Position numbers and translations under genes: made by a program. 64,000 nucleotides of DNA, taken from positions 1 through 64,000 of the forward strand of contig JAKAXB010000002.1 of NCBI GenBank assembly GCA_021816765.1, read 5' to 3'. The notes below the pieces were generated by a model. It was given only the letters and a program-made list of their open reading frames with translations. It was not told the DNA's origin and did not search any database. Source of the stretch: Natronospirales bacterium. GTDB lineage: Bacteria > Pseudomonadota > Gammaproteobacteria > Natronospirales > REEB76. Positions 1 through 64,000 of the stretch are shown in pieces; the first letter of the stretch is position 1; every line of letters starts with the position of its first letter.

Positions 1-1
1 C

Positions 2-87
2 TGTGAAGTGAGCGGTGCAGCAAGGCCGCCAGCAGCAGGAACCCACCGAAGCGACTCCGGGGCGGCTCCATGCCACGCCTGAGCGCC
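2..87 (+). pseudogene. tnpB: Possible 3' end of tnpB (partial at window edge)
   Basis: One frame is open from base 2 to a TGA at 85-87 and encodes about 28 residues rich in Gly, Ala, Pro and Ser, starting at a Cys. TnpB proteins of IS1341-type elements often end in such a low-complexity tail after their last zinc-finger Cys, and the stop usually falls just before or inside the right-end hairpin, as here. Nothing in these residues is diagnostic, so the assignment depends on the hairpin that follows. It is partial because the window starts inside it; whether the full gene is intact is unknown. Confidence 0.4.
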
Positions 88-125
88 GTAGGAATCTCCG
101 GCATTCAGGCCGGGGAGGATGTCAA
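20..125 (+). ncRNA. Candidate TnpB guide RNA (omega/reRNA) 3' scaffold
   Basis: In IS200/IS605 elements the transcript over the 3' end of tnpB and the element's right end acts as the TnpB guide RNA. Its scaffold ends at the element boundary and the flanking host DNA supplies the guide. Here the scaffold hairpin lies at about 95-118 and the boundary is GTCAA at 121-125, so the guide would start at base 126. The 5' limit given is arbitrary. Confidence 0.45.
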
Positions 126-478
126 GGAACGAATATTGCCGTTCGAGAGCGAAGCGTGGTGAACTCGCTCCGATGAGGCACGGCAGCCGCTCAAAGAGGG
201 CGGAATCCACGTGTTTTGCGCCGGAGCGGATGTGATGCCGGCGGCCGGCTGAAGTCAGGCACAGGATCGGCTTGTATATACATATTCATGCTTGCCGGTG
301 GTATGTCACTGCTATCGGAAAGGCGAACGGGGTATCTGACAACGGTATTATTGGGAGCATCTTCTCAGGGATGAGGTGGGTTTGGGAGGGGACCGCATGC
401 TGTTGGGGTTCGCAAGCTCACCCCCGACCCGCACGAGATTTTGATAATCAGCACGCAGACGGGTTCATATTGCAGAGA
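126..478. other. Intergenic region, no gene recognised
   Basis: This gap lies between the IS end and the 3' end of the DUF255 gene. A 75-codon plus-strand frame at 272-499 has no ribosome binding site or family resemblance and overlaps the real gene, so I do not accept it. No tRNA-like cloverleaf or clear terminator was seen. Confidence 0.5.
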
Positions 479-2554
479 TCAACAAGGCTGGATTTCTGAT
501 AATTTTTCAATCGTCATAACCGGCAAGGAGCACTGTTTCCCGCGGCAGACGTAGGCACAAACATCGCCTCGCGGAGCGCACTGGGCGAGCAAGCCGGTCA
601 GGTTTTTGGCATCGTTGGGAATGGCCAGCACGATCCGGCGCGGGTTGAACATTCTGTCCAGCGCCGCCCGCCATGCATAAAGTTTCTCCTGGTTCCCCCG
701 CATCACGATCAGGGCCGGCGGTTCGAGTCCATTCTGAAGCGCCAGCAGCATGGCGGCATGGGCCTCGGGATAGCACAGCATTCCGGGCAGGGCGGCCTTG
801 AGGGTGCGTTCCGCCGCGTCCAGATAACGCGGCTCCGCACACAGGTGGCCCAGTCGCAACAGCGCACGGGCTGCAATCGCATTGCCGGAAGGCAGCGATT
901 CATCGGTGAAATTCCTGGGCCGGTGGAGCGGGGTGTCCTGGTCATCCGCCGTGAACCAGAAGCCGCCGTGCGGTTTGTCCTCGAAGTGTGCCAGCAGGGC
1001 GTCCGCCAGTTCGCGCGCGAAGGCGAACAGGTCGCTGTCCCAATGGGCCTGTGCCTGTATGAGTTCCAGGATGCCGTCCAGCAGGAAGGCGTAGTCATCG
1101 AGATACGCCGGGAGTTTTGCCCAGCCATCGCGCCAGCTGGCCAGCAGCCGGCCGTCTTTCCAGAGATGCGAGCGGATGAAGGTCACGGCCCGCCGCGCGG
1201 ATTCCACAAAGCGCGGCTCATCCAGCAGGCGGCCCGCAATCGCCATGCCGCGGACCGTGAGGCCATTCCAGGCAGTGAGTACCTTGTCGTCGAGGCCCGG
1301 GCGCACGCGTCCCCGGCGTGTCGCCAGCAACTTGACGCGGGTGGATGCAAGCAGGGATTCCACATCCGTTGCATTCTTCCCCAAGGAGTCGGCTATATCC
1401 CTGATTCCGGCTTGCACATGCAGGTGCCACCGTCCCTCGAAATTCGCCGGCCGGTCGAGAGCGAAGCGCGGCGCGCAGACGGCGTATTCCACCGCGCTCA
1501 GAAGTTTCCGGATTTCCGCCGTGTCCCAGGTATAGTACCGGCCTTCCTGGCCTTCCGAATCCGCGTCCAGGCTCGAGTAATAACCACCATTCGGCGACTG
1601 CATCTCGTGCAGGATCCAGCCGGCGGTTTGCCGGGCGATGCGTGCGTACAGCGGCTCGCCGGTGAGCGCCCAGGCCTGGGCGTACAGTGCCAGCAACGGG
1701 CCGTTGTCGTAGAGCATCTTCTCGAAGTGCGGGATCATCCATTCCTCGTCCACCGCGTAGCGACAGAAGCCGCCCCCCAACTGGTCGTAGATGCCGCCCT
1801 CGGCCATGCGCGTGAGAGTGGTTTCCAGCATGTGCCGGCTGTGCTTTGCCGTCTCGCCGTCCACTTCCGCATCGCCGGCCCGCCACAGCAGGAATTCGAG
1901 GCTGGAAGGGTGGGGAAACTTGGGCGCGCGGCCGAAACCGCCGCAGCGCGGGTCGAAGCTTTCCGCCAGCGAGCGATAGGCGGCTTGCAGCGGAGCATCG
2001 CTTAATGCGTCCGCCGTGGCCGGGGTTTCAGACTCGATGCGCTTGAAAACATCCCGCAGCGCCGCGTTCTGCCGGTGCAAATCCGCCGCATGGTCACGGT
2101 AGAATCCCGCCACCCGCGTGAGCACTTCCTGGAAGGCCGGCATGTCGTAGCGCGGCGCTTTCGGGAAATAGGTGCCGGCGAAGAAGGGGGTGAGGTCGTC
2201 GGGGGCGAGGAACAGCGTCAGCGGCCAGCCGCCGCCACGCTGTGTCAGAACCTGGTGGGCGAGTTGATAGACACGATCCAGGTCGGGGCGCTCCTCCCGA
2301 TCTACTTTTATATTGATGTACAGCCGGTTCATGAGCGCGGCGGTGTCCGCGTCCTCGAAGGATTCGTGGGCCATCACGTGGCACCAATGACAGGCGGAAT
2401 AACCGATGGAGAGCAGGATGGGTTTGTGCTCGGTGCGTGCCCGCGCCAGCGCCGCTTCATTCCAGGGATGCCAGTCCACGGGATTGCCGGCATGCTGCAG
2501 CAAGTAGGGGCTGGTCTCGTGGATGAGACGATTAGTGTGTGACGCGTCGTTCAT
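479..2554 (-). CDS. Thioredoxin domain-containing protein, DUF255/YyaL (SPATA20) family
   Basis: A 691-residue protein. The N-terminal thioredoxin-like domain has a CxxC pair (SACHWCHVM, Cys55 and Cys58), followed by an alpha/alpha six-barrel domain like those of glycoside hydrolases, with [10 protein letters not shown] and [11 protein letters not shown] typical of this family. Length matches the bacterial YyaL/SPATA20 family (about 680-700 aa). The biochemical role of the family is not established; a redox or sugar-related function is only suggested by the fold. I chose the internal ATG before NDASHTNRL because family members start shortly before the [14 protein letters not shown] segment. 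It is divergent from rlmI with about 95 bases between. Confidence 0.9.
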
Positions 2555-2650
2555 GGCGAGGGCATTTGGGTAGAATACGCACACTATAACCTCTTCCCCT
2601 CACCCCGACCCTCTGCGAAAACGGGGGCGAGGGAAGCACATTTCAATGTT

Positions 2651-3838
2651 ATGTCGCTGCCGCCGCTGATACTCAGGAAGAATGAAGACCGGCGCCTGCG
2701 GGCGGGACACCTGTGGGTGTTCAGCAACGAAGTGGATATCGCGCGCACGCCGCTCAAGGCATTCGCGCCCGGTGACGCGGTGGAGATACACAGCCACAAC
2801 GGCCGCTTTATCGGCAGCGGCTACGTCAATCCCAATTCGCTCATCAGCGCGCGCATTCTTTCGCGCGACCCGGAACGTCCGCCGGACCGCGCGCTGCTGG
2901 TGCACCGGCTTGACATCGCCCTGTCCCTGCGCGAACGGCTGTACGACAAGCCGTTTTACCGTCTCGTATTCGGTGAGGCGGATGGTCTGCCGGGGCTGGT
3001 GGTGGACCGGTACGCCGGGGTATTGGTGGTGCAGATTACCACCGCCGGTATGGAGAGAATGAAGGCCGACATCGTGGCGACGCTTACCGGGGTTATCAAA
3101 CCCTCCGGCATTTTTTTCCGCAACGATGTGGCTATCCGCGAACTGGAGGGCCTGCCGTTGTACACCGAAACGGCGCACGGCGCCGTGCCGGACACGGCTA
3201 CGATCGAGGAATACGGCTGCCGTTTCGAGATTCCCCTCAGCGGCGGCCAGAAGACCGGCTGGTTCTTCGACCAGCACGACAACCGCGGCCGCATGCTGCG
3301 CTATATTTCCGGAAAGCGCGTGCTGGACGTCTTCAGTTATGTGGGCGCCTGGGGTATTGAAGCGCTTGCCCACGGCGCCCGCGAGGCAGTGTGTGTGGAC
3401 AGTTCCGCCACGGCGCTGGCGCATGTGATGCACAACGCCGGTCTCAATCATGTGACCGTGGCCGCGCGTGAAGCGGATGCTTTTGACGCCCTGCGTGAGC
3501 TGCGCGAATCGGGCGAGAAATTCGATGTGGTGATTCTCGATCCGCCGGCTTTTGTGAAGCGCAAGAAGGATCTTGCCGCCGGCCGCAATGCTTACCAGCG
3601 TCTCAACCAGTTGGCCCTGCAACTGTTGGAACCGGACGGTCTGTTGATTTCCTGTTCCTGTTCGCATCACCTGCCGGCAGCGGATCTGCTGCAAGCTGTC
3701 CAGACCGGCGTACGGCATCTGCAACGTGAGGCGCAATTGCTGGAAACGGGCGGCCAGGCCGCCGACCATCCGGTGCATCCGGCCATCGCCGAAACCGCCT
3801 ATCTCAAGGCGTTTTACCTGCGCGCGGTTACGCTGTAA
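2651..3838 (+). CDS. rlmI: 23S rRNA (cytosine1962-C5)-methyltransferase RlmI
   Basis: A 395-residue class I SAM-dependent RNA methyltransferase. An N-terminal PUA domain (GHLWVFSNEV, then GRFIGSGYVNPNS) precedes the Rossmann methyltransferase domain, with the family segment GWFFDQHDNRGRML, SAM-binding VLDVFSYVGAWG, motif IV LDPPAFVKRKKDL and the SCSCSHH motif carrying the likely catalytic cysteine. RlmI methylates C1962 of 23S rRNA in E. coli; length agrees (396 aa there). The gene ends 30 bases before lgt on the same strand and may be co-transcribed with lgt-thyA. Confidence 0.92.
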   Translation: MSLPPLILRKNEDRRLRAGHLWVFSNEVDIARTPLKAFAPGDAVEIHSHNGRFIGSGYVNPNSLISARILSRDPERPPDRALLVHRLDIALSLRERLYDKPFYRLVFGEADGLPGLVVDRYAGVLVVQITTAGMERMKADIVATLTGVIKPSGIFFRNDVAIRELEGLPLYTETAHGAVPDTATIEEYGCRFEIPLSGGQKTGWFFDQHDNRGRMLRYISGKRVLDVFSYVGAWGIEALAHGAREAVCVDSSATALAHVMHNAGLNHVTVAAREADAFDALRELRESGEKFDVVILDPPAFVKRKKDLAAGRNAYQRLNQLALQLLEPDGLLISCSCSHHLPAADLLQAVQTGVRHLQREAQLLETGGQAADHPVHPAIAETAYLKAFYLRAVTL

Positions 3839-3868
3839 TTCCAGGATGGTGTGATAAACTTCGCCCCC

Positions 3869-4732
3869 ATGCTGACCTATCCTGACTTCGATCCCATTGC
3901 TCTAAGCCTCGGCCCCCTGAAAATCCACTGGTACGGTATCACCTATCTCGTGGGCTTCCTCGGCGGCTATCTTGTGTTGCTCAGCCGCGTGAAGAAACCC
4001 GGCAGCGGCTGGACCAAGGATCAACTGGCCGACCTGCTGTTTTATGCGGCCCTGGGCGTGGTGGTGGGGGGACGCCTGGGCTATACGCTGTTCTATGCCT
4101 ACGACATCCAGGGGCATTGGCTGGAATGGCAGAATCCGCTCTATGTGTTTCAGGTCTGGGATGGCGGCATGGCCTTCCATGGCGGTCTCGTGGGCGTATT
4201 GATCGCCGTCTGGTTGTTTGCCCGCAAGTACCAGAAGCGTGTTTTTGGCGTGCTGGATTTCATCGCGCCGGCGGTGCCCATCGGTCTTGGCGCGGGCCGT
4301 ATCGGCAACTTCATCAACGGCGAACTTTGGGGCAAGGTTTCAGACCTGCCCTGGGCCATGCGCATTCCCTGCGTCAACACCCGCTTTACGGGGGGTGAAT
4401 ACTGTCAGCAGGTGGTGAACGGCTACAGTCTGCCGCGTCTGCCCACGCAGCTCTACGAATGCTTCCTTGAAGGCGTGGTGCTGTTCACGGTGCTGTGGGT
4501 TTTTTCCCTGAAACCACGGCCGCGCATGGCGGTCTCCGGTCTGTTCGCACTGCTGTACGGCATATTCCGTTTCCTGGTGGAATTTGTGCGCCTGCCGGAT
4601 CCGCAGCTCGGCTATCTGGCCTTCGGCTGGGTGACCATGGGCCAGGTGCTGTCCGCACCGCTCATCATTGCGGGTGCCGTACTGCTGTGGCTGGCCTACC
4701 GGCGCAAGGGCGGAACAGAAGCGAAGGCCTGA
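3869..4732 (+). CDS. lgt: Prolipoprotein diacylglyceryl transferase
   Basis: A 287-residue inner-membrane enzyme that moves diacylglycerol from phosphatidylglycerol to the lipobox cysteine of prolipoproteins. It has about seven hydrophobic segments, the N-terminal [11 protein letters not shown] motif and the Lgt signature [15 protein letters not shown]. The ATG at 3869 gives the family start ([12 protein letters not shown]); a GTG 18 bases upstream is in frame but would add residues other Lgt proteins lack. The stop shares its last base with the thyA start (TGATG), so the two are translationally linked. Its activity is needed by the lipoproteins encoded elsewhere in this window. Confidence 0.96.
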
Positions 4733-5526
4733 TGCGCCAGTATCTGGCTCTCATGCGCCACGTGCGCGACCACGGCGCCAGGAAAAGCGACCGCACCGGC
4801 ACCGGCACTCTCTCGGTATTCGGTTACCAGATGCGCTTCGACCTGAGCGAAGGCTTCCCGGCGGTCACCACCAAAAAACTGCACTTCCGTTCCATCATCC
4901 ATGAACTGCTGTGGTTCCTGCGGGGGGACACCAATCTCAAGTATCTGCACGAGCACAAGGTCACCATCTGGGACGAGTGGGCGGATGCGAACGGTGATCT
5001 CGGACCCGTCTATGGGTACCAGTGGCGCCATTGGCCCACGGCGGATGGCGGTCATATTGACCAGATTGCCCGCGTGCTGGAGCAGCTCCGTACCACGCCG
5101 GATTCGCGCCGCATCATCGTAAGCGCCTGGAACGTGGCCGATCTCGACAGGATGGCGCTGGCTCCCTGCCATGCGTTCCTGCAATTCCATGTGGCACAGG
5201 GCAGGCTTTCCTGCCAACTTTACCAGCGCAGCGCCGATATTTTCCTGGGTGTGCCTTTCAATATCTGTTCCTATGCGCTGCTGACACATCTGATTGCGCA
5301 GCAGACGGGTTTGGAGCCCGGCGAATTCATCTGGACCGGCGGCGATTGTCACCTGTATCTCAATCATCTGGAACAGGCGGAGGAGCAGTTGTCGCGCAAG
5401 CCCTATCCGCTGCCGCAACTGACCATCAAACGCAAGCCGCCCTCGCTATTTGATTATCAGTATGAAGATTTCGAGATTGTGAACTATCAATCCCATGCGC
5501 CAATCAAGGCGCCGGTGGCGGTGTGA
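4732..5526 (+). CDS. thyA: Thymidylate synthase
   Basis: A 264-residue enzyme, the same length as E. coli ThyA, converting dUMP and methylene-THF to dTMP and dihydrofolate. Visible motifs: [13 protein letters not shown] near the N-terminus, the catalytic cysteine in [10 protein letters not shown] (Cys146), [14 protein letters not shown] and the dUMP-binding GDCHLYLNH. The open frame extends into lgt, but the ATG at 4732 overlaps the lgt stop and gives the canonical N-terminus [11 protein letters not shown]. folA, which recycles the dihydrofolate produced, lies just downstream. Confidence 0.97.
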
Positions 5527-5533
5527 AGGCTGG

Positions 5534-5560
5534 AATCGCGGCCGGCATGGCCGCTCCTAT
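5534..5560. repeat. REP-like palindrome, family copy 1
   Basis: The sequence runs from ATCGCGGCC to GGCCGCTCCTA, a short imperfect palindrome directly after thyA. The same ATCGCGG.../...CCGCTCC(T/C)A pattern recurs at 5584, 13443, 46067 and 61254, always between genes. It may form a hairpin in the thyA 3' UTR. Confidence 0.6.
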
Positions 5561-5583
5561 AAATTTAAGGAATGGGTTTTTTG

Positions 5584-5610
5584 GTGGGAGCGGTGATATT
5601 CGCCGCGATG
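5584..5610. repeat. REP-like palindrome, family copy 2 (opposite orientation)
   Basis: GTGGGAGCGG followed by CGCCGCGATG, the reverse orientation of the copy 24 bases upstream. Two opposed copies in one gap resemble the paired arrangement common for REP elements. Confidence 0.5.
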
Positions 5611-5677
5611 GATTTCCCCCGGGACGGCAGTGACCATCCCGGCCGCAATTCCGGGGGCGGATATCAAGGTGCAGAGT

Positions 5678-6016
5678 ATGCCCACAATCACCTGGCAGGA
5701 TTTCGAGAAACTGGAGTTGCGCGCCGGTACCATCATCGCCGTCGAGTGCTTTCCGGAGGCGCGCAAGCCGGCGTATAAGCTCAGTGTGGACTTCGGCCCG
5801 GAGGTCGGCGTGAAGAAATCCTCGGCGCAGGTCACCGTGCATTACGCCGCGGAGGAGCTTGTGGGCCGGCAGGTGATCGCCGTGGTGAACTTCCCGCCTA
5901 AAAGGATCGGCCCGTTCCTGTCCGAATGTCTGGTTACGGGTCTTTACCGCGAAGACGGCAGCGTGGTACTGGCGGTGCCGGATAAACCCGTGCTCAACGG
6001 CGCGAAACTCGGATGA
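5678..6016 (+). CDS. tRNA-binding domain protein, CsaA-like
   Basis: A 112-residue stand-alone EMAP-II/Trbp111-type OB-fold protein. It shows the family pattern [65 protein letters not shown] and a C-terminal [13 protein letters not shown], given here as segments rather than one run. The family binds tRNA or acts as an export chaperone (CsaA); which applies here is not shown. The ATG at 5678 is preferred over one 48 bases upstream because it gives the usual N-terminus. The stop overlaps the folA start (ATGA). Confidence 0.85.
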
Positions 6017-6510
6017 TGTTGTCACTCATCGTTGCCTGCGGTCTTGACAATGAGATCGGCAAGGATGGCCGCATGCCCTGGCATCTGCCGGCGGACCTGA
6101 AGCACTTCAAGGCGCTGACGCTGGGCAAGCCGGTACTCATGGGCCGGCGCACATTCCAATCCATCGGCAGGCCGCTGCCTCGGCGGCGTAATATAGTGGT
6201 GACCACAGACAAGGCGTTCCGGGCGGAGGGTTGTGAGCTGGCGCACTCCGTCGGGGAGGGGATGCAATTGGCGGGTGCGGTTGCAGAGATCATGGTGATT
6301 GGCGGCGGCGAGATTTATCGCCGTGTCTGGTCTCAGGCGCAGCGTATCCACATTACGCGCATATACGCCCGTTTCGATGCCGACACCTTCTTTCCGGAAA
6401 CGGACCCCGCCGAATGGCGGGAAACGGCGCGAGAGGAACATGGCGCGGATGCGCGTAACCCGTTCGATTATGCCTTCATCATATTGGAGCGGGTATTTGG
6501 CTGCGGGTAA
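6013..6510 (+). CDS. folA: Dihydrofolate reductase
   Basis: A 165-residue enzyme reducing dihydrofolate to tetrahydrofolate with NADPH. Typical features: [15 protein letters not shown], the substrate-binding acid in [13 protein letters not shown] (Asp27/28), [19 protein letters not shown] with the NADPH contacts, and IGGGEIYR. Two ATG codons in tandem can serve as start; the first overlaps the upstream stop as ATGA. Grouping with thyA makes a folate/dTMP cluster. Confidence 0.96.
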
Positions 6511-6603
6511 ATCCATTTGCAGGATTGAGGCAATGCCTGCCGGGATCTATTCTGCGACATTCACAGCGTGGGTGCAGGGAGATGCTCCGAGGATGCCATT
6601 CGC

Positions 6604-7734
6604 ATGAATAAAACCACGCGCCTCGCACGCATCTGGCATCTGCTGAAGAGTCCCGTGAAACTGCGCAATCCCTTGTCGGCACTGGCAGCCCTGGCCGAGG
6701 TATCCGACTGGCGCGGCGATGAGGTGCCACAACAGGTCGCGCTGCGCCGCCAGCAATCCGATTTGACCCTCTCCGTATCCCTGGTCATGAGCCTGTTTGC
6801 CTTGCTCGAATTGCTGCTCAAGCCGCAGTCGGGCTATGACAAATGGTATGTGTTCAGTGTGGTACTTTCGGGTGCATTTCTGCTAAACGCCGTACTCGCC
6901 TGGCGCGGCTTTACCCGGCTCGCCAGTTACCTGTTGCCGCTGTTTCTGGCGCTCTTTGTGGCAGTGCAGATTTCCCAGCATACCGGTATGAGCTGGATAT
7001 TCCTGGTGCCGCCCGTGGTCCTGTTCTTGCACCCGTTGCGGCGCGGGTTGATGCTTCTGGCCGGCATGCTGATTCTGGTGATGCTGATCGTCAGCGTTGC
7101 ACACGTGCAAATGGAACTGCGCGGCGAGGAATCTTTCGAGTTTATCGTGAGTATTCTCATATTGGTGGTGGTGTGCGCGATTATCGTGGAGCAATTGCAG
7201 GAAAGTCTTGGATCCGTTGCCACGGTGGCATTCAGGGATCCGCTCACGGGTTTGTACCGCCGCAGCGTGTTCGACGAATTTTTGTCGAACCACCTGAAAA
7301 TAGTGCGGCGTTCCCGGCGCAATTTCGCATTATTGATGCTCGACATTGACAATTTCAAGACGGTTAACGATCTGTTCGGACATACGGCCGGTGACGCGCT
7401 GCTGCGTCAGGTCGGAGAGTTACTGCGCGACAATCTGCGTGCCGGCGACATTGCCGCTCGCTATGGCGGCGATGAATTCCTGGTCCTGCTGTCGGACTGT
7501 CCCGTGTCCCAGGCCGCGGAGATTGCAGAGCGGCTGCGTGCACAGATTGATGTGCTGGGTGAATCCAGGCAATACGGCGGCGCCTGCCGGATGACGGTAT
7601 CCATGGGGATTGCCGTGTATCCCGGCGACGGGGACACGGTGGAAACCCTGTTTGAGGCCGCTGATCGGCATCTGCTGGCGGCGAAGCAGACCGGAAAGGA
7701 TCACATTGTGGGAACGCGTGCCGTGAGCACGTAG
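6604..7734 (+). CDS. Membrane-bound diguanylate cyclase (GGDEF)
   Basis: A 376-residue protein. Residues ~50-200 hold five or six hydrophobic segments without a recognised sensory domain. A C-terminal GGDEF domain follows, with FRDPLTGLYRR at its start and the active-site GGDEF intact at about residue 287. RAGD lies exactly five residues before GGDEF, the usual inhibitory I-site (RxxD). So it is expected to make c-di-GMP from GTP and to be product-inhibited. I chose the ATG at 6604 over one 36 bases upstream because the extra residues look non-coding. The signal sensed is unknown. Confidence 0.88.
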   Translation: MNKTTRLARIWHLLKSPVKLRNPLSALAALAEVSDWRGDEVPQQVALRRQQSDLTLSVSLVMSLFALLELLLKPQSGYDKWYVFSVVLSGAFLLNAVLAWRGFTRLASYLLPLFLALFVAVQISQHTGMSWIFLVPPVVLFLHPLRRGLMLLAGMLILVMLIVSVAHVQMELRGEESFEFIVSILILVVVCAIIVEQLQESLGSVATVAFRDPLTGLYRRSVFDEFLSNHLKIVRRSRRNFALLMLDIDNFKTVNDLFGHTAGDALLRQVGELLRDNLRAGDIAARYGGDEFLVLLSDCPVSQAAEIAERLRAQIDVLGESRQYGGACRMTVSMGIAVYPGDGDTVETLFEAADRHLLAAKQTGKDHIVGTRAVST

Positions 7735-7741
7735 CAGGTTA

Positions 7742-8800
7742 TCAACGCGTGCGCAGATGCACTGCTAACGGTGCAAGTGCCGGCGTTTCCCGGCAGAGGC
7801 TTTCTGCCCACTCCAGGCCGGTGCGAATCTCTGCAGCCAGGCGTTGCCTGGCTTCGTCAAGTTCCCGACGACGCATTTCCCTGTCAAAGCGCTGGCTTGG
7901 GATTTTCGCGTAGGACTGCATCAATGGCCCGTTCACAAGGACTTCAGCCTGATTGCGGCTGGAATCGAGTTCCAGGAAATCGGCCAGTATCTCAAGCTGT
8001 TCGGCAGGCGCCGCGAGGAAGGTTTCGAAGTCCAGGAGCCGGGTGCGGCCGGGTGCGGCGTCCCGCGCGCGCTTGAAGCACAGCAGTTCGGTGAGCCAGT
8101 TGAGGCTGAACTGCTGTGCATCCCGGAGCGTCCCCTGACGGATATCCGTGCGGTCGGTGAGACGGTGGAAATCGGCCAGCCAGGCCGCGGCGTAGGCGCG
8201 GCCATTCTCGCGGGTCTCCTCCGCGCGCAGCATCGTGGCGAGCCAGGTTTTCAGAGGCAGGTACAGTAGCACCGCACGGGATGCATTGTTGTTTGCCAGC
8301 AGCATCTCGGCCAGATTGCCGGCGCCACTGGTGAGCTTGATAAGGGACCTGTCGTCCTTGCGATAGGTGCGCGACAGCAGTTGCAGTGACAGCTGCAGCA
8401 ATCGCCGCCAGGCATTCCCATCGAGCGGTGCGCCGGGCGTGTCCAATTCCCGTTGCGTCATGGCGAGAGCCAGCAGTGTCAGGGGTTCACGCAGGCTGAA
8501 CACCCGCGGCAGCTCGCCCAGCAGCCGCGAGATGAGCGTCGAACCGCAATGACCCACGTGGAAAATGTAATGGGGCGCCCGCGGCACCGTGAGCCCCCGC
8601 GTGGCTTCAAACAGCATCTCCAATGGGAACCACGCACCCTGGGTATGCGGCGTAAACATGCGTTCATCCAGGAACGAGGCCTGGCGATAGATACTTTCGT
8701 TAATATGGACCACCAGGCCGCGACGGTTCACCAGGTCCAGGTTCTGTAACAGGTAATCGGGGCTCTGCCTGAGTCCGGCGAGGAAAGGGTGCGTGCTCAT
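7742..8800 (-). CDS. Sulfotransferase-like P-loop protein
   Basis: A 352-residue protein with a P-loop-like HVGHCGSTLI at residues 81-90 after a beta strand (HYIF), resembling the PAPS-binding 5'-phosphosulfate loop of sulfotransferases. Further on are SLIKLTSGAGNL, a possible 3'-phosphate-binding part, and RLLDFETFLAAPAEQLEILADFLEL, close to the C-terminal segment common in the sulfotransferase family. Substrate unknown. The ATG at 8800 is preferred to an upstream in-frame start because the extension is of low quality. It converges on the diguanylate cyclase gene with only 7 bases between. Confidence 0.65.
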   Translation of the reverse strand: MSTHPFLAGLRQSPDYLLQNLDLVNRRGLVVHINESIYRQASFLDERMFTPHTQGAWFPLEMLFEATRGLTVPRAPHYIFHVGHCGSTLISRLLGELPRVFSLREPLTLLALAMTQRELDTPGAPLDGNAWRRLLQLSLQLLSRTYRKDDRSLIKLTSGAGNLAEMLLANNNASRAVLLYLPLKTWLATMLRAEETRENGRAYAAAWLADFHRLTDRTDIRQGTLRDAQQFSLNWLTELLCFKRARDAAPGRTRLLDFETFLAAPAEQLEILADFLELDSSRNQAEVLVNGPLMQSYAKIPSQRFDREMRRRELDEARQRLAAEIRTGLEWAESLCRETPALAPLAVHLRTR

Positions 8801-9043
8801 GCTTCGATGGACGGCGGAGAACAGGTGCGCATGTGCAAAGATTGTGGTCGGTTGGGAAATTGTCCCCATTTTCCGCGCTCGCCGAGCGGGCGACAAGTTT
8901 TCTGCTGACAGGGTATTGCGTCACCCCCCACGTACCGTTTGGCGGCATGGAGACAACCGGCAACCGGGGAATCTTGCGGGACGCAGCAAACGGGGTGTAA
9001 CGTATTCATCTGAAAAGAAAAATAATCGAAATGGAGTGAACCC

Positions 9044-11968
9044 GTGAAATTGACTTTTCCCGGCAGTCTGCGCGCCCGGCTGTTTTTGCTGGTATTCGCG
9101 GTGCTCGTCCCGGCGGCGGCCGTTGTCGTGTGGGGAGGCATCAATCAGCGGGAGATGGTGGACGCACAATATCACCAGGAAGCGCTGCATCTGGCGGAAT
9201 TCACGGCGAATAATTTCTACCATCTCGTGCAGGAAGGGCGGATCACCCTGACTTTGCTCCAGCAACTTCCCGACATCGAGCGGGTCAACGGGCATTGCTC
9301 CGCCACCTTGGCGGCCATTCGCGGCCGGCACCGGCGTTTCGACAATCTGGGCGTTATCGGCGCGGACGGGCGCACGCTGTGCAGTGCCCTGCCCCTACAT
9401 GGGAGCGTCTATCTGGGCGACCGTCCCTATTTCAGGCGCGCCATGGCAACGGGAAAGTTCACCGTGGGCGGCTTCCAGGTGGGCCGTATCACCGGCCGTC
9501 CCGGTGTCGTGGTTGCCCTGCCGCTCCCCGGTGCCGGGGGACGGCCGCGCGACGTGCTGTTCGCCACGCTGAGTCTGCGCTGGCTCAGCGATTCGGTGGT
9601 AACGGCGCATGAACTGTCCGGCACCGTCGTCAGCATCACGGACAACGCAGGCCGGCTGATTGTGCAGCACCCCAGAATGGCGGCGGCCGGCACTGTCCTG
9701 CCGCTCGTCTCCCGCCTGCTCGGCCGTCCACAGGACGGCTCCGGCACACTGACCGCCCACGGGTTTGACCACCGGCGGGCGCTGTTCGGCTATACGCGTC
9801 TGGCCACCGACAGCGGCGGCGGACTGGTGCTGGCAAGCATCCCCGCTTCCCTGGCCGAAGCCCCGGTAAGGCACATCCTGGCGCGCAATTTGTGGGTGCT
9901 CGTTGGCTTGCTGTGTGTGGCACTCGCGGCGGTATGGACGCTGGGGGAGACATTGATCCTGCGCAAAACCCGGGCGCTCATTTCGGCGGCGCAACGCTTG
10001 AGCGCGGGTGAGACGGCGGTGCGCACGGGCCTGCGGCACGGCGGCGATGAGCTGTCCCGGGTGGCGGCCACCTTCGACAGCATGGCGGAATCCCTGGAGC
10101 AGCGCGAGCGGGAGCTGCGCGGGCAGGTGGAGCAGATTGCCCGCCTCAACCGGACCTACCGGCTGCTCACCGCCGTCAACAGCCTGCTGATCCGCGTGCG
10201 CGAACAGCGGGAGCTGTTCCGGGAGGCGTGCCGCATCGCCACCGAACAGGGAGGATTCTTGCTGGCATGGATCGGCACAGTGGACCGCAGCAGCGGCAGG
10301 GTCCGTCCCCTGACCTGGAGCGGCCTGCCCGATTTCGATGCGGAACGGCTGTGGCTTCCGCTCGAACCGGCCGATACCCCAACGGCGCGCGCGGTGCAGG
10401 AAAGCCGCAGCAGCGTGTGTGACGATTTTCTCAATAATCCCGGCACCCGGCACTGGCGCGTCATCGCGGAGCGCGTCGGTATCGCTTCATCGGCCACATT
10501 GCCATTGCGCGTGGGCGACGAGGTGCGCTGGGTGTTCGCACTCTATGCCCGTGAGCCGGGCTTCTTCGACGCCGAAGAGTTGATGCTGCTCGAACAACTT
10601 GCCGCGGACATCAGTCTCGGCCTGCGGACCCTGGGGAGCGAGCTGGAACTCGGCTATCTTGCCACCCACGATGCGGTGACTGACCTGCCGAACCGCCGCC
10701 TGCTGATGGAACAACTGGATTATGCCCTCAAGCGCGCCCGCCACAGCGGGCGGCACGTGGCGGCGGTCGAGCTCGACATTGCGGATTTCCAGCGTCTCAG
10801 TGACCTGCGGGGTCCGCACGCTGGCGACGCGCTGCTGCGGGAGCTGACGACACGTTTGCGGGCCATATTGCGCGATGGCGATACGCTTGGACGTGATACG
10901 GGGGCGCGCCTGGCCGTCATTCTTGCGGATGTCGCCGGACCCCAGGACGTGCGCCACGTGGTGGAGCGCATTCTCGGTGACCTTCCCGCCACGCTGCGCG
11001 TCGGCGGGGACGACATCCCGCTTTCCGTGCGCGCGGGGATCGCGGTGTTTCCGGGCGATGCCGACACCCCGGAAGGATTGCTGAACTGCGCGCTGCTCGC
11101 CCTGCAAGGCAAGGACACCGACGCGGATGGAGCCGTGGCGTTCTTCTCTCCCGCCTTTAACCACACGCTGCAGGAGAATCGCCGCCTCGAACAGGCGCTG
11201 CGCCGTGCCATCGAGGACGAAACACTGGAGTTGCATTACCAGCCGGTGGTGGATGCCGTGCAGCGGAGGCTTGTAGGTTTCGAGGCACTGGCGCGCTGGC
11301 GTTCGCAGGAGTTCGGCATGGTTCCGCCGGGACGGTTTATTCCGCTGGCCGAGGCGGGCGGACTGATCCTGCCGCTCGGCGAATGGGCGTTGCGTACCGC
11401 CGGTCGGCAGGCCCTGCTGTGGGAGCAGGCGGGACACCGGGATCTGCGCATCGCCGTCAATGTCTCCGTCGCCCAGCTCCGGGAGCATGATTTTCCCGAA
11501 CGGGTGCGCAGCGTGCTGGAATCAGTCGGCGGAGTGCCGCACCGCGTGCAGCTTGCCTTGGAAATCACCGAGAGCATGTTGATCGCCGATCTTGACGCAG
11601 CCGTGCAGTTTTTGCGCGGACTCAAACAACTCGGCCTGGCGCTTTATCTGGACGATTTCGGCACCGGACATTCCTCGCTGAGCTATCTCCACCGTCTGCC
11701 TTTTGATGTCATCAAGGTGGACCAGGCTTTCATTCGCGGGCTACCCGCCGATGCCTCCAGTGCGGCGATCATCAAGAGCATCGTGGGCATTGCCGGGGTG
11801 CTCGGCTTGGCGGTGATTGCCGAAGGCGTGGAAACGGAGCCGCAGCTCGCCTTGCTGCGGGAGTTGGGATGCGGCTTCGTTCAGGGTTACCTGCTCGGCC
11901 GGCCGATGCCGGCGGTTGAGGCCGAACGCCTGCTGGCCGCCGCCTCCGGCAATCGGGGCAGCATCTGA
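9044..11968 (+). CDS. CACHE-HAMP-GAF-GGDEF-EAL c-di-GMP phosphodiesterase
   Basis: A 974-residue inner-membrane signalling protein. Order: TM1 (~12-30), periplasmic dCACHE-like sensor (~35-280; DRPYFRRAMATGKFTVGG), TM2 (~283-304), HAMP and coiled coil (~305-370), GAF (~375-530), GGDEF (~535-690), EAL (~705-960). The GGDEF signature is degenerate (TGARL at ~617), although RDGD, an I-site match, is kept five residues before it. EAL motifs look complete: GFEALARW, AVNVS, LEITES, YLDDFGTGHSSLSYL, VIKVDQAFI, AEGVET. It is therefore probably a phosphodiesterase with a non-catalytic GGDEF. The GTG start is preceded by GGAG at 8 bases. Confidence 0.9.
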   Translation: MKLTFPGSLRARLFLLVFAVLVPAAAVVVWGGINQREMVDAQYHQEALHLAEFTANNFYHLVQEGRITLTLLQQLPDIERVNGHCSATLAAIRGRHRRFDNLGVIGADGRTLCSALPLHGSVYLGDRPYFRRAMATGKFTVGGFQVGRITGRPGVVVALPLPGAGGRPRDVLFATLSLRWLSDSVVTAHELSGTVVSITDNAGRLIVQHPRMAAAGTVLPLVSRLLGRPQDGSGTLTAHGFDHRRALFGYTRLATDSGGGLVLASIPASLAEAPVRHILARNLWVLVGLLCVALAAVWTLGETLILRKTRALISAAQRLSAGETAVRTGLRHGGDELSRVAATFDSMAESLEQRERELRGQVEQIARLNRTYRLLTAVNSLLIRVREQRELFREACRIATEQGGFLLAWIGTVDRSSGRVRPLTWSGLPDFDAERLWLPLEPADTPTARAVQESRSSVCDDFLNNPGTRHWRVIAERVGIASSATLPLRVGDEVRWVFALYAREPGFFDAEELMLLEQLAADISLGLRTLGSELELGYLATHDAVTDLPNRRLLMEQLDYALKRARHSGRHVAAVELDIADFQRLSDLRGPHAGDALLRELTTRLRAILRDGDTLGRDTGARLAVILADVAGPQDVRHVVERILGDLPATLRVGGDDIPLSVRAGIAVFPGDADTPEGLLNCALLALQGKDTDADGAVAFFSPAFNHTLQENRRLEQALRRAIEDETLELHYQPVVDAVQRRLVGFEALARWRSQEFGMVPPGRFIPLAEAGGLILPLGEWALRTAGRQALLWEQAGHRDLRIAVNVSVAQLREHDFPERVRSVLESVGGVPHRVQLALEITESMLIADLDAAVQFLRGLKQLGLALYLDDFGTGHSSLSYLHRLPFDVIKVDQAFIRGLPADASSAAIIKSIVGIAGVLGLAVIAEGVETEPQLALLRELGCGFVQGYLLGRPMPAVEAERLLAAASGNRGSI

Positions 11969-11988
11969 GCGGTGCGGATCCGGGACGT

Positions 11989-13359
11989 TCAGCGCTCTGC
12001 AGACAGGCGGATGGGTGCGAGTCGTTCGCGGATCAGACGGGCGGCCAGTGCCAGATCCACATCCGCGATGTTTTCCGCCCGCCGCAGGAGCGTTTCCAGG
12101 ATTTCCGCCTGCACTGCGCCGCGCTGCTGCGCTGCGGCATACGGGATAGGGTGGAACATCACCATGGAATACCGCGGAATGAAGCGCTCCGGGTAACTCT
12201 CTTCCAGCAGGAAACCAAGCTGCTTCTGCAGATGGAACTTGGGATCGCGCACTGTGTCGCGCATCTCCACGTAATTCTCCAGCGCCATTTCGGCAATCGC
12301 TTCGGCGTCCGGGCGCCGCCGCCTTTCGAATTCCGCGAACACTTTCTCCCAGTCATCACCCCGTGATTCAATGCACTGATCCAGTATCAGGCAATCCTCG
12401 AAAGCGCAATTCATGCCCTGGCCGTGGAACGGCACGATGGCGTGGGCGGCGTCGCCCAGCAACAGCACTTTGTCTTGCACATGCCAGGATGAGCTGTGCA
12501 CCGTACCCATGACGCCGGTGGTGTGCTGATAGAACTCGTCTTGCAGGTCGGGAATCAGTTTGCAGGCATCGGGAAAATTCTTCCCGAAGAAAGCCAGCAA
12601 AGCTTGCGGCTCTTGCAGTGAACCAAAACCGGGCTCACCTTCCCTGGCCAGGAACAGGGTGACGGTGAAGCTGCCGTCCAGATTGGGCAGGGCGATGAGC
12701 ATATAGCCACCCCGCGGCCAGATGTGCAGCGCTTCCCGCTCCATCCGGTGCTTGCCGTCTTCCCCGGCGGGGATGCTGAGCTCCTTGTAGCCGTGTGGCA
12801 GGATGTCTTCCATCACCCTTATACCCAGGCGTTTCACCATGGCCTGGCGCACGGTGGAGCCGCCGCCATCGGTGGCAATGACGGGTTTGGCCCTGATTGC
12901 ATATTCGCGACGGCTGGATTCATCGGTAAGATGCAATGTGTCGGTTTCAAAATCCACATGGTCGCAGCGCTGCCGGAACAGGATTTCCACGCCCGCCGCT
13001 TCGGCCGCATCCATGAGCAGCGCGTTGAGGCCGGGGCGGGAGACGGAGTGGATCACTTCCGTGGGTGTGCGACCGTAGGGTGTAAACGTCAGTTGATCAT
13101 GCTCGTCGTGCAGCATGCGGCCAGGCATGGGAATGAGCAGTTTTTGTACTTTCTTCAACAGGCCCACCAACTTGAGCGGACGGATGCCGCGGTGGGCCAG
13201 CGCCAGGTTGATGGAACGGCCGGCGGGGATTGCGTACCGGCGCATGTCCGGACGTCGCTCATATACACTTACTCTGAACCCGCGGCGTGCCAGAAAGATG
13301 GCCAGCAGACTGCCGGCGAGGCCGGCGCCGATGAGGGTGATTGCTTTTTTATCGCTCAT
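11989..13359 (-). CDS. kmo: Kynurenine 3-monooxygenase
   Basis: A 456-residue FAD-dependent hydroxylase converting L-kynurenine to 3-hydroxykynurenine with NADPH and O2. FAD-binding LIGAGLAGSLLAIFLARRG is at the N-terminus, then the KMO-typical RRYAIPAGRSINLALAHRG, the DG motif (VIATDGGGSTVR) and LLGDAAHAIVPFHGQGMN. Length agrees with KMO (about 450-480 aa). It is the last gene of the kynurenine operon, 189 bases after kynU, and that gap holds a REP-like palindrome. Confidence 0.94.
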   Translation of the reverse strand: MSDKKAITLIGAGLAGSLLAIFLARRGFRVSVYERRPDMRRYAIPAGRSINLALAHRGIRPLKLVGLLKKVQKLLIPMPGRMLHDEHDQLTFTPYGRTPTEVIHSVSRPGLNALLMDAAEAAGVEILFRQRCDHVDFETDTLHLTDESSRREYAIRAKPVIATDGGGSTVRQAMVKRLGIRVMEDILPHGYKELSIPAGEDGKHRMEREALHIWPRGGYMLIALPNLDGSFTVTLFLAREGEPGFGSLQEPQALLAFFGKNFPDACKLIPDLQDEFYQHTTGVMGTVHSSSWHVQDKVLLLGDAAHAIVPFHGQGMNCAFEDCLILDQCIESRGDDWEKVFAEFERRRRPDAEAIAEMALENYVEMRDTVRDPKFHLQKQLGFLLEESYPERFIPRYSMVMFHPIPYAAAQQRGAVQAEILETLLRRAENIADVDLALAARLIRERLAPIRLSAER

Positions 13360-13442
13360 GATTCGGAACGTCTAACGGAATAACCCGGCGATCCGATAGC
13401 ATCCTGTCCCATAGGAGTACCGTCTTGGCGCGATGACTTTGA

Positions 13443-13468
13443 AATCGCGGCTGGAAGCCGCTCCTACT
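13443..13468. repeat. REP-like palindrome, family copy 3
   Basis: AATCGCGGCTGG then AGCCGCTCCTAC, matching the copies after thyA and elsewhere. It lies between kynU and kmo, inside an operon, where a transcript hairpin could affect downstream expression. Confidence 0.6.
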
Positions 13469-13548
13469 CCCATCGCTGTACTCTGATATTTCATTGAGCC
13501 AGATGCTCTTGGAAACAATCCCCGGACATTTACGTCGCCGTGCTGCGG

Positions 13549-14820
13549 TTACTCAAGCAGTTCCACAAGGATCTCCACAAAGCGGTATACATCGCCATAG
13601 GTATTGTAGAGCGGCACGGGCGCCACGCGGATAACGTCCGGTTCGCGCCAATCGCAGGTGATACCGCGTTGCTCCAGCTCTTCGAAAATTCCGCGTGCCC
13701 CGGCGCGATCGCTGTGCAAGCGCAATGACAGCTGGCAACCGCGTGCCTTTGGAGCATCGGGTGTAATGATTTCGACGCGCTCCGGCAGTTTTTCCCTGAG
13801 CAGCCATTCCAGGTAACCGGTGAGTTTCACGGATTTTTCCCGCAGCGCGACCATGCCTGCCGCATCGAATATCTCCAGTGAGATCAACACCGGCGCCAGG
13901 GCGAGGATGGGAGGATTGCTGAGTTGCCAGCCTTCGGCGCTTTCTGTGGGGACGAATTCCGCACCCATCCTGAAGCGCGTGGACTTGTCATGGCCCCACC
14001 AGCCGGCGAAACGCGGCATATCCCGCCTGCCCAAATGACGCTGGTGCACGAAGCAGCCGGCGACCGCACCGGGGCCGCTGTTCAGGTACTTGTAATTGCA
14101 CCATGCGGCGAAGTCCACGTCCCAGTCGTGTAGTTGCAGCGGCACATTGCCGGCGGCGTGGGCCAGATCAAAACCGGCCACGGCGCCTGCAGCATGGGCG
14201 GCGCGGGTGATGCGCGCCATGTCGAACCACTGGCCCGTGAGGTACTGCACACCGGGGAGCAATACCAGCGCGATTTGCCGGCCTGCTTCGCCGAGTACGG
14301 CTTCGATATCCTCCGTGCGCAACCACTGTTCGTGACGGCGCGGAGCGATCTCGATGAGCGTCTCGGCGGGATCGAGTCCGTGGAAACGCAACTGGGATTC
14401 CACCGCGTAGCGATCCGAAGGAAAGGCGCCGCGTTCGATGAGGATGCGGTTGCGTTCTCGCGAGGGGTTGAAGAAGCTTACCATCATGAGGTGCAGGTTG
14501 ACGGTGAGGGAATTCATGTTGATAACTTCCGCAGGTTTGGCCCCCACCACGCGCGCGGTCTTTTCCGTGAGCAGTTCGTGGTAGGGCATCCACGGACGCC
14601 GGCCCGCAAAGTGTGCCTTCACCGCCAGCCGCTGCCAGTCCTGCAGTTCTTCCTGCAGAAAACGCGCCGTGGTTTTAGGCTGCAAACCCAGGGAGTTGCC
14701 GCAGAGATAAATCTCATCCGTATTGCCCTGCCTGGGAATGTGGAAATGGTCGCGGTAATGCACCAGCGGATCGGCATGATCCAGCGCGGCGGCGCAGTCG
14801 GCGTTGGGGCGGAATTTCAT
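13549..14820 (-). CDS. kynU: Kynureninase
   Basis: A 423-residue PLP enzyme cleaving 3-hydroxykynurenine (or kynurenine) to 3-hydroxyanthranilate (or anthranilate) plus alanine. Motifs: IYLCGNSLGLQPK near the N-terminus, the PLP-lysine segment WCNYKYLNSGPGAV, then RFAGWWGHD and SNPPILALAPV. The start overlaps the upstream gene's stop by 4 bases (ATGA), so the two are translationally coupled. The neighbouring 3-hydroxyanthranilate dioxygenase implies that 3-hydroxykynurenine is the physiological substrate. Confidence 0.96.
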   Translation of the reverse strand: MKFRPNADCAAALDHADPLVHYRDHFHIPRQGNTDEIYLCGNSLGLQPKTTARFLQEELQDWQRLAVKAHFAGRRPWMPYHELLTEKTARVVGAKPAEVINMNSLTVNLHLMMVSFFNPSRERNRILIERGAFPSDRYAVESQLRFHGLDPAETLIEIAPRRHEQWLRTEDIEAVLGEAGRQIALVLLPGVQYLTGQWFDMARITRAAHAAGAVAGFDLAHAAGNVPLQLHDWDVDFAAWCNYKYLNSGPGAVAGCFVHQRHLGRRDMPRFAGWWGHDKSTRFRMGAEFVPTESAEGWQLSNPPILALAPVLISLEIFDAAGMVALREKSVKLTGYLEWLLREKLPERVEIITPDAPKARGCQLSLRLHSDRAGARGIFEELEQRGITCDWREPDVIRVAPVPLYNTYGDVYRFVEILVELLE

Positions 14821-15596
14821 TTGATTTCCACGGGATAAATGAGGGGACGGCTGGGTGCGGCGTCGCTCATGAACGCGGGAATCTGCAGGTCCAGCAGGTA
14901 ATAGCCATCCTTCACCTGGTCCGGCACGTAAATCATTTCAGTCACCGTGCCATGCGGGCGCAAGGCTTCCCGCTGGCGGCGGCTTCCCGCCGGCAATCCC
15001 CAGAAAGCACGGTGTGCCGCGAGACGTCCCTCATCCTGCATGGGATCCAGTGAAGGCAGGTCCAGCAGAAGGTGTTCCACCCCGGCTTCCACCAGCAGTG
15101 TCACGGCATCGTCCGCCACATGAGCCGGAGGCATGACTGGATTGTAACGGCGTGACAGTTTTTCCTTGCTGTTCGGCAATGTACGGATGACAAATGCCGC
15201 ATGCAAGCCCCGCAGGGGGTGGTGCTGCAAGCTCGTCTTTATGAGCGCCGCATCAATGATATTGTGCCGCGGCATCAGGGTGACGAGGGTTGCCGGCAGC
15301 AGCGATGTGCGCAGTTGTTCCGTCACCACAGTGGCGTCATCCACTATATGGCCGATGCATTCTGTGTGCGTGCCGTTGCAGTGGGGTACCAAATGATAAT
15401 CGCCCACGTTACAGCTGCCGCCCTGATGTGTATCGCCTGTAAAACTTCCCGCTTGCAGCGGGGTGGCGCTCGCTTGTGGCGCATCGAAAAAGTTGGGTTG
15501 TGGACCGCTGAACTGCAGTGGAATGGCAAGCGACACACCACGTGCCAGATCGGCGGTGCAATGGTGGTTGTCAATCTCGAAACGCAGGATGTTCAC
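14817..15596 (-). CDS. kynB: Cyclase-family hydrolase, probable kynurenine formamidase
   Basis: A 259-residue member of the metal-dependent cyclase family (PF04199), which includes KynB, the enzyme hydrolysing N-formylkynurenine. The Zn/Mn-binding pattern HQGGSCNVGDYHLVPHCNGTH, quoted here across its span (HQGG...HCNGTHTE), is present. KynB proper is about 210 aa, so this longer form may differ; the function is inferred mainly from operon context. I chose the GTG at 15596 because it overlaps the upstream stop as GTGA, the coupling seen throughout this operon; an ATG 30 bases further upstream also exists. Confidence 0.75.
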   Translation of the reverse strand: MNILRFEIDNHHCTADLARGVSLAIPLQFSGPQPNFFDAPQASATPLQAGSFTGDTHQGGSCNVGDYHLVPHCNGTHTECIGHIVDDATVVTEQLRTSLLPATLVTLMPRHNIIDAALIKTSLQHHPLRGLHAAFVIRTLPNSKEKLSRRYNPVMPPAHVADDAVTLLVEAGVEHLLLDLPSLDPMQDEGRLAAHRAFWGLPAGSRRQREALRPHGTVTEMIYVPDQVKDGYYLLDLQIPAFMSDAAPSRPLIYPVEIK

Positions 15597-16606
15597 AGGA
15601 AGCGTGCCCGGTCGAGCTTGAGCCATTCCAGTGCCGTGCCATACAGCAGCCTTTCTTTGGTTTGCGTGTCCAGCGGCATGGATTCGATCAACTTGCCGGG
15701 AATCTTCTCGCCCAGCGGGAAGGGATAATCACTGCCCAGGGCGATGCCGTTCGCGCCCATGAGATCAATCATGTATTGCAGCATCCCGGGATGGTGTACC
15801 AGGGAATCCACGTAGAAGCGTCCCAGATAGCTCATGGGGTTTGCTTTATTATCCACGGCACAGAGGTCGGGACGCACCTGGAAGCCGTGTTCGATGCGGC
15901 CTGCGGTGGCCGGGAACGCGCCGCCGCCGTGGGCGAAACACACACGTAGCTTTGGCAGGCGCTCGAATACGCCGCCAAAAATCATGGAGCAGACGGCCAG
16001 CGAAGTTTCCGCGGGCATGGCCACCAACCACGGCGTCCAGTATTTGCGCATGCGTTCCTTGCCCAGCATGTCCCAGGGATGCACGAATACGGCCGCACCC
16101 AGTTCCTGGGCGGCCTCGAACACGGGGAAAAGCGTCGCATCATCCAGATTCATATCGTTCACGTGGGAGCCGATCTGCACGCCGGGAAGTCTCAGTTCCT
16201 TTACGCAGCGTTCCAGCTCGCGGATGGCAAGAGCCGGCGCTTGCAGGGGAAGTGTGCCGAGTCCAATGAAGCGTTGCGGATGTAGTGCAACCACACTTGC
16301 AATATGGTCATTGAGCAGACGGCTGAGATCATGAGCATGTTCGGCCTTGGCCCAGTAGCTGAACATCACCGGCACCGTGGATAATACCTGCACACTCACT
16401 CCGTGCGCGTCGCATTCCAGCAGCCGTACCCGTGGATCCCAGCAATTGGCCTGCACCTCCCGGAACAACTCACCGTCTTTCAGCATGCGGGCGCAGCCGG
16501 GGCCATGATGCTCCAGTTGAATGAAGCCACCGTAGCCATATTTATCCTTCAGATTGGGCCAATCATGGGGGAGGATGTGAGTGTGGATGTCTATTTTCAG
16601 AATCAT
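15593..16606 (-). CDS. 2-amino-3-carboxymuconate-6-semialdehyde decarboxylase (ACMSD)
   Basis: A 337-residue amidohydrolase-fold decarboxylase turning ACMS into 2-aminomuconate semialdehyde, which diverts carbon away from quinolinate. Metal-binding IDIHTHILPHDW (His8, His10) is at the N-terminus, FVHPWDM and CFAHGGGAFP supply further histidines, and LGSDYPFP supplies the Asp. Length fits ACMSD (about 330 aa). Start at 16606 overlaps the upstream dioxygenase stop (ATGA) and gives MILKIDIHTH. Its presence argues for catabolism rather than NAD synthesis. Confidence 0.95.
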   Translation of the reverse strand: MILKIDIHTHILPHDWPNLKDKYGYGGFIQLEHHGPGCARMLKDGELFREVQANCWDPRVRLLECDAHGVSVQVLSTVPVMFSYWAKAEHAHDLSRLLNDHIASVVALHPQRFIGLGTLPLQAPALAIRELERCVKELRLPGVQIGSHVNDMNLDDATLFPVFEAAQELGAAVFVHPWDMLGKERMRKYWTPWLVAMPAETSLAVCSMIFGGVFERLPKLRVCFAHGGGAFPATAGRIEHGFQVRPDLCAVDNKANPMSYLGRFYVDSLVHHPGMLQYMIDLMGANGIALGSDYPFPLGEKIPGKLIESMPLDTQTKERLLYGTALEWLKLDRARFL

Positions 16607-17127
16607 TGCTTTTTCTTCGGAGTTTCCATAATGGTCCCGCATTGTATACAGGTGCGGTTTTTCACATCGCCGAAAAAGCGGTCAAACACCGGCGGGAACT
16701 GGGTTTCGATGTTGGTGAGGTGGAAATATTCCTCATAGAGCTTATGGTTGCAACGCTCGCAAAACCACAGCAGGCCATCCTGTTCCTCCGGCAGGCGCGG
16801 GCGCTCGATCACCAGGCCCGCGGTGTCGGCGAAGCGCTGGGGCGAGTGGGGCAGGTGCGGCGGGATCAGCAGGATTTCACCCTCGTGGATGGGAATATCC
16901 ACGGGCTTGCCGTTCTGCATGGTCTTCAAAAGCATATTGCCTTCAATTTGATAAAAGAACTCTTCGCCGGGATCATCGTGGAAGTCCTTGCGGGAATTGG
17001 GCCCTCCCACCACCTGCACCACGAAACCGGTATCGGTGTAGATGCGCTTGTTGCTCACCGGCGGTTTCAACAGTTGACGGTTATCGTCAATCCACTTTCT
17101 GAAATTGATCGGTATCAGATTCCACAT
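16603..17127 (-). CDS. nbaC: 3-hydroxyanthranilate 3,4-dioxygenase
   Basis: A 174-residue cupin dioxygenase opening the ring of 3-hydroxyanthranilate to give ACMS. Iron ligands are visible as His50, Glu56 (FHDDPGEEFFYQ) and His94 (PPHLPHSPQRF). The C-terminus has a rubredoxin-like site with two CxxC pairs (Cys123/126 and Cys160/163), typical of the bacterial enzyme. Length equals the well-studied Cupriavidus protein. The stop overlaps the ACMSD start by four bases. Confidence 0.96.
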   Translation of the reverse strand: MWNLIPINFRKWIDDNRQLLKPPVSNKRIYTDTGFVVQVVGGPNSRKDFHDDPGEEFFYQIEGNMLLKTMQNGKPVDIPIHEGEILLIPPHLPHSPQRFADTAGLVIERPRLPEEQDGLLWFCERCNHKLYEEYFHLTNIETQFPPVFDRFFGDVKNRTCIQCGTIMETPKKKQ

Positions 17128-17221
17128 GATGTCATCCTCCTGGAACCCGCAAGGTGCCGGAAAGCCCCTTGGCTTTAATCTCTCCCTTCAAGGGGCAGAG
17201 AGGAAAATTGGAATTACGCCA

Positions 17222-17641
17222 TTATAGGGTCGCGATGCATTTCAATTCGATAGCGATGGGTGTGGGCAGGGCGGTCACTTCCACCGTGGTGCGGCAGGGC
17301 TGGTTGTCTTTGAAATATTCAGCATAAACGCGGTTATAGACAGTGAAATCACGCCGTATATCGGTGAGGAACACGGTCACATCCACCAGCTTGTCCCAGC
17401 CCGAGCCTGCGTCTTCCAGGATCAGGCGCACGTTCTCGAACACCGAGCGGCACTGGGCTTCGATGTCATAAGCCACGATATTTCCCCGGTCATCCAGCGT
17501 CACGCCTGGGATTTCCTTTGCACCGCGCCTGCGCGGCCCGACGCCGGACAGAAACAGCAGATTACCCACGCGGCGCGCATGGGAATAAAGTCCCACCGGT
17601 TCCGGTGCAGTTTCTGAATTGATTCGGATATCTTTTGTCAT
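17222..17641 (-). CDS. RidA-family protein, probable 2-aminomuconate deaminase
   Basis: A 139-residue YjgF/RidA-family protein with GLYSHARRVGNLLFLSG near the start, a central QCRSVFENVRLILEDAGSGW segment and the CRTTVEVTALP motif carrying the conserved Arg. In kynurenine and aminophenol operons a RidA-like protein serves as 2-aminomuconate deaminase, giving 4-oxalocrotonate; that role is inferred from position between the dehydrogenase and the dioxygenase genes. Start at 17641 gives MTKDIRIN; an in-frame codon 21 bases upstream is possible. Confidence 0.85.
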   Translation of the reverse strand: MTKDIRINSETAPEPVGLYSHARRVGNLLFLSGVGPRRRGAKEIPGVTLDDRGNIVAYDIEAQCRSVFENVRLILEDAGSGWDKLVDVTVFLTDIRRDFTVYNRVYAEYFKDNQPCRTTVEVTALPTPIAIELKCIATL

Positions 17642-17811
17642 GATGTCATTTGCAAAGATCATAGTGGGATTGAGGATGCTTTTATCTCAGGGTATCTGTT
17701 CATTTCGTCCATTCTCTTCGGACGAGAAAAAAATGGACCTGTCATGCGGGGGCGAGTCGCACTGCGACAAGCGCCCGACCGGAATGGTCGGACTGGAACG
17801 GAATCCCGCCT

Positions 17812-19254
17812 TCAATATTTGATGCAGACATTACGCGCCTCGGTAAAAAATCGCATGGCTTCCCAGCCGCCTTCACGGCCAGTGCCGGACTGCTTCATAC
17901 CACCCATGGGCACACGCAGATCACGCAGCATCCAGCAGTTCACCCAGATGAGACCGGCTTCGAGCTGCGCAGCCAGGCGATGACAGCGGGATACGTCACG
18001 GCTCCAGAGTGAAGCGGCCAGACCGTAGGGCGTGCCATTGGCCCAGGCGACGGCTTCGTCTTCTGTGTCAAAGGGAATCAGCGTTACCACCGGACCGAAG
18101 ATTTCCTCCTGGTTGGTGCGGCAATCATAAGGCAGGTTCTCGATGACGGCCGGTTCCATAAACCAGCCCCCGCTGCAGCGGCCGTCCAGGCGCGCGCGCC
18201 GGCCACCGCAAAGGATTTTTCCGCCCTCCTTTTTGGCCAGCTCGATGTAGCCCAATACTTTTTGCAGGTGCGCCTCCGAGATCACCGCACCCTGCGCGGT
18301 GATCTCCTCCAGCGGATCGCCCGGGCTCAGCATCTTCGCGCGAGCCACGAACTCGTCGCGGAAGCGCGCATACAGGCCACGTTCGATGAGGATGCGCGAG
18401 CCGCACAGGCAGATTTCGCCCTGATTGGAAAATGCCGCACGCATGCTTTCCGACACAGTACGTTCGAAGTCGCAGTCGGAAAACACCAGGGTTGGATTCT
18501 TGCCACCCAGTTCCAGGGAAAGTTTCTTGAATTTCGGTGCCGCCCGGCCGGCGATGTCGGCGCCGGTTTTAGTGCCGCCGGTGAAGGAGATGGCCTTCAC
18601 GTCCGGGTGTTCCACCAGCAGCACGCCTGCCTTGGGACCGAGACCCTGCACCACGTTGAGCACCCCCGCCGGGAATCCCGCCTCCATGCAGAGTTCCGAA
18701 AGCAGATACGCCGTCATGGGAGTGAGTTCGGAGGGTTTCGCCACCACGCAGTTGCCGGCGGCCAGCGCCGGTGCGAGTTTCCAGGTAAGCAGATACAGCG
18801 GCAGATTCCAGGGGGAGATGCAGCCCACTACGCCGAGCGGCGAGCGCAGAGTGTAATTGATGGCTCCGGATTCCATGGCATGGGATTCGCTGGCGAATTG
18901 GCTGGCAGCGGCGGCGAAGTAGCGCAGATTGGCCACGGCCCGCGGGATATCCAGACTGCGCGCGAGAGCGATGGGTTTGCCGGTGTCCACGCTTTCAGCG
19001 CGAGCCAATTTTTCCAGATCCCGCTCCACCAGGGCGGCAAGTTTGTGCAGCCATTCGCCGCGTTTCGCGGCGGATGTGGCGGACCATGCCGGAAAGGCGC
19101 GCTGAGCGGCGGCCACGGCGTTATCCATGTCGGTCTTGTGAGAATCGGGAATGCGCGCGTATGCCTTACCCGTCGCCGGTTCGAAATCCTCCAGCCAGCC
19201 GCCGGAGGCGGCAGGCGTGAGTTTACCGTCTATATAGTTGGCCAGTTTCTGCAT
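17812..19254 (-). CDS. 2-aminomuconate semialdehyde dehydrogenase (2-hydroxymuconate semialdehyde dehydrogenase type)
   Basis: A 480-residue NAD-dependent aldehyde dehydrogenase. GCISPWNLPLYLLTWKLAPA and FTGGTKTG shape the NAD site; the general base Glu is in LELGGKN and the catalytic Cys in NQGEICLCGSR. It resembles the aminomuconate/hydroxymuconate semialdehyde dehydrogenase group, and the operon predicts 2-aminomuconate semialdehyde as substrate. It is the first gene of the seven-gene minus-strand kynurenine operon, whose promoter should lie in 19255-19418. No regulator gene is adjacent. Confidence 0.9.
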   Translation of the reverse strand: MQKLANYIDGKLTPAASGGWLEDFEPATGKAYARIPDSHKTDMDNAVAAAQRAFPAWSATSAAKRGEWLHKLAALVERDLEKLARAESVDTGKPIALARSLDIPRAVANLRYFAAAASQFASESHAMESGAINYTLRSPLGVVGCISPWNLPLYLLTWKLAPALAAGNCVVAKPSELTPMTAYLLSELCMEAGFPAGVLNVVQGLGPKAGVLLVEHPDVKAISFTGGTKTGADIAGRAAPKFKKLSLELGGKNPTLVFSDCDFERTVSESMRAAFSNQGEICLCGSRILIERGLYARFRDEFVARAKMLSPGDPLEEITAQGAVISEAHLQKVLGYIELAKKEGGKILCGGRRARLDGRCSGGWFMEPAVIENLPYDCRTNQEEIFGPVVTLIPFDTEDEAVAWANGTPYGLAASLWSRDVSRCHRLAAQLEAGLIWVNCWMLRDLRVPMGGMKQSGTGREGGWEAMRFFTEARNVCIKY

Positions 19255-19418
19255 GTCACAGGCTCTGAACGCGGCAGGGTATTCAACTTGTTTTCGCAGC
19301 GCGCCGCCCCAGTGTCACGCCGCCGTTCCGGGCAAGCACATGCTCGTCATGAAGATCGCTGCTGAGAATCGGGTCTGGCATAACCGCTGTCACCATTATC
19401 AAGAGATACGCACAAAGC

Positions 19419-20261
19419 TCAGTTGCCTGTCTCCGGCCGCCGTGCGCCGGAGCAGTCCACGCAATACCAGCCGCCGCTGTCGTCGCCGTCGAGCCGCAAG
19501 GCCGAGAGCCGTCCGCCCCACACGCAACCCGTGTCCAGCGGATAGATATTCTGGCCCTTTATTTCACCGAGCGTGGACCAGTGACCGAAGAGGATATACA
19601 GACCGGCGCTGGCGCGCCCCGGTACTTCAAACCAGGGCATGAAGCCCGCCGGCTGGGTACCCGGCGCACCTTTGCAGGCGAGATCGAGTTCACCTTCCAG
19701 AGAACAGTAACGCAGGCGTGTGAAACAGTTCACGATGAAGCGCAGCCGTTCCATGCCTGAAAGCTCCGCTGACCAGCGGCGCGGCTGGTCGCCGTACATT
19801 TGCGTGAAGAATCCCGGATAATCGGCTGCGCGCAGCGCAGCTTCCAGTTCCCGTGCGCAGGCAGTGGCGATGGCAAGATCCCACTGGGGCGGCAGGCCGG
19901 CATGAATAAGCGTATAGCCCAGCGGTGCATCGTGATGCAGCAGCGGACGCTGACGCAGCCAGTGCAACAGCTCATCGCGATCCGGGGCGGCGAGAATGGC
20001 ATCGAGTGTATCTGCGGGCTTGTGCTGGTGCACACCTTCGGCAAGGGCCAGCAGGTGCAGATCATGGTTGCCGAGCACACACACGGCGCGCTCGCCCAGG
20101 CTTTTCACGAAACGCAGGGTTTCCAGTGACTTGGGGCCGCGGTTCACGAGGTCGCCGGTGAACCAGAGATGGTCTTCCGCAGGATTGAAGTCGAGTCGTT
20201 CCAGCAGCCGGCGCAGATCGTCGTAGCAGCCCTGGATGTCGCCAATAGCGAAAATGGCCAT
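19419..20261 (-). CDS. apaH: Bis(5'-nucleosyl)-tetraphosphatase, symmetrical
   Basis: A 280-residue metallophosphatase hydrolysing Ap4A to two ADP. It has the full metallophosphoesterase series: GDIQGC (residues 7-12), GDLVNRGP, GNHD, and later HAGLPPQWD and FGHWST. Length agrees with E. coli ApaH (280 aa). It follows apaG on the same strand, the conserved gammaproteobacterial order, and is the last gene of the lptD-surA-pdxA-rsmA-apaG-apaH series. Confidence 0.96.
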   Translation of the reverse strand: MAIFAIGDIQGCYDDLRRLLERLDFNPAEDHLWFTGDLVNRGPKSLETLRFVKSLGERAVCVLGNHDLHLLALAEGVHQHKPADTLDAILAAPDRDELLHWLRQRPLLHHDAPLGYTLIHAGLPPQWDLAIATACARELEAALRAADYPGFFTQMYGDQPRRWSAELSGMERLRFIVNCFTRLRYCSLEGELDLACKGAPGTQPAGFMPWFEVPGRASAGLYILFGHWSTLGEIKGQNIYPLDTGCVWGGRLSALRLDGDDSGGWYCVDCSGARRPETGN

Positions 20262-20355
20262 TAGTGGTTGCTGCGCCTGTTTTTATTTTGCCCCTCACCC
20301 TTGCCTCCCCCCGGAAGGGGAGAGTTGTCGAGGAGGCGAGCGGTAAATAGAGCCA

Positions 20356-20736
20356 TCAGTGCAACATCCCCGGCACCGCCAGCCGGAAGGGGGCGATGGG
20401 GGCGTCGAAATGTTCACCCTGGTCGTTCACCATCTGATAGGCACCCTGCATGGCGCCCACGGGAGTTTCCAGTATCGCCCCGCTGGAATAGCGGAAGCCC
20501 TCACCGGGCTTGAGGTGCGGCTGCTCGCCTACCACGCCTTCGCCGCGCACTTCCTGAACCTTGCCGTTGGCATCCGTGATAAGCCAATGACGCGTGAGCA
20601 ACTTGGCCGGCAGATTGCCCTGGTTGCGGATGGTGATGGTGTAAGAGAACACAAAACGGTGCTGGGCTGGATCGGACTGGGTGGCCACATAGGCCGTTTC
20701 CACGTCCACACAAATGTTGTTGGCGCTGTCGTTCAT
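20356..20736 (-). CDS. apaG: Co2+/Mg2+ efflux protein ApaG
   Basis: A 126-residue beta-sandwich protein (E. coli ApaG is 125 aa). Characteristic segments: YTITIRNQGNLPAKLLTRHW, VVGEQPHLKPGEGFRYSSGA and GAMQGAYQMV. The open frame continues 345 bases upstream of the true start into low-quality sequence. The start at 20736 (MNDSANNICVDV) matches the family length; an ATG at 20766 would add ten residues. It lies directly upstream of apaH. Confidence 0.95.
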   Translation of the reverse strand: MNDSANNICVDVETAYVATQSDPAQHRFVFSYTITIRNQGNLPAKLLTRHWLITDANGKVQEVRGEGVVGEQPHLKPGEGFRYSSGAILETPVGAMQGAYQMVNDQGEHFDAPIAPFRLAVPGMLH

Positions 20737-21097
20737 GGGTCGGGAAAGTTGGGTGCGTGCTGCCATGAGCAGCCGGGCCGCCATTTTAGCGAAAATCGCT
20801 CTCCACGGCTCAAGTACCGCTGATACGTACCGCCAGCACGTCGCAGGGACGAGGCCGGCGGGTTTCGCCGAACATGCCGGCCCCGGATGAGCGCGAGGCA
20901 AGGGTGAGCCGCGCAGCGGCGAACGGGCGGGCAGGGCGAGAAGCACGGCTTCGAGCGGCCCCCCCGGGAGGAAGGTCCTGGACCGCATGCGGAGCAGGAG
21001 GCGAAACATGATGGCTCGCCCCGGGCCACAAGCGCAGCAGGATAGTGGAGCGCAGCGGCCGGGCCGGTCCACGCACCGCAAGGAGGGTTCTGTGTCT
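20737..21097. other. 361-base gap between uspA and apaG
   Basis: The part next to apaG contains the uspA relic. The rest (about 20900-21097) is very GC-rich, with runs such as GCGCAGCGGC repeated in both halves and no acceptable reading frame. This gap breaks an operon that is tightly packed in other gammaproteobacteria. Confidence 0.5.
20810..20899 (-). pseudogene. Relic of a second uspA-family gene (3' end only)
   Basis: Just upstream of apaG a minus-strand frame ends in PCDVLAVRISGT before a TGA. The intact uspA next door ends in PCDVLAVRLS. The ~18 residues before it (SRSSGAGMFGETRRPR) can be laid against the GSRGRHGLAVFLGSTEKS region of UspA with gaps. Upstream of that the similarity is lost in GC-rich sequence. 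This reads as the decayed tail of a tandem uspA copy. Confidence 0.55.
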
Positions 21098-21532
21098 CTA
21101 GCTCAGCCGCACGGCCAAGACGTCGCAGGGAGCCTTATGCAGGATGGATTTCTCGGTGGAGCCCAGGAATACGGCCAAGCCATGGCGTCCACGACTGCCC
21201 AATACCAGCAGATCTGCCTGTTCCTCGGTGGCCACGCGCAGGATTTCGGCCTTGATGTTGCCCAGTTCCACCCGGCGTGGGACCGCCTGCATACCCAAGC
21301 TATCGCACAGGACGTCGAGCCGCTGGTGTGCGCCCTGTACCAGTTCGCCCTCCAGATCCACAGGAGGTGGCAGCAGGGCCTCACCGGCCGGGTCCACGGG
21401 AATGAATTCCACTACGTGCAGCAAACTGAGTTTGGCGTGGAAGCGGGTGGCGAGTTCTTGACCACGGCGGGCCACGGCCTCGCTGTCCTGGGTCAGGTCC
21501 ACGGCGATTAGAACGTGGCGGTAACCGCTCAT
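21098..21532 (-). CDS. Universal stress protein, UspA family
   Basis: A 144-residue single-domain Usp protein. VLIAVDLTQDSEAVARR is the first strand with the nucleotide-binding Asp, and GSRGRHGLAVFLGSTEKSI carries the G-x2-G-x9-G-(S/T) ATP-binding pattern, so it is an ATP-binding type. It lies between rsmA and apaG, a site usually without a gene in this operon. Role in stress survival is inferred from the family only. Confidence 0.92.
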   Translation of the reverse strand: MSGYRHVLIAVDLTQDSEAVARRGQELATRFHAKLSLLHVVEFIPVDPAGEALLPPPVDLEGELVQGAHQRLDVLCDSLGMQAVPRRVELGNIKAEILRVATEEQADLLVLGSRGRHGLAVFLGSTEKSILHKAPCDVLAVRLS

Positions 21533-21626
21533 AGGTTATCCCCTGATTTGGTGCATGAATTCACAGTATAAGGGAGAGCGGTGTCACCGCCATGCAGCCG
21601 GCAACCCCGGGGTGGGGAAACCGGGG

Positions 21627-22412
21627 TCAGCCTGCCAGGCGGGCATAATCGGCAGCGCTGAGGGTCTCGGGACGTTGGGCAGGATCCAGGCCGGCGGCGC
21701 GGATGGCGGCCTCATCGGCGAGCCCTTGCAGGGCGTTCTTCAGGGTCTTGCGGCGGCGGCTGAAGGCCTGATTGACGAGCACCGCAAAGCGGACCGGATC
21801 GCCAACGGGAAATGCCGGTGTCACACACGGCACGAGACGCACGAAGGCAGACTCGACTTTGGGTGCGGGCGTGAAAGCGCCCGCCCCGATGGTAAACAAC
21901 GGCTCCACCCGGCAATGGGCGGCAAGCATGATCGTAAGCCGGCCGTACTCCTTGCCTCCCGGCTTTGCCGCCATGCGCCGCACTACCTCCTTCTGCAACA
22001 TGAAATGCATGTCTCGGATCATGTCCGCCTGCTGCAGCAGGTGGAACAACAGGGGCGTGGAGATGTTGTAAGGCAGGTTGCCAACCAGGCGGATTTTTTG
22101 TCCTGCCGGAGCGAGGGCACGGTAATCGGTCCTGAGTGCATCGCCCTGGATCACGCGCAATGTCCCCTTGTCTGCCGCATCCGCCTCAAGACGCGGGATC
22201 ACATCCCGGTCAAGCTCCACGGCGGTGAGTGCACCACAGACTTGCAGCAATGGAAGCGTGAGCGCACCCAGACCGGGGCCGATCTCGATGAGGAAGTCAT
22301 CGCGTTTCGGGGCGATGGCCGATAGAATCCTGTTTATGACATTACGGTCATGCAAAAAATGTTGGCCGAAACGTTTCCTCGGCTGGTGAGGTTGTGTTGA
22401 GCTGCGCTTCAT
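21627..22412 (-). CDS. rsmA: 16S rRNA (adenine1518-N6/adenine1519-N6)-dimethyltransferase
   Basis: A 261-residue KsgA/RsmA enzyme that dimethylates A1518 and A1519 of 16S rRNA. Motifs: RKRFGQHFLHD, SAM-binding EIGPGLGALT, and catalytic NLPYNISTPLLFHLL. The ATG at 22412 follows a GAGGGAAA ribosome binding site at good spacing, so the upstream in-frame starts are not needed. It follows pdxA, as in E. coli. Confidence 0.96.
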   Translation of the reverse strand: MKRSSTQPHQPRKRFGQHFLHDRNVINRILSAIAPKRDDFLIEIGPGLGALTLPLLQVCGALTAVELDRDVIPRLEADAADKGTLRVIQGDALRTDYRALAPAGQKIRLVGNLPYNISTPLLFHLLQQADMIRDMHFMLQKEVVRRMAAKPGGKEYGRLTIMLAAHCRVEPLFTIGAGAFTPAPKVESAFVRLVPCVTPAFPVGDPVRFAVLVNQAFSRRRKTLKNALQGLADEAAIRAAGLDPAQRPETLSAADYARLAG

Positions 22413-22501
22413 TCGCTTTCCCTCGGTCTGACCTTCCATCGCACGAGATGGAGCAGGCAAGGCGCATGCAGGATAATTTGCCCGGGCAAGCCGGCCGGTT
22501 T

Positions 22502-23500
22502 TCAGGTTCCTGTTTTTGATGTCTGGATCATCGCCAGTGCCATATTGACCGCCGCTTCGAGACTGGTGTGTTGCGCTTGGCCGGTGCCGGCGAGTTCCAG
22601 CGCGGTGCCATGGTCAACCGAGGTACGGATGATGGGCAGCCCCAGGGTGACGTTGACCGCGTGGCCGAAGCCGGCATGCTTCAAAACGGGCAGCCCCTGG
22701 TCATGGTACATGGCGAGCACCGCATCCACATTGCCGAGCCGCTCCGTGCCGAACGCGGTATCGGCGGCGACCGGACCGGTCAGCCGCATGCCGTCCCCGC
22801 GCAGGGCATCCAGTACCGGCGCGATGATGGTGATTTCTTCCTGCCCCAGATGGCCGCCTTCACCGGCGTGGGGATTGAGTCCCAACACCAGGATGCGCGG
22901 CCTGCTGATGCCGAAGCGCCGCACAAGATCAGTGTGCAGCACCCGCAGGGTGTGGGTAAGTTTTCCCCGGTTGATGGCAGACGGCACGTCGGCAAGCGGC
23001 AGATGGGTGGTGACCAGAGCCACCCGCAGTTTGTCGGCGACCAGCAGCATGACGGCTGGGGGCGAATGGCAGCGTGCAGCCAGATATTCAGTGTGGCCGG
23101 TGAACGGGATACCGGCGTCGTTGATAACGCCTTTATGCACCGGCGCCGTCACCATGGCGTCGAATTCGCCGCGCAGGCAGCCGTCCACGGCGCAATCCAG
23201 CGTGTCCAGCACATAGCGGGCGTTGCCGGGGTCGAGCCTGCCGGCTTGTGCCCGTGCGCGTGTTTTCACGGGCCACACCTGCAGTTCACCGCCCTGATGG
23301 GGACGGCGTGCATCTTGCCGATAGGAGACAGGTGTCAGCGGCAGCCCGAGCCCGTAGGCGCGTTGCATGAGCAAATCCGCATCGCCGATAGCGACGATAT
23401 CCGCCGCGTGGGCCATTTGGGCGAAGCGAATACAGATATCCGGGCCGATGCCAGCCGGCTCGCCGGTGGTGAGCGCGATGCGTGGAGGCGCGGCGGGCAT
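22502..23500 (-). CDS. pdxA: 4-hydroxythreonine-4-phosphate dehydrogenase
   Basis: A 332-residue NAD-dependent enzyme of pyridoxal 5'-phosphate synthesis. Family motifs: TTGEPAGIGPDI at the N-terminus, TGHTEYLA with a metal-binding His, GLNPHAGEGGHLGQEE and MYHDQGLPVLKH. Length matches E. coli PdxA (329 aa). It begins 27 bases after surA ends, in the conserved order. Confidence 0.96.
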   Translation of the reverse strand: MPAAPPRIALTTGEPAGIGPDICIRFAQMAHAADIVAIGDADLLMQRAYGLGLPLTPVSYRQDARRPHQGGELQVWPVKTRARAQAGRLDPGNARYVLDTLDCAVDGCLRGEFDAMVTAPVHKGVINDAGIPFTGHTEYLAARCHSPPAVMLLVADKLRVALVTTHLPLADVPSAINRGKLTHTLRVLHTDLVRRFGISRPRILVLGLNPHAGEGGHLGQEEITIIAPVLDALRGDGMRLTGPVAADTAFGTERLGNVDAVLAMYHDQGLPVLKHAGFGHAVNVTLGLPIIRTSVDHGTALELAGTGQAQHTSLEAAVNMALAMIQTSKTGT

Positions 23501-23527
23501 GGGTATGGTTCAGGTGTGGAGCGTGGT

Positions 23528-24928
23528 TCAATTTCCGAGATGGTATTCGATGTAGGCGGAATCCTTGAGTGTGCTCAACCACTGCCGCAGGATTTCCTCG
23601 GACTTGCGTGCGTAGAGTTCTTCATAGGCCTTGTTCTGGGTGTATTCCTTGGTTTCGTCCTTCTGGCGGCGGCCGAGTACCTGGACGATGTGCCAGCCAA
23701 ACTCAGTTTTGAAAGGCTGACTGATCTGCCCCACCTGCAGCTTGTCGAATTGCGCCTGGAATTCCGGTACGGTAGCGCCCGGATCAAGCCAGCCCAGATC
23801 GCCGCCTTTGCTGGCGGAACCCGGATCCTGGGAATATTCCTTGGCAAGTTTGGCGAAATCCGCACCCGCGAGGATCTGCTTGCGCAGTTCCTCCAGTTTG
23901 GCCCTGGCCTGGGCGTCCGTCATGACGGCGCTTGGCTTGAGCAGGATATGCCGCACATGGGTCTGGGTGACCATAACCTTTTTGGCAGCCTGCTTTTTTA
24001 TGCCATCCAGTTTCAGGATATGAAACCCGCTTGGGCTAGACAGGGGTTCGGTGATATCGCCTGGCCTCATCTGACGGATGACATTGGTAAAGATGGTGGG
24101 CAGCTCGGAACCTTTGAGCCAGCCGAGGTCGCCGCCCTTGAGGGCCTGTTGTCCCTGGGAATACTCCACCGCCATGGCAGCAAAATCAGCGCCCTTCTTG
24201 ATCTTCTGGTAAATCATATCCGCTTTTTTGCGTGCTTCCTCCACCTGCGCGGGCGTGGGATTGGACGGCGTGGCGATCAGAATCTGTGCGAGGTGATATT
24301 GCGTATTGACGTCACCGTTTGCCGCATCTTCCTGGATCTGGGTCTGCACCTCGCGCGGTGTGATGTGCATTTGTTGGCTCACCACCTGTCTTTGCAGGTC
24401 ATTGATGATGATCTGGCGGCGCAGGTCCAGACGGAAGGTGGCGTAATCGAGGCCCTGCTGCTGCAATTTGGCGGGCAACTGGCTCAGTTTGATTCCGTTG
24501 CGTTCGGCAATTCGATTGAGAGCCTGGTTGAGTGCGTCATCGCTTACCGTTATGCCTTTGTCTGCGGCCTGCTGCAGCTGCAGCTGGGTGAGGACCATCT
24601 GATCCAGCACCTGCTTGCGCAGGATATTCTCCGGCGGCAGCGTTGTGCCCCGCGCCTGGATCTCTTTGGTGATGGCAGCAACATGCTGGTCAAGCTGGCT
24701 TTTCAGGATCACGTCATTGTTTACCACGGCCACGATGCGATCCAGCAGCACGCCAGTGGACGCTGCCTTGGCAATGGCGGCGGTGGTGGCGCCGGCTTTT
24801 GGCGGAGCAGGATTCATCACCGCGGCAGCGCTGAAGTTGGGATTCGGGGGCGGCGTGGAGGCGCAGCCCTGACACAGGGTGAGAGCCGCGGCCAGGACCA
24901 CGAGGAGACGGGAAACGCGTGTCAGCAT
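23528..24928 (-). CDS. surA: Peptidylprolyl isomerase/outer-membrane protein chaperone SurA
   Basis: A 466-residue periplasmic chaperone with an N-terminal SurA domain (LLDRIVAVVNNDVILKSQLD) and two parvulin domains (QYHLAQILIAT...GGDLGW and THVRHILLKP...GGDLGW). E. coli SurA is 428 aa. The open frame runs another 426 bases upstream into lptD, but MLTRVSRLLVVLAAALTL is a signal peptide. The signal region ends in LCQGCAS, followed by an Ala/Pro-rich linker of ~35 residues, so it could be a lipoprotein instead of soluble; the lipobox is not standard. It follows lptD by 17 bases. Confidence 0.94.
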   Translation of the reverse strand: MLTRVSRLLVVLAAALTLCQGCASTPPPNPNFSAAAVMNPAPPKAGATTAAIAKAASTGVLLDRIVAVVNNDVILKSQLDQHVAAITKEIQARGTTLPPENILRKQVLDQMVLTQLQLQQAADKGITVSDDALNQALNRIAERNGIKLSQLPAKLQQQGLDYATFRLDLRRQIIINDLQRQVVSQQMHITPREVQTQIQEDAANGDVNTQYHLAQILIATPSNPTPAQVEEARKKADMIYQKIKKGADFAAMAVEYSQGQQALKGGDLGWLKGSELPTIFTNVIRQMRPGDITEPLSSPSGFHILKLDGIKKQAAKKVMVTQTHVRHILLKPSAVMTDAQARAKLEELRKQILAGADFAKLAKEYSQDPGSASKGGDLGWLDPGATVPEFQAQFDKLQVGQISQPFKTEFGWHIVQVLGRRQKDETKEYTQNKAYEELYARKSEEILRQWLSTLKDSAYIEYHLGN

Positions 24929-24945
24929 GGAGCGGAACCTTAATG

Positions 24946-27180
24946 CTAATGAAATTGATTGGAGCCTGAATAGCCTAGGATACCATTTTGCAGGAAGTCC
25001 TCCAGGTGGCGGCCGATGGTGGTGAGTCCCTTGAGCTGCAACTGGAAGAAGATCGCCGCGTTGGCCTGGCCCGTCTGGGTGAGGTAGCGCCGGGACACGA
25101 CCTGGAACGTCCAGCAGCAGCTGTCGTACTCGAATCCCGCAAAACTCTCCAGTGTGACCTTGTTTTGCAGATCGTAGTTCCAGCGTCCCACCATGCTCCA
25201 GTGACGGGTGAGCGGCCAGGCGAAGGACAGGTCCGTCTGCTTCAGCGCCAGGCTGCGATCGTAGCGGTAAGCCAGGTTGATGATCTGATGAAAGGCCGGG
25301 TGGTATTGGATGCCGATGGAGGCCAAGTCCGTCCGGCGCGTGCTGGGGTTCCACTGCTGGCCGTAGTCGGTGGACCAGCTGTTGTTGAGGTTGAGGGTGA
25401 TTTCCCCCACCATGTCCGAGAAAAGACGGGTCTGCGGTGCGACTCCCGGCAATTGCACGTTGCGGTTGCTGAAGTAGCGGATCTGGCCGATGTCCGCTTC
25501 CAGCAACTGTGAACCAGTGGAAGTATCCAGCAGGCGGCTGGTGAGGGCGTAGCTCAACTGGTTGGCATCACCCTGGCGATCCGCTCCATAAAAGCGATTG
25601 TCGGTGAACAGCTGCAGGAAGCTGAATTGCGGCTGGATCGTGTCGAAGATGGGGATTTGCGATTGATTGCGGTAGGGCACGTACAGATAATACAGCCGCG
25701 GTTCCAGGGTCTGTATGTAGTTGCCGCTGTCGCCCACATTGCGCTGGAAGAATAAGCCGCTGTCTAGACTCACGATGGGTGTCACGCGTGACAATTGGGT
25801 TTGGGTACCCAGGGGCACATTCTGGTCGAGGTTATATTCTGTCACGCGCATTGCCGCAGTGGGCGTGAAATAGTAACCGGCATTGCCGAAGGTGTAACTG
25901 GCACTGGGTTTGAAATCCAGACGCAGGGCGCCCAAACGCCCATCCTGCTGGAACTGCACCAGCTCGCTGTCGAGCGCATATTGCGGTCCGCTGCTGGCGG
26001 GGTTGCTTTGCCAGGTGAACAGCGTCTGGGGCAGGAGCTTGTAGGGATAGTCACTGGGTGGAATCAATGGGTCCACAATCTGCCAGTCCTGCACCTGGGT
26101 GAGGAAGTTCCAGTCCTGGGTGCCATAGCTGAGTTGTACGTGGCGCTCCAGGCTGGTGGTGGCAATGGTGGCCAGACTGTCGCCCAGATCCTGGAAATAC
26201 TGGCTATCCGAGACCCAGTTGTAGGCGGTGTTGAAATCCCAGCCGCCCCCGAGCGCCGTGTTGTCGTTGAAATTGAGCAGGCCGCGTTCCCGGTTGGCCA
26301 GTTTGTCGTGCGGCATATAGCTGACGTAAATCCCGCCTTTACTGCTAGGGGTGAGGTAGCGGAACTCACCGCCCATGTCAAAGCCGCGCTTGGTGATGAT
26401 GCGGGGGATCAGTGTGGCATCGTAGTTGGGTGCCAGATTCAGATAATAGGGCGTGGTGAGGTCCATGCCCGTGAACGTGGAGAAACCGAAGGATGGAGCC
26501 AGGAAACCGGATTTACGCGCGTCGTTCAGCGGGAAATTGATATAGGGGGTCCAGAAGATGGGCACACCGAAAAAGTCAATGGTGACGTTGTGGCCGATGC
26601 CGGTATTGGTGGACTGGTTCAACTCCAGATCCGGCGCGTTCAGTATCCAGTCGTGCCGTCCCACCGGGCAGGTGGTGTAACGCATATCGGTGAGCACATC
26701 ATGATCTTTGTCCAAGGCCTTCAAAATTTTTGCCGTACCGCGGCCGTGGCGCCGTGGCAGAGAGAAATGGGCATCATCAAACACGCCGCTTGAGGTGTTG
26801 AGGTTGTAGTCCGCCACCGGACCCTGCAATAGCAGGTTGGACGAGCGGTAATGCACATCACCTGACGCGTGCGCATCGCCGGTGGTGCCGTCGTATTGCA
26901 TGCGTTGGGCCGTCAGTTCCCTGTCACCCTGGGTTGCCCGAACCTTGCCGGTGAGCAGGGACTCGCCGTGCACATAACCCGTCAATTGGTCGGCGCTCAC
27001 GCGGGTGGGCGGATTGCCGGTACTCGCGGCGGGGGCGGGCGTGACCGGAACGACCGCGGGCGGTATGGGGGGGCAGGTGCCCCACTGGTTGTAGCCGATG
27101 GTGCCGGGTGGGGTGTCGGCAAGCAGCGGCGCGGAAGCGAGCAGCGTGGCAGTGAGGACAAGCGCGCGGCTCACATTCAC
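24946..27180 (-). CDS. lptD: LPS-assembly protein LptD
   Basis: A 744-residue outer-membrane protein that, with LptE, inserts lipopolysaccharide into the outer leaflet. Signal peptide at the N-terminus (RALVLTATLLASAPLLAD); an OstA/LptA-like periplasmic domain (~60-180); then the LptD beta-barrel with PYINFPLNDARKSGFLAPSFG and many aromatic strands. It has a shorter N-terminus than E. coli LptD (784 aa). I chose GTG at 27180, preceded by AGGGAG; a GTG 45 bases upstream is the alternative. It is divergent from amgK. Confidence 0.94.
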   Translation of the reverse strand: MNVSRALVLTATLLASAPLLADTPPGTIGYNQWGTCPPIPPAVVPVTPAPAASTGNPPTRVSADQLTGYVHGESLLTGKVRATQGDRELTAQRMQYDGTTGDAHASGDVHYRSSNLLLQGPVADYNLNTSSGVFDDAHFSLPRRHGRGTAKILKALDKDHDVLTDMRYTTCPVGRHDWILNAPDLELNQSTNTGIGHNVTIDFFGVPIFWTPYINFPLNDARKSGFLAPSFGFSTFTGMDLTTPYYLNLAPNYDATLIPRIITKRGFDMGGEFRYLTPSSKGGIYVSYMPHDKLANRERGLLNFNDNTALGGGWDFNTAYNWVSDSQYFQDLGDSLATIATTSLERHVQLSYGTQDWNFLTQVQDWQIVDPLIPPSDYPYKLLPQTLFTWQSNPASSGPQYALDSELVQFQQDGRLGALRLDFKPSASYTFGNAGYYFTPTAAMRVTEYNLDQNVPLGTQTQLSRVTPIVSLDSGLFFQRNVGDSGNYIQTLEPRLYYLYVPYRNQSQIPIFDTIQPQFSFLQLFTDNRFYGADRQGDANQLSYALTSRLLDTSTGSQLLEADIGQIRYFSNRNVQLPGVAPQTRLFSDMVGEITLNLNNSWSTDYGQQWNPSTRRTDLASIGIQYHPAFHQIINLAYRYDRSLALKQTDLSFAWPLTRHWSMVGRWNYDLQNKVTLESFAGFEYDSCCWTFQVVSRRYLTQTGQANAAIFFQLQLKGLTTIGRHLEDFLQNGILGYSGSNQFH

Positions 27181-27263
27181 CAGCAGACTCCCTGAACCGT
27201 TATGAAACGCGGGGTACAATCGCACACTTTAATAACGGCTTCAAACCACGGGAGAGCGTAAGA

Positions 27264-28256
27264 GTGTCGCAGAGGCTTGGGAAACTGCAAGCCTGGGTGG
27301 CGGGGGCGCTGCGGGTTCCGGCGGTGACGCTGGAAGCCGCTTCGGAGGATGCCAGCTTTCGGCGCTATTTCCGCGCCTATGCCGACAGGCGTTCTTATAT
27401 TGTCATGGATGCGCCGTCCCCCCGGGAGGACTGCCGCCCCTTCGTGCGTATTGCCGGGCTGCTGCAAGACGCGGGTGTGCATGTGCCCGAAATACTCGCC
27501 CAGGATCTGCAGCGGGGATTCCTGCTGCTCAGCGATCTGGGACGCCAGACCTACCTCGATGTGCTCAACAAAGACAATGCCGATGCGCTGTTTGCCGACG
27601 CCATTGCGGCGCTGATTCGATGGCAGCAGGCCAGCCGGGCTGATGCGCTGCCACCCTACGACCGTGCTCTGCTGAAACGCGAACTCAATCTGTTTCCCGA
27701 TTGGTACGTAGCGCGTCATCTGCATATCGCATTCACAGTGACAGAACGTGAAACTCTGGAATCCAGCTTCACGCTGCTGGAGAACAGCGCGCTGGAGCAG
27801 CCCCAAGTCTATGTACATCGTGACTACATGCCCCGCAATCTCATGCTGAGCGCGCCCAACCCCGGCGTGCTGGATTTCCAGGACGCGGTGTATGGTCCTA
27901 TCACCTACGATGTGGCATCGCTGTTCAAGGACGCTTTTATTTCCTGGGAGGAACGGCAGATAAGCGCCTGGCGCAGGCAATACTGGCAACAGGCCAGACG
28001 AGTCGGCCTGCCGGTACAGGAGTTCTCTGCATTCGAGCGTGCCTGCGACTGGATGGGCATGCAACGGCATCTCAAGGTACTGGGCATCTTTGCCCGTATC
28101 CACTATCGCGACGGCAAGCCGGACTATCTCAAAGACACGCCGCGGTTTCTGCGCTATGTGCGTGAGACAGGCAGGCTTTATCAGGAATTTATGCCGCTCC
28201 TGAAACTGCTGGATGCGCTGGAAAGCCGCGCATCACAAATGGTAACGGCAACATGA
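27264..28256 (+). CDS. amgK: N-acetylmuramate/N-acetylglucosamine kinase AmgK
   Basis: A 330-residue aminoglycoside-phosphotransferase-fold kinase. It has ASFRRYFRA near the N-terminus, the catalytic loop VHRDYMPRNLML and metal-binding LDFQDAVYGP. AmgK phosphorylates MurNAc at the anomeric position in the peptidoglycan-recycling route that bypasses de novo UDP-MurNAc synthesis (known from Pseudomonas). GTG start with GGGAGAGC upstream. Its stop overlaps the murU start (ATGA), and its location divergent from lptD matches Pseudomonas. Confidence 0.92.
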   Translation: MSQRLGKLQAWVAGALRVPAVTLEAASEDASFRRYFRAYADRRSYIVMDAPSPREDCRPFVRIAGLLQDAGVHVPEILAQDLQRGFLLLSDLGRQTYLDVLNKDNADALFADAIAALIRWQQASRADALPPYDRALLKRELNLFPDWYVARHLHIAFTVTERETLESSFTLLENSALEQPQVYVHRDYMPRNLMLSAPNPGVLDFQDAVYGPITYDVASLFKDAFISWEERQISAWRRQYWQQARRVGLPVQEFSAFERACDWMGMQRHLKVLGIFARIHYRDGKPDYLKDTPRFLRYVRETGRLYQEFMPLLKLLDALESRASQMVTAT

Positions 28257-28909
28257 AGGCGATGATTCTGGCGGCGGGCCGTGGCGAGCGTTTGCGGCCG
28301 TTGACCGACACCACGCCGAAACCCCTGCTTGAAATCCAGGGCCGACCTCTCATCGTGCGGCACCTGGAGCGGCTGCATGCCGCGGGTTTAACGGATATCG
28401 TGATCAACCTCTCCTGGCTGGCGGACAAGATTAAAGGGTATCTCGGCGATGGCTCACGCTACGGCGTGCGCATCCGCTATTCCGAGGAAGTTGACGGGCC
28501 GCTGGAAACCGGTGGTGGGATTCTGAACGCCTTGCCGCTGCTGGGCGAGAATCCTTTCCTGGTAATCAACGGCGACATCTACACTGATTTCCCCTTTCAG
28601 ACCCTGCAATCCGCGCTCAAGCACGGCGATCTCGCCCACCTTGTGATGCTGGAGAATCCGCCTCACCACCCACGGGGGGATTTTCATCTCTCCGCCGATG
28701 GCCGCCTGCACGCCGACGGTACACCACGGCTTACCTACAGCGGCATCGGCGTGCATCATCCCGCATTCTTCAAGGACTGCAGCCCCGGAAAGTTTCCCAT
28801 GCTGCCGTGGTGGCGGGAAGCAATGCGGTCTGGAAGGGTAAGTGGTCAGTGGTATTCGGGTCTATGGAAAGATGTTGGCACGATTGAAGCATTGCGCGGT
28901 GTTGTCTGA
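28253..28909 (+). CDS. murU: N-acetylmuramate alpha-1-phosphate uridylyltransferase MurU
   Basis: A 218-residue nucleotidyltransferase making UDP-MurNAc from MurNAc-1-phosphate and UTP. The N-terminal signature MILAAGRGERLRPLTDTTPK, the PKPLLEI segment and INGDIYTD (metal-binding Asp) are present, with ETGGGILNALP typical of MurU. Overlap with amgK implies coupled translation, so both steps of the recycling shortcut are encoded together. Confidence 0.93.
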   Translation: MKAMILAAGRGERLRPLTDTTPKPLLEIQGRPLIVRHLERLHAAGLTDIVINLSWLADKIKGYLGDGSRYGVRIRYSEEVDGPLETGGGILNALPLLGENPFLVINGDIYTDFPFQTLQSALKHGDLAHLVMLENPPHHPRGDFHLSADGRLHADGTPRLTYSGIGVHHPAFFKDCSPGKFPMLPWWREAMRSGRVSGQWYSGLWKDVGTIEALRGVV

Positions 28910-28972
28910 CGCGTGCGCAGAACCTTCAAATACACCCGCAAGCAGGACGAAAGGGGTGTCGGGCCCGCCGAA

Positions 28973-30679
28973 TCAATATCGCAGGATGGCCGAGCCCAGA
29001 TAGGGGCTCGCCGCGTCGGTGCCAATCAGCACAAATCCGCCCGGTGTTACCGGATAAATGGCGAAAGGCGAGCTGCCCCCCCCGCTGCTGATGAGTATGG
29101 CCGTGCCGCGGACACCGCCGCCGTTAAACTGGTAGGTACCCGTCAGGGACAGTGTGGATGGGATGGTGCCATTCAGGTTCTGTATCAGGCTGCCGCTGAG
29201 GTTTCCCTGTCCATCCAGCGCCAGCGTGCCGAGACCCAGGAAAATGGATTTCGGAGCTGTCTGGCTGAATAGGGTAAATCCATAATTCGCATTGAGTGAG
29301 GCATTGTTGAAAGACACACCCGGTTGTTGCGCAGTGATAAGGCCACTCGCCACGATGTTGGAATTTATCGTCATGACTTGCGCTTGGGCAGGGGAATCCA
29401 TGTAAAACACATAGGTTTGCGGGGTATTCGATCCCTGATTGTTGATTGTCAGCGTGCCGCGGCCATTCCCGGAGGAGTCGAAAGCATACGTGCCAGTCGT
29501 GATGATATTTGCAATAGTGCCGGGCGTGTTGATGTCCTCGGTGATGGTTCCGAGACCGCCCTGGCCGTCCGGATTGAATTGTCCGGCCTGGGCATAACCG
29601 GAATTGGGGCTGTTCCCGCCCACAAAGAACACATACCCGCCATTCAGGGAAGCATTACTGAAGGTGACCGGCTGCTGCAGTGAAATGCTGCCGCTCAAAG
29701 GTTGAGAGGGATCGAATGACAGGAACTCCAGATCCGATGCGGATTCCACATAGAAACTGTATGTATGCGTCCCATTGCCGTCGGTGAGGGTCGCAGTACC
29801 ATGATTATTGCCGTCAAATGTGTAAGAGCCTGTCACGGAGGCATTCAAAAGAGGGCCCGGGCCATTCACATCCTCGGTCCCGGTGGTAAATGCGCCCCCG
29901 GTGCTCGCGACGATACGGCCCAGCACGGCGATACTCTGATTCGAGGTGTTTTCACCGGCGAAACTGAACACGTAAGGACCGTTAAGGCTCGTTACGCTGC
30001 CAGCCGTTTGACTCTGCGGGAACAGGCCGCCATCCACCACAGTGTTGTTATCGGTGCGAATGAGGTTCGCCTGGCCGCCGGTTACCAGCACAAACTGAAT
30101 GTTGACGGTTCCCAAAACCGCGGTACCAAGCCCATTGGGGCTGATGTTGTACGTTCCGCTGAATGCAGTCTTCGACGAAACGCTGGAACCATTATTGACG
30201 TCTTCCAGACCATTGCTCAGTTGTCCGGTGCCATTGGCGGTGAATTCGCCGATCGCAGCCCACGGAACCCCGGCATTCAATCCTGACATATTGAATACGT
30301 ATGCACCTTTCAGCGAGGCGTTCGAGTAGCCGATGCTGAGTGTGGCCGTACCCGATTGGCTGGTATGGGCCTGCTCGATGGCGGTGATGGTAACCGCAGC
30401 ACCCGGGGGCGGAAGATCAGGGGCGGTGTACAGGCCGCTGCTGGATATAGTACCGAGGGTGCTGTTGCCGCCGGGGATGCCGTTCACCTGCCAGGTGAAG
30501 GCTGTGCCCCCGTCCACCGCGGTAGCCGACATTTGCTGGGTGGCACCCGCGAGAACCTGGGTACCGGAGGGAGTAACGGTCACGCCGGATGATCCGGATG
30601 AACTCACGGAACCACCTCCGCACGCGGCAAGCATCAGCCAGGCACTCGTCAGGATCAATGATTTGATGAATCGTGACAT
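28973..30679 (-). CDS. Secreted repeat lipoprotein A (Ig-like domain plus four ~110-residue repeats)
   Basis: A 568-residue predicted lipoprotein: lipobox LAAC with Cys20, then GGGS. An Ig-like segment (~32-116) ends in NSTLGTISSSGLYTAP, like bacterial BIG2-type domains. Four repeats of about 110 residues follow, each starting near (N)ASLNGxYVF, passing through GxExxxNGxG...EDxN, then GTYxFxxNGxGTxTL and xYxFYxxS. I do not know its function. The ATG at 30679 has GGGAG eight bases upstream; an ATG six bases earlier is too close. A similar protein (gene at 31847) lies two genes upstream. Repeats of this kind are, as I recall, common in Acidobacteria, which would fit gene transfer. Confidence 0.8.
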   Translation of the reverse strand: MSRFIKSLILTSAWLMLAACGGGSVSSSGSSGVTVTPSGTQVLAGATQQMSATAVDGGTAFTWQVNGIPGGNSTLGTISSSGLYTAPDLPPPGAAVTITAIEQAHTSQSGTATLSIGYSNASLKGAYVFNMSGLNAGVPWAAIGEFTANGTGQLSNGLEDVNNGSSVSSKTAFSGTYNISPNGLGTAVLGTVNIQFVLVTGGQANLIRTDNNTVVDGGLFPQSQTAGSVTSLNGPYVFSFAGENTSNQSIAVLGRIVASTGGAFTTGTEDVNGPGPLLNASVTGSYTFDGNNHGTATLTDGNGTHTYSFYVESASDLEFLSFDPSQPLSGSISLQQPVTFSNASLNGGYVFFVGGNSPNSGYAQAGQFNPDGQGGLGTITEDINTPGTIANIITTGTYAFDSSGNGRGTLTINNQGSNTPQTYVFYMDSPAQAQVMTINSNIVASGLITAQQPGVSFNNASLNANYGFTLFSQTAPKSIFLGLGTLALDGQGNLSGSLIQNLNGTIPSTLSLTGTYQFNGGGVRGTAILISSGGGSSPFAIYPVTPGGFVLIGTDAASPYLGSAILRY

Positions 30680-30863
30680 GACCATATCTCCCTGCCTCGG
30701 CGGCTACGCATATTAGCCTGAACCTGTGGCGGCGTCACGCTGCTTGCTGGAGACGGGTACACGCGAGGGAAGTCTTGGCTGTGAGAAATGGAACGGGCGG
30801 AAGCCGCGAGAGAGCGGTGTGCTCATTCGCTGGAGGTGTTCACGTATAAATCTGCGCGCGCTG

Positions 30864-31670
30864 TCACAATTTGAGTTCCACTGTATAGGCCAGGTTCAAA
30901 GCGAATATCCCCAGGTAAAGATAGGTCCCGGCGGCACCGCCGAATGCCCCTGAGACATCTTTTGAGCTCTCGTAGGCCAAACCGTTCATGACACCCGGGC
31001 AGCCTTTTCCGCTGGTGAGATAGTTCACATAGAACAGGTTTGTACCCGGATCCTGCTGCACGAGGCTGCCGCTGATGCTGCAACCGTAGCCATCATTGCC
31101 GCTGAACACTCCGTTAGCATTGACTGTTATGGACACCGAAGTGGAAGCCTTGCCGACGTAATAGCCATTCCATTGCCCCTGCAAACCCGTGAGAGACGGG
31201 GTCCCCGCGTAGGGTGTATCGGTATTCAGGGTGAAATTGCCGTCCAGGCCGGTGGAAGTATTGGTGGCGGGATCAATGGAACTGAGGGTCGCTTGCATGC
31301 TGGTGGCAGTTGCAGATGATGTATAAGTCCCGCTTACAGAAAACGTATCAACTTTGTTGCCGTCGGGAAACGTCTGTCCCGGAGGTGCAGTACCGATAAG
31401 GGTGGTGGTAAACGGCGAGCTCTCTGGAACATTTTCCACCAGGAACACATTGCCCTGATTGTCGGCAAAATAGCCGAAACCGGTGGCTGCCACGGCTCCA
31501 TTCACTGCAATCCCGCTGCCGCCGTTCAGGCTGTAGGTTCCGGACCATGGGCCCGGCACGACTTGCAGAATGGCTGTCGTGCCGGGGGAGCTGCTTGAGC
31601 CGCCACCGCAGCCGGCGACCAGGATGCCAATGAAAATCACAACGAAAATCGCGGTCTTCTTCAACATCAT
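30864..31670 (-). CDS. Hypothetical secreted lipoprotein
   Basis: A 268-residue predicted lipoprotein with lipobox LVAGC (Cys21) and a GGGSSSS linker like its two neighbours. Two similar-looking halves are suggested by GPWSGTYSLNGGSG and GQWNGYYVGKASTSV. Two further Cys (YGCSIS and KGCPGV) could form a disulfide. I do not recognise the family. Its sandwiched position between the two repeat lipoproteins, on the same strand, suggests a shared surface role. Start may be either of two consecutive ATG codons. Confidence 0.7.
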   Translation of the reverse strand: MMLKKTAIFVVIFIGILVAGCGGGSSSSPGTTAILQVVPGPWSGTYSLNGGSGIAVNGAVAATGFGYFADNQGNVFLVENVPESSPFTTTLIGTAPPGQTFPDGNKVDTFSVSGTYTSSATATSMQATLSSIDPATNTSTGLDGNFTLNTDTPYAGTPSLTGLQGQWNGYYVGKASTSVSITVNANGVFSGNDGYGCSISGSLVQQDPGTNLFYVNYLTSGKGCPGVMNGLAYESSKDVSGAFGGAAGTYLYLGIFALNLAYTVELKL

Positions 31671-31846
31671 GTGGAATTTTCACTCCTCTGCCTGAGGTGC
31701 ATTATCTGCTACTTTGAGGACTCTCGCCTGCAATGCACTTGAAGGCGGAAAACATTTATTAAAGTCGCTTAGCCGTCCATGGGACACTTGCCCAAGTATC
31801 AGCTCTGCCGCTGGATATGGATGAATTGCATGATACCGGCATCCGC

Positions 31847-33559
31847 CTAGTACTGGCTTACCAGCGTACCAACCATGGGTGAGCCGCTTTCATCCAGTAG
31901 AATGACCGCGTTATTGGATATGGGATACAAGGCGAAATTCGTGTTTACTCCGCCATTGGTGGTCAGGGTGGCCACGCCCCGCGTGGACGTGGTACTCGTC
32001 CCCACGGTTACCGCATAGACCCCGGTGACAGACAGCTCGCTCGAGATCGTGCCATTGTTACTGATGGTTTCGAAGCCGGCCAGCGCGCCGCTGCCATTCA
32101 AGGTGAGCCGGCCGACCGCCGACGAAGGGGAAGCGACGCCGGCGGGGCTTGCCAGGAGCAGGGTGTAATATCCGCTCAGGCTGGAAGTGGAAAAACCGCC
32201 GGTTTGGAAAAACATCTGCCCGATCGCATTGATACCGCTGTCGCTGGTCAGCACGAATGCAGTGTTGGGCGTAATCAGATAATACACGTAGTTGGTTGTG
32301 CCGCTGCTGCCGGTAAGTGCGAGGGTGCCGCGCCCCGATGCGCTGCTGGTAAAGCTGCCGATCAGCGTGGCGTTGGTGGAAATGTTGCCCGCGTTATTGA
32401 TGTCATCAGTCCCACTATTGACAGTACCGCTGTTGGTGGTACTCGTGGTAAAGCCACCCGCTGCACCGTACGCCGCCGTCCCGCTCATCCCGACGACAGA
32501 AAACACATATCCTCCCGCCAGGACGGTGGTGGAGATCACATCCTGCTGCTGAAGCGCGCTGCCACTTAAATGCCCCGAGGTATCGGTCTCGATGAACTGA
32601 AGTTGGGTGGGGGAGACAATATAAAAACTGTAGGTGCGGGTGCCGGTGGAGTCCGTGAAACTGGCGGTACCACGGCCGTTGCTGCCGATGCTGTAAGAGC
32701 CGTTAAAAGGCTGGTTGGATGCTGTGCCGCCGGCATTGATGTCTTCTTCGGCACTGGTAAAGGCAGTGGATCCATTGGTCACGAATATGCCGATAACATT
32801 CAGAAGTTTGTCTGACTGATCGGTTCCCGTAAAATCGAAGACATAAGGCGCATTCAGGCTGGTCAGTGTCAGGGCTGTAGGCAGTTGTGAATAAAACAAA
32901 CCGCTTGCGACAGCGCCGTTGTCAGTGCGTATGGCTACGGCCTGTCCTTGTGTATTCAGGGTGAAGGTTACATTGACGCTCCCCTGAGTGCTGGTGAAGG
33001 TGGCGGTTCCCTGTCCATTGGCGTCAATGAAATAGATGCCGCTGAAAGGCAGCGCCTGCGAAATGCCGGAAGGTCCGTTGATATCCTCAAGACCATTGCT
33101 GATGGTGCCGTTATTTGCGGTAAAGCTGCCTGTGGCAGCCCACGGACCGCCGGCCTGCGTGCCGCTCAGGGTGAACACATAGTTGCCGTTCAGCGAAGCA
33201 TTGGCGAAGGTAATACTGATGATGATGGAGGTGCTGATTACTGGGTAGGCCTGGGGAGCGGCGCTGATGACGACACTCCCATTCTGCGGAGGCGTATTGG
33301 GCGCTGTGTAGAGGCCCTGTGGGGAGATGGTTCCAGTGGTACTGTTACCACCGGGGATGTTATTCACATACCACAGGACGGTGGTGTTGCTGTTGCCGGT
33401 GACGATGGCGCTCATCTGCAACGTCGTGCCTGCGGTAATGGTGGTGGCCTCAGGCGTAACCAGTGCAATCGTGGGATTGCTAATCTGTGAGCTGCCGCCA
33501 CCGCATCCTGCGAGGATGAGCAAAAAAAGCAATGGCGATTGTTTTAGGATTGAAGTCAT
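31847..33559 (-). CDS. Secreted repeat lipoprotein B, paralogue of lipoprotein A
   Basis: A 570-residue predicted lipoprotein with lipobox ILAGC (Cys19) and GGGSS. It shares the architecture of lipoprotein A: an Ig-like segment containing NNIPGGNSTTGTISPQGLY, then four ~110-residue repeats beginning at ANASLNGNYVF, LTSLNAPYVF, TTVLAGGYVF and STSSLSGYYTL. The EDIN motif and GRGTxxxT segments also match. Divergence between the copies is clear, so the duplication is not recent. AGGAGT lies ten bases before the ATG. Function unknown. Confidence 0.8.
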   Translation of the reverse strand: MTSILKQSPLLFLLILAGCGGGSSQISNPTIALVTPEATTITAGTTLQMSAIVTGNSNTTVLWYVNNIPGGNSTTGTISPQGLYTAPNTPPQNGSVVISAAPQAYPVISTSIIISITFANASLNGNYVFTLSGTQAGGPWAATGSFTANNGTISNGLEDINGPSGISQALPFSGIYFIDANGQGTATFTSTQGSVNVTFTLNTQGQAVAIRTDNGAVASGLFYSQLPTALTLTSLNAPYVFDFTGTDQSDKLLNVIGIFVTNGSTAFTSAEEDINAGGTASNQPFNGSYSIGSNGRGTASFTDSTGTRTYSFYIVSPTQLQFIETDTSGHLSGSALQQQDVISTTVLAGGYVFSVVGMSGTAAYGAAGGFTTSTTNSGTVNSGTDDINNAGNISTNATLIGSFTSSASGRGTLALTGSSGTTNYVYYLITPNTAFVLTSDSGINAIGQMFFQTGGFSTSSLSGYYTLLLASPAGVASPSSAVGRLTLNGSGALAGFETISNNGTISSELSVTGVYAVTVGTSTTSTRGVATLTTNGGVNTNFALYPISNNAVILLDESGSPMVGTLVSQY

Positions 33560-33683
33560 TTCGTCTATTACTCCTGAATATTCACACCGTCCTCAAGGGG
33601 CTCACCGCCTTGAGTGTCCCACCGTGCATCCCGGTCATTATCAAATCCAGATAGTACGCCACACGCTGATTCGCGGTGCGTCA

Positions 33684-34658
33684 TCAAGCAATGTTCATCA
33701 ATCCCTCGGCCTGTCTGTCGGCATGGTAGGACGATCGTACCAGGGCACCGCTGGCCACATGCTGGAATCCCAGCCGGTAACCCTGGAGTTCAATTTCCCT
33801 GAATTCCTCCGGCGTCACATAGCGCACCACCGGGTGGTGGAATTTGCTGGGCTGGAGGTATTGCCCCACCGTGAGCATGTCCACGTCATGGGTGCGCAGG
33901 TCGTGCATTACCGCGAAAATCTCCGGCAATTCCTCGCCCAAGCCCAGCATGATACCCGACTTCGTGATGATGTCCGGATGCATTTCCTTGAAACGCCTGA
34001 GCAGCGTGAGTGAATGCTGATAATCGGATCCGGGACGCACTTCACGATAGATGCGCGGTACGGTTTCGAGATTGTGGTTGAACACGTCCGGCGGCGCGTC
34101 ATTGATAAGCGCCAGTGCCACCTCCATGCGGCCGCGGAAATCCGGTACCAGCACCTCGATCCTGGTCTCCGGGCTCCACTTGCGGATGGCACGGATACAG
34201 GCCGCGAAATGTCCGGCGCCGCCGTCGCGCAGATCATCGCGATCCACGGAAGTCACCACCACGTAGCCCAGCCCCATGGCTTGGATGGTCCTGGCGAGAT
34301 TGACAGGCTCCTCCGCATCCAGCGCGCCGGGGCGGCCGTGGGCCACGTCGCAGAAGGTGCAGCGGCGTGTGCAGATATCACCCAGGATCATGAAGGTGGC
34401 GGTACCCTTGCCGAAGCATTCGCCGAGGTTGGGGCAGGAGGCCTCCTCGCACACGGTGTGCAGGTGATTTTCCCGCAGGATTTGCTTCAGCCGCGCCACT
34501 TCCGGGGTGGCCGGCGAACGCACCCTGATCCAGGACGGCTTGCGCAACGGCACGAGTGTGGCTTCAATCTTTACCGGGATACGCGCCATTTTTTCGGCGG
34601 CGCTGAGCTTCTTGCCGGGTTCGAGTCTTGGGCGCGCAATGGCGGGGGAATCACTCAC
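33684..34658 (-). CDS. lipA: Lipoyl synthase
   Basis: A 324-residue radical SAM enzyme inserting two sulfurs into octanoyl groups on lipoyl domains. Both Fe-S clusters are visible: the auxiliary cluster motif [12 protein letters not shown] and the radical SAM motif CTRRCTFC. The C-terminal RSSYHA supplies the conserved serine ligand. It begins 9 bases after lipB ends, in one operon with ybeD and dat. Confidence 0.97.
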
Positions 34659-34667
34659 GGAAGGTCC

Positions 34668-35342
34668 TCAGGTTTGCGGATGGCGCATACCATCCGGCTG
34701 GAAAAGCGGCGGGTTATTGTAACCCAGCCGCTTCAGCAAATGCGGTTTGAGCCGTTCGGCGACAAGGGTTACATCAGCGGGCCCGCCCAGATCCTTCACT
34801 TGTGTCATTTGCAGGCCCACGTAGCCGCAGGGGTTGATGCGCGAGAACGGTTCCAGGTCCATGACGATGTTGAAGGCGAGGCCGTGATAGCTGCAACCGC
34901 GGCGCACCCGTAAACCCAGTGAGGCGACTTTGCGTCCATCCGCGGTGTATACCCCAGGCGCCTCGCGTTTTGCGCGGGCTGCAATGCCGAATCCCTCCAG
35001 TGTGTCAATGACGCTGTTTTCGATGCCTGCAACCAGGGCGCGCACACCCAATTTGAGTCGTTTGAGATCAAGGAGCGGATACACCACCAGCTGGCCGGGA
35101 CCGTGATACGTCACTTGACCGCCGCGGTCGATATGGATGACGGGAATGTCGCCGGGCGCAAGCACGTGTTCCGCCTTGCCGGCCAGCCCGAGCGTGAATA
35201 CCGGCGGATGCTGCAGGAACCAGATCTCGTCGCGGGTGTGTGCATCACGCGTTTCGGTGAAACGCTGCATCGCACGCCAGGTAGGCTCGTATTCCACCCG
35301 GCCGAGGTCACGCAGCAACGGGGTTTCAACCGATTTCATCAT
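34668..35342 (-). CDS. lipB: Octanoyl-[acyl carrier protein]:protein N-octanoyltransferase
   Basis: A 224-residue enzyme transferring octanoate from ACP to lipoyl domains. [17 protein letters not shown] is the family signature; the catalytic Lys is in [12 protein letters not shown] and the catalytic Cys in [13 protein letters not shown]. It starts with two adjacent ATG codons; the first overlaps the ybeD stop as ATGA. Confidence 0.96.
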
Positions 35343-35611
35343 AATGCCATGAGTACATGCTCATTCCGGGTCAGCGCCGTGTAAAGAGCATCCAGTTGTT
35401 CGCGGCTTTCAGCGATGAAGGTGATGGTGACCGAGACGAATCTGCCTTCCCGGCTCGGCTGTTGCGCGACTCTCAGGGTGTCAAGCGGTGCCACATGCCG
35501 CATGAGAATGGCGGCAAGGGCATCATGAAATTCCCGTGTATCCCGCCCCATGACCTTGAGGGGGAATTCCAGGGGAAATCGGAGGGGCGATACGTCACTC
35601 ACGCTGGGCAT
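35339..35611 (-). CDS. ybeD: YbeD/DUF493 family protein
   Basis: A 90-residue ACT-like-fold protein. It shows [19 protein letters not shown] and [19 protein letters not shown], close to E. coli YbeD (87 aa). No enzymatic role is known. It sits between dat and lipB, with overlapping start/stop codons on both sides (TGATG and ATGA), the same neighbourhood as in E. coli. Confidence 0.93.
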
Positions 35612-36474
35612 CAGGCGAGTAATGCCGCCTTATGCTGCTGGAAGAGGGCAAACATGTGCCGCCAGCGCGGCCCGGGCCTGCCATCTCCAATCCTGCGCCC
35701 GTCAAGTTCCGTCACCGCGTACACTTCACGGGTGGAACTGGCGAACCAGATTTCCTGCGCTTCATTCAGCAGTGTTACTGGAATGGGAGCCTCACGGTGC
35801 GCGATGCGGTGCTTCACCGCCAGTTCCAGTATCACGTCGCGGGTGATACTGGGCAGCAGATCGCGGCTTTTCGGCGGCGTTATCATCACATCCTCATGCA
35901 CGATGAACAAACTGCTGGCGGTGCCTTCGGTGGCACAGCCATTCCGCAGCAGGACCGCTTCGTTGCAGCCCTGGTCCACCGCCATCTGACGCAGCAGCAC
36001 GTTGCCGAGGAGTGCCACGGATTTGATGTCGCAACGATGCCAGCGAAAGTCATCGAGAGTCACCGCCCGGGCGCCGTTTTCCACGAGGTTGGCGGGCAAT
36101 GCGTTGAGCACAGAGGACATGGCAAACACCGTGGGCGGCACGTTCCTGGGAAACGCATGCTCACGGCCCGTATCAGCGCCGCGCGTGACCTGCAGGTAAA
36201 CCGCCTGATCACCGCCGCCATTCTGTTGCACCAGCCCGTCCAGTAACGCGCTCCATTCCGCATCGGCGTGCGGATTTCGCAGACGGATGCCGTCCAGGCT
36301 GTATTGCAGCCGCTTGAGGTGTGCGGCCGGATGGAACAGCTTTCCCCGGTAGGCGGGAATCACTTCATATACGCCATCACCGAACAAAAAACCGCGGTCC
36401 AGCGGCGAAATGCGCACCTCAGCCGGCGGCAGGAAGGCGCCATTGAGGTACGCGACTGGCAGCGGGTCGGCCAT
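35611..36474 (-). CDS. dat: D-amino acid transaminase (class IV aminotransferase)
   Basis: A 287-residue fold-type IV PLP enzyme making D-alanine/D-glutamate from 2-oxo acids. Motifs: YLNGAFLPPAEVRISPLDRGFLFGDGVYEV (quoted across its span: LDRGFLFGDGVYE), the PLP-lysine segment RCDIKSVALLGNVL, and EGTASSLFIV. The ATG at 36474 lies one base after the dacA stop; an upstream in-frame TTG would overlap dacA. Adjacent D-Ala carboxypeptidase and wall genes fit a role in peptidoglycan D-amino acid supply. Confidence 0.9.
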   Translation of the reverse strand: MADPLPVAYLNGAFLPPAEVRISPLDRGFLFGDGVYEVIPAYRGKLFHPAAHLKRLQYSLDGIRLRNPHADAEWSALLDGLVQQNGGGDQAVYLQVTRGADTGREHAFPRNVPPTVFAMSSVLNALPANLVENGARAVTLDDFRWHRCDIKSVALLGNVLLRQMAVDQGCNEAVLLRNGCATEGTASSLFIVHEDVMITPPKSRDLLPSITRDVILELAVKHRIAHREAPIPVTLLNEAQEIWFASSTREVYAVTELDGRRIGDGRPGPRWRHMFALFQQHKAALLA

Positions 36475-36475
36475 A

Positions 36476-37627
36476 CTATTTTTTGGCAAACCACAGGCGG
36501 ATGCTGTCGATCATGCGCCGGAAAATGTTGCCTTCCGGTACCGCCTGTAACGTATACAGCGGCGCCTGTGCCAGTACCGTGCCGTCATAGGAGGCGGTCA
36601 CCGTACCCACTTCGGTATCTGCCTTGACCGGCGCAATCACTCCCTTCGGCACCTGCAACGCCGCGCTCAACCGGCGGTAGCCGCCTTTGGGAATTGTTAC
36701 ATACATAGCGTTCATCACACCCACCGGCACGCTGCTGTCAGCGCCCTTCCAGGCGTTGATTTTGGTGAGCATGGTATCGGCGGCGTACAGCTTGTGAGTC
36801 TCGTAGAAGTTGAAGCCGTAATTGAGCAATGCCTCGTCATCAATGGCGCGGGCCGCTTCTGATGGCGTGCCCATGACCACGGCAATCAGGCGCATGCCGT
36901 TGCGCCGTGCGGAAACCACCATGCAGTAACCGGCCTTGTCCGTGAAGCCGGTCTTGAGACCATCCACCGAGGGATCCGTGAACAGCGGCGAGACGCGGTT
37001 CATCTGGGTGATGTTGTCCCAGGTAAACTGTTTTTCGGCGAAGTAGCGGTGGTAGTACTGCGGAAATTCTTTGATGATGGCGCGCGAGAGAATGGCGAGG
37101 TCCAGCGCCGACACATAGTGGTCTGGATTATTGGTCAGGCCCGAGGCGTCCACATAGTGGGTGTTCTTCAGACCGAGCTTCCGGGCGTACTGGTTCATGA
37201 GTTCCACGAAGGTGCCTTCTGTGCCACCTACTTTTTCCGCCAGCGCCACCGCCGCGTCGTTTCCGGACTGCACGATCAGGCCCTGCAGCAGGTTGTTCAC
37301 GCTCACCTGACTGCCCACGTTCACGAACATGCGCGAACCGCCCATGCGCCAGGCTTTTGCGCTGATGGTCACCGGGGTATTCAGGTGGATCACGCCGTCC
37401 TGGAGCGCGTGAAATACCACATAAGCAGTCATGAGTTTGGTGAGGCTCGCAGGTTCGCTGCGCAAGTCCGGATGGCTGGCGGCGAGTACCTGGCCGCTGT
37501 CGGCATCCATGAGCACGTAGCTTTTCGCGTCAAACTGCGGCGGTGCGGGAATCGGGATCGCCAGGGCGGCGGTGCTAAACAATGCAAGGAGGCTTACGGT
37601 AAATGCAACAAGACGCTGGCTTCTCAA
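36476..37627 (-). CDS. dacA: D-alanyl-D-alanine carboxypeptidase (PBP5/6 type)
   Basis: A 383-residue periplasmic enzyme trimming pentapeptides. Signal peptide LVAFTVSLLALFSTAALA, then the three penicillin-binding motifs SLTK, SGN and KTG (DGLKTGFTDKAGYC). A PBP5 C-terminal beta domain and a final amphipathic helix (IFRRMIDSIRLWFAKK) suited to membrane anchoring follow. Start chosen is TTG at 37627 with GAGGTG upstream, placing the signal peptide at the N-terminus; the frame is open a further 108 bases upstream without a better start. Confidence 0.9.
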   Translation of the reverse strand: MRSQRLVAFTVSLLALFSTAALAIPIPAPPQFDAKSYVLMDADSGQVLAASHPDLRSEPASLTKLMTAYVVFHALQDGVIHLNTPVTISAKAWRMGGSRMFVNVGSQVSVNNLLQGLIVQSGNDAAVALAEKVGGTEGTFVELMNQYARKLGLKNTHYVDASGLTNNPDHYVSALDLAILSRAIIKEFPQYYHRYFAEKQFTWDNITQMNRVSPLFTDPSVDGLKTGFTDKAGYCMVVSARRNGMRLIAVVMGTPSEAARAIDDEALLNYGFNFYETHKLYAADTMLTKINAWKGADSSVPVGVMNAMYVTIPKGGYRRLSAALQVPKGVIAPVKADTEVGTVTASYDGTVLAQAPLYTLQAVPEGNIFRRMIDSIRLWFAKK

Positions 37628-37868
37628 GAGAGCACCTCGGGGGGATGGGACTGGAAAGAACCGGACAGGACCGGCAAAGGCGGTAATTTTAGCGCGGCGG
37701 AGTGCAGAAAAATACCGTCCGGTACGCTGTTGCAACGGCCTGCCGGCCCGGTCTGCGAGGGGCCGGTTATCCGCTCACGGAGGGGTGAATGGAGAATGGA
37801 GGAAATCGGCAACTGCCTTTTCGATTTTCAGGTTGAAAAGTGCCGGGGATGGCTTTCTCCACCGCTCA

Positions 37869-38711
37869 TCAGGGGATAATCACCTGGGAATCCGGGAAGC
37901 CCAGGGTACTCAGCTGGTCGGTAAGCGCATCCACATGCGCGACGTCGGCAATCGGTCCGATGCGTACCTTGTAAAGCACCAGGCCATTGCGGGATCGCGT
38001 GAGGATAAAGACCGGGCTGATGTGTGCCGTTTGCAGGCGCTGCAATACCCGCTCGGCGTTGTCCCGGTTGGCGAAGGCGCCCACCTGCACGAATATCAAC
38101 GGCTTGTGGACGGCGCCTGCGGCGGCGCTCACGGGTGGTGTAGCGCTTTCCACGGGCAGGTTGCTGCCGGGGGCGGCGGGCGGCGGGGACTCACCCGGTG
38201 TCACGGCTTGCACATCCACCAGCGCCGTGCCGGCACCCAGCATACCGATGCGGGCGGCGGCGGCGTAGGACAGATCAATGATGCGGTTTTTCACGAACGG
38301 TCCACGATCATTCACGCGCACGATCACACTCCTGCCGTTCTCCAGGTCGGTGACACGCACATAACAGGGCAGCGGCAGTACCTTGTTGGCGGCGGTCATG
38401 GCGTACATGTCGTAGGTTTCGCCATCGGAGGTGCGGCCGCCGTGGAATTTGCTGCCATACCAGGAAGCGATGCCGCGCGCATGGTAGCCCGCGCAGTCCG
38501 GCAGCACATGATAGGTCCTGCCATCAACGGTATAGGACGCGGGATTGCCGTAAGGGCTCCTGGGTTCGTATCGCGGTACCGCGTTCGGAATCTGCGACAG
38601 GTTCACAGGGTAAGCGGGGCCGTGATCCTGGCTGGGGAATTGCGCGCAGGCGGCTATGCCCAGCGTCAACACAGTCAGGGCGCAGACAGCGCGCAAGTCA
38701 GGGAGGCGCAT
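37869..38711 (-). CDS. rlpA: Septal ring lytic transglycosylase RlpA
   Basis: A 280-residue outer-membrane lipoprotein. Lipobox GIAAC near residue 22, double-psi beta-barrel domain with GIASWYGSKFHGG and VRVNDRGPF (catalytic Asp), and a C-terminal SPOR domain (IFVQVGAFANRDNAERVLQRL) that binds denuded septal glycan. The start at 38711 overlaps the end of mltB by 14 bases; an in-frame start 51 bases upstream is less likely since the signal peptide begins after it. Confidence 0.93.
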   Translation of the reverse strand: MRLPDLRAVCALTVLTLGIAACAQFPSQDHGPAYPVNLSQIPNAVPRYEPRSPYGNPASYTVDGRTYHVLPDCAGYHARGIASWYGSKFHGGRTSDGETYDMYAMTAANKVLPLPCYVRVTDLENGRSVIVRVNDRGPFVKNRIIDLSYAAAARIGMLGAGTALVDVQAVTPGESPPPAAPGSNLPVESATPPVSAAAGAVHKPLIFVQVGAFANRDNAERVLQRLQTAHISPVFILTRSRNGLVLYKVRIGPIADVAHVDALTDQLSTLGFPDSQVIIP

Positions 38712-39741
38712 GCCGGCCCTGCTCGGCAGCGCGCGCATCAGCAATGCGCGTGCTGAGATCAATCACCGCCATGGCGTACAACGGACTGCGGTTATATCGG
38801 GTAATGACACGGAAGTTGTGCAGGCCCACCCAGTATTCGGTGCCGTGTTCAAGCTGCAGCGGTACCAGTATGGCCCGGGTATCGTCGGTAAGGCCGCTAC
38901 TCACCACCAGGCCCTGCTCGCGCAATGCGCCCACGGTGGTAGGCGCGAGCGCAGTGGACGCCTGCGCCGCTACGGCGGGCAGGGAGGCCGGTACCGCCAC
39001 GAGCCCATCCTTGCGCCAGCCGTGGGCGTGGAAATAATTGGCCACGCTGCCGATGATATCCGCCCAGTTGTTCCAGATATCGGGTCTGCCCCGGCCGTCG
39101 AAGGCTACGGCATATTTGCGGTAGCTGTCCGGCATGAATTGCGGTACACCCATGGCACCGGCATAGGAGCCGGTCAACGCAGATGGATCAAAGGATTGTT
39201 CGCGGCAGAGCAGCAGATATTGCTCCAGTTCGCCCTGGAAGAAGCTGGCCCGTGGCGGATAATCGAAACTGAGCGTGGCAAGCGCGTCGAGCACCCGATA
39301 GCCGCCTTTCTGGCGGCCGTAAAAACTCTCCACACCGAGAATCGCCACAATCAGGGAACGGGGTACGCCATAGACCGACTGCGCCTTGTCCAGCAGCGCA
39401 CTGTGCGTATCCCAGAAAGCGACCCCCGCGGTGACACGCGCAGGGTTGACGAATAGAGCCCGGTACTGATACCAGGGTTTGGCCTCGTAGGGCTTGGTGA
39501 TGGCGGCAAGGACCGCGTCGCGCATCCGGGCGGTGGCGAGGGTTTTTTCGAGCCAGGTTTTGTCAAAACCGTCCTGCTTGACGAGGCGGGCGATGAACTG
39601 CCGCACCTCGGGACGCGCGGCATAGCCGGTCACGGTTGATTGGGGCTGTGCCGGCCTGACAGCCGCTTTGCTGCAGGCGACCAGCAGGCAGCCGCTGACG
39701 AGGATGGCAGCAACGAGCAGGAAACGGATGCGCCGTGTCAC
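38698..39741 (-). CDS. mltB: Membrane-bound lytic murein transglycosylase B
   Basis: A 347-residue lipoprotein (signal region ending LLVACS) of the MltB family. It has the catalytic Glu in ILGVESFYGRQKGGYRV and the downstream GSYAGAMGVPQFMPDSYRKYA segment. It cleaves glycan strands to 1,6-anhydro-MurNAc products. Its start overlaps the rodA stop (ATGA), placing it in the mrdA-rodA-mltB-rlpA-dacA series. Confidence 0.95.
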   Translation of the reverse strand: MTRRIRFLLVAAILVSGCLLVACSKAAVRPAQPQSTVTGYAARPEVRQFIARLVKQDGFDKTWLEKTLATARMRDAVLAAITKPYEAKPWYQYRALFVNPARVTAGVAFWDTHSALLDKAQSVYGVPRSLIVAILGVESFYGRQKGGYRVLDALATLSFDYPPRASFFQGELEQYLLLCREQSFDPSALTGSYAGAMGVPQFMPDSYRKYAVAFDGRGRPDIWNNWADIIGSVANYFHAHGWRKDGLVAVPASLPAVAAQASTALAPTTVGALREQGLVVSSGLTDDTRAILVPLQLEHGTEYWVGLHNFRVITRYNRSPLYAMAVIDLSTRIADARAAEQGRHAPP

Positions 39742-40874
39742 GAGGCTATGAGCTTGCGATGCGAGTGAATACTCATGAGGATACCGAAGCCCGCCATGAG
39801 CGTCACCATGGAGGTGCCGCCGTAGCTCACCAGCGGCAGCGGCACACCCACTACCGGCAGGATGCCCGATACCATGCCGCTGTTGATGAACACATAAGTG
39901 AAGAACGCCATGGTGAGGCTGCCGGCAAGCAGGCGTGAAAAGGTGTCCTGGGCGCGCAGCGCTATGTATAACGAGCGTGCGATGATATAGCCGTAGAGAG
40001 CGAGCAGCACCAGTGCGCCGATCAGCCCGAATTGCTCGCCAAGTACCGCGAAGATGAAGTCGGTGGGGCTCTCCGGCAGGAAATCCAGTTGCGACTGGCT
40101 GCCGTGCAGCCAGCCCTTGCCAAACATCCCGCCGGAACCGATGGCGATTTCCGATTGGATGATATGGTAACCCGCACCCAGCGGATCGCGCTGCGGATTC
40201 AGGAAGGTAAGTACCCGCTCACGCTGATATATGTGCATGAAGTGCCACAGGATGGGCGTGGCGATGGCCAGTAACACCAGCAGCATGATGATTACGCGCC
40301 AGCGCAGGCCGGAGAAAAACGCACCGAAGGCTCCGGCGCTGGCGATGAGCAGCGCCGTGCCCAAATCAGGCTGGATGGCTACCAGCACCACCGGGATCAC
40401 CACAATCGCGGCGAGGGGGAACAACTGTTTCCAGTTGGGGGGCAGGGGTTTGTCATGCAGATACCAGGCTACCATCATGGGAACGGCGATCTTCATGATC
40501 TCGGAGGGCTGGAAGCGGACGAAGCCGAGGCTCAGCCAGCGTTGTGCACCGCGGCCGATATGGCCCGAGTGCAGCGTGAAAAGCAGCAGTACCAGCCCCA
40601 GGACGAACAGCCAGGGTGACCACAGGCGCAGGAATTGCGGCGAAATCTGCGCCACTACCAGGAGCACGCTGAAAGACAGACCCAGGCGGATCGCCTGGCG
40701 GTACACCATGCTGGAGTCCTCATTACTGGCGCCGTAAAGAATGGCGAGACCCGCGATGGCCAATGCCATCACCGCCACCAGCAGCGGGCCGTCGAGATTG
40801 AGGCGGCGCAGCAGCCGTTCGTCGAATGTGAGGTCGCCCGTGGAGGAGGTCGGGCTGAAGTCGTTGAAAATCAT
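39738..40874 (-). CDS. rodA: Peptidoglycan glycosyltransferase RodA
   Basis: A 378-residue SEDS-family polymerase with about ten membrane segments. It includes RWLSLGFVRFQPSEIMKIAVP, LIASAGAFGAFFSGL, and DFIFAVLGEQFG with the essential Asp-bearing loop; C-terminal GVPLPLVSYGGTSM is diagnostic. It works with the PBP2 encoded just upstream (overlap ATGA) in side-wall elongation. Confidence 0.97.
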   Translation of the reverse strand: MIFNDFSPTSSTGDLTFDERLLRRLNLDGPLLVAVMALAIAGLAILYGASNEDSSMVYRQAIRLGLSFSVLLVVAQISPQFLRLWSPWLFVLGLVLLLFTLHSGHIGRGAQRWLSLGFVRFQPSEIMKIAVPMMVAWYLHDKPLPPNWKQLFPLAAIVVIPVVLVAIQPDLGTALLIASAGAFGAFFSGLRWRVIIMLLVLLAIATPILWHFMHIYQRERVLTFLNPQRDPLGAGYHIIQSEIAIGSGGMFGKGWLHGSQSQLDFLPESPTDFIFAVLGEQFGLIGALVLLALYGYIIARSLYIALRAQDTFSRLLAGSLTMAFFTYVFINSGMVSGILPVVGVPLPLVSYGGTSMVTLMAGFGILMSIHSHRKLIAS

Positions 40875-42742
40875 GGTCCTGCCACGTCGCCACCGGCTGT
40901 ATGCAGAAGATACGCGTCCAGGACCTTGCGCGCTATGGGCGCTGCAGTGGCGGCCCCATAGCCGCCGTGCTCCACCACCACCGCCACCGCGATCCGTGGA
41001 TGGTCCACCGGCGCGAAAGCAATGAACATGGCGTTGTCACGGAGTTTTTTCGGCAGGTCCATCTCCGGACCTTCGCCGTGCAAACCGCGAGGTGCGGCCA
41101 CCACCTGGGCCGTGCCGGTCTTGGCGGCGATGCTGAACTTGGCACCGTAGCTGATGGCGTGGGCTGTACCTGCGGGGTTGGCTACCACCTCACGCATGCT
41201 GTGGACGATCAGTTTCCAGGCTCCGCTATCGGCCTCGGGTGGTGAAGGCAGGGGGTGCGGGGGCAGCGGCTTGAGCGCGCCGGTGAGCGGATTTTTGACG
41301 GCCATCACTATCCGTGGGGCGTAGCGCTTGCCTTGCATGGACAGGGTGGCGGTGGCGCTGGCGAGTTGCAGCGGTGTGACCAGCACGAAACCCTGGCCGA
41401 TGGCGGTGATGGCGGTGTTGCCCAGGTACCAGGCATGGCCGTCCATGCGCCGCTTCCAGGCCGGGGAAGGAATCAGGCCTGTGTTCTCGTGAGGCAGATC
41501 TATGCCGGTGGGCTGACCGAAGCCGAAATCCACCAGATAGCGATGCATGTCATTGATACCGAGCTGCAAGCCGAGGCTGTAGAAATAGGTGTCACAGGAC
41601 ACCATGATGGCTTCCGCCAGATCCACCTGTCCGCAGCCGGCAGGGTCCCAGTTGCGGTAGGGGCGGCGGCTGCCCGGAATATAGAATACAGCCGGACCAT
41701 AGACTTTTTTCAACGGATTGACGATGTGGTAGTTGAGGGCTGCCAGCGCCACGAAGGGTTTGAGGGTGGAACCCGGGGGATACTGTCCACGCAGCACGCG
41801 GTTGAACAGCGGCTGGTTGGGATCGTTGCTGAGCGCAGCGTATTTCTCCTGGCTGATGCCGTCCACAAACGGATTGGGATCGTAGGAGGGCGTGCTCACC
41901 AGCGCCAGCACCTCGCCGTTCTGCGGATTGATGGCCACTACGGCGCCGCTGTTGTCGCCGAGGGCTTTCTCGGCGACTTCCTGCAATCGCATGTCAATGC
42001 TGAGATACAAATCGCTGCCTGGCACCGGCGGGGTGTAGGAGACAACCCGCACCGGCCGGCCCTGGGCATCGGTTTCCACCTCGCGCGTTCCCACTGAACC
42101 GTGCAGCAACCGCTCGTAGAAAGCTTCCACACCGACCTTGCCCACCTCTGACGTGCTGGTGTACTGGGCGGGATCGAGTTTTGCCAGTTCCGAGGTGCTG
42201 ACCATGCCCACGTAACCCACTGCCTGGGCGGCGGCAGCACCGAGCGGATAGTAACGGCTTAGCGTGGCGCGGATGTCCACTCCCGGGAAGTCCTGGCGGT
42301 CAGCCGCGAAACGTGCCACTTCGGCAGCGGAGAGTTCGGTGCGCAGCGGCAGCGGCTGGAAGGGCCGCCGGGTTGCGAGCAGGCTGTCAAAGCGTTTGAT
42401 GTCGTCGGGTTCGATATTGACAATCTTGCCGAGCGCCGCAATGGTGGTCTGCATATCCGGCACCTGCTCGGGCACGATGACGAGTTCGTAGCTCGGGCGA
42501 TTTTCCGCAAGCAACACGCCGTTGCGGTCATAGATCAGCCCCCGGGGTGGAGTGACCGGTTCCTCGCGCAGGCGATTATTCTCGGCGAGCACCACGTAAC
42601 GGGAATGGTTCACCACCTGCAGATAAAAGAGCCGGATGGCTACCGTGACGAGCAGCAGCAGACCCACCACGCCCGCGCACAGGATACGCAGCGTGAACTG
42701 GTGGCGTTCCAGCCATTCATTGCGGATGCGGATGCGTGCCAT
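40871..42742 (-). CDS. mrdA: Penicillin-binding protein 2
   Basis: A 623-residue class B transpeptidase of the elongasome. One N-terminal membrane segment (LLLLVTVAIRLFYLQ), the dimerisation/pedestal domain with RGLIYDRNGVLLAENRPSYE, then the active-site STLK, SCDTYFYSLG (SxN-like position) and KTGTAQ. Length agrees with E. coli PBP2 (633 aa). It follows mreD after a 231-base gap in which I saw no gene. Confidence 0.96.
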   Translation of the reverse strand: MARIRIRNEWLERHQFTLRILCAGVVGLLLLVTVAIRLFYLQVVNHSRYVVLAENNRLREEPVTPPRGLIYDRNGVLLAENRPSYELVIVPEQVPDMQTTIAALGKIVNIEPDDIKRFDSLLATRRPFQPLPLRTELSAAEVARFAADRQDFPGVDIRATLSRYYPLGAAAAQAVGYVGMVSTSELAKLDPAQYTSTSEVGKVGVEAFYERLLHGSVGTREVETDAQGRPVRVVSYTPPVPGSDLYLSIDMRLQEVAEKALGDNSGAVVAINPQNGEVLALVSTPSYDPNPFVDGISQEKYAALSNDPNQPLFNRVLRGQYPPGSTLKPFVALAALNYHIVNPLKKVYGPAVFYIPGSRRPYRNWDPAGCGQVDLAEAIMVSCDTYFYSLGLQLGINDMHRYLVDFGFGQPTGIDLPHENTGLIPSPAWKRRMDGHAWYLGNTAITAIGQGFVLVTPLQLASATATLSMQGKRYAPRIVMAVKNPLTGALKPLPPHPLPSPPEADSGAWKLIVHSMREVVANPAGTAHAISYGAKFSIAAKTGTAQVVAAPRGLHGEGPEMDLPKKLRDNAMFIAFAPVDHPRIAVAVVVEHGGYGAATAAPIARKVLDAYLLHTAGGDVAGP

Positions 42743-42973
42743 GTGCGGCCCTTAAGCCATGTGACGGGTCGTTGCCGTCCAAAAGCATGCAGCCTGGTCC
42801 GGATGTACCGCGCGCCGACCGAGCCGAATAAAGACCGGGAGTGAGACGCACAGTCGCCACGCTGCTGCATAGCGCGGCACCGTCGCACCAGGGGCGTACG
42901 GGGATGGTGCGTCCAGGTGTTCAGGTGCGGCAGCGACTGCGCAGCACTGCATGGACTTTTTCAGCATAAGATT

Positions 42974-43465
42974 TCAGCTCACTTGATAACGCTGCTGCAG
43001 CAGCATCAGCGACTGCATCACCCACGGCCACAGGAGGGCGGTGATGAATACCGGCATCCAACGCAGCATCGCACCCTGGGTGTAGCCGAGCATGCCATCC
43101 ACCCAGAAGAGTACGAAGGTGTAGATCAGCATCAGCACCAGTACCGCCAATGTCTGTTGCCACCAGGGGAAGACGCGAATCTGCAGATGCAGCTTGAGCG
43201 TGATCCAGGCCACCAGCAGCAATGCCAGGGCGTGTTCGCCCAGCAGGCTGCCGGTGAGTGTGTCCATCAGTACGCCCACTCCGAAGGTAACCAGCAGTCC
43301 CACGCGATGTGGCAGGAACAGGCACCAGTAGATAGTGGCCAGCACCACCCACGCCGGACGGAACGGTTCAGCCCAGTTCGGCAGGGGCCAGATGGTGAGC
43401 AGCAACGCCACCAGATAACTGGCCACGATGACCCAGTTGGCGCGACGCCGGGGTGGATTCCTCAT
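42974..43465 (-). CDS. mreD: Rod shape-determining protein MreD
   Basis: A 163-residue inner-membrane protein with about five hydrophobic segments, near E. coli MreD in length (162 aa). It has PAWVVLATIYWCLFLPHRVGLL and GVLMDTLTGSLLGEHALALL, typical of the family. The start overlaps the mreC stop (ATGA). A minor alternative frame over the same DNA is rejected. Confidence 0.93.
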   Translation of the reverse strand: MRNPPRRRANWVIVASYLVALLLTIWPLPNWAEPFRPAWVVLATIYWCLFLPHRVGLLVTFGVGVLMDTLTGSLLGEHALALLLVAWITLKLHLQIRVFPWWQQTLAVLVLMLIYTFVLFWVDGMLGYTQGAMLRWMPVFITALLWPWVMQSLMLLQQRYQVS

Positions 43466-44397
43466 CGCGATTTTTTCCCCGGTGTCCTTTTTACCGTACG
43501 CGGTTCCGGTTTGGCCGGCGGGGGCGAAGCCTTGTGTGGGAAATACAGCAGCACGTCATGACCGTGATCGAGGTCGGCCACCGGACGCGCCATCACGGTG
43601 TCAAACGGCTGCGCCGGGTCACGGTGCACCACCGTGACCACGGCAACCGGATAATCGGGCGGATAGCGGCCGTCGAGACCCGAGCTTACCAGAAGATCAC
43701 CTCGCTTCACGTCAGCGCTGTTGGGCAGATAGGGCAGCGACAGCATATTCACGTCGGCGGTGCCGATAGCAAGCGTGCGCAATCCGGTACGGTTGATTTG
43801 CACCTGGATAGCCTGGCTCGGGTCGGTGATGAGCGCGGCTTCGGAGGAAACCGGTCCCACACGGATGACCTGGCCGACGATGCCGTGGGCATCGAGCAGT
43901 ACCTGCCCGTCATGCACCTTGTCATGCGCCCCCTTGTTGATAATGACAGTGTGACGGAAAGAATCCATATCCACCGCCAGCAGCCTTGCCAATACCACGT
44001 GACCGGCGACTTTGGCTCCGGCCTGCATGAGTTTGCGCAGGCGCGCATTTTCCTGCTCCAGGGCCGCGAATCGTTGCAACTGCACGGAATCTATGCGTAG
44101 TTGCCGTTTAAGTCCGGTGTTTTCATTCACCAGCGCCGTATGCGTGGCCAGGTTTTCCTGTGCCCAGCCGGCCAGGGCGTAGGGTGCATTCACCACTGCC
44201 TGTACCGGATACACCAGCGTGGATAGCGCCGCATGTATTTTTTCCAGATGACCGCGCTGGTGATCGTAGAACATGAGCGCAATGCACGTGGCGATCAGCA
44301 GCAGCATGCGCAGTGCACCCGCCGGATTGCCGGAGAAGAGATGGACTGAACGCCGTTGATGGCGCAGGGCGGACACGGGCGGCTCAGCCCGCGCCAC
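43462..44397 (-). CDS. mreC: Rod shape-determining protein MreC
   Basis: A 311-residue protein with one membrane segment (MLLLIATCIALMFYD), a coiled coil (ENTGLKRQLRIDSVQLQRF and the following heptads) and the beta-barrel periplasmic domain with GIVGQVIRVG and RGDLLVSSGLDGRYPPDYPV. It scaffolds the elongasome with MreD and PBP2. The exact start among upstream codons is uncertain. Confidence 0.94.
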   Translation of the reverse strand: MARAEPPVSALRHQRRSVHLFSGNPAGALRMLLLIATCIALMFYDHQRGHLEKIHAALSTLVYPVQAVVNAPYALAGWAQENLATHTALVNENTGLKRQLRIDSVQLQRFAALEQENARLRKLMQAGAKVAGHVVLARLLAVDMDSFRHTVIINKGAHDKVHDGQVLLDAHGIVGQVIRVGPVSSEAALITDPSQAIQVQINRTGLRTLAIGTADVNMLSLPYLPNSADVKRGDLLVSSGLDGRYPPDYPVAVVTVVHRDPAQPFDTVMARPVADLDHGHDVLLYFPHKASPPPAKPEPRTVKRTPGKKSR

Positions 44398-44552
44398 GCA
44401 GGGCGGACAGGAGGCGTAGCGTCAGAGACAGGATGACTTGCAAGTGGACCTCGGGGCGGAATGTGGACGCCGTTGGCAACCCCAAGATTTTCCGGCGAGA
44501 TCAGCCCGGCTGCAACAGCCGCCGCGCGTTTTTGAAGAAATATCCCTTGCCG

Positions 44553-45668
<1,116 letters not shown>

Positions 45669-45762
45669 CTAGCAACGGCGGGCGGCGGCGGCAAGCCGGT
45701 TTATGCCATAATTTGCGGAATTTCCGGGGATTTCCCCCGGAGCAATCCGCCGGAGCCCATGC

Positions 45763-46053
45763 ATGTCACTCACCCCCGACGATGTGCGTACCATTGCGCG
45801 CCTAGCGCGCCTCGCCATCAGCGAGCAGGACATTCCTCGCTATGCGGATAATCTGTCGCGCATCCTGGATTTTGTGGCGCAATTGGACCAGGCGGATACT
45901 TCCCATGTCGCGCCCATGGCGCACCCGCTCAGCAGCCTGACACAGCGGTTGCGCGATGACGTGGTGACTGAAACCAGTCAACGCGATCTTTTCCAGGAGA
46001 ATGCACCGCAGGTGGACGCCGGGCTCTACCTCGTGCCGAAGGTGATCGAATAG
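45763..46053 (+). CDS. gatC: Aspartyl/glutamyl-tRNA amidotransferase subunit C
   Basis: A 96-residue subunit stabilising GatA-GatB. It shows VRTIARLARLAISEQDI at the N-terminus and the C-terminal ENAPQVDAGLYLVPKVIE of the family. Ribosome binding site GGAG lies seven bases before ATG, and a small CCGGGG/CCCCCGG hairpin sits just upstream at ~45724-45740. gatA follows after 66 bases. Confidence 0.95.
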   Translation: MSLTPDDVRTIARLARLAISEQDIPRYADNLSRILDFVAQLDQADTSHVAPMAHPLSSLTQRLRDDVVTETSQRDLFQENAPQVDAGLYLVPKVIE

Positions 46054-46066
46054 CTTACCTATAAGA

Positions 46067-46095
46067 GTTGGGAGCGGCGGTTTCCGTCGCGATTC
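46067..46095. repeat. REP-like palindrome, family copy 4
   Basis: TTGGGAGCGGCGG then CCGTCGCGATTC between gatC and gatA, the same pattern as the copies near thyA, kynU and cbs. Confidence 0.55.
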
Positions 46096-46119
46096 GTTAT
46101 CCGATTTCACGATTTAAAT

Positions 46120-47574
46120 ATGCACACCAAGACACTGACCCAACTGGCGCGTGACCTGAAGGCGCGCAAACTCTCCAGCGAAGAACTGACGCGCGCATAC
46201 CTTGCGCGCATCGAACGCTTTAATCCCGAACTTAATGCCTTCATCACCGTGCTGCAGGAACAGGCGCTGACCACCGCGCGTGCCGCCGATGCGTGCATCG
46301 GGAAGGGCGATGCCGGTCCGCTCACCGGCCTGCCCATCGCCCACAAGGATATCTTCTGTACCCGCGGCGTGAAGACCAGTTGCGGTTCGAAGATGCTGGA
46401 TAATTTTGTCGCGCCCTACGATGCCACTATCGTGGAACGTCTCCGGCAGAACGGTATGGTGCTGCTCGGCAAGACCAACATGGACGAATTCGCCATGGGC
46501 TCTTCCAATGAGACGAGCTTTTATGGTCCGGTGAAGAACCCCTGGGACCCGACGCGCGTGCCGGGCGGTTCCTCCGGCGGGTCGGCGGCGGCGGTGGCGG
46601 CGCGCCTGGCGCCGGCTGCCACCGGCACCGATACCGGCGGTTCCATCCGCCAGCCAGCGGCGCTCACCGGTCTCACCGGCATCAAGCCTACTTACGGGCG
46701 GGTGTCGCGTTACGGCATGATTGCGTTTGCCTCCAGTCTCGATCAGGCGGGCGTGATCACCTGCACCGCCGAGGACGCGGCCTTGCTCTTGGGCGCCATG
46801 GCCGGTTTTGATCCGCGGGATTCCACCAGCGTGGACCGGCCGGTTCCGGATTACACGGCGGAACTGGAGCACCCGCTCAAGGGCCTGCGCATCGGCCTGC
46901 CGAAAGAGTTTTTTGACCGGGGCTTGGATGGGCGCGTGGGCGAAGCGGTGTACGCTGCGCTCACTGTATATAAAAAGCTGGGCGCCGAAGTGCGCGATAT
47001 CAGTTTGCCCAACTTCTGGCTGTCGGTGCCCACCTATTACGTAGTGGCCCCGGCCGAGTGCTCCTCCAACCTGTCGCGCTTCGACGGCGTGCGCTTCGGT
47101 CATCGCTGCGAGAATCCGGTGGACCTCATGGACCTGTATACGCGTTCCCGCGGCGAAGGCTTCGGCGCGGAGGTCAAGCGCCGCATCATGACCGGCACCT
47201 ACGTGCTGTCCGCGGGCTACTACGATGCCTATTACCTCAAGGCCCAGAAGACCCGCACGCTCATCCGCCAGGACTTCATCGCGGCGTTTGAGAACGTGGA
47301 TGTCATTATGGGGCCGGCCACGCCCACGCCGGCCTTCGGCCTCGGCGAGAAGACCGAGGATCCCATCACCATGTATCTGAACGATATCTACGCCAACGGC
47401 GTGAACCTCGCCGGCCTGCCGGGCATTTCCATCCCCATGGGATTTGTGGACAAGCTGCCGGTAGGCCTGCAGATCATCGGCAATTATTTCGACGAGGCAC
47501 GGTTGTTGTCAGCCGCGCATCAGTATCAGCGGGAGACCGATTGGCATACTCGAATCCCGAAAGGATTCGAGTGA
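46120..47574 (+). CDS. gatA: Aspartyl/glutamyl-tRNA amidotransferase subunit A
   Basis: A 484-residue amidase-signature enzyme releasing ammonia from glutamine for transamidation. The Ser-cisSer-Lys triad is visible: Lys in AHKDIFC, the serine pair in [10 protein letters not shown] and [13 protein letters not shown]. GatCAB corrects Glu-tRNA(Gln) and/or Asp-tRNA(Asn), so the organism probably has a non-discriminating GluRS or AspRS. The last codons form a hairpin TCGAATCC/GGATTCGA. Confidence 0.97.
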
Positions 47575-47576
47575 AG

Positions 47577-47659
47577 CAAGTGCTGCGTGCTGAGTACTGC
47601 GTAAAGAGTTAGAAATCATTTCTTTCACGCAGCACACGGCACTCAGCACGCAGTACTTG
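47577..47659. repeat. Inverted-repeat element upstream of gatB
   Basis: The left arm (CAAGTGCTGCGTGCTGAGT, continuing to GTAAAGA) is mirrored by the right arm TCTTTCACGCAG...ACTCAGCACGCAGTACTTG. The arms pair over nearly their full 30 bases except for an 8-base insertion. A related element follows gatB at 49148. Confidence 0.75.
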
Positions 47660-47689
47660 TATAGACATGCTTGAGAGCAAGGTTAGAGA

Positions 47690-49126
47690 ATGGAATGGGA
47701 AACCGTCATCGGTCTTGAGATACACGCGCAGCTGCTGACGAAGAGCAAAATCTTCTCGGCTGCATCCACCGCCTTTGGGGCGGCGCCCAATACCCAGGCC
47801 TGCCTGGTGGATCTGGGCTACCCGGGCGTGCTGCCGGTGTTGAACAAGGAAGCGGTGCGCATGGCGGTGAAGTTCGGCCTTGCCATCGGCGCACAAATAG
47901 CGACTCGCTCGGTGTTCGCCCGCAAGAATTATTTCTATCCGGACCTGCCCAAGGGCTACCAGATCAGCCAGTACGAGCTGCCGGTGGTCAGCAAGGGCAG
48001 TGTGGAAATCGAACTGGAGGACGGCGGCCGCCGGCGTATCGGCATTACCCGCGCGCACCTGGAGGAAGACGCCGGCAAGTCCCTGCACGAGGGTTTCGAA
48101 GGCATCAGCGGCATCGATCTCAACCGTGCCGGCACGCCGTTGTTGGAAATCGTCTCGGAGCCGGATATGCGCTCGGCCAAGGAAGCCGTGGCCTATATGA
48201 AAAAGATACATTCCCTGGTGCGCTATCTGGAAATCTGCGACGGCAACCTGCAGGAAGGCTCGTTCCGCTGCGATGCCAATGTCTCGGTGCGCCGCCAGGG
48301 GGAACAGAAGTTCGGCACCCGCGCGGAACTCAAGAATATCAATTCCTTCCATTTCGTGGAGAAGGCCATCCTCTATGAAGTGCAGCGGCAGATTGATGTG
48401 ATCGAGAGCGGCGGCAAGGTGGTGCAGGAGACGCGCCTGTACGATTCCAAAAAGAACGAAACCCGCTCCATGCGCAGCAAGGAGGAGGCCAACGATTATC
48501 GTTACTTTCCGGATCCGGATTTGTTGCCGCTGGAGATCACGGAATCTTTTGTCGCCGAGGTACGTAAAACCCTGCCGGAGTTGCCGGATGGGAAGAAGCA
48601 GCGATTCATGCGCGCTTACGGCCTGTCGGCTTACGATGCGGCATTGCTGACCGCCAGCCGCGAACTGGCGGATTACTACGAGACGCTGGTGCAAGCCGTT
48701 GGCGGTGAAGCCAAGCTCTGCGCCAACTGGGTCATGGGTGAATTGTCGGCAGCGCTTAACCAGAACAACAAGGAGGTGACCCAAAGCCCGGTGACCGCCG
48801 CGATGCTTGCTGAGTTGTTGAAGCGCATCCTTGATAACACCATCTCCGGGAAGATCGCGAAGGAAGTATTCGAGGCCCTGTGGGCGGGTGAGGGCGGGGC
48901 CGACGCAGTCATCGAGAACAAAGGTCTGAAGCAAATTACCGACAGCTCCGCCATCGGAAAAATCATAGACGAGATCATGGCCGCCAATCCACGGCAGCTC
49001 AGCGATTATCGCGCCGGCAAGGACAAGCTGTTCGCCTTCTTCGTAGGCCAGGTGATGAAGGCTACCCAGGGTAAGGCGAATCCACAGCAAGTCAACGAAC
49101 TACTGCTGAGGAAACTCAAGAGCTAG
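47690..49126 (+). CDS. gatB: Aspartyl/glutamyl-tRNA amidotransferase subunit B
   Basis: A 478-residue subunit that binds misacylated tRNA and activates its acid side chain. It begins [15 protein letters not shown], contains [27 protein letters not shown] and the C-terminal GatB/YqeY helical domain ending [17 protein letters not shown]. Separated from gatA by a palindromic element and closed by a second one, so it may be expressed from its own message. Confidence 0.97.
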
Positions 49127-49147
49127 CGGAATTTCTTTTCATAATAA

Positions 49148-49242
49148 CCATGGTGCTTGGTACTGAGTGCTGCGTTCTGCGTGAAAACAGGCTGGCATCT
49201 GGATTTTATGCAGCACCCAGTACTTAGCACGCAGCACGTGGT
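49148..49242. repeat. Inverted-repeat element downstream of gatB
   Basis: It starts CATGGTGCTTGGTACTGAGT and ends CAGTACTTAGCACGCAGCACG, sharing the GTACTGAGTGCTGCGT-type core with the element at 47577. The arms match less well here. It lies between gatB and hslO. Confidence 0.65.
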
Positions 49243-49248
49243 TTTAAA

Positions 49249-50121
49249 ATGCCTGAACACGACACACTGCGCCGTTTCATCTTCGAGAAACTCCCTGTCC
49301 AGGGACGCCATGTGCATCTGGATGCGAGTTGGCGCGCGGTACTGGAGCGCCAGGAATATCCGGCACCGGTGCGCGCCTTGTTGGGCGAGGCCATGGTCGC
49401 GATGGCGCTGCTCTCGGCGACCCTCAAGTTCGACGGCGCCATCACCCTTCAGGTCCAGGGCAACGGCCCGCTGCACCTGCTGGTGGTGCAGTGCACCAGC
49501 CATCTCAGTCTGCGCGGGCTGGCGCGCTGGCACGGCGATCTGCCGGACTCAGGTTTGCAGAAACTGCTGGGAGACGGTCGTCTGGCGCTCACCATCGAAC
49601 CCGCGGGGAAAGGCGAACGTTACCAGAGCATCGTGCCGCTGGAAGGCGAGACCCTGGCGGCTTGCCTGGAAGGCTATTTTCAACGCTCCGAACAGCTGCC
49701 CACACGCCTGTGGCTGACGGCCGGGGATGACAGCACCGCGGGCCTGCTGCTGCAGGTAATGCCGGAGCGACAGCGCAACCCGGATGCCTGGCAGCATGTA
49801 ACGGTGCTGGCGGATACCGTTACCAGCAAGGAACTCAAGACACTTTCCGCGGAACAATTACTGCAGCGCCTCTACCATGAAGAGGATGTACGGCTGTTCG
49901 AGGCGACCCCGGTGGCGTTCCGTTGTCAATGCTCGCGCGAGCGCATCGAGGCGACGCTGCGCAGCCTGGGCGCCGAGGAAATGTACAGCATCCTGCGCGA
50001 ACAGAGCAAGGTGCACGTGGATTGTGAATTCTGCGGGCGTGGTTACGATTTTGACGCGGTGGACGTGCAGACCTTGTTCGTTCCCGACGCACAATCCGCC
50101 CACTCCGGCGCAAGACACTGA
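49249..50121 (+). CDS. hslO: 33 kDa redox-regulated chaperone Hsp33
   Basis: A 290-residue chaperone activated by oxidation. The C-terminal zinc switch is intact: FRCQCSRERI (CxC) and DCEFCGRGYDF (CxxC). The N-terminal domain has GEAMVAMALLSATLKFDG and the GPL-based segment typical of HslO. E. coli Hsp33 is 292 aa. It is the last core gene before the accessory region. Confidence 0.95.
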   Translation: MPEHDTLRRFIFEKLPVQGRHVHLDASWRAVLERQEYPAPVRALLGEAMVAMALLSATLKFDGAITLQVQGNGPLHLLVVQCTSHLSLRGLARWHGDLPDSGLQKLLGDGRLALTIEPAGKGERYQSIVPLEGETLAACLEGYFQRSEQLPTRLWLTAGDDSTAGLLLQVMPERQRNPDAWQHVTVLADTVTSKELKTLSAEQLLQRLYHEEDVRLFEATPVAFRCQCSRERIEATLRSLGAEEMYSILREQSKVHVDCEFCGRGYDFDAVDVQTLFVPDAQSAHSGARH

Positions 50122-50551
50122 TCCGCACGTTCGCCCGGACATTCGTCATTCCGGTGCGACCGCCATGGATGGCGGAAGTCCCGGAAATGCAGGAGCAATT
50201 TCTTGTAAAAACCGGAATACAGGTTTTGCGCGGCTTCGCCGCGTGATGGATGCCGGTTCCCGCACCGGCGGGCGGGGTACTTTCCTTGGACGAGCAAGGA
50301 AAGTACCGAAAGGAACTCGCCCCGGGGATTCCGCGCTTGCCTGAAATCGAATGAGGAACATTCGATTTCAGGCGCGTCCCCTCCTGCTCGCGTCCTCGGG
50401 GCCGCGCTCACGGCACATCCTTGTGCCGATCGCGCGGACGGGGCGATCCCTCGTCCCGTCCCTTCTTCGAAGGGCCATTCCCTGCGGGCGCTGCGCAGTT
50501 CGGCGGCCTCCACGGGGTTTCTAAGAGCGCCGCAAAATGCTCATGCTTTCC
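50122..50551. other. Hairpin-rich intergenic segment between hslO and the cassette region
   Basis: No acceptable gene here. Several near-perfect hairpins stand out: GTACTTTCCTTG/CAAGGAAAGTAC (about 50278-50309), CCTGAAATCGAATG/CATTCGATTTCAGG (about 50340-50372) and CGGCACA/TGTGCCG (about 50411-50428). Such stretches resemble interspersed genomic repeats seen near accessory regions in other Proteobacteria; identity not established. Confidence 0.5.
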
Positions 50552-50698
50552 CAAATGCCTCACGCGGCATCGCAGGTTGCCCTTCATAAGACATTGATAT
50601 ATAAATCCTTTGGGGTCTGGCCCGATTCGCCCGGAGTGTAATAATGAAGCGCGCATCGTTATTGGAATATCGTAGCGTGCGGTCCATTTAATGTTAGA
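50552..50698 (+). repeat. attI/Pc-like module, copy 1
   Basis: About 145 bases, repeated at 53660-53830, and ending exactly at the core site GTTAGAG that opens the restriction-modification cassette. The two copies agree closely from CGCAGGTTGCCC through CGGTCCATTTA, with a few substitutions; copy 2 has 24 extra bases near its left end. Each copy has a promoter-like sequence and a short hairpin (here CGTTATT/AATATCG, one mismatch). Because both copies lie on the entry side of a cassette, I read it as an attI-like insertion platform; no integrase gene is nearby. Confidence 0.6.
50577..50605 (+). promoter_or_regulatory. Candidate cassette promoter (Pc-like), copy 1
   Basis: TTGCCC at 50577-50582 and TATAAA at 50600-50605 with a 17-base spacer, pointing into the methyltransferase gene. 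The same pair with the same spacing occurs in copy 2. Integron Pc promoters occupy this kind of place upstream of the first cassette. Confidence 0.5.
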
Positions 50699-50720
50699 GC
50701 GCAGAACAGGAGACGATCGA

Positions 50721-52202
50721 TTGCTGCCAGACATTGAACAAGCCCGGTTGCGGTTATCCAGGGACACGGACGCGAAGAAGAAATCGCAGTTCGGCCAATT
50801 TCTGACGCCAGCAGGAACTGCGACCTTTATGGCCGGGCTTTTCCCACCTGCCGATGGTATCTGCCGCCTGCTTGATGCAGGCGCCGGCATTGGCTCGCTT
50901 GCTGCGGCCTTTCTAGAGCGCTGGTATTCCGGCGGTCTTCGTTTCCAGCGCGTGGAACTCGATGCTTTCGAGATCGATGCTTCTTTGCACTCCCAGCTGG
51001 CTCAGACATTGTCGAAGTACCGCAGCGACACGTTTTCAGCGAAGGTGCATGGTGACGATTTCATACATGTCGCCGCGGACGCGCTTTCCGGCGGCCTGTT
51101 CGCAAAATCACTCCCAAGATACAGCCACGCCATCCTTAATCCACCCTACAAGAAGATAAGCAGCGGTTCAGCGCACCGGCTGGCTCTGCGTCGCGTCGGT
51201 ATCGAGACGGTAAACCTATATTCAGCCTTTGTGGCGCTGACCGTGGCGCAGGCTGCGCCCGGTGGGCAGATCGTGGCGATCATCCCACGCAGCTTCTGCA
51301 ACGGGCCGTATTACCGCCCATTCCGTAACTTCATGCTTGAACGCGCAGCCATCCGACACATGCACCTGTTCGAGTCACGCAGCAAGGCTTTCAAGGATGA
51401 CGCGGTTCTTCAGGAGAACATCATTATTCGTCTTGAATGCGGCACGCAGCAGGGGCCTGTGACGATCTCGACTTCGACCGATGACACCTTCTCCGACCTT
51501 ACCGCCCACGAGCATCCATTCGAGCGGATCGTATTTCCGGACGACCCGGAGCGGTTTATTCACGTGCCCACGTCGCCCGAGAAGAATGCCATTGAATTAC
51601 TTCCAGCTATCCGGTACACGCTGATTAACCTTGGCATCAAGGTATCGACCGGGCCAGTAGTTGATTTCCGACTGAAGGAGCATCTTCGCGATATGCCGGG
51701 GCCGAGCACTGTGCCCTTACTCTATCCCGGCCATTTCACCAGCGGCGGCACTACATGGCCCATCGAGGGCATGAAGAAGCCAAACGCCATCGAATGCAAT
51801 GCCGACACTGAAAAGTGGCTCTACCCGAGTGGCTTTTACTGCGTGGTGCGGCGCTTCTCATCCAAGGAAGAAACACGTCGGATAGTGGCGAGCGTGGTCG
51901 ACCCCAACGCATTCGGTGACATGCCCGTGCTGGGGTTCGAAAACCATCTGAACGTCTTCCACGAGAACAAGCGTGGCTTGCCGCCGGCGCTGGCCCATGG
52001 GCTCACCGTGTTTCTGAACACGACCGCAGTTGACGAGGTGTTCCGTCGTTTCAATGGCCATACGCAGGTGAACGCAACCGACCTTACGCTCATGAAGTAT
52101 CCCAGCCGCGATGTCCTTACTCAGTTGGGCGAATGGGCTATGCAACAAGGGCAACTCACGCAGAGCATGATAGACGACAAGCTTGGAGCCTTGGCGGCAT
52201 GA
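50721..52202 (+). CDS. Type II DNA adenine methyltransferase, PstI/BsuBI-like
   Basis: A 493-residue N6-adenine methyltransferase. Motif X-like FGQFLTP, SAM-binding LLDAGAGIGSL and catalytic NPPY (AILNPPYKKI) appear in gamma-class order. Length is near M.PstI and M.BsuBI (about 500 aa), whose site is CTGCAG; specificity is inferred from its partner nuclease. I prefer TTG at 50721, seven bases after AGGAGA. The in-frame ATG at 50691 starts two bases outside the cassette boundary, so it would be lost on cassette movement. Its stop overlaps the nuclease start (ATGA). Confidence 0.88.
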   Translation: MLPDIEQARLRLSRDTDAKKKSQFGQFLTPAGTATFMAGLFPPADGICRLLDAGAGIGSLAAAFLERWYSGGLRFQRVELDAFEIDASLHSQLAQTLSKYRSDTFSAKVHGDDFIHVAADALSGGLFAKSLPRYSHAILNPPYKKISSGSAHRLALRRVGIETVNLYSAFVALTVAQAAPGGQIVAIIPRSFCNGPYYRPFRNFMLERAAIRHMHLFESRSKAFKDDAVLQENIIIRLECGTQQGPVTISTSTDDTFSDLTAHEHPFERIVFPDDPERFIHVPTSPEKNAIELLPAIRYTLINLGIKVSTGPVVDFRLKEHLRDMPGPSTVPLLYPGHFTSGGTTWPIEGMKKPNAIECNADTEKWLYPSGFYCVVRRFSSKEETRRIVASVVDPNAFGDMPVLGFENHLNVFHENKRGLPPALAHGLTVFLNTTAVDEVFRRFNGHTQVNATDLTLMKYPSRDVLTQLGEWAMQQGQLTQSMIDDKLGALAA

Positions 52203-53158
52203 CGACCAGCAAAAAGAGTCGCCACATCAAGGACGCGCATCATATTCTCGTTTCACTTGGGCTACCTCGTGCACAACAGAACGAGCGTTCCGCGCTTTGC
52301 CTGTTGGCGCTGCTCAACCTCACGCCGGGAAAGCCGTGGTCGAAAGCCGAAAATCCACTTATAGGCATTACGCCGATCATGGATTGGGCGCGTGAACACT
52401 ACGACAAGGAATACGCACCGAATACGCGCGAGACCGTCCGCCGCCAGACAATGCATCAATTCTGTAACGCGGGCATTGCAATTTACAACCCGGACCAGTT
52501 CGATCGGCCGGTGAATAGCCCCAAGGCGGTCTATCAGATCGAACCTGCTACTTTGTCCTTGTTACGCACCTTCAGTACGCCCGCTTGGCATGATGCGCTC
52601 ACGGACTATTTGGCCGAACGTGAGACGCTGGTTGCCAGCTACGCCAAGGAGCGTGAGCAGAACCGGATTCCGGTGAAGATCGCACCGGGGAAAGAGATTA
52701 CTCTCAGTCCCGGCGAACACAGTAAACTGATCCGCGCCATAATTGAAAACTTCGCTCCGAGATTTGCGCCCGGTAGCGTGTTGGTTTACGCCGGGGACAC
52801 GGGCGATAAGTGGGGATACTTTAATGCCCGCCTGCTAGCCGAGTTAGGTGTCGATGTGGAGCCACATGGCAAGATGCCGGATGTAGTGCTTCACTACACT
52901 GCGAAGAACTGGTTGCTGCTGGTCGAATCCGTCACCAGCCACGGGCCGGTAGATGGCAAGCGGCACTCTGAGCTTGCCAAACTTTTTGCCGCCTCAGCCG
53001 CTGGGTTGGTTTATGTCACTGCGTTCCCGAGTCGTACGCTCATGGGCCGCTACCTCGGGGAAATCGCATGGGAAACCGAGGTCTGGGTAGCTGACGCGCC
53101 GTCTCATCTCATTCACTTCAATGGCATGCGTTTCTTGGGTCCGTACAATGCGCCCTAA
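52199..53158 (+). CDS. Type II restriction endonuclease, BsuBI/PstI family
   Basis: A 319-residue nuclease (R.PstI and R.BsuBI are about 320 aa). The C-terminal half has the family core VYAGDTGDKWGYFNARLLAELG, split here by its PD-(D/E)xK-like motif: MPDVVLHY followed by LLLVESVTSHGPVD, then KRHSELAKLFA. The N-terminal half is a helical domain specific to this family. Translation starts in an ATGA overlap with the methyltransferase. The stop codon TAA lies within the attC core GCGCCCTAAC, so the pair fills its cassette to the end. Confidence 0.88.
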   Translation: MTTSKKSRHIKDAHHILVSLGLPRAQQNERSALCLLALLNLTPGKPWSKAENPLIGITPIMDWAREHYDKEYAPNTRETVRRQTMHQFCNAGIAIYNPDQFDRPVNSPKAVYQIEPATLSLLRTFSTPAWHDALTDYLAERETLVASYAKEREQNRIPVKIAPGKEITLSPGEHSKLIRAIIENFAPRFAPGSVLVYAGDTGDKWGYFNARLLAELGVDVEPHGKMPDVVLHYTAKNWLLLVESVTSHGPVDGKRHSELAKLFAASAAGLVYVTAFPSRTLMGRYLGEIAWETEVWVADAPSHLIHFNGMRFLGPYNAP

Positions 53159-53232
53159 CAACCGGTTGCACGCGACCGGCTGCGGGTCGGGTTTTCCCGC
53201 GCGATGTATTCCTGCGCGTCAAGGAGTTGGCG
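53150..53232 (+). other. attC site of the restriction-modification cassette
   Basis: R'' GCGCCCTAAC (53150-53159) overlaps the nuclease stop; it is nearly the complement of this cassette's first bases (GTTAGAGCGC). Inner arms TTG-C-ACGCG and CGCGT-CAA pair with one unpaired C, the extrahelical base expected of attC. The right core is a variant, GTTGGCG at 53226-53232. Confidence 0.65.
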
Positions 53233-53452
53233 CAGTGCCCGGCGCGTCCACTTCAGTTTCAATCTGCACACCCCATTTGGCAAAGGCGGATTTCACTTCG
53301 GCGTCGGTGGCGAATTCACCATGTTGCGCTTCCTTAAGACCCGCTTCGATCTCCTGGCGCACGTAGGCTTCGTAGAGCACGTCCTTCCACGTGGCGCCGT
53401 CGGGCAGGTGGTCCGCCAGCCAGCGCAGTTCTTCTCTCAGGTTTGCCGCCAT
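53219..53452 (-). CDS. Small antitoxin-like protein, no toxin partner visible
   Basis: A 77-residue protein. Its core, YVRQEIEAGLKEAQHGEF followed by ATDAEVKSAFAKWG, resembles the C-terminal region of small RelB/ParD-type antitoxins that precede ParE/RelE toxins. No toxin gene fits on either side: downstream are only 60 bases before the nuclease gene. Its 3' end overlaps the right core of the cassette attC. Orientation is opposite to the surrounding cassettes. It may be an orphan or relic of a toxin-antitoxin cassette. Confidence 0.6.
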   Translation of the reverse strand: MAANLREELRWLADHLPDGATWKDVLYEAYVRQEIEAGLKEAQHGEFATDAEVKSAFAKWGVQIETEVDAPGTAPTP

Positions 53453-53568
53453 AGCATCCTCCAGCTATGGGTAGATTCTAAGCCCTGGGCCCCGGCTACT
53501 TCCACCCTTCCGATCCAGGGCGTCCAACTCCCGTCCGCATCCCTTTAGGCATAGCTTTGCTGTAGCAC

Positions 53569-53650
53569 GTAGGTTGGGGTGAGCGAAGCGAACCCCAACG
53601 AGATTATTCTTGGATTTGTTGGGTTTCGGCTACGGCCTTAACCAACCTAC
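53569..53650. repeat. Palindromic interspersed element (GTAGGTTGG ends)
   Basis: An 82-base element bounded by GTAGGTTGG at the left and CCAACCTAC at the right (perfect inverted termini). It includes GGGGTGAGCGAAGCGAACCCC, a further internal hairpin (written here as GGGGT.../...ACCCC). Similar GTAGGTTGGG...CCCAACCTAC palindromes are widespread in betaproteobacterial and gammaproteobacterial intergenic DNA, as far as I know. Confidence 0.7.
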
Positions 53651-53659
53651 ATTCTTATT

Positions 53660-53830
53660 CAAATGCCCCACGCGGCATAGCTTGGCGCGTTATCCGAGTC
53701 ATCGCAGGTTGCCCTTCATAAGACATTGATATATAAATCCTTTGGGGGCCGCCCCGATCGCTGGGAGTGTAATAATGAAGCGCGCGTCGCTATTGGAATA
53801 GCGTAGCGTGCGGTCCATTTACTGTTGGGC
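53660..53830 (+). repeat. attI/Pc-like module, copy 2
   Basis: Second copy of the module at 50552-50698, ending at the core GTTGGGC (53824-53830) that opens cassette 2. The hairpin at 53788-53803 is perfect here (CGCTATT, GG, AATAGCG). A 24-base stretch between two CAT triplets near 53677-53702 is absent from copy 1, as expected for a deletion between short repeats. Confidence 0.6.
53709..53737 (+). promoter_or_regulatory. Candidate cassette promoter (Pc-like), copy 2
   Basis: TTGCCC at 53709-53714 and TATAAA at 53732-53737, again 17 bases apart, about 115 bases before the start of the cassette 2 gene. Confidence 0.5.
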
Positions 53831-53851
53831 GTCATAGGCATCAGCTCCATC

Positions 53852-54292
53852 ATGACCGAATCTTCTCAAGAACATCAGTCTCATCGCGCTGCTGACGGCG
53901 GGCTGTACGAAGGGCACCATCTTTGCCCCGATCTTGTCCCCGGACAGATGTGCTTTCGGGCCAAGACATACAACGAGGGCGTGTTTGAAACGGTATTTCA
54001 CGAACACATTCCATCTCATCGAATTTCACAAGAAAGTGCCAATGAGGCGCTGCGTTCGCTGGTGGCGCGTTATTCGGAATGGCCGGGAACCTTCATTCTG
54101 CGTAGCCATTTGAACAAACGAGGCCGCAATCCAGAGTGCTATCCGGGCTTTATTCACCATGTCAGCTATCCCGAGCCAGGAGCAATCCGTCACACGGTCA
54201 GCGGGCCAAGGGCGCACGCTTGGCATGACTCAGTGCTGTCAAAGGCAGCGTTTCGTCCGCCAGGAACCACGCCGCCCGAGGCCCAGCAATGA
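53852..54292 (+). CDS. Integron cassette protein of unknown function (cassette 2)
   Basis: A 146-residue soluble protein rich in His, Pro and Arg; no signal peptide or membrane segment. I do not recognise it. HRISQESANEALRSLVARYSEWPG looks like a helical segment, followed by FILRSHLNKRG. The in-frame TTG at 53825 lies inside the att core, so I chose the ATG at 53852. The stop overlaps the R'' of its attC by two bases (TGACGCC), a common fit of gene to cassette. Confidence 0.6.
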   Translation: MTESSQEHQSHRAADGGLYEGHHLCPDLVPGQMCFRAKTYNEGVFETVFHEHIPSHRISQESANEALRSLVARYSEWPGTFILRSHLNKRGRNPECYPGFIHHVSYPEPGAIRHTVSGPRAHAWHDSVLSKAAFRPPGTTPPEAQQ

Positions 54293-54365
54293 CGCCAAAC
54301 CCTGCGGTGCAGGGGACGCTGCGCGATAAAGCGTCGCGCAGCGCCCCTGACCTTGAACGTTAGAG
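54291..54365 (+). other. attC site of cassette 2
   Basis: R'' GACGCCAAAC (54291-54300) mirrors the cassette's own first bases GTTGGGCGTC with one mismatch; the right core is GTTAGAG (54359-54365). Between them AGGGG-A-CGCTGCGCGA pairs with TCGCGCAGCG-CCCCT, leaving one unpaired A. This is the classic attC fold. Confidence 0.85.
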
Positions 54366-54370
54366 CGCTT

Positions 54371-54766
54371 ATGCACTTTCACCATCCCGCCGAAGATATC
54401 GAATTCGAAATTCCAGACTCATGGTGGTACGCCGCTGGGGCACACAATTTCACGCCGTCTACTTCAGCATTTGCTGCATCGTCTGATGCCAATTGGCCAA
54501 CCATGATTGTCTCTCTAGCGGAGGTTTCAGCTCCTAGGCGCGACCCAGGCATTACTGGTCTCAATGAGGAGCGCACAATCTCTATTCTGCGTGCCTTCGT
54601 TACGGGCAATGTGTTGCCTCCCCTTGAAGGTTATCGTCCGCCATCCTCTGCCTCGAACAGGCTTGCGCTTCGTGATGGTTTCCACCGCTACTTTGCTTCT
54701 ATCGCGGTAGGTTTTACCATGCTTCCTGTATCCATCCGGCCTTACTTTGACTTCAATGCGCTCTAA
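54371..54766 (+). CDS. Integron cassette protein, possible ParB-like fold (cassette 3)
   Basis: A 131-residue protein. The C-terminal half, LRDGFHRYFASIAVGFTMLPV, given here in two parts (LRDGFHRYFASIAV, GFTMLPV), resembles the ParB/sulfiredoxin-type nuclease core with a (D)G-x-HR pattern and a following hydrophobic-Pro strand. The N-terminal half (EFEIPDSWWYAAG) is not recognised. The start ATG at 54371 lies just after the core GTTAGAG, and the stop TAA lies in R'' (GCGCTCTAAC). It therefore fits the cassette exactly. Confidence 0.6.
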   Translation: MHFHHPAEDIEFEIPDSWWYAAGAHNFTPSTSAFAASSDANWPTMIVSLAEVSAPRRDPGITGLNEERTISILRAFVTGNVLPPLEGYRPPSSASNRLALRDGFHRYFASIAVGFTMLPVSIRPYFDFNAL

Positions 54767-54818
54767 CCTTACGGTCAAGAGGGGCTAGCTACGCCAGCTC
54801 CTCAATTTAACGTTAGGG
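54758..54818 (+). other. attC site of cassette 3
   Basis: R'' GCGCTCTAAC (54758-54767) is the exact complement of the cassette's first bases GTTAGAGCGC; the right core is GTTAGGG (54812-54818). Inner arms around GGGGCTAGC and CCAGCTCC pair imperfectly. Length 61 bases is at the short end of the attC range. Confidence 0.85.
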
Positions 54819-54843
54819 CGCTAGCCACTTATTGGAGGCTCAC

Positions 54844-55419
54844 GTGGCAGAGATAACGATCAGCAAACTGACGCTAGCTCAACAGCAGTTGGAAACAGCT
54901 ATTGGCCTCTTCGTGAGCCGAAGGGACAGGATTGCTGCAATCTCCCTTGCAGGTGCGGCGGATGGGATTCTGCATGGTCTCGTTCTAAAGGCTGGCAAGC
55001 AACCCTTCGCGGATTATGCAATGGGAGTTAGGGAAGTCATGTCTGGCCAGACCCCGGCACGAGCAAAGTTTGCCAAGCATATCAACGACCAGCTGAACAT
55101 CAACGACCTGAAGCATATGGATGAAGGCGGACCGCCGGAAATAACCTTCGATCCAGACATCTCTGCTCTAGGCTCGATTCTTAAAGCCATCGCCAATCAC
55201 CATCAATTGGTGCCGAAGCATCCGGACTTCATTAAGGCGATGCTTCAATGGGCCTGGATGTTCTATGACGGCGAGAAGATCACCGAAGATGAACCATATG
55301 TAAAACCTGCTGGCGAAAAGCTCATGGGGCGCTATGTGGAGCGACCGGATGAGATCAAGAAGATGGAGACGCGCTTCGCGAAAAGATACCAAGAGATCCC
55401 GAAGGATGGTGGCAAGTAG
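54844..55419 (+). CDS. Integron cassette protein of unknown function (cassette 4)
   Basis: A 191-residue, mostly helical soluble protein, not recognised. It starts VAEITISKLTLAQQQLETAI and has a long middle segment with HMDEGGPPEITFDPD and ANHHQLVPKHPDFIK. GTG at 54844 is preceded by GGAGG at 5 bases, better than the TTG at 54832. It ends 23 bases before the R'' of its attC. No catalytic motif is obvious. Confidence 0.7.
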   Translation: MAEITISKLTLAQQQLETAIGLFVSRRDRIAAISLAGAADGILHGLVLKAGKQPFADYAMGVREVMSGQTPARAKFAKHINDQLNINDLKHMDEGGPPEITFDPDISALGSILKAIANHHQLVPKHPDFIKAMLQWAWMFYDGEKITEDEPYVKPAGEKLMGRYVERPDEIKKMETRFAKRYQEIPKDGGK

Positions 55420-55442
55420 TCGGGCACAGATATTGAACATCC

Positions 55443-55512
55443 GCGCCCTAACTCTGCAATCCACCGGACCTGCGCGAAAAGCCGCGCAGGCCGGTGATTT
55501 TTAACGTTAGAC
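55443..55512 (+). other. attC site of cassette 4
   Basis: R'' GCGCCCTAAC (55443-55452) is the exact complement of the cassette's first bases GTTAGGGCGC; the right core is GTTAGAC (55506-55512). Inner arms CACCGG-A-CCTGCGCG and CGCGCAGG-CCGGTG pair perfectly apart from one unpaired A. Confidence 0.9.
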
Positions 55513-55528
55513 CTGACGGAGGCAACCA

Positions 55529-55822
55529 ATGAACTTTCCAACTGCGATTAAACTGCCAAGCGCGTTTCTTCTGCTCGCGATGTCCGCCGCCGCCCTGGCT
55601 GTAGTCCTTGGTCACGTCGTCATGTTTGGTGCTGCCCGCGAGGCCGACGAGGGTGCCGCTGCTCATCTTTGGCAGTTGCTCATGACCGGGCAAGTTCCGC
55701 TGATTGCGTATTTCGCAATCAAGTGGCTGCCGCGTGCTCCGCGGTCCGTTCTGGCGATACTGGCGCTTCAAGGCGCCGCCGTGCTCGCCGCGCTTACACC
55801 AGTCTATTTTCTCAGGCTATAG
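55529..55822 (+). CDS. Small membrane protein, last cassette of the array (cassette 5)
   Basis: A 97-residue protein with three hydrophobic segments (FLLLAMSAAALAVVLGHVVMF, broken as FLLLAMSAAALAV and VLGHVVMF; LLMTGQVPLIAYFAI; SVLAILALQGAAVLAAL). No family recognised. GGAGG lies six bases before the ATG. The cassette starts GTTAGACCTG, but no matching R'' (CAGGTCTAAC) follows the gene, so its attC is missing and the array ends by truncation. Confidence 0.7.
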   Translation: MNFPTAIKLPSAFLLLAMSAAALAVVLGHVVMFGAAREADEGAAAHLWQLLMTGQVPLIAYFAIKWLPRAPRSVLAILALQGAAVLAALTPVYFLRL

Positions 55823-55913
55823 CAGGCATAGGCTGCAATAACATAGGGTATTCCGTCACTTCAGGCAGTGATGAAAGAACCCGCCCGAACATCCATCTAT
55901 GCCGTGTGAAGCA

Positions 55914-56306
55914 TCAGTTTTCGCTGATGCTGATCTCCAGCGCCACCCGCCGCTGCGCTTCAATGCGCCAGCCGCGCAACTGCAACACGCCTTTGGTGCC
56001 GAGTGAAATCCCGAGCAAGAGCGGTACGCGGATTCCCAGCGCGTCGAGTTCAGTCAAATCCGGCGCTTGCGCATCACCCGCATCGGTGCGATACGCCGCA
56101 AACAGGGTTTCGCCTCGCCGTTCAAGCTGGTGTCGGGCGGCCGAGATGCTTTTGGCATCCAGATCCGTGAGCGGATAACAGTGCGCGGGTGTCCGGCCGC
56201 GGGCGCCGATCATGCCCCAGCGGCTGCTGTCCGGCGCGGACTGCGCCGCATGCAGCAACTGGTTTACCAGCGTTCGCGGCAGGCTGATACGCATTTCCTC
56301 AGCCAT
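55914..56306 (-). CDS. M67/JAMM-like protein lacking metal ligands
   Basis: A 130-residue protein. Its position beside moeB and its frame (SSRWGMIGARG, LFAAYRTD, PDLTELD, LRGWRIEAQRRVALEI) match the M67 family of JAB/MPN metallopeptidases next to ThiF/MoeB-type enzymes. In active members the middle motif is YHSHP followed by PS..D, with a Glu near the start. Here it reads YRTD, so both zinc-binding His residues are gone. It may be a non-catalytic partner or a decaying gene. It overlaps the upstream thioesterase gene by 8 bases if the first ATG is used. Confidence 0.6.
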   Translation of the reverse strand: MAEEMRISLPRTLVNQLLHAAQSAPDSSRWGMIGARGRTPAHCYPLTDLDAKSISAARHQLERRGETLFAAYRTDAGDAQAPDLTELDALGIRVPLLLGISLGTKGVLQLRGWRIEAQRRVALEISISEN

Positions 56307-56802
56307 CGCCGACAGCCTCGCGATAGGCCACGAACAGACCGGTGCAGCGCGCGCACGTTACGGACTCGCAGAGGATTTCGATCCGTACCTCGAGTCGTGC
56401 CTTGCGCCGGCGTGTGAGCGTGGCAGTGAATTTCTCCCATGCCGCCGGTGCTGGCAAAGCGCAGGCGGCATGCAATCCGCCGTTCACCGGATGCAGGAAT
56501 TCCATGTGCATATCGCGCACCACGATATTCGTGCCGCGGCCGTGATCCAGGGCCAGCCACAGGAGCCCCCAGCCGGCCAGCACCGCGAGGCTCGCGAGAC
56601 TGCCGCCGAACGCGCTGCCCTGGTGGTTGTGGTTGGCGGCCAGCGGCGCGCTGAGGGTAAGTCCGTGCGCATCGAGGCTTGCTGCCCGCACCTGCATGGC
56701 TTGCGTGAGCGGAATGTGTTTGCGCAGGTAGGTTTCCAAAGCCCGGCATTCGGTCTGGGAATCGGCGAGCAGTTTGCGGAAATGCGCGGAGGCTTCAGTC
56801 AT
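56299..56802 (-). CDS. Putative thioesterase, YiiD C-terminal-domain family
   Basis: A 167-residue hot-dog-fold protein of the putative thioesterase family TIGR02447. Recognisable segments are YLRKHIPLTQAMQVRA and APLAANHNHQGSAFGGSLAS, the latter holding the likely active-site Asn/His and Gly-rich turn. Substrate unknown. The start overlaps the moeB stop by four bases (ATGA). The full series moeB - thioesterase - JAMM-like gene is one operon. Confidence 0.85.
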   Translation of the reverse strand: MTEASAHFRKLLADSQTECRALETYLRKHIPLTQAMQVRAASLDAHGLTLSAPLAANHNHQGSAFGGSLASLAVLAGWGLLWLALDHGRGTNIVVRDMHMEFLHPVNGGLHAACALPAPAAWEKFTATLTRRRKARLEVRIEILCESVTCARCTGLFVAYREAVGDG

Positions 56803-57551
56803 GAATGCACGCCGCACACCGGACAGGCAGGGTCTCGTTGCAGTTGGCTGATAGATGATTCAGACGTTACGGCATCCAGCCGCCACAACCGGCCCATGAG
56901 CGGCTGACCGATGCCGGTGATGAGCTTGATGGCTTCCACCGCCATGAGACTGCCGATGACCCCGGCCAGCGGCGCCAGGATGCCGTTGCTGCGGCAGTTT
57001 TCCAGTGCCTCGCCGCTTTCCGGATAGAGACAGGCATAACAAGGGCTGCTGGAATTGCGCGCATCGAATACCGTGAGCTGGCCCTGATAACGGATAGCGG
57101 CGCCGGAGATCAGTGGTTTGCGGGCACCCACGCAGGCGGCGTTGACCGCGAAGCGCGTGCCGAAATTGTCGCTGCCGTCCAGCACCACATTCACGTTTTT
57201 TATAGCGGCCTGCAGTTCCGTTGCATCCAAACGCCGGTCCAACAGCTCCAGCCGGCAATCCGGGTTGAGGGCATTGAGGGTTCCTGCGGCGGCCATGGTT
57301 TTAGCCGTGCCTATATCGGCGTTGGCATAAAGAATCTGGCGTTGCAGATTGGAAAGATCCACGCGGTCGAAATCGTTGAGCACCAAGGTGCCGATACCGG
57401 CGGCAGCCAGATACAGCGCGGCGGGCGAGCCCAGCCCGCCCAGACCCACGATCAGCACCCGCGCGTGCGCCAGTTTTTCCTGGCCGGCGGCGCCGAAGTC
57501 CGGCAGTGCCAGATGGCGGCTGTAGCGCAGGCTATGGTTATCGGTATCCAT
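56799..57551 (-). CDS. moeB: MoeB/ThiF-family adenylyltransferase
   Basis: A 250-residue E1-like enzyme that adenylates the C-terminus of MoaD or ThiS. ATP-binding VLIVGLGGLGSPAALYLAAAG, catalytic Arg in LQRQILY, the Asp of DGSDNFGTR and two zinc CxxC pairs (CYAC and CPVC at the C-terminus) are all present. Length matches E. coli MoeB (249 aa). Which sulfur carrier it serves cannot be told; neither moaD nor thiS is in the window. Confidence 0.9.
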   Translation of the reverse strand: MDTDNHSLRYSRHLALPDFGAAGQEKLAHARVLIVGLGGLGSPAALYLAAAGIGTLVLNDFDRVDLSNLQRQILYANADIGTAKTMAAAGTLNALNPDCRLELLDRRLDATELQAAIKNVNVVLDGSDNFGTRFAVNAACVGARKPLISGAAIRYQGQLTVFDARNSSSPCYACLYPESGEALENCRSNGILAPLAGVIGSLMAVEAIKLITGIGQPLMGRLWRLDAVTSESSISQLQRDPACPVCGVHS

Positions 57552-57670
57552 GACAAAATCACACCTGAATAGCTGGGATAAATTTTATCCTGTCGTCAGG
57601 CAGTCCGCCGGGATTTCATCCGGTAAAATATCCGTTTGCCGCCGCCATCCCCGGTGACGGCCATTTACTG

Positions 57671-58327
57671 ATGACGGATGCAGGCAAACCCGTGAGCGCG
57701 TGGGCGGAATATCTCAAGTTCTTTGCGGGCCTGCTCGCCATCCTCAATCCCATCGGCGTCATTCCGGTGTTCATCAACCTTACCCAGAACCAGACAGCGG
57801 CCGAGCGCCATCACACGGCCTTCACGGCGGCGGTGACAGTCGGTGTGGTACTGGCGGTGGCGCTGCTCGCGGGCGAGCGTATCCTGAACTTCTTCGGCAT
57901 CAGCGTGGCGTCGTTCCAGGTGGGCGGCGGCATTTTGATCCTGCTCAACTCGCTTTCGATGTTGCAGGCCAAGATGGGCCCTACGCGCCAGACGGAGGAG
58001 GAAGCACAGGAAACGGCGGAGAAGGAACAAGTGGCAGTGGTACCGTTGGGCGTACCGCTTACCGCCGGTCCCGGCGCCATCAGCACCGTGATTCTCTACG
58101 GTCACAAACCGGCACTGTTCGGCCGCTATATCATCCTGCTCATCGGCATCGCCGTGGTTTCGGCCATTGTGTGGGCCTGTTTCCGGCTGGCACCGCTCAT
58201 CTCCCGGGCCTTGAGCCGCACCGGTATCAACATCGTGACACGTCTCATGGGGCTCATCATGGCCGCCATCGGTATCGAGTTCATTGCCGCCGGCCTGCGC
58301 GTGCTGCTCCCGGCTCTCGCCAAGTGA
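57671..58327 (+). CDS. MarC-family integral membrane protein
   Basis: A 218-residue protein with six predicted membrane segments, including FFAGLLAILNPIGVIPVFI near the start and the conserved PLTAGPGAISTVI after the central cytoplasmic loop (QTEEEAQETAEKEQ). Family members are annotated as NAAT-type transporters but their substrate is unproven. It is divergent from moeB and its 3' end faces ppiB. Confidence 0.9.
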   Translation: MTDAGKPVSAWAEYLKFFAGLLAILNPIGVIPVFINLTQNQTAAERHHTAFTAAVTVGVVLAVALLAGERILNFFGISVASFQVGGGILILLNSLSMLQAKMGPTRQTEEEAQETAEKEQVAVVPLGVPLTAGPGAISTVILYGHKPALFGRYIILLIGIAVVSAIVWACFRLAPLISRALSRTGINIVTRLMGLIMAAIGIEFIAAGLRVLLPALAK

Positions 58328-58407
58328 GATGTTGCACAGGCTTTCCGGGTTGTTTCCACACAATATGTGCTGTACCGCGGGTTTCTCTTACGATTTTCCC
58401 TGCGTAA

Positions 58408-58893
58408 TCATTCGATCCGCGTCATACCGGTAATCAGCACTGGTTCAACCGGCATGTCATCATGCATGCCGTTTTTGCGGGTCCGCACCTGCGAGATTTT
58501 ATCCACTACCTCCGTTCCCCCGGTAACCTTGCCAAAGACCGCATAACCGTGGTCGCGGGTACCGTGGTTCAGGAACGAGTTGTCGGCCACGTTAATAAAA
58601 AATTGTGAAGTGGCGCTATGGATGTCGGCGGTGCGCGCCATGGCTAGGGTATAGCGCGTGTTCGACAGCCCATTGTCGGCTTCACTCTGGATGGGTGTGC
58701 GGGGTTTTTTCTGCTGCATATCATGGGTGAAGCCGCCGCCCTGGACCATGAATTTCGGGATCACGCGATGAAACAGGGTGCCATCGTAGAAACCCGCATC
58801 CACGTAACTGAGGAAATTCGCCACGCTGACGGGCGCCTTGTCGGCATAGAGATCGAGCGTGATGTCGCCGAGGCTGGTGGTCATGAGGATCAT
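58408..58893 (-). CDS. ppiB: Peptidylprolyl cis-trans isomerase, cyclophilin (PpiB type)
   Basis: A 161-residue cytoplasmic cyclophilin without a signal peptide. Active-site segments [15 protein letters not shown] (Arg and Phe of the site) and [18 protein letters not shown] are present. Length fits E. coli PpiB (164 aa). It follows prmC by about 38 bases on the same strand. Confidence 0.95.
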
Positions 58894-58931
58894 GGCATGG
58901 CTCCGATGGATTGATCGTCCATTTTATCCCA

Positions 58932-59777
58932 TCAATCTCCAAAACGTCCCAGGGTGACGCGCTCATGGTCCGCCAAGTCATGGATGGAACGGATATCAAT
59001 GAATCCAGCGCTGGACAGCAGCGCACGCACGCGCTCGCCCTGGTCGTACCCGTGTTCCAGCAACAGCACGCCACCGGGTTCCAGATGGGTGGACGCACGC
59101 AGCACGATTTTTCGGATCGCGGCAAGGCCATCCGGTCCGCCGGTCAGTGCCCTGCGTGGTTCGAAGCGCACATCGCCGGATTGCAGGTGTGGATCATCAT
59201 CGGGTACATAGGGTGGATTTGAGGCGATTACTGCAAAGCGCCGGCCGGACAGCGGCGCGAGCCATTCACCCTGCAGGAACTCCACATTGTGGATTCCCAG
59301 GGTGTGGGCATTATCCCGGGCCACGCCTAGCGCGGCCTCATTGATGTCGGTAGCCGTGATGATGCAGTGAGGCCGCTCGGTCGCGAGTGCCAGCGCAATG
59401 GCGCCGCTGCCGGTGCCCAGATCCGCGAGATACCAGCGGGATCCCACGGGTATGAAGCGCAATGCTTCTTCCACCAGCAGTTCAGTTTCCGGGCGCGGTA
59501 TCAATGTGGCGGAGGTAACTTTCAACGACATCGCCCAGAAGTCGCGTCTGCCTGTGAGATATGCCACCGGCCTGCCCTTTTGGCGCGCAATGGTCAGGAG
59601 CACGAAATGTTTCAGCTTATCGCCGTCAATGCGTTGTTCCGGCCGTGTATACAGCTGACTACGCGGTACATTCAGCACGTGTGCCAGCAGGATTTCAGCG
59701 TCCAGGCGCGGCGTGGGACTGGTTTTGGACAGTTCCTTGCCGGTCATGCGCAGCAGGGTGGCGACGGTGACAGCCAT
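58932..59777 (-). CDS. prmC: Release factor glutamine N5-methyltransferase
   Basis: A 281-residue SAM-dependent enzyme that methylates the Gln of the GGQ motif in RF1 and RF2. SAM-binding LADLGTGSGAIALALA and catalytic ASNPPYVP are visible, with the N-terminal helical domain RPVAYLTGRRDFW typical of PrmC. prfA, its usual neighbour, is not in the window. Confidence 0.96.
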   Translation of the reverse strand: MAVTVATLLRMTGKELSKTSPTPRLDAEILLAHVLNVPRSQLYTRPEQRIDGDKLKHFVLLTIARQKGRPVAYLTGRRDFWAMSLKVTSATLIPRPETELLVEEALRFIPVGSRWYLADLGTGSGAIALALATERPHCIITATDINEAALGVARDNAHTLGIHNVEFLQGEWLAPLSGRRFAVIASNPPYVPDDDPHLQSGDVRFEPRRALTGGPDGLAAIRKIVLRASTHLEPGGVLLLEHGYDQGERVRALLSSAGFIDIRSIHDLADHERVTLGRFGD

Positions 59778-59865
59778 GATGGTTCTCTGGAAAGTGGGTT
59801 TATTTTAAGCGCTTCCGTACAATAGCATCCTATTTTCTTTCGCCGATCGGGTCGCCGGAGGCCGC

Positions 59866-61230
59866 ATGAAAGTTTATTCCAATGTGCTGGAGATGGTCGG
59901 CCGCACACCCATGCTGGAAGTCAAACGCCTCGATACGGGCCCCTGTCGCTTGTTTCTGAAACTCGAGTTCATGAATCCGGGCGGCTCGATCAAGGATCGC
60001 ATCGGTATATCCATGATCGAGGAGGCGGAAAAGCGCGGTGATATCAGACCCGGCGATACCATCATTGAGGCTACGGCCGGCAACACGGGCCTGGGGCTGG
60101 CACTGGTGGCGGCGCAGAAAGGCTATCATCTGATTCTGGTCATTCCCGACAAGATGAGCCAGGAAAAGATTTTCAATCTGCGCGCCATGGGCGCAGAAGT
60201 GGTGCTGACCCGCTCTGATGTGGGTAAGGGCCATCCGGAGTATTACCAGGATCTGGCCAGGCGCATGGCCCGGGAAATGCATACCTATTTCATCAATCAG
60301 TTCGGCAACCCCGACAACGTGAAGGCCCATGAAACCACTACTGGCCCGGAAATCTGGGAACAGATGGGGCACAAGCTCGACGCAGTGGTGGTCGGCGTGG
60401 GTTCCAGCGGTACACTCACCGGTATCGGCCGCTATTTCCAGCGTGTGTCACCGCAAGTGGAAGTGGTGTTGGCAGACCCCCAGGGCTCGGTGCTGGCCGA
60501 ATACATCCATAGCGGCAAACTGGGCGAGAAAGGCAGCTGGCTGGTGGAAGGCATCGGTGAGGATTTCATCCCCGATATCTGCGACCTGTCGGTGGTAAAG
60601 CACGCCTACACCATTCCAGACAGCGAAGCCTTTGCCACGGCGCGCGAGGTTCTGCACAAGGAAGGCCTGCTGCTGGGCTCCTCATCCGGTACGCTGATCG
60701 CGGCGGCGCTGCACTACTGCCGTGCGCAGAAAACAGCCAAGCGTGTGGTAACACTGGGCTGCGACACCGGCAACAAATACCTGTCCAAGTTGTATAACGA
60801 TTTCTGGATGATCGAGCAGGGTTTCCTGGAACGGCCCAAGCGCGGTGATCTCGGTGACTACGTGGGTCGCCCGTACTGGGAGCGGGCCACGGTTTACGTG
60901 GGACCCGGGGATACACTGGCCACCGCGCATACCCGCATGCGCAATAATGGCATTTCCCAGTTGCCGGTGATTGAAGGCAAGATTTTTCTGGGTGCGGTGG
61001 CGGAAAGGGACCTCATCCGGGCGGTGCGCCACGATACGCGTGGCTTCACCCAGGAGGTGCGCAGCGCGTTAAATGCCGAATTCCCCCGCATCAATGCGCA
61101 GCGAAAGATGGAAGACCTGTTTGCGCTGCTGGAGAGGGAAACCGCCGTGGCAATCATGGGTGGCGACGAGTTCCTGGGTCTGGTGACGCGCAGTGATCTG
61201 CTAAATCGTCTGAGGTTACAGCCGCAGTAA
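59866..61230 (+). CDS. cbs: Cystathionine beta-synthase
   Basis: A 454-residue fold-type II PLP enzyme with C-terminal CBS domains (~335-454; DTLATAHTRMRNNGISQLPV and a second repeat). The PLP lysine is in NPGGSIKDRIG and the phosphate-binding loop in EATAGNTGLGLAL; VGSSGTLTG is further on. It has no N-terminal haem region of animal CBS. Condenses serine (or acetylserine) with homocysteine. The adjacent cystathionine gamma-lyase-type gene supports reverse transsulfuration. Confidence 0.92.
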   Translation: MKVYSNVLEMVGRTPMLEVKRLDTGPCRLFLKLEFMNPGGSIKDRIGISMIEEAEKRGDIRPGDTIIEATAGNTGLGLALVAAQKGYHLILVIPDKMSQEKIFNLRAMGAEVVLTRSDVGKGHPEYYQDLARRMAREMHTYFINQFGNPDNVKAHETTTGPEIWEQMGHKLDAVVVGVGSSGTLTGIGRYFQRVSPQVEVVLADPQGSVLAEYIHSGKLGEKGSWLVEGIGEDFIPDICDLSVVKHAYTIPDSEAFATAREVLHKEGLLLGSSSGTLIAAALHYCRAQKTAKRVVTLGCDTGNKYLSKLYNDFWMIEQGFLERPKRGDLGDYVGRPYWERATVYVGPGDTLATAHTRMRNNGISQLPVIEGKIFLGAVAERDLIRAVRHDTRGFTQEVRSALNAEFPRINAQRKMEDLFALLERETAVAIMGGDEFLGLVTRSDLLNRLRLQPQ

Positions 61231-61253
61231 CAAGCTGTCGCACGATCCAATGT

Positions 61254-61282
61254 GAATCGCGGCGGGGACCGCCGCTCCCACA
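61254..61282. repeat. REP-like palindrome, family copy 5
   Basis: AATCGCGGCGGGG then ACCGCCGCTCCCAC between the transsulfuration genes, matching the copies at 5534, 5584, 13443 and 46067. Confidence 0.6.
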
Positions 61283-61303
61283 ATCAGTGAAAGGTAAACA
61301 GTA

Positions 61304-62470
61304 ATGTATCCCTCAGGCAAGAAACCCGGCTTTGCCACCCGCGCGATCCATGCCGGCCAGTCGCCGGATCCGTCCACCGGCGCGGTGATGCAGCCCATTT
61401 ATGCGACTTCCACCTACGCGCAGGAAAGTCCCGGCAAGCACAAGGGCTACGAGTATTCGCGCACCCAGAACCCCACACGCATGGCTTATGAACGCTGCGT
61501 AGCGGATCTCGAGGACGGTACGCGCGGCTTCGCCTTTGCGTCCGGGATGGCGGCTACCGCCACTATCCTGGATTTGCTGGATTCCGGCAGCCATGTGATC
61601 GCCATGGACGACATGTATGGCGGTACGTACCGTTTGTTCGAACGCGTGCGCAAGCGCTCCGCGGGTCTCAAGTTCAGCTATGTGGACCTGCGCGAACCCA
61701 AGGCGTTGGCCGCCGCCATCCGTCCGGAAACGCGACTCATCTGGGTGGAGACGCCCAGTAACCCGCTGTTGAAACTGGTGGACCTGGCCATGGTGGCGGA
61801 AATGGCGCACCAGCACAAAATAATAACGGTATGTGACAACACCTTTGCGTCACCCTATATACAACGGCCCATTGAATACGGCTTCGATCTGGTGATGCAT
61901 TCCGCCACCAAGTATCTTAACGGCCACTCGGACATGGTGGGCGGCATGGTGGTGGTGGGTGAGCGCGCCGATCTCGCCGAGCAGCTCGCCTTCCTGCAGA
62001 ATTCTGTCGGTGCCATTGCGGGACCGTTTGACAGCTTTCTCGCACTACGTGGTCTCAAGACCCTGGCGCTGCGCATGGAACGCCATTGCAGTAACGCACT
62101 GGAACTCGCCAGCTGGCTGGAAAAGCACCCGCGGGTGGAGCGCGTGGTCTATCCCGGGCTCAGCAGCCATCCCCAGCAGGCACTGGCGAAACGGCAGATG
62201 CGTGCCTTTGGCGGCATGCTGACAATTTTTCTCAGGGGTGGGGAACCGGAAGCCCGCCGTTTTCTGGGGCATTGCAGGCTGTTTACACTGGCCGAAAGCC
62301 TGGGCGGCGTGGAGAGCCTCATCGAGCATCCGGGCATCATGACCCATGCGTCCGTTCCCAGGGAGGTGCGCGCTACATTGGGTGTGAGCGATGCGCTGGT
62401 GCGCTTGTCGGTGGGCGTGGAGGACGCAGCCGACCTGCGAGCGGACTTGGAGCAGGCGTTCGCCTCCTGA
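61304..62470 (+). CDS. Cystathionine gamma-lyase/gamma-synthase family enzyme
   Basis: A 388-residue Cys/Met metabolism PLP enzyme. PLP-binding SATKYLNGHSDMVGG contains the Schiff-base Lys; YSRTQNPTR and ASGMAATATI are the usual N-terminal motifs, and VCDNTFASPYIQRP the Asp site. Gamma-synthase and gamma-lyase cannot be separated safely by eye; the neighbouring cbs gene favours lyase (cystathionine to cysteine). It follows cbs after 73 bases holding a REP-like palindrome. Confidence 0.9.
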   Translation: MYPSGKKPGFATRAIHAGQSPDPSTGAVMQPIYATSTYAQESPGKHKGYEYSRTQNPTRMAYERCVADLEDGTRGFAFASGMAATATILDLLDSGSHVIAMDDMYGGTYRLFERVRKRSAGLKFSYVDLREPKALAAAIRPETRLIWVETPSNPLLKLVDLAMVAEMAHQHKIITVCDNTFASPYIQRPIEYGFDLVMHSATKYLNGHSDMVGGMVVVGERADLAEQLAFLQNSVGAIAGPFDSFLALRGLKTLALRMERHCSNALELASWLEKHPRVERVVYPGLSSHPQQALAKRQMRAFGGMLTIFLRGGEPEARRFLGHCRLFTLAESLGGVESLIEHPGIMTHASVPREVRATLGVSDALVRLSVGVEDAADLRADLEQAFAS

Positions 62471-62526
62471 AACACAAATGAAAAGAGCAGATCGTTTCCG
62501 ACCTGCCCTTAATCATTTGCTCCCCA

Positions 62527-62548
62527 GCCATCCGCCGGGGCGGGTGGC
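62527..62548. terminator. Possible bidirectional terminator hairpin
   Basis: GCCATCCG and CGGGTGGC pair around a CCGGGG loop, in the gap between the converging lyase and small lipoprotein genes. There is no strong T-run, so it is only a hairpin in a plausible place. Confidence 0.3.
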
Positions 62549-62584
62549 CTGAAGGATTGACCCGGCGTCCGCCGGAATCACGCC

Positions 62585-62788
62585 CTACTTTTTCGGAGGA
62601 GTTTTTGTGCTAGCAGCCGGAGCCTTCGTCGCCGTGCTGGCCGCCGGGGCAGCCGTTGAAGCAGCTGTTGAGGCTGCCGGAGCAGCCGTGGAGGCCGCCG
62701 GGGTCGCAGGAGCTTCGCTCTTCTTGCCGCAGGCAGTCAGAGTGAGCGCCAAAGCGGCAGCAGAAAGGACAACAACGTATTTATTCAT
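62585..62788 (-). CDS. Small Ala/Thr-rich repeat lipoprotein
   Basis: A 67-residue protein with signal peptide and lipobox LTAC (Cys20), then GKKSEAPATP and a low-complexity tail built from AAPAAST/AAST repeats, ending KTPPKK. Small lipoproteins with this kind of tail occur in gammaproteobacteria upstream of LysA-type genes (LptM/YifL-like), but the tail here is unlike those. Function unknown; a flexible surface or linker peptide is likely. The gene has a good promoter candidate. Confidence 0.75.
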   Translation of the reverse strand: MNKYVVVLSAAALALTLTACGKKSEAPATPAASTAAPAASTAASTAAPAASTATKAPAASTKTPPKK

Positions 62789-62830
62789 GTTCGTTCACCA
62801 CCAGTGTGCAAAAAAAGTAACCGTAAAACC

Positions 62831-62858
62831 ATAATACTACTCGACGATTTGTTTGCAA
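62831..62858 (-). promoter_or_regulatory. Candidate sigma-70 promoter of the small lipoprotein gene
   Basis: On the minus strand TTGCAA (plus coordinates 62853-62858) and TATTAT (62831-62836) are 16 bases apart, upstream of the ATG at 62788. The -35 overlaps a perfect hairpin CGATTTG/CAAATCG (62845-62862), which could be an operator. Confidence 0.45.
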
Positions 62859-63459
62859 ATCGCGCGATCGGGCGCAGATTCTAGCCAATCCGCACCGAGC
62901 TTGCGAAAATAGCGCGATTTTATTTATTTTTCATTTATAATCAACAAGTTATGTGTATAAAGTCCAACTCCGTGTGCCGGGTGCTTGAATTCTGCCTGAA
63001 AGACTGCTCATCCGCATGTGTGCGTCGTCCTCCACATTTTGCGCTGATTGCGGTGTCACCACGACACAAACCTGGCTCGGACGTGTCGCGTCAGATTGCG
63101 TCCCGAGGATTCACGCCGGGCGATAGCTTTTTATTGTCACTCCGCGGGTTCGTGGAGTTCATGCGCGCAGTGAGTACGCGTGGAAACAACACTGTTTCCG
63201 TAGAGCAGTTATCGGCCGCGCACCGACACGGCGGCTGCGTATCATCGGCCAATTCACTTCACATGAGCCGGCCAGTTTTCTGAATGCCAGGCATGGCACA
63301 TGCACTGCGGCCGACAGGGTGCATGCCGTTCGGCCACAACGGCTGATGTCACTGCCGATCCCGGTACCCCTGTTATGCATCGAAAATACTTGCGGTTGTC
63401 GCGGACAGTCAGGCACACTGCCACAGTCCCACGGTTAACAGTACGCGGGGAGTCTGCGC
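62859..63459. other. Intergenic region before the right-edge gene
   Basis: The left end is AT-rich (62900-62950), with TATAAT at 62936-62941 and no good -35 before it. A 110-codon frame (62951-63283) has poor composition and no ribosome binding site, so I do not accept it. Nothing else recognised. Confidence 0.45.
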
Positions 63460-64000
63460 ATGTTTGAACTGGATACCACCCCCCAGCCACCCATCAGGAT
63501 CTGGTCCCGCGGCATAAAACTGGGTCTGGCAAGCTTCCGCAGGCTGTTTGCACTGGCGAGCGCACTGGGATTCATCAGCTTGTTACCGGCCATATATCTG
63601 GCTTGGAAGATGGGCGATAACCCCATCACGCCGGATGCCATGCTGCAGATGCTCAGGCAAGGGTACTTTGCATTGAATTTTCTGTTGCTGGAACTGCTGG
63701 TGCTGGTTTTGAGTTCGCTTATCAATGCATTGATTATTCAGCGCCTCGATCGCGCCGCGCAGGGGGCGGCGATGGTCCATGAATTGCAGTTTGCTTTGCG
63801 CAAGACAGCAACACTGGTGCTGGCCGGTATCCTGTTTTTCATCACCCTGCTGATTGGCATATTTATTGCAGACATCATCGGGACCCTTCTTGGTGCCTTG
63901 CTGGGAACGATGCTTGGGCATGGCGCTACCGTCGTTGTCATCCGGGTTTGTCTCATTGTTGCCATCATGTTTATCGTTGTTAATTTGCTTTTCTTCCAGT
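63460..64000 (+). CDS. Integral membrane protein, 3' end outside window
   Basis: A frame open from ATG 63460 to the window edge (180 codons seen). GGGGAG lies about nine bases upstream. After a short cytoplasmic start (MFELDTTPQPPIRIWSRG) come hydrophobic segments around FALASALGFISLLPAIYLAW, ALNFLLLELLVLVLSSLINA, ATLVLAGILFFITLLIGIFI, IIGTLLGALLGTML and VVVIRVCLIVAIMFIVVNLLF. The general pattern recalls YciC/UPF0259-type or glycerophosphodiesterase membrane domains, but that is a weak impression. Confidence 0.7.
   Translation, partial: MFELDTTPQPPIRIWSRGIKLGLASFRRLFALASALGFISLLPAIYLAWKMGDNPITPDAMLQMLRQGYFALNFLLLELLVLVLSSLINALIIQRLDRAAQGAAMVHELQFALRKTATLVLAGILFFITLLIGIFIADIIGTLLGALLGTMLGHGATVVVIRVCLIVAIMFIVVNLLFFQ

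Follow-up and report, generated by a model that had tools for sequence, protein, structure and literature searches.

Three genes for predicted lipoproteins, here called B, M and A, lie on the minus strand between lipA and a convergent murU (Table 1). They form a small cassette in the 64,000-nucleotide stretch of DNA that was analyzed, hereafter the window. The first-pass annotation had placed three lipoproteins between murU and lipA, all beginning with CGGGS: two of 568-570 residues built on one plan (lipobox, Ig-like segment and four repeats) and, between them, one of 268 residues of another kind. The ORF coordinates bear out the positions, the flanks, the length of M and the lipobox followed by CGGGS in each protein. 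Only the length of 568 residues did not stand, as A and B are both 570 residues long. A and B align from end to end with 44% identity (e-value 3e-110). The GC content of the three genes is 56-57% vs. 60% for the window, and their GC3 is 65-68% vs. 68-77% in the neighboring genes. This comparison, suggested in the same annotation, gives no foreign mark to the cassette genes, which are close to their neighbors in base composition. Promoter and terminator scans were uninformative.

Table 1. Genes and repeats of the lipoprotein cassette and its borders (window coordinates).
Feature	Position	Strand	Description or basis
murU	28253..28909	+	Convergent; downstream border of the cassette
lipoprotein A	28973..30685	-	570 aa; from the N-terminus, a signal peptide whose lipobox ends in LAAC, the CGGGS linker, an Ig-like segment at about residues 35-118 and the four repeats, which reach the C-terminus
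A repeat 4	28976..29314	-	Repeat profile and alignment
A repeat 3	29315..29665	-	Repeat profile and alignment
A repeat 2	29666..30001	-	Repeat alignment; repeat used for the single-repeat structure model
A repeat 1	30002..30331	-	Repeat profile and alignment
lipoprotein M	30864..31670	-	268 aa; one GxWxGxY-type motif per half and two conserved cysteines
lipoprotein B	31847..33559	-	570 aa; plan as in A (lipobox, Ig-like segment, four repeats)
B repeat 4	31850..32197	-	Repeat profile and alignment
B repeat 3	32198..32539	-	Repeat profile and alignment
B repeat 2	32540..32872	-	Repeat profile and alignment
B repeat 1	32873..33211	-	Repeat profile and alignment
lipA	33684..34658	-	Upstream border of the cassette

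The repeats of A and B are about 112 aa long (range 110-117 aa) and form an array C-terminal to the Ig-like segment. A profile built from the A repeats scores the four repeats of B at 90, 88, 47 and 40 bits, and the best of 500 shuffles of B reached 6.7 bits. In the reciprocal test, the B-repeat profile gave 75, 79, 55 and 45 bits on A vs. 12.9 bits for the best shuffle. Together with the end-to-end alignment, these scores far beyond the shuffles uphold the shared plan of the two proteins. Identity is about 21-38% between repeats of one protein and 35-55% between the corresponding repeats of A and B, so that the four-repeat array predates the split between A and B. Gly, Tyr, Leu and Asn account for most of the conserved positions. 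Searches of Pfam, NCBIfam, PHROGs, PADLOC and the PDB sequences returned no match for the repeat and none above cut-off for A, B or M as a whole, and defence and phage families did not match any of the cassette proteins. The Ig-like segment of B reaches 16.3 bits with Ig_3 in Pfam (E 0.014), below the cut-off of 30. The segment of A has no Pfam match, and the matching segment in an acidobacterial relative (L156) passes the I-set cut-off. Small secreted proteins with one or two copies of the repeat occur in scattered Gammaproteobacteria and Acidobacteria (e.g., L173:6764-7204, L169:6391-6879, and L158:7026-7832). Several of this group carry a conserved cysteine pair. The repeat can be a standalone domain.

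M gave no repeat signal (0.8 bits, lower than its own shuffles). A share in the A/B repeat is ruled out for it, as the description of M as a lipoprotein of another kind would have it. The M family is sporadic, occurring in about 3-4% of the sampled genomes in both the host class and the Acidobacteria. M is unrelated to A and B, and assigning it to the same source as A and B is not possible. The sampled genome of the sister genus (G011) holds two tandem relatives of M (L082:6230-8024) beside genes that by sight resemble phage-packaging genes.

Each repeat is probably a small eight-stranded beta-barrel. Structure prediction, which had also been proposed in the first-pass annotation, gave barrel-like models at low to moderate confidence. 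Each repeat has about eight strands when the whole protein is modeled, and a repeat modeled alone has seven. The alignments for these models were drawn from window sequences only, and model confidence is low thereby: AlphaFold2 returned a mean pLDDT of 48 and a pTM of 0.47 for the whole of A (two-sequence alignment) and 63 and 0.58 for A repeat 2 (eight-sequence alignment). The nearest Foldseek matches of the single repeat are eight-stranded designed barrels (TM 0.6-0.73), and U-Omp19 and fatty-acid-binding proteins follow lower down at higher e-values. Matches of the whole protein include TbpB and LbpB, at a TM of only about 0.2. With models and matches of this kind, the barrel fold is a fair inference rather than a result.

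The gene order lipA-B-(M)-(A)-murU is found at the same site across the genus. B is present in all 10 genomes in which the site is assembled, i.e., the genome of the window and nine others; nine genomes show the junction of lipA with B, and G010 shows the side from B to murU. We found lipA in 19 of 20 relatives, and it adjoins B in every genome of the genus that shows the junction. G000, G001, G003, G004, G005, G008 and G010 carry A at the locus, and G006 and G007 lack it there. M occurs in G000, G003, G004, G006, G008 and G010; G001 and G007 are without it. The site is incomplete in G002 and in parts of G005, where contigs end, and G009 is only 52% complete. In G011, which alone represents another genus of the family in the sample, lipA and murU are 45 bp apart with no cassette between them, and the two genes are also adjacent, with an empty site, in a genome of another family (G012). 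Two genomes of one other family (G014 and G016) carry unrelated genes in the gap. By sight, these are an acetyltransferase gene in one genome and a pair of genes for an oxidoreductase and an aminotransferase in the other. The empty site in the sister genus places the entry of the cassette in the ancestor of the genus, and with the empty site in the second family it indicates an acquisition older than the diversification of the genus. The simplest history is a single insertion in that ancestor, after which A or M was lost now and then. A recent transfer is ruled out by the presence of the cassette at one site genus-wide.

In a tree of the four-repeat regions, A and B form two supported clades (100/100 and 100/99) that are adjacent to each other, and the orthologues of A form a genus-wide clade (100/100). 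We place the duplication of A and B before the diversification of the genus. G006 also encodes, at another site, a third and very divergent four-repeat lipoprotein with about 32% identity to A and B (L040:6609-8294).

Between G000 and G001, the dN/dS is 0.28 for A and 0.21 for B, near the 0.18-0.22 of the neighboring genes. Both genes are under purifying selection (dN/dS about 0.2-0.3) and are thus maintained. The dS of B between these genomes is 1.24, and the median over 46 other window ORFs is 0.25. The rise spans the whole gene and ends at lipA in sliding windows. The only other high values in this comparison are in a probable spurious ORF (19238-19642) and in a block at 49.2-57.6 kb. In a second pair, G003 and G005, the dS of A is 1.52 with 0.24-0.59 in the rest of the locus; here the adjoining murU is partly raised too, up to 1.25. 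Whole-gene replacement by recombination is known for surface proteins, and surface recognition proteins are often swapped. The two independent, gene-length dS anomalies fit such replacement, and A and B seem to have been swapped between lineages or species as whole genes by homologous recombination. This apparent exchange is a new finding beyond the first-pass annotation. A high dS in B and A could also have arisen if genes had been duplicated in tandem at the site long ago and different copies had then been lost, and the content of the cassette does vary in the genus (M is missing in G001, and A in G006 and G007). We consider this possible but rather doubtful, however, because every genome has a single copy in each slot, and the locus is collinear and its flanks show normal divergence.

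The block at 49.2-57.6 kb, with a dS of 1.0-1.8 against the sister species, contains a ThiF-family gene, Hsp33 and restriction-modification genes. The latter are a BsuBI/PstI-type restriction endonuclease gene (52133-53158) and, beside it, an Eco57I-type methylase gene (50691-53158 for the pair). The block has the look of a segment that was recombined around an inserted restriction-modification system.

The cleavage site reads Cys-Gly in A, M and B, with Gly, other than Asp, at position +2. By the general Asp+2 sorting rule of E. coli, Cys-Gly after the lipobox is expected to lead to the outer membrane, and the three proteins should be outer-membrane lipoproteins. A and B are probably exposed on the cell surface. 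The two proteins could instead face the periplasm with a role in the envelope, as scaffold or inhibitor in the manner of the small-barrel lipoprotein U-Omp19, the divergence of whole genes being neutral. The barrel matches of the single repeat include U-Omp19, selection on A and B is purifying like that on neighboring envelope genes, and there is no Slam-type exporter above cut-off in the genome. We nevertheless consider a periplasmic role unlikely, since two independent gene-length dS anomalies centered on A or B are more typical of surface-exposed proteins and since the Ig-like part is longer in the acidobacterial relatives, with several domains, which makes it resemble a stalk.

The one match to Slam in the genome lies on another contig and scores below the PF04575 cut-off. 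The protein behind it (L192:1486-2829) combines TPRs with an outer-membrane beta-barrel. A homologue in G006 (L040:3816-5144), 38% identical to it, is encoded about 1.5 kb from the distant A/B-like paralogue of that genome. Both have a Slam-like layout and are below the Slam cut-off. We rejected this protein as a Slam-type exporter for its score and because its family was not found in the cassette carriers G003 (97% complete) and G004 (91% complete).

The first-pass annotation had likened the repeat to one frequent in Acidobacteria and had proposed a survey with a repeat HMM. We searched with a 19-row repeat alignment that contains no acidobacterial row. Matches were found in 28 of 247 sampled acidobacterial genomes vs. 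8 of 369 genomes of the host class and 5 of 349 of the phylum sample. The acidobacterial matches are significant genome-wide, with e-values down to 8.5e-29, and many have two to four tandem copies. Most of the full acidobacterial proteins that we read are lipoproteins that combine one or more Ig-like domains with four C-terminal repeats. The link to Acidobacteria drawn in the first-pass annotation is upheld. Apart from the host, the matches read in the class have one repeat or one and a fragment, mostly in small secreted proteins. Within the sampled Pseudomonadota, tandem repeats occur only in this genus. No relative was found on viral contigs, and plasmids gave one weak match, to a single repeat in a "putative Ig domain-containing protein" of a Granulicella tundricola plasmid. 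A literature search on Acidobacteria, Ig-like lipoproteins and transfer returned nothing specific.

In the four-repeat tree, A and B group with no single acidobacterial protein. This tree is midpoint-rooted without an outgroup, and the direction of transfer thus rests on the distribution, which points to a likely ancient transfer from an Acidobacteria-type source. The possibility of transfer raised in the first-pass annotation therefore stands for an ancient event and falls for a recent one. By that annotation, transfer would be refuted if all three genes stood at this site across the host clade with typical composition; at the level of the genus the cassette is indeed found so, with a composition close to its neighbors. 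Descent of the repeat lipoproteins from the ancestor of the class, with loss everywhere else, would draw on the single-repeat secreted proteins of scattered Gammaproteobacteria and on the distant four-repeat paralogue of G006. It seems improbable, as the genes would have had to be lost in the sister genus, elsewhere in the order and in almost every other genus sampled, and as the matching architecture sits in Acidobacteria.

Taken as a whole, our best explanation, to which we give a probability of about one half, is as follows. An ancestral gene or cassette would have come from an Acidobacteria-type donor into the ancestor of the genus, between lipA and murU. A and B are a paralogous pair that was duplicated before the genus diversified. 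An N-terminal lipid would anchor both proteins in the outer membrane, and the Gly/Ser linker and the one Ig-like domain may serve as a spacer or stalk for four tandem modules of about 112 residues, each probably a small eight-stranded beta-barrel. A and B would most likely stand on the surface, where loops of the barrels could bind an extracellular ligand, a substrate or a neighboring cell, in ligand binding or adhesion. Since then, both have been kept by purifying selection and would at times have been swapped whole between lineages by homologous recombination. That A and B are instead carbohydrate-active or other enzymes is very improbable: GH43-type arabinanase structures are among the weak whole-protein fold matches but at a TM of about 0.16, the conserved positions contain no catalytic set, and no enzyme family matches.

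Acidobacteria are abundant in soils. The repeat is widespread in this phylum, yet none of the curated family libraries searched contains it. Tentatively, it may be a binding module of tandem beta-barrels that has not been described before; abundant in Acidobacteria and moved between phyla, it would form a class of surface recognition lipoproteins exchanged whole between species. The locus is a clean natural experiment for the role of these proteins: the site is empty in the sister genus and the cassette is fixed in the genus, the two paralogues are old, and divergence is anomalous over the length of a gene in two cases. These anomalies point to selection at the cell surface.

The nearest functional analogy to A and B among known systems is with the lipoproteins TbpB, LbpB, HpuA and fHbp, the cargo of Slam/T11SS. 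TbpB and LbpB are among the best whole-protein fold matches noted above. Homology of A or B to Slam/T11SS cargo domains was not found above the Pfam cut-offs or in the PDB sequences. The proteins of this group are lipid-anchored at the N-terminus and combine eight-stranded barrel domains with a beta-rich handle or pedestal, and loops of the barrel and handle domains bind their partners (PMC7857515, PMC12282271). A and B differ in having four similar modules in a row rather than handle and barrel lobes, no sequence match to the group and no Slam above cut-off, and their membership in it is not supported. The predicted fold of the single repeat is like that of calycin-type barrels (fatty-acid-binding proteins and lipocalins), the designed mFAP barrels and U-Omp19, with a TM of up to 0.73 to a designed barrel; no sequence relationship to these was detected, and the repeats of A and B stand in tandem. 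The acidobacterial Ig-domain lipoproteins (e.g., L156, L175, and L176) differ in often having two or more Ig-like domains rather than one, in their scattered loci and in their more divergent repeats. They share with A and B the lipoprotein signal, Ig-like domain(s) with a WxVNG..GG motif and four C-terminal repeats of the same profile. In the order of these parts, from lipobox through Ig-like domain(s) to the four C-terminal repeats, A and B match the acidobacterial plan.
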